From a virus, in the IMG/VR virus record IMGVR_UViG_3300025057_000023, positions 1-36,542 of that record: DNA of 36,542 nucleotides; one strand, 5' to 3'. Positions 1 to 36,542 of the stretch are shown one piece after another (position 1 is the first letter of the stretch; every line of letters begins with the position of its first letter). The notes below the pieces were generated by a model that had not been told where the DNA came from, did not search any database, and saw only the letters and a program-made list of their open reading frames with translations. Made by a program: the position numbers and the translations under genes.

Positions 1-604
1 GCCAGTTTGTAATTGGTTTATCATTTCCATCATTCCAACCATTCGCCTTCCAAGATTCATATTTTAATGTTAAGTCTTGTAAATCTACATTCTTTTTTCG
101 ATATCTACCAAAGTCTAAAAATTCTTTGAGGGTAGGTATATTATTTACATTATTATCATTATTATCATTATTGTTAGTAGGTAAGGTTTGTTTACTTCTT
201 GTTTCTTTTTTGTTTACCAGTTGTAGTAGGGTTTGTTTACTTTGGTCTTGATATTGTTTATAATTATTAACAGTAATAAGTGTTAGAGCTTGTTTACCTT
301 TTCCTATTTTTTGCAACTTTAACATATTATCTTTCTCTAATAGTTTAAAAAACTTTGATACTGTTTTAGGAGTTGTTTTAAACATTTCCGACCATGTTCT
401 TAAACTGTTTGTTGATTGTCCTTTTTGTATCTCATACACCTCATAATTTCTTGTAAATTTGTTTGGTTTATGATTTACTTCAAACAGTATTATTATCCAC
501 CATTTTAAATATTTTTCATCTTCAAATATCCAATGGTTTTTAATTGACCTGTAAAGACTAATCCAACCAGTTTGATAATTTTCTTGGTATTCGTTTACTT
601 CCAT
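1..604 (-). CDS. Phage replication initiator, allele A (C-terminus cut by window edge)
   Basis: The ORF starts at the ATG at 604-602 and stays open to base 1, giving 201 codons without a stop. The N-terminus (about residues 13-105) begins GWISLYRSIKNHWIF and carries a tryptophan-rich stretch (KYLKWW) followed by a predicted winged helix (WSEMFKTTPKTVSKFFKLLE). This is the pattern of phage replisome-organiser proteins. A low-complexity Asn/Asp linker (about 145-160) leads into IPTLKEFLDFGRYRKKN and the motif YESWKANGWNDGNDKP, a DnaD-like C-terminal region common in replication proteins. This C-terminal part is identical to that of the protein at 35590-36153, whereas the N-domains are unrelated. 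It probably loads the helicase encoded at 34514-35587. The gene sits directly behind a structured RNA. Function is inferred from architecture. Confidence 0.75.
   Translation of the reverse strand, partial: MEVNEYQENYQTGWISLYRSIKNHWIFEDEKYLKWWIIILFEVNHKPNKFTRNYEVYEIQKGQSTNSLRTWSEMFKTTPKTVSKFFKLLEKDNMLKLQKIGKGKQALTLITVNNYKQYQDQSKQTLLQLVNKKETRSKQTLPTNNNDNNDNNVNNIPTLKEFLDFGRYRKKNVDLQDLTLKYESWKANGWNDGNDKPITNW
138..172. repeat. ATTATTATC-type microsatellite in the initiator linker
   Basis: A tandem run of ATTATTATC units lies inside the initiator gene and encodes an Asn/Asp-rich hinge between the N- and C-terminal domains. In the other allele (35590-36153) the hinge is a different repeat, so the two alleles diverge exactly here. 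Confidence 0.7.
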
Positions 605-615
605 ATTTTAAAACT

Positions 616-707
616 AAAAAAGCCCTGTAACTGTGTCGGGCGTCCTACTTCTCGACTTTGCTACAGAGCTTAGTTTAAATATTTTTGTGCTATTTGTAGG
701 ACGGCAC
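616..707 (-). ncRNA. Structured two-hairpin RNA with loop-loop pairing, allele A
   Basis: Read on the minus strand, the element has hairpin P1 (GTGC 707-704 with GCAC 690-687). A conserved A/U-rich linker containing ATATTTAAACTAAGCTC follows, then hairpin P2. The outer stem of P2 is GCTCTGTAGC (669-660) with GTTACAGGGC (631-622), ten pairs including G-U. Its inner stem is GTCGAG (656-651) with CCCGAC (640-635), with one A-C mismatch. A T6 tract (621-616) follows, so P2 can act as an intrinsic terminator. The P1 loop segment CGTCCTAC (703-696) is perfectly complementary to the P2 loop segment GTAGGACG (648-641), allowing eight loop-loop pairs. The initiator ATG is 11 nt beyond the T-tract and a -7 box is 5 nt before the first base. 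The copy at 36161-36252 supports each helix by covariation. Family unknown. Confidence 0.8.
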
Positions 708-712
708 TTTTA

Positions 713-720
713 CAAATATA
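713..720 (-). promoter_or_regulatory. Bacteroidetes-type -7 box TATATTTG driving the structured RNA
   Basis: The minus strand reads TATATTTG, a perfect TAnnTTTG. Transcription should begin a few bases downstream, at the first base of the structured RNA (about 707). There is no canonical TTTG -33 box; the 20-bp repeat at 726-745 occupies that position, which suggests control by a factor bound there. The same box precedes the second RNA copy. Confidence 0.6.
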
Positions 721-725
721 CTAAT

Positions 726-785
726 TTATATCTAAATGAATATAAAAACCGCTAATTTGTTGAAATTATATCTAAATGAATATAA
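726..785. repeat. Paired 20-bp palindromic repeats, 40-bp period, allele A
   Basis: TTATATCTAAATGAATATAA occurs at 726-745 and again at 766-785, start to start exactly 40 bp. The outer arms TTATAT/ATATAA are inverted repeats around an asymmetric core. The second unit ends two bases before the stop codon of the single-strand binding gene. In allele B the same pair keeps the 40-bp spacing but the core has the opposite orientation. Operator sites, initiator-binding iterons or an activator site for the adjacent promoter are all possible. Confidence 0.75.
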
Positions 786-787
786 TA

Positions 788-1150
788 CTAAAAAGGTAAA
801 TCATCATCTGCATCAGTTAAAGCGTGTGCATTTTCTACCACTTCTTTAGGTGTCATCTGTTGCCCTTCTTCACTTGCTTCAATCTTCCAACCCTTAAAGC
901 TTACAAAGTTCCTAGTAACACCTTCCTGATTAGTCCAGTCTCTACCTGCTATGTTTGCAGTACATACCACCGCTTGACCTTCTGAGTAATTATCTAAGAC
1001 AGTAACCCTATCATTGATAAATTCTACACCTATGTCTTGTGGGTAGTCTCCATCTGGTACTGTTATCACTACTGTTCTTTTTTGGAATTTATCTGATACC
1101 CTATTAGTATCTTCAATTCGCTTAACTGTTCCTTTTAATTCTACTATCAT
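788..1150 (-). CDS. DUF3127-type single-stranded DNA-binding protein
   Basis: The protein has 120 residues. It opens with an OB-fold-like region (MIVELKGTVKRIEDT) and contains NIAGRDWTNQEG and FVSFKGWKIE, hallmarks of the DUF3127 proteins found in Bacteroidetes and their phages. It ends DADDDLPF, the acidic Asp-Asp-Asp-Leu-Pro-Phe tip by which single-strand binding proteins recruit replication and repair partners. It should coat single-stranded DNA during phage replication. Its ATG overlaps the stop of the upstream gene (ATGA), so the two are translationally coupled. A second, slightly different copy starts the right end of the window, with Ser to Gly in EASEEG and Gln to Ser in WTNQEG. Downstream come the paired repeats and the structured RNA. 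Confidence 0.85.
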   Translation of the reverse strand: MIVELKGTVKRIEDTNRVSDKFQKRTVVITVPDGDYPQDIGVEFINDRVTVLDNYSEGQAVVCTANIAGRDWTNQEGVTRNFVSFKGWKIEASEEGQQMTPKEVVENAHALTDADDDLPF

Positions 1151-1584
1151 AATTTATTTATTTTGTTTTCTGCCATTATTTTTAAAGCCCTCATAAGGTC
1201 GGCAAAGTCTTTTGAAGCGTGTAAACTTTTGTATTCTTCTTCTGTAATGTTTGAGTTACTAATATGGTTAAAATGTTTAAAATCTTTACCACATCTTTTA
1301 CAATCTAAATAGCAATCTTTCAAATTATAAAATTCATTCATTAACTTAGGATCAACAGCCCTTCTTTTTGCGCTGTCCTTCTTCCACTCTTTTGTGATTT
1401 TTTGTTTAGTCTCATGGATTAAATCTGAATAGTAATCTGCTTTAGTTTTGTGATACTCTATATCTTTTACTACTAACTCTGGTTGTTCAGAATATTCTAA
1501 TGACCTTAAACATGATTGATAAAAAGAAAAATGTTTTCTAAATTTTAATTTATATCCATGTAAATCCCTGCTCAATGTTTCCAT
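1147..1584 (-). CDS. Early protein with a Cys-rich motif, function unknown
   Basis: The protein has 145 residues, is rich in Lys, and was not recognised. The middle contains CYLDCKRCGKDFKHFNH (about 92-108), whose cysteines and histidines could bind one zinc ion. The first half is likely helical (YHKTKADYYSDLIHETKQKI). It overlaps the single-strand binding gene by four bases (ATGA), which puts it in the replication operon. A DNA-linked role is plausible but is inferred from position only. Confidence 0.55.
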   Translation of the reverse strand: METLSRDLHGYKLKFRKHFSFYQSCLRSLEYSEQPELVVKDIEYHKTKADYYSDLIHETKQKITKEWKKDSAKRRAVDPKLMNEFYNLKDCYLDCKRCGKDFKHFNHISNSNITEEEYKSLHASKDFADLMRALKIMAENKINKL

Positions 1585-1586
1585 AA

Positions 1587-1835
1587 TTAATAAGGTTTTA
1601 TGTATTTAGTTAAATCTGTTCTTTCTTTTAGGTATTCAGTTTGCACTAAAAACGATTTTAAGCTATAATTAAGACATTTAAATTTATGCTCTGGTATAAA
1701 TGTATCACCGTCTAAAAATAAACCGCTTACAACCTTGCTAAAATCGTTTGGTAAAATCATGGCTGTATATCCATATTGCTCACTAAATCGAATTTCTCTA
1801 TCAATCTTTTCGTATGATTCTCTGTAGTAGCTCAT
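1587..1835 (-). CDS. Small early protein, function unknown
   Basis: This is an 82-residue protein beginning MSYYRESYEKID, with no motif I recognise. Its ATG overlaps the stop of the upstream gene by four bases (ATGA), and only two bases separate its stop from the next start. It is therefore a real member of the tightly packed early operon. No membrane segment or signal peptide is visible. Confidence 0.5.
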   Translation of the reverse strand: MSYYRESYEKIDREIRFSEQYGYTAMILPNDFSKVVSGLFLDGDTFIPEHKFKCLNYSLKSFLVQTEYLKERTDLTKYIKPY

Positions 1836-2212
1836 TTGTTTGGTTTTTTAAAATCTTCACTTTCATCTTCACCCATTGCACCAGCAGCATAAAACCCAGT
1901 TAATTTTAATACTGCTCTGCTCATTGCTCTTTTTTCTGCCATTGCTACAGGATAGGCATTCGTTGTATTCGCTGGTGATGATTCTCCAAAGGTTTCTATT
2001 TTCTCATCTCCCATAGTTGCAAAGGCTTGGATGATCACACATTTATTATCTGGTGAATTATACTCTAATGTGTAATTAATATTAATCTTTGCTTTTGCTT
2101 GAATCTTATCTATTCCAGCTCTTGTAATGATGGTATAAAATTTATGCTTAAATACATCATCAGGTGTTAATTCATATTGCTTGTACAGCTTTCCTAATTC
2201 TTCTCTGTTCAT
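1832..2212 (-). CDS. Conserved phage protein, possible single-strand annealing factor
   Basis: The protein has 126 residues. It begins MNREELGKLYKQYELTPDDVFKHKFYTI and carries VAMAEKRAMSRAVLKLTGFY near residues 88-107, then an acidic tail (GEDESEDFKK). The AEKRAxSRAVLKLTG signature recurs in phage proteins grouped with ERF/Rad52-like annealing proteins. It lies between the DnaA-like gene and the single-strand binding gene, as expected for recombination functions. A TACATTAG box at 2228-2235 lies just upstream. The assignment to annealing is inference from this signature and context; it could be another conserved early protein. Confidence 0.5.
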   Translation of the reverse strand: MNREELGKLYKQYELTPDDVFKHKFYTIITRAGIDKIQAKAKININYTLEYNSPDNKCVIIQAFATMGDEKIETFGESSPANTTNAYPVAMAEKRAMSRAVLKLTGFYAAGAMGEDESEDFKKPNK

Positions 2213-2255
2213 AACTTTAATTTTTTACTAATGTAATACAAATTATTTAATTAAA

Positions 2256-2690
2256 CTAGCCTTCTTTCATATTTTCTAAAAGAATTTGGTACTTGTCTCT
2301 TAACCCTACATAGTTAATTAAGATATCATTGTTTAGTGATTTAATACCATAAATAACTGTGGTGTGATCTATGGATAAAAGTTTACCAATATGCTGCAAG
2401 GTTAAACCTTCTTCTTCTCTTAAAAACTTTGCCATCATATTGCGACTTAATACCGCTTCTCTTAATCTAGATTTAGACAGTATGATACTTTTATCAATCT
2501 TGTTTATATCACTAACCACATCAGCAAGTACATCTACTTTGTATTCTTTTGGTATGATTGTACCACTTGGCTCTGGTGTAGATGATGAAATAAATCTAAT
2601 TAATCTAGGTGACCAGTTGTTTTTAGATAGTTCTTTTAATATGATGCTTCTTGCATCTTGTCTACTTCTTATCACTTGTGCGTTTGTCAT
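2256..2690 (-). CDS. DnaA domain IV-like DNA-binding protein
   Basis: The protein has 144 residues. Its second half (about 78-120) matches the DNA-binding domain IV of DnaA: a basic helix (LSRNMMAKFLREEEGLTLQ), then HIGKLLSIDHTTVIYGIKSL, a helix-turn-helix equivalent to the DnaA signature with DHTTV in place of DHSTV. The AAA+ ATPase domain of DnaA is absent, and the first 75 residues are not recognised. It may bind DnaA-box-like sites in the phage origin or recruit and block host DnaA. The gene overlaps the next upstream gene by four bases. Confidence 0.8.
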   Translation of the reverse strand: MTNAQVIRSRQDARSIILKELSKNNWSPRLIRFISSSTPEPSGTIIPKEYKVDVLADVVSDINKIDKSIILSKSRLREAVLSRNMMAKFLREEEGLTLQHIGKLLSIDHTTVIYGIKSLNNDILINYVGLRDKYQILLENMKEG

Positions 2691-2932
2691 TTAATTTGTC
2701 TTTTTAATTGTTCTATTGTTTCTTCTAATTCTTTAATCTTAAATCTTTCTGGTACTACCAATTCATCTACTAAACCTTCTATTAAGTTTTCAATATAACT
2801 AGCAAGCTCTTTAGGTTCTTTTAATAATGATGGGATAAAAGTATTATAAGCTTCAATACATTTAGTAGTTTTCATTCTTACAATATCTATCTGATCTTGT
2901 ACAGGTAGCTCTATAATCTTATTTGTTTTCAT
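2687..2932 (-). CDS. Small helical early protein, function unknown
   Basis: I chose the ATG at 2932 (81 residues, MKTNKIIELPVQ); a TTG three codons upstream is less likely. The C-terminus (RFKIKELEETIEQLKRQIK) is a predicted coiled coil and the remainder is mostly helical. The stop overlaps the DnaA-like gene start (ATGA) and the start overlaps the upstream gene by 14 bases. Not recognised. Confidence 0.5.
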   Translation of the reverse strand: MKTNKIIELPVQDQIDIVRMKTTKCIEAYNTFIPSLLKEPKELASYIENLIEGLVDELVVPERFKIKELEETIEQLKRQIK

Positions 2933-3143
2933 ACTTTTCAATTAATTTTAGCTTTGCATCTAATTCTAAAAGCTGGTTTAAATACTTACTTTGCCCTCGC
3001 TCACCATAAAGTAGTAAGGATCTTTTTTCTAACTTCTTAGGCTCTTTGGCTCTAAAGGTTATCATTTTACTCATATCTGTTTGTTTATGTTTTAAATGTT
3101 CAAGCTGTCCACTATCATACTGTAGTATTAAATCTTTATCCAT
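2919..3143 (-). CDS. Small basic early protein, function unknown
   Basis: This 74-residue, lysine-rich, probably helical protein begins MDKDLILQYDSGQLEHLKHK. No domain was recognised. It overlaps both neighbours by a few bases, as is usual in this operon. Confidence 0.5.
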   Translation of the reverse strand: MDKDLILQYDSGQLEHLKHKQTDMSKMITFRAKEPKKLEKRSLLLYGERGQSKYLNQLLELDAKLKLIEKYENK

Positions 3144-3273
3144 TATTTATTAATTTAAGCTGTTCACAATCTGCAACCGCTGTAAAGGTTGCTATGTTTA
3201 CCCTTTCCGAGTTTTCAATATTCACAGATTCAAACAACCTGTAAATGATTCTATCTAATAGTTCTTTTTTCAT
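3136..3273 (-). CDS. Short early ORF of 45 residues
   Basis: Translating the minus strand from the ATG at 3273-3271 gives MKKELLDRIIYRLFESVN, then about 27 more residues to a TAA at 3138-3136. It overlaps the next start by eight bases and begins three bases after the stop of the 48-residue ORF upstream. The perfect fit into the operon rhythm supports it as a gene. Function unknown. Confidence 0.5.
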   Translation of the reverse strand: MKKELLDRIIYRLFESVNIENSERVNIATFTAVADCEQLKLINNG

Positions 3274-3275
3274 AA

Positions 3276-3422
3276 TTACTCGATTAATCTTATTGATGAT
3301 CTTAATACTACCTGAGTAGTAAAATGTTTAAACCTAACTCTAACTAGACTACCTGATGGAGATATCTTTTCAACTATACCCCTGCCTAGTTCATTGTTAA
3401 ATACTATACTTCCTTCTTTCAT
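3276..3422 (-). CDS. Short early ORF of 48 residues, first gene of the early operon
   Basis: Translating from the ATG at 3422-3420 gives MKEGSIVFNNELGRGIVEKI, followed by SPSGSLVRVRFKHFTTQVVL and a TAA at 3278-3276. The alternating hydrophobic residues and glycines suggest a small beta-barrel. It is the first ORF after the promoter region at 3453-3484 and is followed directly by the 45-residue ORF. Function unknown. Confidence 0.55.
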   Translation of the reverse strand: MKEGSIVFNNELGRGIVEKISPSGSLVRVRFKHFTTQVVLRSSIRLIE

Positions 3423-3452
3423 AATTGTATTGTTTAATTGTTACCGTTGGTA

Positions 3453-3484
3453 CAAATGTAATACATTTTACCCAAAGTAATACA
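3453..3484 (-). promoter_or_regulatory. Probable early promoter with repeated GTAATACA words
   Basis: In the 91-bp gap between the last late gene and the first early gene, the minus strand has TACATTTG (3460-3453), a TAnnTTTG -7 box. A TTG lies 22 bp upstream (3485-3483). The word GTAATACA occurs twice on the plus strand (3458-3465 and 3477-3484), one copy overlapping the -7 box. The same word appears upstream of several other early genes, so it may be an operator. Confidence 0.5.
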
Positions 3485-3513
3485 ATCGAAAGTATTTTTT
3501 TTTGAAAAAAGTT

Positions 3514-4629
3514 TTATCTAGACTGTTTCTTATAGTCTATGAAGTAGTCAGTATGGCTTATTTCACCTGACTTTTTAGGTACTATTTGAATAGAATAACC
3601 AGAGTAAGAATCTCCAAAGTTATGTTGTACCCAGTTAGATGGTGGAGCAAATGACATGAAATTTCTGTAATCAAATTTCTTTGTTCTTTGGTAACCTATT
3701 TGGTGTAAATCTCCTTTTTCTAAGTGAATGTATTTAGATTTTATTTCGTAGAAGTCAATATAATCATTAATGAAATTTATTGTTTCTGGTTTTAAATGAA
3801 GCGGTAAACCTCTTTTCATTTGTTCATCATCTTTACCATGTGTAAGAATAAAACAATGATCCCCATAAATTCTATGCTCCATGAATCTAGTAAGAGTTTC
3901 AACTTCTACAAACTCACTATCATACATTAAATTTATAATCTTTTTAACAGCTATATTAACTAAATGCCCTAAATCTCCAGAGTGATTATCATTTGCACAC
4001 TTTCTAAGTATGATTCTATTAGTCATTCCAGAATCTGCAATATTCACTAATAAGTTTACTTTAGCGTCTACACAAGTTTCAAACACATCAGCGTTAGACA
4101 TATTCTGAGGTAATGAATGACCACCTCTAGTAGTTTGACCGTTATAGCCATCTTCGTTATCTCCTAAGTCATCTATTAATATTAAGTCAAACTTACCGTA
4201 TGTTGAATGTTCTTTTGAGATAGAATTAAACACTCTATCCATTGATTTATTATAAATCTTAGCATTATATTCGTACTGAAACAATCCTTTACCGTTTGGG
4301 TTTGGATTCATGCCAACATGAGCATCTGTTATAGTAACTTTACAGGCTAACTTGGTTTTAATGATAGTCTGCTCAATTATCCTTTTTTCACCAAAAACAT
4401 ATTTAGAAAGTAGCTTATCAAATCGCTCTTCAATGTTTTCTTGTTTGTCTCCGAAATTTGGATTCTGAAAATATAAGGATGCATCTTTAGTTTTTAGCCA
4501 ACCACTATGAACAGTTTTAGGATCTAAACCCATTGATTGAGACTGTTCTTTTATTGCTCTGTAATTATTTACTAAAGCAGCTTCATCAGGCTTTAGTCTC
4601 ATTCGGGTTGTCTTTCTCCCTTTTTCCAT
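3514..4629 (-). CDS. Calcineurin-like metallophosphoesterase
   Basis: The 371-residue protein has the metal-ligand series of the calcineurin-like superfamily: TDAHVG (D102, H104), LIDDLGDNED (G156, D157), ANDNHSGD (N215, H216), ILTHGKDD (H264) and GDLHQ (306-310). The first 60 residues are basic (MRLKPDEAALVNNYRAIKEQ) and may be a DNA-binding segment. The superfamily includes SbcD/Mre11-type nucleases and phosphatases, so DNA end processing, repair or nucleotide hydrolysis are all possible. It is the last gene of the late operon, after the structural genes. The fold is convincing; the substrate is not known. Confidence 0.75.
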   Translation of the reverse strand: MEKGRKTTRMRLKPDEAALVNNYRAIKEQSQSMGLDPKTVHSGWLKTKDASLYFQNPNFGDKQENIEERFDKLLSKYVFGEKRIIEQTIIKTKLACKVTITDAHVGMNPNPNGKGLFQYEYNAKIYNKSMDRVFNSISKEHSTYGKFDLILIDDLGDNEDGYNGQTTRGGHSLPQNMSNADVFETCVDAKVNLLVNIADSGMTNRIILRKCANDNHSGDLGHLVNIAVKKIINLMYDSEFVEVETLTRFMEHRIYGDHCFILTHGKDDEQMKRGLPLHLKPETINFINDYIDFYEIKSKYIHLEKGDLHQIGYQRTKKFDYRNFMSFAPPSNWVQHNFGDSYSGYSIQIVPKKSGEISHTDYFIDYKKQSR

Positions 4630-4658
4630 CTAATACATTTTATGCCCAATATACAAAA

Positions 4659-4982
4659 TTAATCATCATGTTCTATTACTATTTCTTTAATAACTGATAA
4701 AGATGATTTTAAACCCTCATTATCATCTGCTAAAACTTCCAATAGTGGCAGGATAACTTTAAAACTAGATACTAAAGATTGATTCTGTTTTCTAACTAAT
4801 TCTAATTGGGCTTGTACTGTTTTTAATTGACTTTGCAATAGTCTTATATCCTGTTCTTCTTTCTCTAATTTTTTTAAACCTATCTTGGTGAAATTAGCGT
4901 TTTTTTGTTTTAGAAAATCCCAAACATATTTAGCACCTAAAAAAGAGCTTGTTATGGTTAGTATTATCTCGCTTGATGTCAT
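4659..4982 (-). CDS. Small protein with N-terminal hydrophobic helix and coiled coil
   Basis: The protein has 107 residues. A hydrophobic stretch at about 4-24 (SEIILTITSSFLGAKYVWDF) could cross or touch the membrane. A coiled coil follows at about 38-75 (EKEEQDIRLLQSQLKTVQAQ) and then a mixed helical tail. Not recognised. The membrane-anchor plus coiled-coil layout is compatible with a lysis accessory or virion-associated protein, but nothing decides between them. Confidence 0.5.
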   Translation of the reverse strand: MTSSEIILTITSSFLGAKYVWDFLKQKNANFTKIGLKKLEKEEQDIRLLQSQLKTVQAQLELVRKQNQSLVSSFKVILPLLEVLADDNEGLKSSLSVIKEIVIEHDD

Positions 4983-5002
4983 TTTATTGTGTGATTAGTT
5001 TG

Positions 5003-5266
5003 TTACTTTTTAAAGTCTTGTAAGCGTTCAATAATTCTATCTTTTAATTCTTCTGCATTGTAGTTTAAGTCTTTAACTGGTACAGGGTTAATATCAGGTG
5101 CAAAGCTACCCTTAACATTACCATTCACTGTAAAAGTTAATTGTACATTTATTGTCATATCTACAGGGTTTACTTGTGATACTACTGGATTAATATCTAC
5201 ATTTATATCAGTAAATACAATGTTTCCCCATTGCTCTGTAAATTGAAAGTCTCCTTTTATTATCAT
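5003..5266 (-). CDS. Small beta-rich late protein
   Basis: The 87-residue protein has alternating hydrophobic strands (INVQLTFTVNGNVKGSF) and a charged C-terminal helix (ELKDRIIERLQDFKK). It overlaps the upstream structural gene by four bases. Probably a minor virion or tail component, inferred only from context and strand-rich composition. Confidence 0.45.
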   Translation of the reverse strand: MIIKGDFQFTEQWGNIVFTDINVDINPVVSQVNPVDMTINVQLTFTVNGNVKGSFAPDINPVPVKDLNYNAEELKDRIIERLQDFKK

Positions 5267-6618
5267 AATCCTAAATCTGTTAATGAATATATTCTAAATA
5301 ATATGGCTTTTCTACTTGTAAACCAGTTGGTGATTGCTATTGGTAAAGAAGCCAACAAATAAGCCGAATTACCAACTAATCTCGAACTACTCCATAAAGC
5401 CAAATAATTTGTCGGGTCTGAACCTTGCGCTAAATTGAATGGAGCATAGTTCAAATAATCTCTTCCCGTACTTCCAATAAAAGCCAAAGATGATAACTCA
5501 TTTATATTTGGTATTGTCCAATCCGAATAGCCCGCAAAAGTGTAAGGTACACCAGCCATATGGTCTGCTTGTGTTTGTTGAGGTTGCATTGTTCTTTTCC
5601 ATCCATGCACATTACCAGTTAATTGATTGTAAAAAGCCCAATCTATAACAACGTCTGATGTGTATGTTTGACCTCCTAAATCATCTGTGAATCGGTTTGT
5701 GTTTCCAAATGGATTTGTGTAGTCTAAGGTTGTAAAATCTGTTAATCTACCTCTTTGTGTTGCACCGTCATCATTTGCATAAAATGAAGTAGTGATTCCA
5801 GTTTTAATTGTGTTTGCTACATTTATAGGTGTTTGTGTGTTTGGTACTTCACCAATAAAAACAGATTCTGTATCTGTTACAGTTGTTACTGTTACAGGTG
5901 AATCATCAGCGTATCTTATTGTTATTGCCTTTGTTCCTTCTGCTTTTACATTAGTTATAGATGAACCGTTTACAGTTAATGTAGTATCTGATATTTCTAC
6001 TTCTGAACCGCTTACAGTTCCTATATCATTGTCTGCCGTATCGTGAACTGAAATATCTAAACTTCCACCGCTTGCAACGCTTTGAGAATCACCCCCGTTA
6101 ATTGTTACAGATACAGGGCTACATTCAGATGATGGTGGTGGTGCTACCCCATCCATAGGGATAATACAACTATCATAATTAAATACATCCCTAAACCTTA
6201 AATCAATATAACAGCCTGTATCTCTATCTTTAGTCTTATCTATAAAGGTTTCAATATTAAAATTTTTGTCTATCTCTAAACTAGAATAGTTAGTATCTTG
6301 AACCCAGTAAGAAACTAAATCTAAAGCACATTGAACCATTGAACTCTTTGCAGTTGCATATTCAGAGTACAGTAGTTCATCACCTCTATCTGTTGGTGCT
6401 TCTACCCTTGTAACAAACCAACATCTTAAAGTGTATGTAAATTCCTTTGTTTGTCCGCTAAAGGGTAAATCTTCAACAAACATCAAAGGGTATTTAAAAG
6501 ATGGTGTTTGATCGTGATCAACTATTTGCCATCTTTCCCCGTTTCCGAAGTTCTTTATCACATAGTGATTGTCTGCGAATTGCTTGTTTAGTGTTATTAG
6601 CTTTTTGTAACTTAGCAT
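5263..6618 (-). CDS. Virion protein with C-terminal DUF1566 (lectin-like) domain
   Basis: The protein has 451 residues in three parts. Residues 1-155 look like a phage structural domain. A Pro/Ser linker (VAPPPSSECSP) leads to a beta-rich repeat region with Ig-like character (about 165-260). The last 170 residues carry DUF1566 features: GWKRTMQPQQTQADHMAG, YSDWTIPNINELSSL, YLALWSSSRLVGNSAYLLAS and a final FRIYSL strand. DUF1566/Lcl domains have a C-type-lectin-like fold and often bind ligands on surfaces. The protein may therefore display a receptor- or glycan-binding module. The C-terminal DNA uses codons unlike its neighbours, suggesting acquisition. No reverse transcriptase is present. Confidence 0.65.
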   Translation of the reverse strand: MLSYKKLITLNKQFADNHYVIKNFGNGERWQIVDHDQTPSFKYPLMFVEDLPFSGQTKEFTYTLRCWFVTRVEAPTDRGDELLYSEYATAKSSMVQCALDLVSYWVQDTNYSSLEIDKNFNIETFIDKTKDRDTGCYIDLRFRDVFNYDSCIIPMDGVAPPPSSECSPVSVTINGGDSQSVASGGSLDISVHDTADNDIGTVSGSEVEISDTTLTVNGSSITNVKAEGTKAITIRYADDSPVTVTTVTDTESVFIGEVPNTQTPINVANTIKTGITTSFYANDDGATQRGRLTDFTTLDYTNPFGNTNRFTDDLGGQTYTSDVVIDWAFYNQLTGNVHGWKRTMQPQQTQADHMAGVPYTFAGYSDWTIPNINELSSLAFIGSTGRDYLNYAPFNLAQGSDPTNYLALWSSSRLVGNSAYLLASLPIAITNWFTSRKAILFRIYSLTDLGL

Positions 6619-6638
6619 AGTATTCTAATAGTTTTCTA

Positions 6639-7205
6639 TCAGCTTTTTTCATAGTATTCATATCCATAACCTTTACCACCTTTGTACATACCACCCATGT
6701 AAACCCCAGTACTAGGGCGCTGGTTCTGCGCTCTTACTTGGTCTGAACTTGTATAAGTTGTATAAAGTGGGTAATTAGATTGATTTGCACACAGGTATCT
6801 TTCAATCTTTTCAGCGTATTGCTCTGCTTTTATTCTGTAGTTATCTACAATGTATTTATGCTCATTAAAGTCTATAGGATCACTGTAATCACTTCTATCA
6901 GTTAGTACTGATTTATTGCGCATCTTGTACAACATTGTAACTTGTGAATCCATCAGTACATAATTAAGCAAACAAGGCGCTACATAATCATCTACTAAGG
7001 TTACATATTTAGCTGTTGTTAAAGTTCCACCATTGGTAACTATTTCATCTTTAATAGCGTTGTAAAGTGGTGAACCTAAAATATCTTGAATGTATAATTC
7101 CTGACAATCCCACATGACAGGCTGTATTAAATCATAATCAGTATTTTCATCTACTGCACTTGATTTAAAAAAATAATCTTCTTGAAAAAATAATGCTCTT
7201 GCCAT
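6639..7205 (-). CDS. Probable head-tail adaptor (connector) protein
   Basis: The protein has 188 residues and begins MARALFFQEDYFFKSSAVDE. It contains DLIQPVMWDCQELYIQDILG and SPLYNAIKDEIV, a helical pattern found in Bacteroidetes phage head-completion proteins next to the portal. The C-terminus is Gly/Tyr rich (GGMYKGGKGYGYEYYEK). It follows the portal gene by six bases. I judge it the ring joining portal and tail; the family match is from memory of the pattern. Confidence 0.6.
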   Translation of the reverse strand: MARALFFQEDYFFKSSAVDENTDYDLIQPVMWDCQELYIQDILGSPLYNAIKDEIVTNGGTLTTAKYVTLVDDYVAPCLLNYVLMDSQVTMLYKMRNKSVLTDRSDYSDPIDFNEHKYIVDNYRIKAEQYAEKIERYLCANQSNYPLYTTYTSSDQVRAQNQRPSTGVYMGGMYKGGKGYGYEYYEKS

Positions 7206-7211
7206 ACTTAT

Positions 7212-9068
7212 TTATTTTCTTCTTACTACTTCAGCTTTCCAGATGTGTCTGCAAAAAGGTACATGATTACCATCTGTTAATGTTCTCCACCCCCCTCTAC
7301 TTCTAAACACATCTAAGCCCATGCCGTTGTTCATTCTTTTAATATCTTCTAAAGTCCAGCTAGTAGTTCTTGAAAGTCTTACTAACCTTTTACAGAAGTC
7401 TCTAGTGGTATCTATAATATCACCCCCTGATACATCTGATCTTAGTGCATATTTGTAAACTGTAAAAATTTCAGGTTCTTCATCTAGTTCACCCTCACCT
7501 TCATCAGTTACACCATCTTCATCAATTAAACCTCTTTCAATTAAATCATTGTAAACTGGTTCTATTTCGCTTACTGGTCTTTTAACACTCTTTGCAATAG
7601 TATCTAAAGTTAGTGCAGGGTTGCCCATCAAAAGCTTTAAAATGATTATTTCTAAGCTACTTAAAAACCCTTGCTCTTGTGCTTCTGCATCTTCTATATC
7701 TTTTGCAAATAATTCATGACTAGAAATAACTTGTAATTCTTCATCCTTTATTCCACAACCTGATAGAAAACCTATTATTTTATCATCACTTGTAAATTCT
7801 GTAATAGTTTCAACTGTCTTTTGTGCTTTCTGCTCATCTGTTCGCTTTTCAGCACCATCCATAACCCTTAATTCATCCACATCATAAATGTGCATAAGCA
7901 TTGCTTCACTAAATTCTGGTTTGATTGAATTTAACCTTTTTATTTTTAGGTTTCCTTTAATCTCATTGTAAAGCCTAATAGCATTAATATACTGCTCTAA
8001 AATAGCTTGTTTACCCCTTACATAAAATGCTTGGAAATCTTCTGTAGCTGTTCGCTTTTCGTCTGCATTATTGTTAAAGCCATTGTTACCCTCTAAACCT
8101 ACTACAACAGGGTCAACAGCATGACCTGAAAATATTTCTTCTCTTATCTGTTTGTTGAGATTTATAAATCTATCATCTTGCCCATTCGGGTTTAGTGGTG
8201 TTATATTTACACCATCCACACCCACATCATTAAAGGCTAAAACTGGCTCGCCTGAATTATCTGAACCATGTAGCCTATGTTTCCAATATCCTGCTATCTC
8301 TGCTTTTTCTTCTTCTTTTGGCTCACCATTGTAAAAGTTTACTAACCAACCTGCACTAAAACCGTTCTTGACATTGTTATAAGTGAAATTACTTATTTCA
8401 TAGTCAGCAGCAATATAGGGTACAGCAGCAGTATATTCAGGAATTGGATATAGGTTTTCTTCATCTTCTGAATAGTAAACTAAATATCTTTTATTGTTGT
8501 CTGGTCTTTCATCCCACTTCCATTCATAGAATGTGGTAAAGTCTGGATTTTCTTCTGGTTTCCTAGCATCCCAATCACAAGTATAATAATAAACACAATC
8601 TTTCTTTCTGCCCTGCTCATCATATTCTACCTTTGATCTTCTTACATTTTTTATATTGATATAGTGTGGTTGTATCTTTTGACCTGCTTTATCTGCAATT
8701 ACTTCAAAACAAAAACCACCTATTTTAGTTAGGTTTAATGTGAGTTTTTTAATTAACTCTGAATCATTAATTTTTGTTGCAAATACTTTAGCTTCTACCT
8801 TTTCAATATTACTTAGACTGTTATCATCTACATAAAGCCCTTGACCGCAAATAAATGCAACCTTTTTATTAACTATTGTTCTGTGTTTAGAACTGGAATT
8901 GTACAACCATTCATAATAATCAGGCTGTCTATTATTCCACTCTTTATCATCATAATCAGAACTGTACCCCCATAGAATCCACTCTTTATTCTTCAACTCC
9001 TTAAAAGTTGGTTGTTTGTGGGCGCTCATTTGGTACATCTCGCCATTATCATTCATTAAATACTTCAT
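7212..9068 (-). CDS. Portal protein with C-terminal extension
   Basis: The protein has 618 residues. The first 400 follow a portal layout: a start region ending DYYEWLYNSSSKHRTIVNKK, a beta wing (about 110-230), and a stem and crown region with ADEKRTATEDFQAF and helices at 340-400. An acidic linker with a winged-helix-like segment (LTLDTIAKSVKRPVSEIEPV) follows. The last 80 residues (WTLEDIKRMNNGMGLDVFRS, then VPFCRHIWKAEVVRRK) resemble the tail of Mu gpF-like head morphogenesis domains. The portal forms the dodecameric DNA channel and docks the terminase. It overlaps the next upstream gene by four bases. Unusually, it lies after the capsid gene. Confidence 0.75.
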   Translation of the reverse strand: MKYLMNDNGEMYQMSAHKQPTFKELKNKEWILWGYSSDYDDKEWNNRQPDYYEWLYNSSSKHRTIVNKKVAFICGQGLYVDDNSLSNIEKVEAKVFATKINDSELIKKLTLNLTKIGGFCFEVIADKAGQKIQPHYINIKNVRRSKVEYDEQGRKKDCVYYYTCDWDARKPEENPDFTTFYEWKWDERPDNNKRYLVYYSEDEENLYPIPEYTAAVPYIAADYEISNFTYNNVKNGFSAGWLVNFYNGEPKEEEKAEIAGYWKHRLHGSDNSGEPVLAFNDVGVDGVNITPLNPNGQDDRFINLNKQIREEIFSGHAVDPVVVGLEGNNGFNNNADEKRTATEDFQAFYVRGKQAILEQYINAIRLYNEIKGNLKIKRLNSIKPEFSEAMLMHIYDVDELRVMDGAEKRTDEQKAQKTVETITEFTSDDKIIGFLSGCGIKDEELQVISSHELFAKDIEDAEAQEQGFLSSLEIIILKLLMGNPALTLDTIAKSVKRPVSEIEPVYNDLIERGLIDEDGVTDEGEGELDEEPEIFTVYKYALRSDVSGGDIIDTTRDFCKRLVRLSRTTSWTLEDIKRMNNGMGLDVFRSRGGWRTLTDGNHVPFCRHIWKAEVVRRK

Positions 9069-9466
9069 AGACTTATAACGTGTTCAGTGTAAGTAACTGT
9101 AATATTATGTGAAACATAGATAGAAGTTTCAGAATCTATTAGCCTAGCTAAAGTGGTATAGACTTTATTTGTCGCTAAACTTGGATCTAGGTTTGTGGTG
9201 CTTGACTGCTCATAAACTGTCAAATCATAAACACCAGTATTACCTAAAATTAAACTGCCATTTGTGGGATTATCTACACCCTCTATAATTGTGAATTTAT
9301 TAAACCTTGCTTTTTGGCTGGCAGTTGCTAAATCTGTACTAATTACTGGGTATGTATTCCCACCTCTTGAAAATACAAAAAGGTAAACAGGATTAGATAA
9401 AGAACTTGATTCTGTAAGCTCTAAAACTAAATCTTCATTTGTCGCTGCTTTCTGTAATAATAACAT
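9065..9466 (-). CDS. Small beta-rich virion protein
   Basis: The protein has 133 residues, beginning MLLLQKAATNEDLVLELTES and continuing with strands such as YLFVFSRGGNTYPVIS and YDLTVYEQSSTTNLDPS. The composition (Thr, Ser, Val, few charges) fits a head decoration or tail-fibre accessory protein. It lies between tail tube and portal genes and overlaps the portal start by four bases (ATGA). Confidence 0.5.
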   Translation of the reverse strand: MLLLQKAATNEDLVLELTESSSLSNPVYLFVFSRGGNTYPVISTDLATASQKARFNKFTIIEGVDNPTNGSLILGNTGVYDLTVYEQSSTTNLDPSLATNKVYTTLARLIDSETSIYVSHNITVTYTEHVISL

Positions 9467-9526
9467 CTAAATTTTCTGTTATGGTTGAATAATACCCTTT
9501 GTAAATTTCCACTCTTTAAATATACT

Positions 9527-9555
9527 AAAAAAAGGTGAGAGCAAATACCCCCACC
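9527..9555 (-). terminator. Intrinsic terminator after the tail-tube gene
   Basis: The minus strand forms GGTGGGGG (9555-9548), loop TATTTG, CTCTCACC (9541-9534), eight pairs with two G-U wobbles, followed by seven T residues (9533-9527). It should end or reduce transcripts from the capsid and tail-tube genes before the portal block. Confidence 0.8.
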
Positions 9556-9582
9556 CTCCTTTAAGTTATGAATAAGAATCTA

Positions 9583-10119
9583 TTAAGACAAATCTCCTGA
9601 GATAGATAATCCACTTACTACTGTAGAATCAACCTCTAAAGGAAAATGTTTTTCTTCTGCTGTAATGTTAATTGTATAACCGTTCATATCTTGCTTGTCA
9701 GTTCCTGTTGCTGCATCCACTGTTAAAGCTTCTGCACCGTTTGAAATACCAATAACAAAATATTTATCATTGTTATCTTGGTAAATTACCGCAACTGGTT
9801 TAGACATCAAGAGCTGAAGGTTTACATTTTTACTTGCACTCATGTTAAATAGAGTGAAGTTGAAAGTTGAGGTAAATGATTTAGTTCCCATTTTAGGATC
9901 ACTTACACCTGCTGCTGTATTACTAGCAATAAACTTTCTTACTTGGTAACGATAAAAATTAGTAGTTGCAGCCTGTGTAATTCCTGTTACAATTCCACCA
10001 GCTTCTACATAAGCTTCTACATTATCCCATTGTGTAATGAGAATAGAACCTTGTTTAATACCACCAATTCCAGCGTTACATTCGTAATCAAAACCGTATG
10101 TTAAACTTCCGCAACTCAT
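9583..10119 (-). CDS. Probable major tail tube protein
   Basis: The protein has 178 residues, is rich in Thr, Ser, Gly and Ala, and is built of predicted strands (KSFTSTFNFTLFNMSASKNV, FVIGISNGAEAL, YTINITAEEKHFPLEV). Size and composition fit the tail tube subunit. The gene stands alone between two hairpins (10138-10162 upstream, terminator 9527-9555 downstream), as expected for a highly expressed virion protein. Its position right after the major capsid gene supports this. A second major virion protein is the alternative. Confidence 0.6.
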   Translation of the reverse strand: MSCGSLTYGFDYECNAGIGGIKQGSILITQWDNVEAYVEAGGIVTGITQAATTNFYRYQVRKFIASNTAAGVSDPKMGTKSFTSTFNFTLFNMSASKNVNLQLLMSKPVAVIYQDNNDKYFVIGISNGAEALTVDAATGTDKQDMNGYTINITAEEKHFPLEVDSTVVSGLSISGDLS

Positions 10120-10130
10120 GTAATTAATTT

Positions 10131-10162
10131 AAAAGTAGGCAAGCGGAATCTAACCGCCTGCC
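10131..10162 (-). terminator. Hairpin (partial terminator) between capsid and tail-tube genes
   Basis: The minus strand reads GGCAGGCGG (10162-10154), loop TTAGATT, CCGCTTGCC (10146-10138), nine pairs, then TACTTTTAAATT. The T-tract is short, so this is probably an attenuator or mRNA-stabilising 3' hairpin that sets capsid to tail-tube ratios. Confidence 0.6.
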
Positions 10163-10177
10163 ATTATTATTTTATTC

Positions 10178-11134
10178 TTATGAAGTACCTAACCCCCACT
10201 TAACAATGTAGTCAGAGTATTTGTAAGTAACCCCTCTTTTGAATGCGATTAACGAGTGGTTAATTCTATCATCCTTAGAGTACCATACTTCTAAAGTATC
10301 TTCATCTGATTCAAGGTCGACACCTACAACGATATTCTCTCTTGTAGTAATAACCATTTTATCTTGACCAGCTAAACCTACTTGAGGAACTAAAACGATA
10401 TCTGTACCATAGTATCTTACTTCTCCTTCTTCACCTTTGAAGTGGAATAGGTTAGCTTCTCTTAAAGCGATAACATAGAAGTCATAGTATGATTGTGGTA
10501 AAAACCAAACCAATCCACCGCCATCTGGTGCGCCTGCTCTCAAATCTTCAGGAATAGCTAAATACATTTCTTGCATTCTAGCAAGAATGTTAGAAACAGA
10601 TGTAGCAGTAGCAGCATCCGAAGTATTCCCATCAATTACAGAAGCATCTGCATAAATCTCTTTAATAAGTCCATCATACTTATTAAGGTTTGCTGATCCG
10701 CTTGTTGTATCACCTTGCCAGTCTGCAACATTGATTTGCTTTCTAACTAGGTTTAATTTCTTAGCAGTCCAAGCAGCAGCAATCTCAGCAGGGATAGCTT
10801 CTTCACCTCTTGAACCAGCAGCTAAAATTTGTTGCGCCCAAAACCCTTGTAACAACTTAGGGCAAACATCTTCCATAATTGCGATTTTACCTACTGTAAT
10901 ATCTTTCTCTGTGAAAGTAGTAGTATCTGAAGCATTATAAGAACAAGCATCCGTCTGAAAGGTTGCAGTAGTTGTCATAAAGTGCATTCTTTCAGTACCT
11001 TTAATTCCTGAACGAACTTCTGCATAAGGAACTAACTCTGATTCCATTTGCAACTGATACATTAATTGTGTATCGTTTTCATCAACATAGGCAGTTAGCC
11101 CTGATGTATCTACATTAAAATTATATTTTTTCAT
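10178..11134 (-). CDS. Major capsid protein (HK97 fold)
   Basis: The 318-residue protein begins MKKYNFNVDTSGLTAYVDEN. It carries features seen in Bacteroidetes siphophage capsid proteins: a strand-rich E-loop-like part (GTERMHFMTTTATFQTDACS), a helix with AIPAEIAAAWTAKKLNLVRK, and the C-terminal P-domain end (HSLIAFKRGVTYKYSDYIVK). It follows the scaffold gene with a four-base ATGA overlap. It has no cleavable N-terminal scaffold region of its own, consistent with the separate scaffold gene. The identification rests on context, length and pattern. Confidence 0.8.
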   Translation of the reverse strand: MKKYNFNVDTSGLTAYVDENDTQLMYQLQMESELVPYAEVRSGIKGTERMHFMTTTATFQTDACSYNASDTTTFTEKDITVGKIAIMEDVCPKLLQGFWAQQILAAGSRGEEAIPAEIAAAWTAKKLNLVRKQINVADWQGDTTSGSANLNKYDGLIKEIYADASVIDGNTSDAATATSVSNILARMQEMYLAIPEDLRAGAPDGGGLVWFLPQSYYDFYVIALREANLFHFKGEEGEVRYYGTDIVLVPQVGLAGQDKMVITTRENIVVGVDLESDEDTLEVWYSKDDRINHSLIAFKRGVTYKYSDYIVKWGLGTS

Positions 11135-11772
11135 TGTTTTTGTTTGTTTAACCAGTTTTCTAACATTGATTCTTGTGAAGCAAATGCCTTCAACGGGTTT
11201 GATTTTTCTTTTACTACAGGCTCTTTACTTGGTTCACCTAATAGTGTTTCAAATGTTTCTTTAGTGAATTGTTTAGTTTCAGAGAATTTATCTTCAACTT
11301 CTGATAGTTTAGATGTTAAAGCTTCATTTTCTTCTTTTAGGAATTTCACTACTTCCTTTAATTCATCAATCGCACTAAAGATTTTTTCTGATTCAATGCG
11401 CTCAATGATTCTCTTAACCTTGTCTGCTTGCTCTGGGTTTTCGTTTGACATTGGTTCTTCTGTAATAGCTTCTTTAATTTCAGCTAGTACACCTTCTTCA
11501 GCAACTACCAAAACTCTACCATCTTGCAACTCATACTCACCAGCAGGTGCAGGTACAGGTGTACCATCTTCAGCAGTCAAGACAACAGCAGCACCCACCT
11601 CAATAGCAGGCTCAATAGTTACCTCAGTAACCCCATCCACAAGCATAACAGTTTCGAACTTCTCTGATTTTTCAGCTTCTGGTTGTTTTTCAACTACTTC
11701 AGCATCTATATCATGAGAAGAAAAAAACTCTCTGACTTTGTTTAAGATTGTTTCTCTCTTGTTATTATCCAT
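11131..11772 (-). CDS. Capsid scaffolding protein
   Basis: The protein has 213 residues and is very acidic. A middle block (VMLVDGVTEVTIEPAIEVGA, then AGEYELQDGRVLVVAEEGVL) resembles the beta domain found in scaffolds next to XkdF-type proteases. A long coiled coil follows (about 118-170, IIERIESEKIFSAIDELKEV, LKEENEALTSKLSEVEDKF). It ends in a basic, helical tail (NPLKAFASQESMLENWLNKQ) suited to binding the inner capsid. It lies directly between protease and capsid genes. Confidence 0.8.
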   Translation of the reverse strand: MDNNKRETILNKVREFFSSHDIDAEVVEKQPEAEKSEKFETVMLVDGVTEVTIEPAIEVGAAVVLTAEDGTPVPAPAGEYELQDGRVLVVAEEGVLAEIKEAITEEPMSNENPEQADKVKRIIERIESEKIFSAIDELKEVVKFLKEENEALTSKLSEVEDKFSETKQFTKETFETLLGEPSKEPVVKEKSNPLKAFASQESMLENWLNKQKQ

Positions 11773-11788
11773 TGTGATTTATTTAGTG

Positions 11789-11800
11789 TAAAAACGTTTA
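11789..11800 (-). promoter_or_regulatory. TAAAAACGTTTA motif before the scaffold gene
   Basis: The minus strand reads TAAACGTTTTTA about 17 bases upstream of the scaffold ATG. Close relatives precede the protease gene, the 65-residue ORF, the tail chaperone gene and the first sugar gene. It may be a late promoter element or translation enhancer; the role is inferred from recurrence only. Confidence 0.35.
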
Positions 11801-11812
11801 TAAAAATCTTTG

Positions 11813-12391
11813 TTAATTTTTAACCATTTCATCAAGGTCATTAAAGAATTTGTTAAGTGCTTGGTTAAACATTTCTTCTTCTATAAATCTACCCTCAATA
11901 CTAAAGCCGTTTAACTCACCCTTTAGGGCTTTGTTGTAAATTTCTTCATTCTCACACCTAACCACTGCAAACCATGATCCATCTTTCTCTTTCTTAAATC
12001 CATTTGGAGCGCCTATTCCCATTTCACTATCTAATTGCCAATGGTGTAAAACATAAACCCCTTCTATTAGTTTGCCTGTTTGGTGCATCTCATTCATGTT
12101 CTGGTTAAGTCCATTCTTTGAGAAATTTCTAACTATCTTATCTATTGATTCTTTAGGGAATACAACATTGTAAGCACCTCTTGATTTATCAAATCTAGGT
12201 ATCTCTAAATCTGCTATCATGAAGTAACCCATTAACAACTTCTTTGATTTATCAAACTCTTTAAACTGGAAAGCTTTTGATTGTTGTGCTGTGAATGTTT
12301 GCCAGTCTGATTCTATTGCTGGCATATCTACTAAGCCTACTTGAAATTCTATTTCTTCTTCTGTTGGTAGATGTAATGTAATTAAATCCAT
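11813..12391 (-). CDS. XkdF-like prohead serine protease
   Basis: The protein has 192 residues. It opens with LPTEEEIEFQVGLVDMPAIE, the strand-turn pattern of XkdF-type putative phage serine proteases. Further motifs are KKLLMGYFMIADLEIPRFD, EMHQTGKLIEGVYVLHHWQL (candidate catalytic His) and GELNGFSIEGRFIEEEMFNQ (candidate catalytic Ser in GFSIEG). These enzymes cut the scaffold during head maturation. The gene is placed just before scaffold and capsid, as in many phages. Confidence 0.75.
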   Translation of the reverse strand: MDLITLHLPTEEEIEFQVGLVDMPAIESDWQTFTAQQSKAFQFKEFDKSKKLLMGYFMIADLEIPRFDKSRGAYNVVFPKESIDKIVRNFSKNGLNQNMNEMHQTGKLIEGVYVLHHWQLDSEMGIGAPNGFKKEKDGSWFAVVRCENEEIYNKALKGELNGFSIEGRFIEEEMFNQALNKFFNDLDEMVKN

Positions 12392-12395
12392 ATTC

Positions 12396-12407
12396 TAAAA
12401 ACGTTTG
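12396..12407 (-). promoter_or_regulatory. AAACGTTTTTA motif before the protease gene
   Basis: The minus strand reads CAAACGTTTTTA, ending five bases before the protease ATG. It is a member of the recurrent late motif. Confidence 0.35.
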
Positions 12408-12419
12408 ATTTTTTGTTTG

Positions 12420-12617
12420 TTAATTAGCACAAATTTTATGCTCTAAGCTAAAACATAGCTCTACCCAATATTCTTGGTTATTACATACAATGTTCCATCC
12501 TTCTTGATCTGGCTCATCACACCATATTAAATCATCTACACTAATTAACTTTAAAGCTAAATCATCATCCATAACCCAAACCATGCTACCCTTCTGTATA
12601 AATTCTATTGGCTTCAT
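12420..12617 (-). CDS. Small late protein of 65 residues, function unknown
   Basis: The protein begins MKPIEFIQKGSMVWVMDDDL and is acidic with four cysteines and several tryptophans (DLIWCDEPDQEGWNIVCNN). No domain was recognised. It sits between tape measure and protease genes, with its own copy of the late motif upstream (12628-12639). Confidence 0.5.
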   Translation of the reverse strand: MKPIEFIQKGSMVWVMDDDLALKLISVDDLIWCDEPDQEGWNIVCNNQEYWVELCFSLEHKICAN

Positions 12618-12627
12618 GCGTTTATTT

Positions 12628-12639
12628 TAAAAACGGTAA
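12628..12639 (-). promoter_or_regulatory. ACCGTTTTTA motif before the 65-residue ORF
   Basis: The minus strand reads TTACCGTTTTTA, ending ten bases before the ATG. It is a variant of the recurrent late motif. Confidence 0.3.
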
Positions 12640-12656
12640 AGCCAAAAATGTGTAAA

Positions 12657-14561
12657 TTATCCAAAGGTTGCAGCTTGTTCAATCGCTGCTACATTCCCTT
12701 GTGTGGCTGTTATATCTGATTCAACTACATAAACCTGTTGAGGTTGGTTTAATAAAGTAGATCCAAATTGTATCTCATTTAAATCTGGTGTTTCTTCTGT
12801 GCCTGATGTATCAGCACTTGCACCCGTATCTGTATCAACTGTTGGTATCTCTACTGATTCACCTAGTACTTGTGAAGCTTGTGCAGCACCACTTATTACC
12901 GCTGCTATACCTGATGCAATAGCGCCCAAGTTAGCAGGGAAAGGAATACCAGCTCCAGCAGCAATAGCACCACTAATCCCCCTTGCTGTATCTGCAGCGA
13001 TTTGAGCAAGTGCAAAGGCTTTATTAATTTTATCCTGTCTTTGAAGTCTTTTAATTTCTGATTTAGTAAGTTCTTCACCTCTTTTAGTTTTCTCTTGTAA
13101 TCGTTTTAACTCTCTTTGGCTTTGTAATTGTGCAAGCTGTTGCCCTGCATTTAATAAATCTTGAGCGCCTTGTTTGGCTAGTTCTACTGATTTTTCTCTA
13201 GCTGCATCTATTTCTTCTTGCTTCTTTCTTTCTATTTCGGCTTCTTCTTCTGCTTGCCTTCTTTTAATATCATTTAGTTGTTCAGCTAAAGCCATTTCAA
13301 GTATAACAGTATCTTCACCGTATTGCTTTGCTTCTTCTATTAGATTAAAGTATTTATCCCTTACTGCATTTTCTTCTTTCTGAAACTTATCTAATTGACC
13401 GTCTAAAAATTCATTCTCTGCTGCTTCTAGTCTATTTAAAAAATCGCTTCTTAAATCTTCTACTTCTTGTAAGGTTTCCTCAACTTTCTCTACTTCTTCT
13501 TTAGAGTTTTTTTCCCTTATCTGCCTTTGAAAATCTATTAACTCGGTTTCAGCTTGGAATATCTTTCTATTCTGCTTTTCAATTATTTCTTCTTCAACTT
13601 TTAATGCTTCATCTAAATCAATACCTCTACCCTTCATCATTTTAATGAAGTCCTCTCTTGATTTACCTGACATTATAAGTTGATCTTCATAGTATTTTCT
13701 CCATGAAGCTAAAAGATTTTTTATTGATTCTAACTGTGCTTTTTCATGTTCTAGTTGGTGTTCTATTTTAGCCCTTTTTAAAGCATCTGAGTTTTTACCC
13801 TCTGCTTCCATTCTAGCTATATCTAAATCAAATATCTCTTGCCTATCATTAAATGCTTCATTTTCTGCATCCATTTCAGCTTTGATTTGTGATAGCCTTT
13901 CTTTATGTAGTTTGGTTATTTCTTTCTGTTGTGCTGTTCTTTGCTCATGTGCTTTTTTCTCAGCCATTGAAGCTGTCTGAATCGCATCTTCTGTACCTGT
14001 AAAAAATTCTATGATACCATTAAACAAACCAAAGATAAAGTCTCTAGCATCTCTTAAACCATCTATAAACTCATCCCAATAAGTAATTAAAGCAGCTATA
14101 CCAGTACCAATAGCAGCAAGAACAGCAACCAGTAAAAATATAGGTGAAGCTTTTAATACATTATTAAACAACTTCCATGCAGAACTGAACCCCTCAATAG
14201 CACCTTTAAAAGCCATTGATACACCTAAGGCAGTTTCAATGTTCTTTGCCATTTCTTCTAGTGTTTCATTCTCACCACCTAAAAGAACCATAGCAGCAGT
14301 AACATCACCAACTGCACCAGCTACTGAACCAATCTCAGAAGCAACCTGCTCATTATCTAAAGCTTCAAAACCTAGTTCTAAGTTCTTAACTTCTCTATTG
14401 GTTTCTACTAATTGCTGGTTAAGTTTCTTGTATTCAGTACTACCTATTTCAGCACCCCTTAAAGCTTCATTTAACTGTTCTGCTTTTGTTTCTAATTCTC
14501 CTAGTGTTTTGGCTGCTGGTGCGCCATCCACTGTAAAATCTATTTGTACTTTTTCTGCCAT
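12657..14561 (-). CDS. Tail tape measure protein
   Basis: The protein has 634 residues. Its N-terminus is coiled (LGELETKAEQLNEALRGAEI). A hydrophobic segment at about 138-162 (SPIFLLVAVLAAIGTGIAAL) matches the membrane-inserting part of tape measures. A very long charged coiled-coil region (about 200-510) and an Ala/Gly-rich C-terminal segment (IAADTARGISGAIAAGAGIP) follow. At about 0.15 nm per residue this would set a tail near 95 nm, an inference from the ruler model. It is not next to the tail chaperone gene, as it would be in most siphophages. Confidence 0.85.
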   Translation of the reverse strand: MAEKVQIDFTVDGAPAAKTLGELETKAEQLNEALRGAEIGSTEYKKLNQQLVETNREVKNLELGFEALDNEQVASEIGSVAGAVGDVTAAMVLLGGENETLEEMAKNIETALGVSMAFKGAIEGFSSAWKLFNNVLKASPIFLLVAVLAAIGTGIAALITYWDEFIDGLRDARDFIFGLFNGIIEFFTGTEDAIQTASMAEKKAHEQRTAQQKEITKLHKERLSQIKAEMDAENEAFNDRQEIFDLDIARMEAEGKNSDALKRAKIEHQLEHEKAQLESIKNLLASWRKYYEDQLIMSGKSREDFIKMMKGRGIDLDEALKVEEEIIEKQNRKIFQAETELIDFQRQIREKNSKEEVEKVEETLQEVEDLRSDFLNRLEAAENEFLDGQLDKFQKEENAVRDKYFNLIEEAKQYGEDTVILEMALAEQLNDIKRRQAEEEAEIERKKQEEIDAAREKSVELAKQGAQDLLNAGQQLAQLQSQRELKRLQEKTKRGEELTKSEIKRLQRQDKINKAFALAQIAADTARGISGAIAAGAGIPFPANLGAIASGIAAVISGAAQASQVLGESVEIPTVDTDTGASADTSGTEETPDLNEIQFGSTLLNQPQQVYVVESDITATQGNVAAIEQAATFG

Positions 14562-14571
14562 TATTATTTAT

Positions 14572-15663
14572 TTATGATCCATAATCACTATACTCTTTTA
14601 TGTCGCAATATGCTCTAAATCTTATTAGTGAAGATAAATCATCATTTACAGTTATCTTAATTGTATCTGCATTTTTACCAACTAACCTAAAAGCAGTCGG
14701 AAAAACCTTCTTTAAAGTAAACCAAGTATTAACACCATCACCCCCTGCATCTAATTCTGTTTGAGCAGGTATATCCATGAAGTCTATAAAATCTCTAATA
14801 GTTGTGGAGTACTTTATTTCTCCGTCTTGTATCCTTTGAATGTTGATACCATTTGTTAAAGTTGATAAACTAAGCAAACCGTTATAAGGTAAATTAAACA
14901 TAGATGAGTTTAGTAAAGTACTATCAAAAGCATCTACTATTGTAAATGATATGCTAGTAACATCCCAAAATTCATCAACCTCAGGACCTACAGTATAAAT
15001 AAATCCACCACCTACTTCTTCTAGTTGGATATCATCTAAATAATATTCAGGTGGAGGTCCAGGTCCAACATCTATAGTAGTTATAGTAAGTTCATTTATA
15101 ATAGCAGAACTTGCAGCACCAAAATCAACTAAAGGTATTGTAAACTTTTGCCATGTATTAAGTAAAGTTGTATCTATGTATGTAGATAAATCAATTTGCA
15201 CTCCTGATGTAGTACCTGAATTTCTCCACTGTAATCTAACATCTTTAGTTCCGCTTGGACTCCAACTTGTGATATAGATAAACCCAGTTAATGCAGAATA
15301 ATCATTCATATCTAAATTAGAACCTTTAGATATTAAAGCTGTATCATTATTTGTAGTAGATGTTGCATCTATTGACCTTATACCTGTATTTGCTTGTGCA
15401 GTTGAATCAAATACCCAAGTACCAGATAAAGCGGAAGCAGTCCAAAGAACAGAATCTATACCGTTATGGATTTGTTCAGGTGTACCAGATAAAGCAGCAT
15501 TTACATTTAAATTAGCGCCCTGTGTAGGGTTTATAAATTGTCTAAATGAATCCTCTTTTAATACACCTTTATAGGTATAGACTTTTAACCCAGAACCAAA
15601 AACATTTTTTTGTGTTTCTGCTGCTAAACTATCAACTCCTACTATTTTAGTTTTTAAACTCAT
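14572..15663 (-). CDS. Tail-associated protein with inserted jelly-roll (carbohydrate-binding-like) domain
   Basis: The protein has 363 residues. Residues 1-60 and about 215-363 appear to form one structural domain (for example TFRAYCDIKEY-type strands near the end). Between them lies a segment that looks like a galactose-binding jelly roll: TWVFDSTAQANTGIRSIDAT, SALTGFIYITSW, VRLQWRNSGTTSGVQIDLS, WQKFTIPLVDFG and EYYLDDIQLEE. That last strand (YYLDDI) is typical of such domains. It may bind sugars on the host or on the virion. The gene overlaps its upstream neighbour by one base. Confidence 0.6.
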   Translation of the reverse strand: MSLKTKIVGVDSLAAETQKNVFGSGLKVYTYKGVLKEDSFRQFINPTQGANLNVNAALSGTPEQIHNGIDSVLWTASALSGTWVFDSTAQANTGIRSIDATSTTNNDTALISKGSNLDMNDYSALTGFIYITSWSPSGTKDVRLQWRNSGTTSGVQIDLSTYIDTTLLNTWQKFTIPLVDFGAASSAIINELTITTIDVGPGPPPEYYLDDIQLEEVGGGFIYTVGPEVDEFWDVTSISFTIVDAFDSTLLNSSMFNLPYNGLLSLSTLTNGINIQRIQDGEIKYSTTIRDFIDFMDIPAQTELDAGGDGVNTWFTLKKVFPTAFRLVGKNADTIKITVNDDLSSLIRFRAYCDIKEYSDYGS

Positions 15664-16250
15664 TATCTAACTAAGAATCCTGTAAACCCTGCATAAACAT
15701 CAGCAGTACCATAACCTGCTATATCAATAGTTAATGCAATAGAACTATTTTTAGGTAATGTTAAAAAGATAGTTCCAAATGTTCTACCACTGCCTTGTAA
15801 TTGGTACAATATTGGAGTACCTACACCTGTTACTGTTTTACCTGTCCCGCTTGCTGAATAAGCAACTATATCTCCAAATGTTTCAGAACTACCTGCACTT
15901 CTGTTTACTATTGTAGCAGCATTAGCATCTGAAATCAAAGTACCACCAGTAGGATTAAAAAATGCTTTAAGTATTGGGTTTCCTGTTGGAGTACCGCCGC
16001 TTAAATTTTCTACACCCCAAAACCATGCTTCAATAGCTAAATCAAATTCAGAGTTATTTTTTAAGTATAATATCCCATTATCACCTGCACTTGTAATACT
16101 TCTGATGTATTCAGTATTCACATTAAAAGCATCACCATTTTGTGAGCTTTGCTCATATCTAGTAAATGATGTAGATTCTACTTGTAGTCTCCCTTTTTCA
16201 TTTACTACTGCTTTGTCCCCGTTTAAAGGGTTTGTTATGTACAATTCCAT
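15663..16250 (-). CDS. Beta-rich virion protein
   Basis: The protein has 195 residues, beginning MELYITNPLNGDKAVVNEKG. It is made of strands rich in Thr, Gly and Ser (GDNGILYLKNNSEFDLAIEA, FGTIFLTLPKNSSIALTIDI) and ends VYAGFTGFLVR. Similar proteins are structural in Bacteroidetes phages. It lies among tail-tip genes and probably belongs to the baseplate or a fibre. Confidence 0.55.
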   Translation of the reverse strand: MELYITNPLNGDKAVVNEKGRLQVESTSFTRYEQSSQNGDAFNVNTEYIRSITSAGDNGILYLKNNSEFDLAIEAWFWGVENLSGGTPTGNPILKAFFNPTGGTLISDANAATIVNRSAGSSETFGDIVAYSASGTGKTVTGVGTPILYQLQGSGRTFGTIFLTLPKNSSIALTIDIAGYGTADVYAGFTGFLVR

Positions 16251-16278
16251 TGTATTTATTTATTTATTTGTTTATTTA
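16251..16278. repeat. TTTA tetranucleotide tract between two tail genes
   Basis: A run of TATT/TTTA units interrupted by one TTTG fills the gap between the stop at 16279 and the start at 16250. It lies in the ribosome-binding region, so length changes could alter translation of the next gene. Confidence 0.5.
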
Positions 16279-16635
16279 TTATGTTAGTATAAGCTTTAAA
16301 AAATCATTTGTTTTAACTTGTTCAGCTATCAAAGATTTTAATAATATTTCTATTTCTTTTCCTTTATTTAAATTGGCTACAATTAGCAAGCTATAAAAAT
16401 CTTCATAATCTGTAACATCATATTCTAAAAATATTTTGTTTCCTTCACGTGATCCACCAAAACCTTTTGCAGTTGGGTTATAAATCATTTGATTATTCTC
16501 TAAAGAAAAAATGTAAAGAATATTGTCAAACGGTTCATTAATAACTACCTTTTTATTATCAGCATCAAAACTATATTTTGATATGATTTTAGTATCTGAT
16601 ACTATTGGTAAATTTATATCTTGTATGTATGCCAT
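16279..16635 (-). CDS. Small tail-region protein, function unknown
   Basis: The 118-residue protein begins MAYIQDINLPIVSDTKIISK. Strands dominate the first 90 residues and a helix ends it (EILLKSLIAEQVKTNDFLKL). It abuts the large tail gene with no spacer. Not recognised; position suggests a tail-tip or fibre accessory. Confidence 0.5.
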   Translation of the reverse strand: MAYIQDINLPIVSDTKIISKYSFDADNKKVVINEPFDNILYIFSLENNQMIYNPTAKGFGGSREGNKIFLEYDVTDYEDFYSLLIVANLNKGKEIEILLKSLIAEQVKTNDFLKLILT

Positions 16636-19600
16636 CTATTTTATTTTGTATTCAAAACCATTAAAGTAAACATTAATTAAATCATTTACAGTGGTTATTC
16701 TTATTTCTGTTTCTCCATCTATTGTAATATTGGCTATTGCGCCTTCACTTAAAACAAAGTCATATTTACCTGCTGTCTTTTTGTATGACTGCTCCCACCC
16801 TTCAAAAACATCTGTATAAGGTGGTAACTCTAATATTATTTCTCCTGTTGTGGTATCAGCTTCATATCCTAGTTTAGTTGGATCTACTGATTGACTTCTA
16901 TCAATTATTTCTATACTTCCATCACCTGCAACTATTTGATTATTAATGTAGGTTACATCTGATTCATTAATAGTTAAACCGTTTGTATTAATCAATGTTA
17001 CATTTTTAACCCCTGCATCTATTGTATTATTATCACCTTGTATCTTTATATTTTCAGCTTCACTCCACACCCTATTTCTATCACCTTGTATTTCTACATA
17101 AAACGAATCAGGCGAAACATAGTTATATTGACCTTGTATCTCCACACCTCTTTTAGATGTATTATTATAGTCTAAATTTTGTGATGTTCTTGTACCTTTG
17201 GTTGCTTTATCTTCTGTAAAATCTACAGTACCACCATCTGTACCTAGTGGATTGCCTAACTCATCACCATCACCATCTAGCTCAATAAGTCCTGGTATGA
17301 AGTCAGGGGTATTAGTTAAATATAAGAATACACATTTAGTCAAACTTTCCCCTGTTGGATTGTATCCTTCTATCTTTTGAAGTCTAAAATAAGCACCTCT
17401 AAAAAAATATATCTTTCTAAAATCCCAAGTTTTAAAGTCATTTGGTGTTACATTAAACATACCCTCTACTATCTTTGATTCTTTTGCTGTATATTCTTGC
17501 AGCATCTTAGAATAGTATTTATTTACTAGGTTGTTATTAGTTACAGTTATGGTGTTAATGTTATCATCATAATACACTTCTTCAACTAACCCAAAGTTAA
17601 TATCTTCTGTTGCATTAAATGGATCATCAAAATGACCAGCATAAGGATATTGTGTATAGGTATCTGCTAAAGCTAAAGGTGGGTAGGCATTTATGTAGCT
17701 AATATGTCTCCATGCTTTGCCATCTTTTAAACCACCATAGTACCATAGTCGCATATTGTGGTCTATTGGTTGTGGATAGCCTGCATTATCTTGCTGTATG
17801 ATTGTGCTTAATACCCTTGTACTGTTTGGTGGTGCTGCTAGTGGTGTAGGGCTAAAAATACTCTCTATCTTTTTAACCTTATTTACAAACTCATTTGTAC
17901 TTAATACCTTTCTATCTCCATAAATCCTATCATCATGTGTAGTAGTGTAGGTTTCATTTAAAAAGTCTTTATCTGGTTTGTAACTAAAATGATAATCTGC
18001 TGCATCTAATTTGCCCATTGGTATAATAGTCAAGTCTTGACCTTCATCTAGCTTTTCATCTATATCTATTATATCTTCTGTTAGGAAGTTATCTCTAGGC
18101 TCTATTATGTATTTGTTTGTGTCATTTGGGTCAATATCAATGAATAGATTAAACATCTTCACAATACTCATAAAAAAGTCTTTCATCTTGACATTCTTAG
18201 GTATCAGTTTTTCTATCTTCATTGTACTACCCTCTGATGGGTATGTATTTACAACCTTGTTATAAAATGCACCTGTACTTATTGTGATGCTTGCGTTACC
18301 TGTGTATGTACCGCCTGATGAATCCACAAAGAACTTATTAGTGGTTAAAGTAAATGGTGAACTTTGAGCAAAGTAACCAGCCTTAACCCTTATCTCTACC
18401 TCATCATTAGCGAATAAAAGAATATTGTTTAGGGTTAATAAATATCTGTTTGGTACATCATCCCCCGTTCTTGGATCTCCTGCTACTGCATTACCAAATA
18501 AAAACCACTTCTCACTTGTGTTAAAATCACCATCAGGATATGTTACTGGTGGGGTGGTGGTTGTTCTTCCACCACTTATAAATGTGGCATCATCAGAAGT
18601 GATATAAAAGTTTTTAGCCTGCTGTTGTACACCGTTTACAAATATCCCTATTTGACCTATTACCTCTGATGTGGTTTTAACCGCTGTAGCTGTGTTAGGT
18701 ACAAATGTTGCAGCTATATCAATTAGTACATTAATATCATAAAGCCCTTGTAAGGGTACAGAGGGTATTGAATATTTACCATTGGTGTTATTGTAAATAC
18801 CAGAAGGGTCTGATACTTCATTGGTGAATATTAGTGTATCTTCTGCACCAATACCATTTATTGTGAGGTTACCGCTGCTTGTTGTACCTGTACTTGTAAA
18901 CTGTGGGGTGTTTGCTTGAAACTGTCTATTTAGTATTTCTGTAGCATCTAGTTGAAAGTTGGTAGGGCTTGATGGTACAATTAACCTCTTAAAATATGCA
19001 GAGTTGAAAAAGTTAGATGTATAGGTTTTACCAGTATAGGCAAATATAGCATCTATGTATTCTTTTAAATATACTGCACAAGGTATTTGTGTATAGTCAA
19101 AATCATTTAAATCAGTACTAAAACCATAATCAGCAAGTGGATAAACATAACCTTGACCATAAGCAAAGGGAATAAACCCACCCACATCACTATCATAAAC
19201 TTGTGTAGCCCAACTGTCAGCTTGTACAGATTTAGCAAAGGGATGATTCCACCTAGATAGTTGGTTCTCTGTGTCTGCTGTTGGTGGTGTTACCCCTACC
19301 TTATTAAAGTTAGCAAGTTTATCTAGGTAATCTTCACCCATATCTTTAAAGATATTAGCAAGAACACTAAACATTACTATATCATAACTAATATCTGTTC
19401 TATGCTTTTGGTGGATTGCCTTTAATTGACAGTAACCCTCTATAATTGGTTCACCATCTACCACATACCTACAATCTACTTTTACTGTTGGATCAAAAGA
19501 ACTATTTACTAGGTTTAAATCAAATAACCCACCAAAGGCTTCAGCAGCTTCTTTAGAGTTGGGTATGTTTACAGTCTTAGAGTATGTAGCCTTTCTTTTG

Positions 19601-19701
19601 TCAGGCTCTTGTATATCTGTTATTGACTTAGTTAAAGAAGCATTTAAACTCTTTGAAAGTGGTATAAATATACCCCCTATGTATAATTCTTCTTTTGCCA
19701 T
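16636..19701 (-). CDS. Large tail-tip protein (tail hub / tail-associated)
   Basis: At 1021 residues this is the largest protein in the window. The start (MAKEELYIGGIFIPLSKSLN, TDIQEPDKRKATYSKTVNIP) is the pattern of the large tail protein of Bacteroidetes siphophages. Domains to about 560 are strand rich and include a helical segment with MKDFFMSIVKMFNLFIDID. The region from about 850 to 935 has short repeated turns (IKIQGDNNTIDAGVKNVTLI) suggesting a small beta-helix, and the last 60 residues form a terminal beta domain. It likely builds the baseplate hub and host-contacting tip. The neighbouring gene at 19701-20993 is a distal-tail-like partner with a one-base overlap. Confidence 0.65.
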   Translation of the reverse strand: MAKEELYIGGIFIPLSKSLNASLTKSITDIQEPDKRKATYSKTVNIPNSKEAAEAFGGLFDLNLVNSSFDPTVKVDCRYVVDGEPIIEGYCQLKAIHQKHRTDISYDIVMFSVLANIFKDMGEDYLDKLANFNKVGVTPPTADTENQLSRWNHPFAKSVQADSWATQVYDSDVGGFIPFAYGQGYVYPLADYGFSTDLNDFDYTQIPCAVYLKEYIDAIFAYTGKTYTSNFFNSAYFKRLIVPSSPTNFQLDATEILNRQFQANTPQFTSTGTTSSGNLTINGIGAEDTLIFTNEVSDPSGIYNNTNGKYSIPSVPLQGLYDINVLIDIAATFVPNTATAVKTTSEVIGQIGIFVNGVQQQAKNFYITSDDATFISGGRTTTTPPVTYPDGDFNTSEKWFLFGNAVAGDPRTGDDVPNRYLLTLNNILLFANDEVEIRVKAGYFAQSSPFTLTTNKFFVDSSGGTYTGNASITISTGAFYNKVVNTYPSEGSTMKIEKLIPKNVKMKDFFMSIVKMFNLFIDIDPNDTNKYIIEPRDNFLTEDIIDIDEKLDEGQDLTIIPMGKLDAADYHFSYKPDKDFLNETYTTTHDDRIYGDRKVLSTNEFVNKVKKIESIFSPTPLAAPPNSTRVLSTIIQQDNAGYPQPIDHNMRLWYYGGLKDGKAWRHISYINAYPPLALADTYTQYPYAGHFDDPFNATEDINFGLVEEVYYDDNINTITVTNNNLVNKYYSKMLQEYTAKESKIVEGMFNVTPNDFKTWDFRKIYFFRGAYFRLQKIEGYNPTGESLTKCVFLYLTNTPDFIPGLIELDGDGDELGNPLGTDGGTVDFTEDKATKGTRTSQNLDYNNTSKRGVEIQGQYNYVSPDSFYVEIQGDRNRVWSEAENIKIQGDNNTIDAGVKNVTLINTNGLTINESDVTYINNQIVAGDGSIEIIDRSQSVDPTKLGYEADTTTGEIILELPPYTDVFEGWEQSYKKTAGKYDFVLSEGAIANITIDGETEIRITTVNDLINVYFNGFEYKIK

Positions 19702-20993
19702 TATCTTCTTTGTCTTTGGTTAATGTGTCCAAACTCTACATCTAATTCAAACTTAAATAGCTTGTCTATACTTGTTTTCTTCTCTACCCAGTTAGTAGTA
19801 GTTACATAAACTGGTTTATAATCTTTATCCCCTTTAAAGTTGCTGTATTCAATAAATACTTGTGGACTGTTTACAAGCTCTTTAAACCATGTGTATTGAT
19901 CTTCTGTAACATAATCAGAACGCAGTTTAATACTATCTCTGTTATGCACATAGTAATCACTCTTGCCATTATTCCAGTTAGCATATTGAATACCATCTGT
20001 TTCTATTATGGTTTCATTTCTTGTATAGGTTTTTCTAGTAGTACTAGATTTTAATTCATTTCTACTGGTAAAGTTGTAGAAGTCAAATGAACCATATTTA
20101 TTTAAGAAGTGTAATCTGTATGTCTCATATCTGCAATCTTCTTCTAAATGTACAGTTAAAAGTTCTGAGCTTGTACCACCTGCACCTGTTCTATCTAACT
20201 GTAAAGTGTAATAACTAACTGATGAGGTGATTATAGGCTGCGCTCCTGTACTAATATAAATAGGGTTAATGTTGTTTAGTGATTGCGCTCCTACTGCTAT
20301 GCTCAATACTCTATTGCCTACGGGTGTACCGCCGAGAGGATTATCAACGACAAAAGAATTAATAAGTGTACCGCTACTATCATAAGTTTTAATTAATAAT
20401 TCATCAATATTTGCAGGGTCATCTGTTAAAATGTTTATCCTACCTAAATCTGTTAGCCTTGTTTGTATGTATGGGTTGTTTGTTAAAAATCTTGCATTTG
20501 CTCCATTGGTTGCATTACATATCCAAGTGTTATAAGGGCTACCATCATTTAACTGGTCAATCCAATCATGATGATCAAATGAAGCACCCCAAGCATACAA
20601 TGAAGATGTGGTTACTGGACCAACACCATCAGGATCAATGGTAAACACCCCTGCAACATTCCAAGCTGATTCTATGCTAATTGTATATTCTATTATGCCA
20701 GTAGATTGAGCAGCGACAAAACCACTATCTAAATTTACTGGTGTTAATTTCTCTTTTATAAACTTCTCTAAGAACCTGCTAACATCTTGCCAGCCATAAA
20801 GTAACTTATCTGATGGTGCTAGTGGTACTTGCCATGTATCTGATTCACCCGTTGGAAGTGTGCAAGTAATTACATATTTATAATTAGTTTGGTTTTGGCT
20901 TGCTAAATCCTGCTCAAATACACATATCTCTATGGGATTATAGACAGGGCTGTAAGTCGCTGGTGTGGTTTTTATAATTATATTACTTGCCAT
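19701..20993 (-). CDS. Distal tail (Dit-like) protein
   Basis: The protein has 430 residues and is strand rich (MASNIIIKTTPATYSPVYNP, NQTNYKYVITCTLPTGESDT). The C-terminal half has CRYETYRLHFLNKYGSFDFY and FTSRNELKSSTTRKTYTRNE, a pattern seen in the protein preceding the large tail protein of Bacteroidetes phages. It overlaps the gp10-like gene start region by 11 bases and the hub gene by one. A Dit role is inferred from position and partner. Confidence 0.55.
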   Translation of the reverse strand: MASNIIIKTTPATYSPVYNPIEICVFEQDLASQNQTNYKYVITCTLPTGESDTWQVPLAPSDKLLYGWQDVSRFLEKFIKEKLTPVNLDSGFVAAQSTGIIEYTISIESAWNVAGVFTIDPDGVGPVTTSSLYAWGASFDHHDWIDQLNDGSPYNTWICNATNGANARFLTNNPYIQTRLTDLGRINILTDDPANIDELLIKTYDSSGTLINSFVVDNPLGGTPVGNRVLSIAVGAQSLNNINPIYISTGAQPIITSSVSYYTLQLDRTGAGGTSSELLTVHLEEDCRYETYRLHFLNKYGSFDFYNFTSRNELKSSTTRKTYTRNETIIETDGIQYANWNNGKSDYYVHNRDSIKLRSDYVTEDQYTWFKELVNSPQVFIEYSNFKGDKDYKPVYVTTTNWVEKKTSIDKLFKFELDVEFGHINQRQRR

Positions 20994-21543
20994 TGAATAT
21001 ACCTTTTAATTGTTCACTAATATCTATCTCTATTTCTTTTATTCCTTCTTGCTCTAACTTGTTTAATAGTCTTTCAATTATACCTGCATCTACAACATCA
21101 CTAAACCAGTGGGTAGCCTTTATCCCTTGACGGTATATTGATTCCCTTACAGCCCATACATTTAACCCTTTAGGGGTTGCCCATGTTTCTAAACTTCTTG
21201 TAGGGTCTTGTCTATCCCTTGTGGGTGGTTTCTTATCTCTAAACCTAAACTTTGAACCACCGCCTTTATTTCTCCATGTACCACCGCTTGCCTTCTTTCC
21301 ACCTTTACCCTGCACACCTTCATCTAAGTAGTTACCATATTCATCAAAGAACAGTCTAAACTGCCAACCGCTAGAAGTTAGATTGACTGAATAGTTCATA
21401 GATTGTGCTAGGTTAGAATCCCTTAAACCTTGCCCTGCTAGGCTGTTTACAAGTTCTTCTATTAACTCATTACCAAAGTCTTGTAGAACGCCTTGCACAT
21501 TCTTTCTACCCTCTGCTGTTATTTCACTATCTAAAAACCCCAC
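20983..21543 (-). CDS. HK97 gp10-like tail completion protein
   Basis: The protein has 186 residues and starts at a GTG (21543-21541) that overlaps the stop of the frameshifted chaperone by one base. Features are SWQFRLFF-type strands (SGWQFRLFFDEYGNYLDEGV), the loop GVQGKGGKKASGGTWRNKGG and an Arg-rich turn (RFRDKKPPTRDRQDP), as in HK97 gp10 proteins. These close the tail at the neck. It ends with an acidic helix (GIKEIEIDISEQLKGIFNGK). Confidence 0.65.
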   Translation of the reverse strand: MGFLDSEITAEGRKNVQGVLQDFGNELIEELVNSLAGQGLRDSNLAQSMNYSVNLTSSGWQFRLFFDEYGNYLDEGVQGKGGKKASGGTWRNKGGGSKFRFRDKKPPTRDRQDPTRSLETWATPKGLNVWAVRESIYRQGIKATHWFSDVVDAGIIERLLNKLEQEGIKEIEIDISEQLKGIFNGK

Positions 21544-22411
21544 TATCTATGTAATCTCTTTTGTAATTCTCTTTGCTGTCTTAAATCTTCTTGTTTATCA
21601 TGGTAGAATAATACTACTTGTAAAAACGTTATTAAATTCATTTGTTCAAAATAAGCCCATTTAGTAGGATCACCTTTTGCCATTGCATCTATTACAGTGG
21701 TGTATCCATATCTTTCTCTAAACTCGCTTGAAGTTGTTTCATTTGCACCGTCATTTTCTCTATCTCTTTTACTGAAAAGTCTGCGAAAAGGTCGCTCAAC
21801 TGTCTTGAGAGAGTTAAAAAAAAAACTGTTAAAGGGTTACTTATTTCTAGTGGTAGGGTTTTAAAATCCTTTATTCCCTGCTCTATGCTTTGGGGTGTTT
21901 GTTTCTTTGGTTTCCAACCTACAAATGGAAACTCTTTTTTTAATCCAAATGTAATAGGCTCACAAAGTAGGTAAAGCAAATGAGGTAAATTGTTATTTAA
22001 ACCTTGTTCTTTATGCCCTCGCTTTGCTACATTCTTAAATGCTGAATATTTACCACCATTGAACTTATCTGTATCTAAATCAATACCTCTCATTTCATTG
22101 GTTAGTTCTATAACCTTTAGAGGGTTTTTCTGGTTGGATACATTAATAAATGGTCTGTAAGTTACCCCATTGTGCTTAAACTTTAACATCAATCTTCTAG
22201 GTAGTGGTGTGGTTAAAAGTCTGCCTAGTTGCTTCTGTTGTTCTGCTGTTAGGTTTCCAGCTTCTTCTAAATCACACCCCAATATAGCACAAGTCTTTTT
22301 CTTTAATAGATTGATTTTATCTGCTAGTGTTTCAGCTTCTTCTTCTAAGTACTCTGTGTAGTGTACAAAGTTTGCAAGTGGTATCTTATTCCAGTTCTTA
22401 GGGATATTCAT
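21543..22411 (-). CDS. Tail assembly chaperone, long form made by -1 frameshift
   Basis: The downstream reading frame has no good start until an ATG at 21683, but it is open from the slippery site to the TAG at 21545-21543. A -1 slip on TTTTTTA (21821-21815) joins residue 199 of the short form to 90 further residues: first NSLKTVERPFRRLFSKRDRE, later EFRERYGYTTVIDAMAKGDP and TKWAYFEQMNLITFLQVVLF. The total is about 289 residues. This is the layout of lambda gpG/gpGT, in which a minor frameshift product recruits the tail tube to the tape measure. The coding sense of the extension (aromatic, helical, ending QRELQKRLHR) supports it. Confidence 0.7.
21692..22411 (-). CDS. Tail assembly chaperone, short form
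   Basis: The protein has 239 residues starting MNIPKNWNKIPLANFVHYTE. It is helical, with LADKINLLKKKTCAILGCDL and NLTAEQQKQLGRLLTTPLPR, a pattern I associate with tail chaperones of Bacteroidetes siphophages. It follows the terminase gene and precedes the gp10-like gene. Near its end a T10 run (21825-21816) creates a -1 slippery site, so a long form also exists. The late motif AAACCGTTTTTA lies just before its ATG. Confidence 0.65.
   Translation of the reverse strand: MNIPKNWNKIPLANFVHYTEYLEEEAETLADKINLLKKKTCAILGCDLEEAGNLTAEQQKQLGRLLTTPLPRRLMLKFKHNGVTYRPFINVSNQKNPLKVIELTNEMRGIDLDTDKFNGGKYSAFKNVAKRGHKEQGLNNNLPHLLYLLCEPITFGLKKEFPFVGWKPKKQTPQSIEQGIKDFKTLPLEISNPLTVFFLTLSRQLSDLFADFSVKEIEKMTVQMKQLQASLEKDMDTPL
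21800..21825 (-). promoter_or_regulatory. Programmed -1 frameshift signal (slippery T run plus hairpin)
   Basis: In the frame of the short chaperone the codons read GTT TTT TTT TTA ACT, which contains the heptamer T TTT TTA (21821-21815), the same slippery sequence that HIV-1 uses. Five bases downstream CTCAA and TTGAG can form a small hairpin with loop GACAG. The -1 frame then stays open for 90 codons. Confidence 0.65.
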
Positions 22412-22415
22412 GTTA

Positions 22416-22428
22416 TAAAAACGGTTTA
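22416..22428 (-). promoter_or_regulatory. AAACCGTTTTTA motif before the tail chaperone gene
   Basis: The minus strand reads TAAACCGTTTTTA, ending four bases before the chaperone ATG at 22411. It is a member of the recurrent late motif. Confidence 0.35.
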
Positions 22429-22440
22429 AATTTTTTAATG

Positions 22441-23637
22441 TTATAGGAAAGTATATTTACCTGATGACTTCATTGTATTAAATGCATGGTTACATATTGC
22501 CCTGCTCATTACATAATCATCATGCAGTCCTGTTGGAGCGCTGTATTTTATTGCTCTGGTCTTTAAATTGTACTCATAGGTAAATGATTCTAGCTCTGAC
22601 TTCTGCCAATCATGACCTATAAACTTCAAACTCTTTTGCTCAAATTGTACTATTAAATCTTCTATTAATGGTTGTTTGTTTTTAGATGTGGTTACAAATG
22701 GAAGCACCCTAGACTTTGGATAGTTTATCTTATCCCTTATCTGCTCATAGATTGCATCTTGGGCTTGGTTTGCTTCTACCTCTGTATAGGGTTTAAACTT
22801 GTTTAACTGCTCTACTATGTTGCCTATAATGGTACTCCATTCCATGTGTCTCCACCTTTCACAATATACTTCTTCATTGTTATCATTTACAATGGTTAGT
22901 ACTGTATAATCATCTGCCCTACCCAAGTCAATACCAGCAAAGTAATTAGATGTTGGTTTACCCTTCCCAATGCACTCGTCTATGTTTATGAATACACCAG
23001 AACCATTATCTAAAAACTCTGCTAGATATTCTTGTTTAAATATGTGTTCAGGTAGTGTTTGCCTTGCTGCATCTATTTCTTTTGGATCAATTAAAGGATT
23101 ATCATAAGAACTAAATTTAAAGCTTGTATAGTTGTCATCTGTTTTACCTAGTTGGTACATGGTATGAAACCAGTTTTTACCTTTAGGTGTAGAAACAAAT
23201 AGCACCTTTTTACCCTTTACTAATACAGTAGCCCTTAAAACTTCAGTCCATGCTTCTTCTGCTTGGTGGGCTGCTTCATCTATTATTAAGAAATCAAAGG
23301 TAAACCCCCTTATATTATCATATCGCTCAGAACTAAAGAACTGCATTTGTGCACCGTTGGGTGTTTTCATTGTTAGCTCTGATTTATTGTATTGAAATAA
23401 GCCCTCAAAATTAGCATCTAATTCATCAGATACTTTTTTGGCTTGTTTGTATGTGGGTGAAACCCATGCACCAGACCAACCCTTATTAATCATAAAGTCC
23501 ACCGCTTGGTTTTGTGCTAACATTGATTTACCAAACTGTCTCCCAATGTCTAAGGTGAAGTACTTACAGGGTGTATTATTTATCGCCTGATGTATCTTTA
23601 TTTGATTCTGATGAGGTGTGTACAGTATCACTTCCAT
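22441..23637 (-). CDS. terL: Terminase large subunit
   Basis: The protein has 398 residues. The ATPase domain has Walker A GRQFGKS (32-38), Walker B FLIIDEAAH (116-124) and the coupling motif STPKG (149-153). The nuclease domain has GIDLGRADDY (235-244, first catalytic Asp) and HDDYVM (372-377, late catalytic Asp). It packages DNA into the prohead through the portal. It starts 62 bases inside the small-subunit gene. The length is at the short end for this family. Confidence 0.93.
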   Translation of the reverse strand: MEVILYTPHQNQIKIHQAINNTPCKYFTLDIGRQFGKSMLAQNQAVDFMINKGWSGAWVSPTYKQAKKVSDELDANFEGLFQYNKSELTMKTPNGAQMQFFSSERYDNIRGFTFDFLIIDEAAHQAEEAWTEVLRATVLVKGKKVLFVSTPKGKNWFHTMYQLGKTDDNYTSFKFSSYDNPLIDPKEIDAARQTLPEHIFKQEYLAEFLDNGSGVFINIDECIGKGKPTSNYFAGIDLGRADDYTVLTIVNDNNEEVYCERWRHMEWSTIIGNIVEQLNKFKPYTEVEANQAQDAIYEQIRDKINYPKSRVLPFVTTSKNKQPLIEDLIVQFEQKSLKFIGHDWQKSELESFTYEYNLKTRAIKYSAPTGLHDDYVMSRAICNHAFNTMKSSGKYTFL

Positions 23638-24073
23638 ACTTTGCTGTTATTGTTTGGTTTACATTCTGTGTACTTTCATCTGAATAACCACCCCAATTCT
23701 TTAACCAGAACTGAGCTGCAGGGAATGTACCACCCCAGTACATCTTTTGTTCATTCCAATGGGTTAAGAATAATCTGAATCTATTAAGGATGTAAGAAAA
23801 TTCGGTTGACTTATTCTCATAATCATACATTGATTGCCTACTAGCAAACCCTAAAAACAATGCAGCACCTGACAAAGTGTAAACACCTTTACCATTACCT
23901 GAATAGCTATCTGGTCTTTTTAGTGTATCTTCATATTGCAAGTATTCAGCTAACTTGTTAGCCATCTTTTCGGGGTTGTCATATTCTGGTGGCCTACCGC
24001 TATTAGATAAACCTAAACTAAATAGATTACCTTTTGTAAATTTACCTTTGCTATCTCTCCCCTCTTTAGCCAT
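23576..24073 (-). CDS. terS: Terminase small subunit
   Basis: The protein has 165 residues. It has a basic N-terminus with GKFTKGN and SNSGRPPEYDNPEKMANKLA, then YTLSGAALFLGFASRQSMYD, a helix-turn-helix typical of gp3-like DNA-packaging small subunits. The C-terminus is polar (TSSESNKDTSGDK). It recognises phage DNA and loads the large subunit. The 62-base overlap with the large-subunit gene and the shared position strengthen the call. Confidence 0.85.
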   Translation of the reverse strand: MAKEGRDSKGKFTKGNLFSLGLSNSGRPPEYDNPEKMANKLAEYLQYEDTLKRPDSYSGNGKGVYTLSGAALFLGFASRQSMYDYENKSTEFSYILNRFRLFLTHWNEQKMYWGGTFPAAQFWLKNWGGYSDESTQNVNQTITAKYGSDTVHTSSESNKDTSGDK

Positions 24074-24315
24074 TAATCAAATACTTTTATTTTAGCTGTG
24101 CAACTAAATAACCACTGCCCTTTATCATTAATCCATTTAACATCAGATATAGACTTTACTTTGATCCTTCTTAATATTGGCTCACCATCATCTTCTAATT
24201 GTACATCTGCTTCAGTCATCTTCTTTAGGTAGCTTACATGAGAATCAGCAAAGGTAGTTGAATCCTTTACTCTATAATCTTCATGTATTTCTCTTATGAA
24301 TAGTTCCTTAGTCAT
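24073..24315 (-). CDS. Small late protein of 80 residues, function unknown
   Basis: The protein begins MTKELFIREIHEDYRVKDST and ends in a strand (WLFSCTAKIKVFD). No domain was recognised. It overlaps the terminase small-subunit gene by one base and its upstream neighbour by eight, so it belongs to the packaging operon and may assist it. Confidence 0.5.
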   Translation of the reverse strand: MTKELFIREIHEDYRVKDSTTFADSHVSYLKKMTEADVQLEDDGEPILRRIKVKSISDVKWINDKGQWLFSCTAKIKVFD

Positions 24316-24715
24316 TAAAATACTTATCTAATTTCTTAATTAGTGTGGCTTTCTTGTTTTTGTGGTGGTATTTAATACCTAAAGTATCACATAAATCAAT
24401 TAAACCTGCTGTATCTAAATCATGGTAATCTGATGGCATGGGTTTTTCTTCTTCTGCTATCTGATCTTCTAAGTCTCTTTGTACTGGTACAGCTTTAAAA
24501 TCGTTTAAACTATCATACCATTCAGCACATAGGCACTTCATCATATCACTAATACAAGTTGGGCAACCTCTATCTACTTTTCTTAACCCCCACTTTACTT
24601 TAAAATTAGCTTCATAGATATCTGCTAGTTTGTTCTTAACATCACCTTGTGGAAGGGTGTTACTTTCTCTGTATAGTTTTAGTTCTTTAGCAAACTCGTT
24701 TAATTCTTTAATCAT
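24308..24715 (-). CDS. Protein with Cys cluster and C-terminal SAP/HeH-like domain
   Basis: The protein has 135 residues. A cysteine group, CPTCISDMMKCLC (about 51-63), may bind zinc. After an acidic linker the last 35 residues (LDTAGLIDLCDTLGIKYHHK, then KKATLIKKL) form the helix-extended loop-helix pattern of HeH/SAP domains, which bind DNA. It lies just upstream of the terminase genes, so a packaging or nuclease-accessory role is possible. The domain call is by pattern. Confidence 0.55.
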   Translation of the reverse strand: MIKELNEFAKELKLYRESNTLPQGDVKNKLADIYEANFKVKWGLRKVDRGCPTCISDMMKCLCAEWYDSLNDFKAVPVQRDLEDQIAEEEKPMPSDYHDLDTAGLIDLCDTLGIKYHHKNKKATLIKKLDKYFND

Positions 24716-24810
24716 GATAAATTTTTAATTACTAAATATGCACCTATGCCAAACATGGTTAGGTAAACTATTGCCTTCATTAGTAGTATAAAGTTATTTT
24801 CTTGCTTCAT
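24712..24810 (-). CDS. 32-residue single-span membrane peptide
   Basis: Translating from the ATG at 24810-24808 gives MKQENNFILLMKAIVYLTMF and then GIGAYLVIKNLS, with one clear transmembrane helix. Its stop overlaps the next gene start (ATGA at 24715-24712) and its start overlaps the upstream membrane protein gene by 17 bases. Translational coupling on both sides supports it. Possibly part of the lysis machinery, by analogy only. Confidence 0.5.
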   Translation of the reverse strand: MKQENNFILLMKAIVYLTMFGIGAYLVIKNLS

Positions 24811-25051
24811 ATCGTTGTATAATATATTTTCTAATCTTATTGGGTATCTTGCTAAACATTAAAGGTATTACTATTGATACTGGGTTAAAAGTAACCAAGT
24901 AAAACAATACACATACCCAAAAGCTTATACAAAATTGACAATTAAATGGCTTAATGTTAGGCAAAATCTTCTTATCTATCCATACATAAAACGTATTATA
25001 CAATATAAATGTTAAACCTAACCCTGTTATCAGTACTTCTATGCTATTCAT
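24794..25051 (-). CDS. Small multi-span membrane protein (DUF1360-like), holin candidate
   Basis: The protein has 85 residues. Hydrophobic segments lie at about 3-22 (SIEVLITGLGLTFILYNTFY), 39-56 (CQFCISFWVCVLFYLVTF) and 57-68. The motif CQFCISFW resembles the CPxCxxFW signature of DUF1360 membrane proteins. The C-terminus is basic (KIRKYIIQRYEARK). The genome has no other obvious holin among the late genes, so this or the 32-residue peptide beside it is a candidate; no direct evidence. Confidence 0.55.
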   Translation of the reverse strand: MNSIEVLITGLGLTFILYNTFYVWIDKKILPNIKPFNCQFCISFWVCVLFYLVTFNPVSIVIPLMFSKIPNKIRKYIIQRYEARK

Positions 25052-25485
25052 CTCAGCTTGTTTAATGCTTGTTTAACATTCTTTGATACTGTTTGTCTAG
25101 TTACACCTAAACGTTCTGCTATGTGGCTAAATTTACCCACCTCATCTAGGTACACTTCTATCCAAAGTTTCTCTATTTCTGTTAAACTGCTATTCTCAAT
25201 CTTTCTAATATACTCTATTGGTTCTGTTTGTTGGTTGCTTACTTCTTCATGTTGCAACCCTTCACAGTATTCTACCGTTGGTCTTTGCTTTCTTTTGCGA
25301 TCAATAAACAGATTTTTAGCAACGATAAACACCCAGCCCATAAACTTAGAATCACTTTCTTTTAAGATGTAGGGGTTATCCATCAGCTTTAATATAGTAT
25401 CATGCGCTAAATCTTGGTAATTATCCTTATCAATCACTAAACAAGTATCTACTATTTGCTGGTATAACCTTTCAATCTTTTGCAC
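25048..25485 (-). CDS. Sigma-70 family (ECF-like) RNA polymerase sigma factor
   Basis: The protein has 145 residues and starts at a GTG. Region 2 is visible at about 20-68: NYQDLAHDTILKLMDNP, then FMGWVFIVAKNLFIDRKRKQ. Region 4 is at about 100-145: LTEIEKLWIEVYLDEVGK, then HIAERLGVTRQTVSKNVKQA, a helix-turn-helix. There is no region 1 or 3, so it is of ECF size. It would direct host RNA polymerase to phage promoters, most likely the late genes, at whose head it is encoded. It overlaps the upstream sugar gene by 34 bases. Confidence 0.8.
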   Translation of the reverse strand: MQKIERLYQQIVDTCLVIDKDNYQDLAHDTILKLMDNPYILKESDSKFMGWVFIVAKNLFIDRKRKQRPTVEYCEGLQHEEVSNQQTEPIEYIRKIENSSLTEIEKLWIEVYLDEVGKFSHIAERLGVTRQTVSKNVKQALNKLR

Positions 25486-26099
25486 TCTAGTATTCTGTTC
25501 ATTAATTCTATCTGCTCTACCTGCTCGCTGTTTCTGTATCTGCTAAATATACTATTTTTTACTGGTATATCTACTATCCATGCTGCTTTTTTTTCAGGTA
25601 GTACTATCCTTTTGTCTTGCTTCCATGCTTCCAAACTAAACACCAAATCACTCATGCACTTGTAAGGGCTTGCAGCTATATCAACAGGCTCAAAATAATC
25701 TGTTCTAAATGCTGTTACACCTGTACCACCTACATCTAAATCTACCTTTCTATTCTCTTGAAAAAATCTGTACCCTTCATGATCTGCACCATAGTATTTT
25801 TTTCTACCTTCTTTTAATACCCTACCATGCCATGAGATGATACATTTATGTTTTTCTATCTCTTGTATGGTTCTTTCTACATAATCACTAGGATATAATA
25901 TATCATCATCACAAGTAAAGTAATATACAGGCTCGCTAAAAACACCCAGCAAAATAAATTTCCCATTATCTGTTAAGTCTATTTGTTTACTGTTATCATA
26001 AATATGAACTACATCCACTTGTTTAATAATGGATTTAACAGCAGCTTTTAATTCTTTCTTTCTATCTCCTGTTGTGGCGAATACTGCTACCTTTTTCAT
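25452..26099 (-). CDS. Glycosyltransferase, GT-A fold
   Basis: The protein has 215 residues. It opens with a nucleotide-binding strand (MKKVAVFATTGDRKKELKAA). The metal-binding motif is TCDDDILYP (DDD at 64-66), followed by ISWHGRVLKEGRKKYYGADH and a likely acceptor region near GGTGVTAFRTDYFEP. It is one of four sugar genes in a row and overlaps the next gene by four bases. It would add a sugar to an unknown acceptor. Confidence 0.7.
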   Translation of the reverse strand: MKKVAVFATTGDRKKELKAAVKSIIKQVDVVHIYDNSKQIDLTDNGKFILLGVFSEPVYYFTCDDDILYPSDYVERTIQEIEKHKCIISWHGRVLKEGRKKYYGADHEGYRFFQENRKVDLDVGGTGVTAFRTDYFEPVDIAASPYKCMSDLVFSLEAWKQDKRIVLPEKKAAWIVDIPVKNSIFSRYRNSEQVEQIELMNRILECKRLKGYTSK

Positions 26100-26722
26100 A
26101 TCTCTATCAATCCTTTTATCTTGTGTAGTGGTGTTAATCCTTCACCATCTTTAACATCACATAAAAACAAACCATTCTCTTGAAGTGAAGTTACTTTTAC
26201 TTTAGCATTATTTTCTTTAACTACCTTCCAGCTCATACCATCTAAACCATTATCTCTTGATGTTGGGAATAGATTATAGTTTATTCTTTCTAGAAAGTCT
26301 TTAGAATATACTTTTCCCGCGCCTGCTGGTTCACCTTTTCGGCTACACTCATAACCTGACCAGTAATAAAAACTACCCTCTTGTTCAAAGTAAATGTCTT
26401 TAAATGCTAATAGATCATACTTAGGTGCTTCTTGTTTAACATAGTGTAAAAAATCACTGTTAAAGTAATCATCTGAACCTAACATAATAACATAGTCAAA
26501 GTCTATATCTTTTAACATCTGTACTCCATAGTTCCATTTATTACTTAGTGGTTTATTCTCATGATAAAAAGTCTTATCTACACCCATACCTTTAAGCAGT
26601 AAACCATCTTCTACATTAGAAAATACAGCCACAGTTTCTATATTGTTTATTCTTAGGCATCTTTTTACTGTTTCATGCCTGCCATGTACACAAGTTAAAA
26701 CTATTACTTTCGGTTGTTCCAT
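26096..26722 (-). CDS. Glycosyltransferase-like protein
   Basis: The protein has 208 residues. The start MEQPKVIVLTCVHGRHETVK is a GT-A-type first strand. VIMLGSDDYFNSDFLHYVKQ holds a DxD-like site (SDD, 83-85), and TSRDNGLDGMSWKVV near residue 155 may bind the acceptor. It overlaps the acetyltransferase gene upstream by 19 bases and the next glycosyltransferase by four. Substrates cannot be read from the sequence. Confidence 0.65.
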   Translation of the reverse strand: MEQPKVIVLTCVHGRHETVKRCLRINNIETVAVFSNVEDGLLLKGMGVDKTFYHENKPLSNKWNYGVQMLKDIDFDYVIMLGSDDYFNSDFLHYVKQEAPKYDLLAFKDIYFEQEGSFYYWSGYECSRKGEPAGAGKVYSKDFLERINYNLFPTSRDNGLDGMSWKVVKENNAKVKVTSLQENGLFLCDVKDGEGLTPLHKIKGLIEI

Positions 26723-27195
26723 CTTAAAAAATATGCAGGACTACCCACTAATACAGAATTATTATACATCTTTGTTTTCTTTGTTATGGTTGCATTCATA
26801 CCTATCATACAATCTCTAAGTACAATAACCCTTTGATGTATTGAACAACCCATGCCTAAATTAGTATTTTCACCTATAACACAATGCCCGCCTATACTTG
26901 CATGAGGTGAGACAGTTACACCATCTTCTAAAATAGCATCATGCCCTACATGAGTTTGCTTCATTAGAAAACAGTTTTGACCTATCACAGTATCTCTTAC
27001 AGTTCCAGCATCTATAGTACAAGCACCATTTATAATAGTACCTGATTTAATAATAACACCGTATTCTGGTTTACTACCCCAATGCCCTTTAGATTCTGCT
27101 GGCGCTCCTATGATACAATTTGCACCAATGTACACATCTTCTTCTAATGTTACACAATCATAGATAACTGCTGTAGGATGAATAAAACTAGGCAT
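26704..27195 (-). CDS. Left-handed beta-helix acyltransferase (LpxA/hexapeptide type)
   Basis: The protein has 163 residues built of hexapeptide repeats from the start (IHPTAVIYDCVTLEEDVYIG, then CIIG, VIIKSGTIINGACTID). KQTHVGHDAILEDG carries the catalytic-type His (H82 or H85), as in LpxA HVAHD. The C-terminus has the usual VLVGSPAYFLR end. It probably acylates, most likely acetylates, a nucleotide sugar used by the flanking glycosyltransferases. Confidence 0.8.
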   Translation of the reverse strand: MPSFIHPTAVIYDCVTLEEDVYIGANCIIGAPAESKGHWGSKPEYGVIIKSGTIINGACTIDAGTVRDTVIGQNCFLMKQTHVGHDAILEDGVTVSPHASIGGHCVIGENTNLGMGCSIHQRVIVLRDCMIGMNATITKKTKMYNNSVLVGSPAYFLRWNNRK

Positions 27196-27799
27196 ATCTG
27201 TTTTGGATTTCTTTTATTATCTGTTTTCTTTTGTCTTGGTATTCTGTTGTCATGTTTCCTATACTCTTTTGATCTCTATGCTGTCTTAAAGTGTATGTAA
27301 CCTCATCTAAGAACCCTAAACTGTAACCCTTACTAAGTAGGTTTAAATGAAAATCATACTCTTCTGCTGTGGTTAGTGTTTCATCAAATAGTAATGAATC
27401 AAATATACTACTGTTATACATGGTAGTACCACCGCAAATAGTATTTACTTTAAGCATCTCTTGTAATGTTGTAGCTGGGTTAGTTAGGTTGTATGGTTTG
27501 GTTGTGCCGTTCTTGTATAGCCTTTTACCTCTTGAATGTATAAAGTCATAATCTGAATGTAGTAAACATCTAACCCTATTCTCTAAACTATCTGCAGGTA
27601 ATAAATCATCTTCAGCTAGGTAACAAATATAATCACCCACCGCCTGCTTAACAGCTTGGTTAAAATTATAGCCTACTGTTTTACTAGATTGACTTAATAT
27701 TATCTCATAGTTTTTATAGGTTTGTCTTTCAATAGATTCTAAAGCTGCTTGGAGATAACCCCTATCTTTGTTGTATGGAATAATAACACTTACTAGCAT
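27188..27799 (-). CDS. Family 2 glycosyltransferase
   Basis: I chose the ATG at 27799-27797 (203 residues, MLVSVIIPYNKDRGYLQAAL); a TTG one codon upstream also exists. The protein shows the standard GT2 N-terminus, LESIERQTYKNYEIILSQSS, and the DxD-like site LAEDDLLP (near 63-70). Later come GGTTMYNSSIFDS and an EEYDFHLNLLSKGY motif, the usual ED-type catalytic base region. It is the first gene of the sugar cassette and of the late operon. Confidence 0.8.
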   Translation of the reverse strand: MLVSVIIPYNKDRGYLQAALESIERQTYKNYEIILSQSSKTVGYNFNQAVKQAVGDYICYLAEDDLLPADSLENRVRCLLHSDYDFIHSRGKRLYKNGTTKPYNLTNPATTLQEMLKVNTICGGTTMYNSSIFDSLLFDETLTTAEEYDFHLNLLSKGYSLGFLDEVTYTLRQHRDQKSIGNMTTEYQDKRKQIIKEIQNRYA

Positions 27800-27800
27800 C

Positions 27801-27812
27801 AAACGTTTTTAA
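27801..27812 (-). promoter_or_regulatory. AAACGTTT palindrome directly before the first late gene
   Basis: The plus strand reads AAACGTTTTTAA, so the minus strand reads TTAAAAACGTTT, just before the ATG at 27799. It shares the core of the recurrent late motif but in the opposite orientation to the other copies. Confidence 0.3.
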
Positions 27813-27844
27813 AAGAAAAAAGGGTGCTAAAACCTAAACACCCT
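27811..27844 (-). terminator. Intrinsic terminator at the head of the late region
   Basis: The minus strand forms AGGGTG (27844-27839), a 12-nt loop and CACCCT (27826-27821), followed by TTTTTCTTTT. It would stop leftward transcripts that cross antisense through the lysis genes, or act as an attenuator in the late leader. Confidence 0.7.
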
Positions 27845-27924
27845 CTTATATTGTAACAACTAAAAATCAAAAGTATGAAAAACTAAATGACTGGTTTTAA
27901 TTGCTTGCAATATAATAAAAAAAT

Positions 27925-28302
27925 ATGAAACTAACAGAAAATTTTTATAAATCTGAATTTGATTGTAATGATGGTTCAGATATGCCAGAAGAAGTATTAA
28001 GCAATATTAAAGAACTTGCTAAAAACTTACAAGTACTTAGAGACAATTTAAAGCTACCTATATCAATTAATTCAGGTTACAGATCACCAGAATATAATAA
28101 GAAGATAGGGGGGGTTAAAAACAGCCAGCACATTAAAGGTATGGCAGCAGATATTAGAGTTAGTTCAATGTCTCCCCAGATAGTACACAAGATAATTTTA
28201 AATCTAATTGCAGATGGTAAAATGAAAGAAGGTGGTTTAGGGCTTTACAATTCATTTGTACATTATGATATTAGAGGTACTAAAGCTAGATGGAATGGTT
28301 AG
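27925..28302 (+). CDS. Endolysin, M15-family peptidase
   Basis: The protein has 125 residues with the M15 zinc-peptidase pattern: INSGYRSPEYNKKIGG (50-63), NSQHIKGMAADI with His69 and Asp76 as zinc ligands, and SFVHYDIRG with His113. M15_3 enzymes cut peptide cross-bridges of the cell wall (D-Ala-D-Ala or L-Ala-D-Glu). It has no signal peptide, so release should need a holin. It is one of only two genes on the plus strand and overlaps the spanin gene by eight bases. A G7 run at about 28106-28112 lies inside the gene. Confidence 0.88.
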   Translation: MKLTENFYKSEFDCNDGSDMPEEVLSNIKELAKNLQVLRDNLKLPISINSGYRSPEYNKKIGGVKNSQHIKGMAADIRVSSMSPQIVHKIILNLIADGKMKEGGLGLYNSFVHYDIRGTKARWNG

Positions 28303-28702
28303 GATATTATTTTTGTTATTGGTCTTAACCTCATGTAGTGCTAAATGGCATCTGAATAAGGCTATTAAAAAAGATCCCTCTTTACTTGTTGGGGATACTA
28401 TTACTGTTCTTGATACTTTTGAAGTAGTTACTGATAAAGTTAAGCATGATACAATTTTTAAAGCCAGCAAAGATACAGTTATTTTAAAGAAAGACAAGCT
28501 AACTATTAAACATTATTACCATAGGGATAGTGTTTATCTGTATGGTGAGTGTGATGCTGATACTATTATTAAACCTTATGAGGTTAAAGTGCCTTATGAA
28601 AAGGTGGTGTACAAAGAAAAAATTAAATGGGGGTGGTATTCGTTTCTTCTATTCTGTGGTGTAATTATCTGGAATGTACTAAAGAAACATAACATAATGT
28701 AA
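28295..28702 (+). CDS. Probable unimolecular spanin (lipoprotein with C-terminal membrane span)
   Basis: I chose the ATG at 28295 (135 residues); an in-frame ATG at 28256 lies inside the endolysin gene and would hide the signal peptide. The start MVRILFLLLVLTSCSAKW is a lipoprotein signal with lipobox LTSC (Cys14). The middle is charged and strand rich (DTITVLDTFEVVTDKVKHDT). The end has one membrane helix (WGWYSFLLFCGVIIWNVLKK, about 110-129). An outer-membrane lipid anchor plus an inner-membrane span in one protein is the definition of a u-spanin, which fuses the two membranes in the last step of lysis. Confidence 0.75.
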   Translation: MVRILFLLLVLTSCSAKWHLNKAIKKDPSLLVGDTITVLDTFEVVTDKVKHDTIFKASKDTVILKKDKLTIKHYYHRDSVYLYGECDADTIIKPYEVKVPYEKVVYKEKIKWGWYSFLLFCGVIIWNVLKKHNIM

Positions 28703-28743
28703 AAAGAGGGCTGGGTGTCTTTCTCTGTACTCCCAATGCCCTC
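28701..28743 (-). terminator. Terminator closing the early operon
   Basis: The minus strand forms GAGGGC (28743-28738) with GCCCTC (28711-28706), extended inside by TGGG/CCCA, then TTTTT (28705-28701). It lies downstream of the MazG gene and directly at the convergent end of the lysis genes. Confidence 0.75.
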
Positions 28744-28766
28744 GACACTACTATCATCAAATATAG

Positions 28767-29039
28767 TTAATTTTTTGATCTCTTAAAGTTTTTATCTATC
28801 TTTTTTTTCATCTCTGTTTCTATGTCTATTTCATAATGAAATGCCATATTTAAACAGGTTAAAATAACATCTGATAGTTCTTCTTTTAGTTTGTCAAAGT
28901 CTCTTATGCTTTCACTCACTTCTTCTAGCTCTGCAACTTCTTCATAAATCTTATCTATAAAATCTGTTAGAGTTGTAGAAGGGGTGATTAAACCCCTATC
29001 TACTATGCTCTGGTAATTGTCTTTAATTAACTTTTTCAT
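28767..29039 (-). CDS. MazG-like nucleotide pyrophosphohydrolase
   Basis: The protein has 90 residues with the MazG signature: DKIYEEVAELEEV (EExxE, 33-37), then KLKEELSDVILTCLNMAFHY (ExxD, 54-57) and a final helix ETEMKKKIDKNFKRSK. These enzymes hydrolyse nucleoside triphosphates, and phage versions may affect dNTP pools or ppGpp alarm signalling. It is the last gene of the early operon before the terminator. Confidence 0.85.
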   Translation of the reverse strand: MKKLIKDNYQSIVDRGLITPSTTLTDFIDKIYEEVAELEEVSESIRDFDKLKEELSDVILTCLNMAFHYEIDIETEMKKKIDKNFKRSKN

Positions 29040-29175
29040 GCTTTATATTTATGTCATCTACAATGTATAGATATCTGTTAAAATCATTTTTACCTTGATC
29101 TATTGCTTTTTTTCTGGTGGTTGCTTTTATAAAAAAAGTATTGCCAGCCATATCTTTTAACTTAAACTTTTTCAT
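29023..29175 (-). CDS. Short early ORF of 50 residues
   Basis: Translating from the ATG at 29175-29173 gives MKKFKLKDMAGNTFFIKATT, then RKKAIDQGKNDFNRYLYIVD and a short basic end. It overlaps the MazG gene by 17 bases and begins just after the stop of the methyltransferase gene (29177). The strand-helix-strand pattern suggests a small folded domain. Function unknown. Confidence 0.55.
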   Translation of the reverse strand: MKKFKLKDMAGNTFFIKATTRKKAIDQGKNDFNRYLYIVDDINIKHEKVN

Positions 29176-29176
29176 A

Positions 29177-31372
29177 TTAGAATAGTGTTAGTTCTGCATT
29201 TTCTTCTACTGCTGCTTTATGGTTTGCAGCATTTAAATTAAAATAGCTTTCTTTTAGTTCTATACTTATTGACTTTCTACCATTTTTTAATGATGCAAAG
29301 CCCTCTGAACCAATACCTCCAAATGGGCTTAATACAGTTTCACCCTCATTAGAATACAAATGTAGTATTCTTTCAATGGTATCTAACTGTAATGGACAAA
29401 TATGCTTCTCATCATTACCATCTCTAGCGGATCTATATTGCAATGTTCTTGAATAATCAATATCATACCAAACAGGGCTAGCATACTTTTGCCACAAATC
29501 AACAGGCAAATAATCTCTTTCACTTGAATCAGTATCTTGATGTGTTATAGGTGTTTCATTTTCTCCTTCGTTTCTAAAGAATAAAATATAATCAGGAATA
29601 CCCACTCTAGACATTACAGAATCCTTTTTAATTGTTTTGTGCAGTAATCCAAGCGCCTTAGTTCTTTGCATTTCTGTTACTGGATTCTTCCATATTGTAG
29701 TTCTTGCATGATAAATAAAACCTTCCTCTTTAAACCAATCAACCAACATACCACTAAAATCTCTTAAACCTATAAATCCTTCTTTACCTTTTTGAATAGG
29801 TAAATCCATACAATGTACAGCGCATATTCTACCTGACTTTAATACTCTTTTTAATTCTGGTATTAAATATCTAAAGTGGTTTTTAAATTGTTCATAATCC
29901 GATACATTACCCATATCCTCTGATTTATCAGAATAAACATAAAGCTCTGCAAATGGAGGGCTAAAAACAACTAAATCAGCTTCATTATCTTTTACCTTTT
30001 TAATCTCTTGTACACAATCACCATTAAACAATTTATAATCTTCTGTTATTACTTGTTTAGATTTAACTTCTGCATTTTTATTTGCTTTATAATCTGTGTT
30101 TGCTGAATACTTACTCATTTCTTGTATCATTTCTTTATGCTTTTTTTCTTTTTGTATAATTGATTTTCTAACATTAACCTGTGATTCAGGTACTAATAAA
30201 TGTACTTTAACTTTGTTTTTTTGTCCGAACCTATAACATCTTCTAACAGCTTGATAAAATGCTTCAAACTTAAAATCATATGAAGTAAACACCATGTTAA
30301 AACATTGCTGGTAGTTCATTCCAAAACTTGCTATACTTGTTTTAGTTATTAGTGTTTTAAATTCTTTCTTAGCAAATCCATTTAAATTTTTTGCTTTTAC
30401 TTCTGGTTTATCAGATCCTTGTACATTGATAGAATCTGTTAAAACCTTATTTAATTGATTAGCTTCATCATTCTTTAATGTCCAAACTATCCACTGCTCT
30501 TTTGAATTATTTACAAGATTACAAGTTTTATCTATTCTTAATTCAAATGATCTTTTTAAATCCTTGTGTAGGTCAGTAGCACTAACAGCAACATCACCAA
30601 ATAAAGTATTGGTATTGTTTTCTACTTTTATTTTATGCTCTATAAACTCAATCTCAGGTAAATCATAACCATCAGAATAGAATCCTAATGTTTTTGGATT
30701 GTCTAGTGATATTGACCATGTGCAAACATACTTCCAAAAATCATCTTTAGCGTGTTTTCTTAATCTCCATTTTGAAGTTTCACCGCCATCATGAACAAAG
30801 AACATAGCCAACATTTCTAGATAACTCATAGCACCTAAAAATTCAGAATGCTGCCCTAGTTCCATGTGATCATTAGGTGATGGTGTAGCAGTACAAGCAA
30901 GCTTATAGGGTGTTTGGTTAAATGTATCAATTATTAATCTTGATAACTTGCCATCCCTACCTTTTAAAATAGAACTTTCATCTAATACCACACCAGAATA
31001 ATGTGAAGTATTTATGTTTTTTAGTTGGTCATAGTTTGTTATTTGAACCATGCATTCAGGATGATTTGTATCACTAACCTCAATCCCAAACTTAGATCCT
31101 TCCATTTTAGTTTGTTCTACTACTGCCAATGGTGCTAATATTAAAACTGGTTTAGATGTTTCTATTGCAACCTGCTCAGCCCAACTTAACTGCATTAGTG
31201 TTTTACCTAAACCACAATCAGCAAACACAGCAAACCTACCCTTTCTTAGGGCTATTTTTACAATGTGCTTTTGAAAGTCAAATAGATGGCTGTTTAGCTC
31301 GGATTCTTTTACATCAAATCCAGAACTAATAAATGTCTTTTCCTTAGTCTTTAGGAAATCTTCATAATTCAT
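29177..31372 (-). CDS. SNF2-type helicase fused to a DNA N4/N6 methyltransferase
   Basis: The protein has 731 residues. The helicase half (1-400) has Walker A CGLGKTLM (53-60), motif II DESS (131-134), motif III TATPSPND (161-168) and motif VI AVRRCYRFGQ (375-384). The second half is a methyltransferase of permuted (beta-class) order: catalytic SPPF (471-474) after VVF, and the AdoMet-binding SPFGGIGSEG (682-691) plus SIELKESYF near the end. SPPF/SPPY is typical of N4-cytosine and some N6-adenine enzymes. No restriction nuclease is fused. It may methylate phage DNA against host restriction, with the motor translocating on DNA. It lies between the NinG and MazG genes. Confidence 0.85.
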   Translation of the reverse strand: MNYEDFLKTKEKTFISSGFDVKESELNSHLFDFQKHIVKIALRKGRFAVFADCGLGKTLMQLSWAEQVAIETSKPVLILAPLAVVEQTKMEGSKFGIEVSDTNHPECMVQITNYDQLKNINTSHYSGVVLDESSILKGRDGKLSRLIIDTFNQTPYKLACTATPSPNDHMELGQHSEFLGAMSYLEMLAMFFVHDGGETSKWRLRKHAKDDFWKYVCTWSISLDNPKTLGFYSDGYDLPEIEFIEHKIKVENNTNTLFGDVAVSATDLHKDLKRSFELRIDKTCNLVNNSKEQWIVWTLKNDEANQLNKVLTDSINVQGSDKPEVKAKNLNGFAKKEFKTLITKTSIASFGMNYQQCFNMVFTSYDFKFEAFYQAVRRCYRFGQKNKVKVHLLVPESQVNVRKSIIQKEKKHKEMIQEMSKYSANTDYKANKNAEVKSKQVITEDYKLFNGDCVQEIKKVKDNEADLVVFSPPFAELYVYSDKSEDMGNVSDYEQFKNHFRYLIPELKRVLKSGRICAVHCMDLPIQKGKEGFIGLRDFSGMLVDWFKEEGFIYHARTTIWKNPVTEMQRTKALGLLHKTIKKDSVMSRVGIPDYILFFRNEGENETPITHQDTDSSERDYLPVDLWQKYASPVWYDIDYSRTLQYRSARDGNDEKHICPLQLDTIERILHLYSNEGETVLSPFGGIGSEGFASLKNGRKSISIELKESYFNLNAANHKAAVEENAELTLF

Positions 31373-31394
31373 AACTTTAATTTTAAATGTTTAT

Positions 31395-31407
31395 CAAATG
31401 TAATACA
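31395..31407 (-). promoter_or_regulatory. TACATTTG box and GTAATACA word before the methyltransferase gene
   Basis: The minus strand has TACATTTG (31402-31395), a TAnnTTTG -7 box 23 bases upstream of the ATG at 31372. It overlaps the plus-strand word TGTAATACA (31399-31407). No clear -33 box is visible. It resembles the site at 3453-3484. Confidence 0.45.
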
Positions 31408-31408
31408 A

Positions 31409-31927
31409 TTATTTGTTTTTAAGCAAATCTTTATAGTATTTTTTTAAATCTTTTATCTGATCCACTGTGTACTTCTTTGGTTGGTGGTCGCTTTCAAGCC
31501 ATTCAACTTTATCTAAACCTATCTTTTTTACTAACCTTTTTCTGTATTCTATTAGGTTACCACTTAGATACTGGTTGCAGTGTACACATTGAGGGTAAAC
31601 ATTGAACGGTTCAAACCTCAACTCTGGACAACTACCTACACTTCTATAATGCCCTGCATCATATTTTCTACCTCTTAAATCAGTGCCACAACTTATGCAG
31701 GTTGGTTCTTTGGTTTCTCTTATCCATTTATTGAATATGGCTTGAAGTTCTTTTAGGTGGTCTGTTCTAGTTTTTAGATCGTCTTTAAGTACTTTCTTTT
31801 TTTGTTTCCAGCTTTTAGATTTTTCTTTTTTAGAATATTCATAAGAGCAGGCAACTGAGCAAACCATTTGAACGCTGTTGTATTTTGGTTCAAACTTCTT
31901 TCTGCATATCTTACAGGTTCTGGGCAT
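31409..31927 (-). CDS. ninG: NinG-like recombination endonuclease (HNH/Rap type)
   Basis: The protein has 172 residues. The N-terminal zinc motif is CKICRKKF, with CSVACSYE completing it (Cys5, Cys8, Cys23, Cys27). A coiled linker follows, then EPTCISCGTDLRGRKYDAGH (His93) and NVYPQCVHCNQYLSGNLIEY (Cys114, Cys117), as in lambda NinG (Rap). Rap cuts branched DNA at Holliday junctions. The neighbourhood of replication and repair genes fits. The resemblance along the whole length is good. Confidence 0.85.
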   Translation of the reverse strand: MPRTCKICRKKFEPKYNSVQMVCSVACSYEYSKKEKSKSWKQKKKVLKDDLKTRTDHLKELQAIFNKWIRETKEPTCISCGTDLRGRKYDAGHYRSVGSCPELRFEPFNVYPQCVHCNQYLSGNLIEYRKRLVKKIGLDKVEWLESDHQPKKYTVDQIKDLKKYYKDLLKNK

Positions 31928-31942
31928 ATCTATTTATTTTGG

Positions 31943-32020
31943 AAGGCTAATTAAAACTAGCCTTAACAGTAGATAAAATTCATGCTTCGCACAAAATAAT
32001 TTTATCATGGTGTTATCTAC
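31943..32020. repeat. Inverted-repeat boundary of the G+C-richer cassette, left
   Basis: AAGGCTA and TAGCCTT form a seven-pair hairpin (31943-31964). Next to it GTAGATAA (31969-31976) pairs with TTATCTAC (32013-32020), and inside GATAAAATT can pair with AATTTTATC. The direct repeat AACAGTAGATAA starts at 31965. The stop codon of the helix-turn-helix gene (TAG, 32019-32017) lies within the outer arm. The nested arms ending in AAC/GTT are reminiscent of integron attC sites. Confidence 0.5.
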
Positions 32021-32208
32021 AATTTTTGCTCTGCCCACCCATACCGTTCCAAAACAGGCTTTAGCTTTTGTTTGTGCTGTTCGTTAAGTTCCCTTCTTCC
32101 GGTTACATAATGGTCAAGCGTTTTAACAGGAATCCCTGCCTCACGCTCCAAACAACGAAGCGAAAGGCAAGGTCTTTCTTTTAACCAATTAATAAGAACC
32201 ATTTCCAT
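32017..32208 (-). CDS. Small helix-turn-helix DNA-binding protein in the inserted cassette
   Basis: The 63-residue protein begins MEMVLINWLKERPCLSLRCL. A helix-turn-helix spans about 14-43 (LSLRCLEREAGIPVKTLDHY, then VTGRRELNEQHKQKLKPVLE), of the small Xre-like kind. An ATG two codons later is also possible. The G+C content and codon choice are clearly higher than in flanking genes, indicating transfer. It overlaps the upstream gene by 20 bases and probably represses the shared promoter at 32459-32490, in which an inverted repeat is visible. Confidence 0.65.
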   Translation of the reverse strand: MEMVLINWLKERPCLSLRCLEREAGIPVKTLDHYVTGRRELNEQHKQKLKPVLERYGWAEQKL

Positions 32209-32431
32209 TGAATATTCCTTTTGGTATTTCCACGCTCACAACAAAAGACTTATCACACTTTTCTGTTAGGGTTTTAGGTACTTTAATCCCCCTTGATTCT
32301 AATTCGATTGCATACTCTTTTCTAAGTATTTCGTTTTGGCTTCCTTTCCAATGCCCACCGCACCCGCAAGTAACGTCAGCATTTGCATACATTTGAAGAA
32401 GGTCATTTGTTTGAATTGTTTTTAATTTCAT
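32189..32431 (-). CDS. Small cassette protein of 80 residues with CGCGGHW motif
   Basis: I chose the ATG at 32431-32429 (MKLKTIQTNDLLQMYANADV); a longer in-frame ORF would begin inside the promoter. The centre has TCGCGGHWKGSQNEILRKEY, a Cys/Gly/His cluster that could bind metal, followed by a helix AIELESRGIKVP and a strand-rich end. Not recognised. It is first in a two-gene operon with the helix-turn-helix gene, and shares its unusual composition. A toxin-antitoxin or regulator pair is possible but unproven. Confidence 0.55.
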   Translation of the reverse strand: MKLKTIQTNDLLQMYANADVTCGCGGHWKGSQNEILRKEYAIELESRGIKVPKTLTEKCDKSFVVSVEIPKGIFNGNGSY

Positions 32432-32458
32432 AATATTAACTTTTAATGTTTGTACTAA

Positions 32459-32490
32459 CAAAGGTACAAAAAATAATTGAAAGTACCAAA
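32459..32490 (-). promoter_or_regulatory. Strong Bacteroidetes-type promoter with internal operator dyad
   Basis: The minus strand has TTTG (32490-32487), a 20-bp spacer, then TACCTTTG (32466-32459), a complete -33/-7 pair. Inside the promoter, GGTAC (32486-32482 side) and GTACC (next to the -7 box) form an inverted repeat, a likely operator for the cassette's own helix-turn-helix protein. The gene start lies about 28 bases downstream. Confidence 0.7.
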
Positions 32491-32511
32491 TCGGGTACAA
32501 AGATTTTTTCT

Positions 32512-32586
32512 GCCAACGCTGGCAAAAACAGTAGATAACAATGTATATAAGCCATTAAAACGCCTCATATACTCATCCGTTAATCC
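32512..32586. repeat. Inverted-repeat boundary of the G+C-richer cassette, right
   Basis: TGCCAACGCTGGCA (32511-32524) is a palindromic hairpin. After it comes the second copy of the direct repeat AACAGTAGATAA (32527-32538), then GTATAT (32542-32547) pairing with ATATAC (32567-32572), with flanking AAC and GTT (32579-32581). The stop codon of the gene at 32580-32810 lies at this edge. Together with the left boundary it frames 562 bp. Confidence 0.5.
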
Positions 32587-32810
32587 TTAATTATTTTAAA
32601 TACACTTTCCCAATATTCTAAATCTATTTCTTTGATCTTCTTTTCTAGTTCTACTTGCTGACGTGTAACGTTACTAATTTCTTTTCTGGTGCTATCAGTA
32701 CCTAATGTAGCTTCAAGAGATGCGTGTTTCTCTAATAACTTATCTATCTTTTCCCTGATGCTTTTATTAGTGTAGTACTTTGGTAGGTGATCGTTTTCTT
32801 TTGTTCTCAT
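32580..32810 (-). CDS. Small helical early protein, function unknown
   Basis: The 76-residue protein begins MRTKENDHLPKYYTNKSIRE and has a coiled coil (VTRQQVELEKKIKEIDLEYW). It overlaps the upstream gene by one base. Its stop sits at the border of the inserted cassette, so the insertion did not break it. Not recognised. Confidence 0.5.
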   Translation of the reverse strand: MRTKENDHLPKYYTNKSIREKIDKLLEKHASLEATLGTDSTRKEISNVTRQQVELEKKIKEIDLEYWESVFKIIKD

Positions 32811-33172
32811 TAATCTTCTAGTTTATCTTTAAAATTCTGTATTATTTTTTCCATCCAGTTAGAGTAAAAATCTTTGAACTCTCCTGATTCGCCTTGCTGC
32901 CGCCATAAAATATAAAGTACATTTCTTAACCTTTGGCTTTTACTCTTGCCCTCTAACTCTATATCTACCTCATCAATCGCTTCTATTTCTTCTTTGGTTA
33001 GTTTACCCTTATCTGAAAAGTAAACAATACCATGATGATCTAAAACCCTGTGAAGTTCTGCTACATCATCAGCAGTTATTTCATAATCTGTTACAAAGGT
33101 TAAAGCGCATGATTTGTCTTTTCTTGTATTATACTTTGTAAAGGTCGCTTGTTTAATAAAACTTTTACTCAT
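32810..33172 (-). CDS. Conserved phage replication-region protein, function unknown
   Basis: The protein has 120 residues. The first half is strand rich (KQATFTKYNTRKDKSCALTF, VTDYEITADDVAELHRVLDH). It continues with KEEIEAIDEVDIELEGKSKS and SQRLRNVLYILWRQQGESGE, where RLRNVLYxLW is a motif I recall from a family widespread in phage early regions. The role is not known. It overlaps the DUF3310 gene by eight bases. Confidence 0.55.
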   Translation of the reverse strand: MSKSFIKQATFTKYNTRKDKSCALTFVTDYEITADDVAELHRVLDHHGIVYFSDKGKLTKEEIEAIDEVDIELEGKSKSQRLRNVLYILWRQQGESGEFKDFYSNWMEKIIQNFKDKLED

Positions 33173-33404
33173 TTTCTTTTAATTCTTTTGCTTTATCTTC
33201 ATACCATTTAGCTTTATCTAAATCCCTAGTAACAGGTTGCTCTGGTTTTTCTCCTAACCTCATCCTGTACTTAAAAGCATTCATTTCACAAAAGGCTATA
33301 AATTTTTCTTTACCCCATATCTTTAACATCATCTCCCATACTTCTATGCTGCTGTTGTTATAATGGTTAGGGCTATCAATATAATTATAATTTTTTGTTT
33401 TCAT
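33165..33404 (-). CDS. DUF3310 protein
   Basis: The 79-residue protein carries the family signature: DSPNHYNNSSIEVWEMMLKI, then FIAFCEMNAFKYRMRLGEKP and RDLDKAKWYEDKAKEL. DUF3310 proteins are common in phages, sometimes annotated as nucleotide kinase-like, but no activity is firmly shown. It overlaps its neighbours on both sides. Confidence 0.8.
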   Translation of the reverse strand: MKTKNYNYIDSPNHYNNSSIEVWEMMLKIWGKEKFIAFCEMNAFKYRMRLGEKPEQPVTRDLDKAKWYEDKAKELKENE

Positions 33405-33603
33405 CTATTACTAATTTACCTGATTTATCTAAATATATTCTTGCTGTTTTAGTTGGTTGTGGTTCTATCTTGTTTGGTACTGATCTATCAATACAAGAGA
33501 ATCTATCTAGGTTTCTTATCTGTACTTGTTTAATCTCTCTGTTTATTACAGCTCTGAGTGTAGCCATTAAGAGAATGAAGAAAAATAAAAGTATTGTTTT
33601 CAT
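33385..33603 (-). CDS. Small membrane-anchored or exported early protein
   Basis: I chose the ATG at 33603 (72 residues); a TTG precedes it. The N-terminus MKTILLFFFILLMATLRAVI is a signal anchor. The rest is polar and basic (RDxx-type FSCIDRSVPNKIEPQPTKTA) and should face the periplasm. Its ATG overlaps the upstream stop (ATGA). Function unknown; superinfection exclusion is one possible role for such early envelope proteins. Confidence 0.5.
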   Translation of the reverse strand: MKTILLFFFILLMATLRAVINREIKQVQIRNLDRFSCIDRSVPNKIEPQPTKTARIYLDKSGKLVIDENKKL

Positions 33604-33797
33604 CAAAAATATTTTTTATCCATGTAAATCATAATTGAAACAAATTGAGCTATTACAAAAATTCCAACTATTAAATAGAATTGCATTTCCCAATTTTCTG
33701 TAATCAACTCCCTTCTGACTATCGTTCCGACTATTATTTGAATACTTATCCAAATAGCAATTAAATAAATTTCGTGTATTGGTTTTAGTTTTTTCAT
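33603..33797 (-). CDS. Small two-span membrane protein
   Basis: The 64-residue protein has two hydrophobic helices, about 8-27 (EIYLIAIWISIQIIVGTIVR) and 39-58 (FYLIVGIFVIAQFVSIMIYM), and a charged end (DKKYF). Size and topology fit a holin, but it is in the early operon, so an envelope-modifying early protein is equally likely. Confidence 0.5.
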   Translation of the reverse strand: MKKLKPIHEIYLIAIWISIQIIVGTIVRRELITENWEMQFYLIVGIFVIAQFVSIMIYMDKKYF

Positions 33798-33804
33798 ATC
33801 TATC

Positions 33805-34164
33805 TTATTTACTTAAACGTTCCTTGATTCGCTCCAAAATTAATTCCCTATCCGTTGCAGTAGGTTGGTAATCATTGTATAATTCAGTAGGCAAGTCATC
33901 AAAACATTCATCATAGTTAGTAACATTAAAACCCCTCTCAACACATTCATTGTATAAGCTGGTGTATCTACCATGCAAATACCTCAACTTATTATAGAAG
34001 AACTTTACATGACCTGTACCAAGTTTAAACTGTTCAGGCATATCGTCAAGGCTGTACTTGCCTTTCTTAATTAGGTTGGGGATGCGCTTTATCTCCCTGT
34101 GTTCAGCTATTAAATGTTTACTGTTTAATTCTGCTGGTTTAACTCCTACATTAATTCTAGTCAT
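33805..34164 (-). CDS. denV: Pyrimidine-dimer DNA glycosylase (T4 endonuclease V family)
   Basis: The protein has 119 residues. The start MTRINVGVKPAELNSKHLIA, then EHREIKRIP, is nearly that of T4 endonuclease V: Thr2 is the catalytic amine after Met removal and Glu24 equals T4 Glu23. FKLGTGHVKFFYNKLRYLHG matches the T4 GHVTFFYDKL region. It excises UV photoproducts and nicks the DNA. It is about 19 residues shorter than the T4 enzyme and lacks the aromatic C-terminal WYKYY patch that helps T4 bind dimers. It follows an internal promoter at 34188-34219. Confidence 0.88.
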   Translation of the reverse strand: MTRINVGVKPAELNSKHLIAEHREIKRIPNLIKKGKYSLDDMPEQFKLGTGHVKFFYNKLRYLHGRYTSLYNECVERGFNVTNYDECFDDLPTELYNDYQPTATDRELILERIKERLSK

Positions 34165-34187
34165 AATTCAAATTTTTAATTGTTAGA

Positions 34188-34219
34188 CAAATATAAACTA
34201 TAATGTATTACAAATGCAA
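34188..34219 (-). promoter_or_regulatory. Internal early promoter before the glycosylase gene
   Basis: The minus strand has TATATTTG (34195-34188), a perfect -7 box, with TTG 21 bp upstream (34219-34217). The word TGTATTACA (34204-34212) sits between them. The gap is 43 bp, unusually wide for this operon. Confidence 0.55.
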
Positions 34220-34513
34220 GTTATCTAAAAGTTTTTTTAATTCAGCTTCTTTAGATTTTAAATTAACCTTTGATTTATCCAGCTCTGATAACAGTTTACT
34301 GTTCTTGCTTTTTTCACTATTCAACTGTTCATTCAATCTTCTGTTTTGTAACCATGCACCATCTACTAAGTAGGATAGTTTTTTGTTTTGTTCTAGCAAA
34401 TGATTGATATAGTCTATTGAATTTAATAAATGATCTCTGTGTAAGATATTACCTTTCTGCTCTGAATTGTCTAGCAGCTTGTATAAATAATATTTAACTT
34501 CAATATCTTTCAT
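34208..34513 (-). CDS. Coiled-coil early protein, function unknown
   Basis: The protein has 101 residues. After MKDIEVKYYLYKLLDNSEQK the second half is one long coiled coil (LNEQLNSEKSKNSKLLSELD, then KSKVNLKSKEAELKKLL). It follows the helicase gene with no spacer (stop at 34514), so it may be a helicase accessory, by position only. Confidence 0.5.
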   Translation of the reverse strand: MKDIEVKYYLYKLLDNSEQKGNILHRDHLLNSIDYINHLLEQNKKLSYLVDGAWLQNRRLNEQLNSEKSKNSKLLSELDKSKVNLKSKEAELKKLLDNLHL

Positions 34514-35587
34514 TTAAAAGGGTAATTCTTCATCAGGTTCTTTATTCATCCATTCATACTCTAGGCTTTCTTTTGAGTGTTTAAATGATTGATCAAAGTT
34601 GCTATCTGGTTTTAATGGCTTCTGCTGGTACCCTTCTTCTCGCTGTTCTACTATATCTTTTATAGGGTTAGCCCATTCCATAGGCTCTGCAAAGTTTTCT
34701 GTTCTGGTGTAAACTCTAAAGCCTAATAAGTTTGGTAAAGCTTCTAATATAATTGGATCATTTTTAAATGTAGGCTTTCCACCTGTCTTTACATTCTTTA
34801 CTTTCTTAATGTGCCATTCTGTTTTAGTCCATTCTGTCTTATGGTCGGTGTATCTATGGATAACTACAAAGTCATCACAACGGTTCACAAACTTACCACC
34901 CCCTTCAATATCTGCACTCATTAATGGTACAGAATAACCTTCATAATCATGCCCTTTAGGGTGCTGTTTTCTTAGTGCTTCTGTATTACCATGTGCCAAA
35001 ACATAACAAGCTTTCTTATTAACCTTGCACCATATTCTTAACTCACTCATTACAGCATAATCGTATTCATGCTTATTACCTAAGATATCTTCACATCTTC
35101 CTAGTGAGTTGTATGGATCTATAATTAAAGCATCAGGTGTAAAGTTGTATTCTATCGGCATTGTTTCAGCAACTGCCAAAACATCTCTAAAGTGCATCAG
35201 TCTTTTATTCTCTGTAAAGAATCCATCTGCATCATAGAATTTAAAATGTTCATTAACCCAGTAGTGAGCATATTCAAAATCACTTACTGATAAGTTTTCT
35301 ATTTTACTGGAAGTGTATAGACTAATTAAATCATCTTTTAAATCTCCTATCTCATTTTCAGAACTAAACACTGCCAACTTAATATCATGCTTTTTAGCAA
35401 GGCAAACAAAGTAATACAGAATAGATAATGTTTTCCCAACGTTTGCATGACCAGCCATAACAACTAGGTTAGATTTTTTAAACCTTAAATGGTTATCTAA
35501 ATCACAACCTATTGAAAGACCTTGTTTAAATGATCCATCCCTAACACTATTCAGGTGCTTAAGACCTGCCTGTTCTTTATGTATCAT
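34514..35587 (-). CDS. RecA/DnaB-like replicative helicase (ATPase)
   Basis: The protein has 357 residues. Walker A is AGHANVGKT (45-53), SSEN (75-78) gives the catalytic Glu, Walker B is DALIIDPYNS (152-161), and YVLAHGNTE (195-203) matches the helicase sensor region. The domain is the C-terminal ATPase of DnaB-family helicases, without the N-terminal collar. The very end (NKEPDEELPF) copies the acidic Leu-Pro-Phe tip of single-strand binding proteins. It should unwind phage DNA, loaded by the initiator encoded two bases upstream. Confidence 0.8.
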   Translation of the reverse strand: MIHKEQAGLKHLNSVRDGSFKQGLSIGCDLDNHLRFKKSNLVVMAGHANVGKTLSILYYFVCLAKKHDIKLAVFSSENEIGDLKDDLISLYTSSKIENLSVSDFEYAHYWVNEHFKFYDADGFFTENKRLMHFRDVLAVAETMPIEYNFTPDALIIDPYNSLGRCEDILGNKHEYDYAVMSELRIWCKVNKKACYVLAHGNTEALRKQHPKGHDYEGYSVPLMSADIEGGGKFVNRCDDFVVIHRYTDHKTEWTKTEWHIKKVKNVKTGGKPTFKNDPIILEALPNLLGFRVYTRTENFAEPMEWANPIKDIVEQREEGYQQKPLKPDSNFDQSFKHSKESLEYEWMNKEPDEELPF

Positions 35588-35589
35588 AA

Positions 35590-36153
35590 TTAGTCAGTAA
35601 AAAAGTCATTTCTATTTATAACTGGATTATTATTCTTTTTGCTGTTGTCCTCTTTAATGTATCTCAATGTGTTAATTAGTTTTGCTTGCCAGTTTGTAAT
35701 TGGTTTATCATTTCCATCATTCCAACCATTCGCCTTCCAAGATTCATATTTTAATGTTAAGTCTTGTAAATCTACATTCTTTTTTCGATATCTACCAAAG
35801 TCTAAAAATTCTTTTAATGTGGGAATATATTTCTCTTTCTCTTTCTCTTTCTCTTCTACTTGTAGGGTAGGGGTGTTAAACCCCCCTTCGGTAGGGGGTA
35901 GGCAACCCCCTTCGGTAGGGGTTAAAATATCACCTGTTTTATCTTCATATCCCTTTACTTGACTATCAATAGAATTAACTTGACTTATCCAAGCAAATTT
36001 AGCCATCCCTTGTAAGTTTTCTGGTTTGATGCCTAAAAACTGTCTATCTAATAAAGCTTCAATGAATACTAGCTTATCTTCTTTAGGAAGTTCATTGAAC
36101 ACATCATAGTAGGATCTAAAAAAATTAAATCCTTTTCTTTTTGTTTTCTTCAT
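35590..36153 (-). CDS. Phage replication initiator, allele B
   Basis: The protein has 187 residues. The N-terminal part (MKKTKRKGFNFFRSYYDVFN, then EDKLVFIEALLDRQFLGIKP) looks like a DUF6291-type domain and is unrelated to that of allele A. A Lys/Glu repeat (EEKEKEKEKY) joins it to the C-terminal region with FLDFGRYRKKN and YESWKANGWNDGNDKP, identical to the one at 1-127. It ends NPVINRNDFFTD. It lies two bases upstream of the helicase gene and seven bases after the T-tract of the structured RNA. A role in origin opening or helicase loading is inferred. Confidence 0.75.
   Translation of the reverse strand: MKKTKRKGFNFFRSYYDVFNELPKEDKLVFIEALLDRQFLGIKPENLQGMAKFAWISQVNSIDSQVKGYEDKTGDILTPTEGGCLPPTEGGFNTPTLQVEEKEKEKEKYIPTLKEFLDFGRYRKKNVDLQDLTLKYESWKANGWNDGNDKPITNWQAKLINTLRYIKEDNSKKNNNPVINRNDFFTD
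35831..35921. repeat. CTTTCT microsatellite and two CCCCTTCGGTAGGGG hairpins in the hinge
   Basis: A CTTTCT tandem run (35831-35856) encodes Lys-Glu repeats. Two near-identical units, CCCCCTTCGGTAGGGGG (35882-35898) and CCCCCTTCGGTAGGGG (35906-35921), each form a tight hairpin and encode TPTEGG/PPTEGG. They occupy the domain border of the initiator gene and may promote recombination there. Confidence 0.65.
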
Positions 36154-36160
36154 AATGTGT

Positions 36161-36252
36161 AAAAAAAAAGCCCAACAGATTAGTATGCGTCCACTTCATA
36201 CCTCTCTGTCGAGCTTAGTTTAAATATCTTGCGCTATGTTGTGGACGTGCGC
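36161..36252 (-). ncRNA. Structured two-hairpin RNA with loop-loop pairing, allele B
   Basis: This is again 92 nt on the minus strand. P1 is GCGC (36252-36249) with GCGC (36234-36231). The linker ATATTTAAACTAAGCTC is unchanged. The P2 outer stem is GCTCGACAGA (36214-36205) with TCTGTTGGGC (36179-36170), ten pairs. The P2 inner stem is GTATG (36201-36197) with CATAC (36187-36183). A T9 tract follows (36169-36161). The P1 loop CGTCCAC (36247-36241) pairs with the P2 loop GTGGACG (36194-36188). Compared with allele A, most stem pairs differ yet remain paired, and the loop-loop helix has lost one base on each side together. That makes selection on structure likely. Confidence 0.8.
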
Positions 36253-36256
36253 TCTA

Positions 36257-36264
36257 CAAATATA
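36257..36264 (-). promoter_or_regulatory. -7 box TATATTTG before the structured RNA, allele B
   Basis: The minus strand reads TATATTTG, four bases before the first base of the RNA. As in allele A no TTTG -33 box is present; the palindromic repeat at 36285-36304 begins 20 bp upstream of the box. Confidence 0.6.
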
Positions 36265-36284
36265 ACGGTTTAATTTTAATTAAG

Positions 36285-36344
36285 TTATATTCATTTAGAT
36301 ATAATTTTAATAAAATTGCCGTTTTTATATTCATTTAGATATAA
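36285..36344. repeat. Paired 20-bp palindromic repeats, 40-bp period, allele B
   Basis: TTATATTCATTTAGATATAA occurs at 36285-36304 and 36325-36344, start to start exactly 40 bp. It is the reverse complement of the allele A unit, so the core points the other way while arms and spacing are kept. Confidence 0.75.
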
Positions 36345-36346
36345 TA

Positions 36347-36542
36347 CTAAAAAGGTAAATCATCATCTGCATCAGTTAAAGCGTGTGCATTTTCTACCAC
36401 TTCTTTAGGTGTCATCTGTTGCCCTTCTTCACCTGCTTCAATCTTCCAACCCTTAAAGCTTACAAAGTTCCTAGTAACACCTTCTGAGTTAGTCCAGTCT
36501 CTACCTGCTATGTTTGCAGTACATACCACCGCTTGACCTTCT
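36347..36542 (-). CDS. DUF3127-type single-stranded DNA-binding protein, second copy (partial)
   Basis: The C-terminal 64 codons are present and the start lies beyond the window end. It is nearly identical to the protein at 788-1150, including the DADDDLPF tip, with Ser to Gly in EAGEEG and Gln to Ser in WTNSEG. It is most simply the same gene in a second strain, read after passing round a circular genome. The last 54 bases match 930-983 exactly. Confidence 0.8.
   Translation of the reverse strand, partial: EGQAVVCTANIAGRDWTNSEGVTRNFVSFKGWKIEAGEEGQQMTPKEVVENAHALTDADDDLPF

Follow-up and report, generated by a model that had tools for sequence, protein, structure and literature searches.

A covarying two-hairpin RNA with predicted loop-loop pairing upstream of replication initiator genes in Bacteroidota phages

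Genomic context of the element

The window, i.e., the whole stretch of DNA analysed here, is a 36,542-base IMG/VR virus contig whose ends overlap (first ~1.0 kb against last ~0.85 kb). Within the overlap, about 126 bases of the C-terminal part of the replication initiator agree fully, the ssb part is about 97% identical, and the stretch between them, comprising the initiator N-terminal domain, an RNA element and repeats, is divergent. The natural reading of these ends is a genome of about 35.7 kb that would be circular or circularly permuted and assembled through two strain alleles. Both alleles of the element named in the original prediction are present; given the overlapping ends, they are probably strain alleles of one locus and not two copies per genome. 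The initiator alleles share the identical C-terminal stretch and have unrelated N-terminal domains. Because the alleles differ in this domain as well as in the RNA, the two parts seem to have been exchanged together as one cassette. The features of the locus are listed in Table 1; the 23-nt repeats next to the promoters are a possible operator or iterons.

Elsewhere in the window, positions 2256-2690 encode a small protein with only the DnaA C-terminal DNA-binding domain, similar proteins adjoining the replication genes of phages phi19:3, Freya and mumin. Positions 29177-31372 encode a single protein of 731 aa that matches phage families of helicases as well as of DNA methyltransferases.

Table 1. 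Coordinates of the RNA element and neighbouring features (window positions unless a contig is named).
Feature	Position	Strand	Evidence or remark
Allele 1 replication initiator	2..604	-	Cut by contig end; N-terminal domain unlike that of allele 2
Allele 1 RNA element, P1 through T-run	616..707	-	Sequence, fold statistics, model R1, architecture scan
Allele 1 P2 terminator-like hairpin	620..671	-	Sequence, fold statistics, architecture scan
Allele 1 P2 arms	671-660/631-620	-	
Allele 1 P2 inner stem	656-651/640-635	-	
Allele 1 P2 loop strand GTAGGACG	648-641	-	T-run to 616
Allele 1 linker AAAAATATTTAAACT	672..686	-	Sequence; common to L011
Allele 1 P1 hairpin GTGC/GCAC	687..707	-	Loop strand CGTCCTAC at 703-696; sequence, architecture scan
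Allele 1 -7 promoter box TATATTTG	713..720	-	Sequence; TAnnTTTG motif in 65/71 relatives of one subtype
Two 23-nt repeats TTATATCTAAATGAATATAA	723..785	.	40 bases apart, just upstream of allele 1 promoter
DUF3127 single-strand DNA binding protein	788..1150	-	Upstream neighbour
Allele 2 replication initiator	35590..36153	-	DUF6291 N-terminal domain; C-terminal domain same as allele 1
Allele 2 RNA element	36161..36252	-	Sequence, fold statistics, model R1, architecture scan
Allele 2 P2 terminator-like hairpin	36168..36216	-	Inner stem GTATG/CATAC; sequence, fold statistics, architecture scan
Allele 2 P2 loop strand GTGGACG	36194-36188	-	T-run to 36161
Allele 2 P1 hairpin GCGC/GCGC	36231..36252	-	Loop strand CGTCCAC at 36247-36241; sequence, architecture scan
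Allele 2 -7 promoter box TATATTTG	36257..36264	-	Sequence
Allele 2 repeats TTATATCTAAATGAATATAA	36285-36353		Same spacing as in allele 1, opposite orientation
Second element of L196	1342-1446		
Second element of L205	1788-1888		

Anatomy of the two window alleles

In both alleles the RNA lies on the minus strand (707->616 and 36252->36161) and follows the same plan, namely a TAnnTTTG promoter, a hairpin P1, an AT-rich linker, a terminator-like hairpin P2 and a T-run. The -7 box, of the type that forms the primary promoter motif of Bacteroidetes, precedes the RNA in both alleles, and the T-run ends 11 nt (allele 1) or 7 nt (allele 2) before the initiator ATG, in agreement with the original prediction. 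The predicted P1 change from GTGC/GCAC to GCGC/GCGC was confirmed on the minus-strand sequence, as was the replacement of five of the six inner pairs of the P2 outer stem with pairing kept; these outer stems have 10 pairs, or 12 counting the flanking AA/TT. The inner stem, described as paired in both alleles, pairs 5/5 in allele 2 and has five pairs plus one A.C mismatch in allele 1. The pairing between the P1 and P2 loops shortens from 8 bp in allele 1 to 7 bp in allele 2 through the loss of one base on each side, as had been claimed, and the linker, said to be invariant, is nearly so, differing at the 5' end by a single substitution and a single indel.

The minus strands of both alleles fold more stably than dinucleotide shuffles (z of -3.5 and -5.2); their plus strands are unremarkable against shuffles, with z of about -1.5. 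P2 has the hairpin and T-run of a terminator, and a simple terminator scan fails to call it because its loop is longer than 8. An architecture scan scoring promoter, P1, loop-loop pairing, P2 and T-run (cut-off 53) gave 58 and 57 for the window copies, one match per genome at or above 53 in the isolates lillamy9-1, elemoA, Freya_1 and phi13:2 and one in the L011 contig, all at the initiator leader, and zero matches at or above 53 in 6.1 Mb of shuffled sequence.

Relatives and distribution in phages

The family had not been recognised from the sequence, and the Rfam search likewise returned no match: in Rfam 15, no family reached the gathering threshold for the window or for the loci of 16 relatives, and a permissive scan of the window region gave matches at chance level only. 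No earlier description of the RNA was found in the literature searched, which covered subscription journals and preprints little.

A search of viral contigs with the linker and T-run pattern yielded one true relative, L011, in which the element lies directly before a distant initiator and has the promoter motif, linker and terminator-like hairpin of the window, with a third and unrelated loop pair (GTTTGACCA/TGGTCAAAC). The other matches to the linker alone were due to chance, L011 being the sole exception; L146 was rejected as a chance match, having no promoter box. Alignment of the initiator C-terminal domain led to 39 loci, many with the same architecture in another sequence, placed immediately before the initiator or separated from it by one small ORF. 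Many phages, among them L195, L214, L215, L223 and L232, have a slot between the RNA and the initiator for a single short ORF (about 55-85 aa) that varies strongly.

Through the initiator of L194, isolate phages carrying the element were reached, including Lillamyvirus, Muminvirus, Elemovirus, Cellulophaga phi19:3 and phi13:2, and Polaribacter Freya and Danklef. The element thus lies directly upstream of initiator/primase genes in Flavobacterium, Cellulophaga and Polaribacter isolates and in dozens of IMG/VR contigs, mostly with unrelated sequence, and its proposed link to the replication initiator holds across isolates of several genera. Neither the window DNA nor the window and L011 initiators retrieved anything from phage collections, and PLSDB contains no plasmid with a relative of the L194-type initiator. 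The gaps read in Nonlabens P12024L, F. psychrophilum FpV9, phage 1/32 and Tenacibaculum Gundel_1 showed no element; at this site, Maribacter Panino has a hairpin resembling a terminator, with a loop match of only 5 bp and no -7 box.

Model R1, built only from the other subtype with promoter and T-run included, finds both window copies (E of 7e-7 and 2e-5 in a search space of 247 kb). Without promoter and T-run, the match to the other subtype is marginal for allele 1 (E of 0.05 and 0.06) and lacking for allele 2. Both window alleles have the defining features of the family, i.e., promoter, P1, linker, P2 with T-run, and loop-loop pairing of at least 7 bp. Common architecture and position with the other subtype are therefore firm; shared descent, as judged by sequence, is not. 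A search with R1 of 396 Flavobacteriales genomes for a host or prophage RNA gave one weak match, just after a TonB-receptor-like ORF, and this was judged to be chance.

Covariation and loop-loop pairing

Among 23 curated elements, the loops pair with their own partner over a mean of 8.0 bp, against 4.2 bp with swapped partners, involving 21 different strands. The main evidence comes from an independent set of 71 distinct elements of one subtype, selected only by linker and internal-loop letters, because the curated elements were found partly by scanning for pairing and are biased toward it. In this set, the loops pair over at least 7 bp in 66 of 71 elements and over exactly 8 bp in 61, a length of 7 bp being reached by shuffled loops in 29/1420 cases.

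Covariation was counted over 49 distinct sequences prefiltered for pairing, promoter and T-run. These contain 256 double changes, compared with 73 +/- 6 in shuffles, and have a covariation score of 0.615 versus 0.228 when shuffled and at most 0.167 when slid. The named structure is paired at 95.6% across these sequences and the loop-loop helix at 97.2%, with compensatory changes in six of its eight pairs, and RNAalifold, left free to choose one consensus structure, arrives at the loop-loop helix. The fold proposed in the original prediction is thus strongly supported by many compensatory changes among its relatives. Even close isolates have differing loop pairs, such as lillamy (GTGAGACG/CGTCTCAC), mumin (GTGGAACG/CGTTCCAC) and morran (GTGAGAAG/CTTCTCAC). 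It is virtually certain that these elements constitute a real RNA family of Bacteroidota phages, of about 90-100 nt and new to Rfam, whose predicted kissing interaction is 7-9 bp long.

Subtypes have the loop pair in opposite polarity: a purine-rich GTGAGAC-like strand is located in the loop of P1 or in that of P2, depending on the phage (L232, L235 and L240 contrasting with the window, L194 and L234). A metabolite riboswitch is unlikely, since the subtypes have no conserved nucleotides in common.

To be closed within one molecule, a continuous P1-loop-P2 stack would need a linker of about the observed length, and linker length rises with stack size (r of 0.75 over 14 hand-measured elements, partly driven by L011). 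This geometry favours a kiss formed within one molecule, dimers being less likely. In phages with two elements, the loop pairs do not match each other (7-9 for self, 3-6 for cross).

Gene context and transcription signals

The element is always on the strand of the downstream gene, with a median of 26 nt (8-52) from the start of the T-run to the next start codon, and only one of 61 spacers has a TAnnTTTG box between T-run and start codon. For 44/64 elements, one of the first three ORFs is related to an initiator or helicase; for 20/64, none was recognised. Second elements were found before an MT-A70 methyltransferase gene (L196), before a related gene (L205), and before the phi13:2 gp060 operon, at a late position. 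Since some elements precede such other genes, the element is not tied only to initiators and is not only a replication-control RNA. These second elements are of different RNA subtypes in L196 and L205, as if leader modules were exchangeable.

Antiterminator pairing with a P2 arm, sought in 9 elements, was not above shuffles except for one arm of L194. On the opposite strand, the TAnnTTTG box, the only box type counted, is present in 9/59 elements against 6.4 expected. No consistent short leader ORF was seen by eye.

Proposed function

Sequence and statistics establish the fold and its loop-loop pairing as well as the position and the promoter motif, and they show that no recognisable promoter follows the T-run. 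Here it is proposed, with a probability of roughly 0.52, that the element acts in cis as a leader by which transcription of the replication operon is terminated before the initiator. The RNA would start at its own TAnnTTTG promoter and form two hairpins, the 5' one and the terminator-like one, joined by the loop-loop kiss. Whether it comes from this promoter or from upstream genes, polymerase would encounter the P2/T-run terminator a few bases short of the start codon, and the initiator would be produced only by read-through, the RNA probably limiting the amount of this copying protein. The pairing between P1 and P2 loops would set the folding of P2 and the efficiency of termination; termination, a regulated read-through and the part of the loop pairing in it are predictions. 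The cis leader is favoured because the T-run lies close to the start codon and a promoter hardly ever intervenes, so that transcription of the downstream gene has to pass the terminator unless it is served by other promoters. The element does not reproduce the classical plasmid attenuators, because neither antiterminator pairing nor an antisense promoter stands above chance. Of the functions originally offered, a leader terminator and an independent small RNA thus stay, and the classical two-state attenuator and the antisense type of replication control are unsupported.

The main, tentative alternative is that the element is a separate small RNA acting in trans, equipped with a promoter and terminator of its own, in which the kissing fold would give stability or a protein-binding shape and the site before the initiator would serve co-expression or inheritance with the replicon. 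It agrees with the compact ~95-nt unit bounded by promoter and T-run, with the presence of elements before unrelated genes and with the non-matching loops of two elements in one phage. Against it, a start codon always follows the element within a few bases, a promoter almost never intervenes, and the freely varying loop and stem sequences are ill-suited to a fixed target in trans.

Control of copy number as in plasmids, with an antisense or sense RNA recognising the loops in trans and loop divergence setting the incompatibility of co-infecting phages, is unlikely. The exchange of RNA and initiator N-terminus as a cassette between near-identical phages, as well as the concerted loop differences of related phages, would suit it, but the counts of antisense promoters argue against it, and so does the failure to see a leader peptide by eye. 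It is similarly doubtful that the terminated RNA of a cis leader also acts in trans, its free loops pairing with the partner loop of nascent leaders and changing read-through. If this were true, it would be a sense RNA, in place of an antisense one, by which the phage counts its own genomes. Co-infecting phages would then fall into compatibility groups as their loops diverge, a possibility suggested by the RNA/initiator cassette swapped in the window.

A replication-origin RNA (a primer or origin-opening transcript made beside the initiator) is very improbable: the element adjoins the initiator and ssb genes and has repeats 40 bases apart beside its promoter, yet second copies precede the MT-A70 methyltransferase gene and the late-position operon, and the covariation indicates an RNA fold, not an RNA-DNA hybrid. 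A decoy against host defence, such as a guide-RNA mimic, would fit a small phage RNA of predicted stability with its own promoter, but it is the least probable reading, as no sequence is conserved across subtypes and the position is fixed before replication genes.

Comparison with known systems

The repZ leader of IncI-alpha/I-complex plasmids (ColIb-P9), as cited in PMC10724649, forms a pseudoknot between a hairpin loop further upstream and a segment close to the start of the initiator gene. The phage element resembles it in the hairpin-loop pairing ahead of an initiator and in a kissing specificity that diverges among relatives, whereas ColIb-P9 has its partner near the ribosome site, an antisense RNAI and a leader peptide (PMC10724649). 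In the phages, it is the loop of a hairpin resembling a terminator that serves as partner, a dedicated promoter lies directly before, and no antisense promoter stands above chance. The terminator within the leader of an initiator gene is shared with the pT181 attenuator (cited in PMC10724649). Unlike pT181, the phage element has no countertranscript promoter, and no mutually exclusive pre-emptor pairing was found. The IncI-alpha repZ pseudoknot leader and the pT181 attenuator are the nearest systems in logic.

Similarly to the new element, the prohead RNA of phage phi29 has covarying loop-loop pairing in a poorly conserved sequence. Fold and place differ, the new element lying by replication and not packaging genes. 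The phage put antiterminator RNA and c4 RNA are also short, with two hairpins; put acts on polymerase without a terminator, c4 is an antisense RNA, and no Rfam family matched the element.

Significance

A strongly covarying structured RNA, found at the initiator gene in phages of several Bacteroidota-infecting genera, is absent from Rfam. It offers a concrete handle on how such phages may time their replication, and isolates with cultured hosts carry it.
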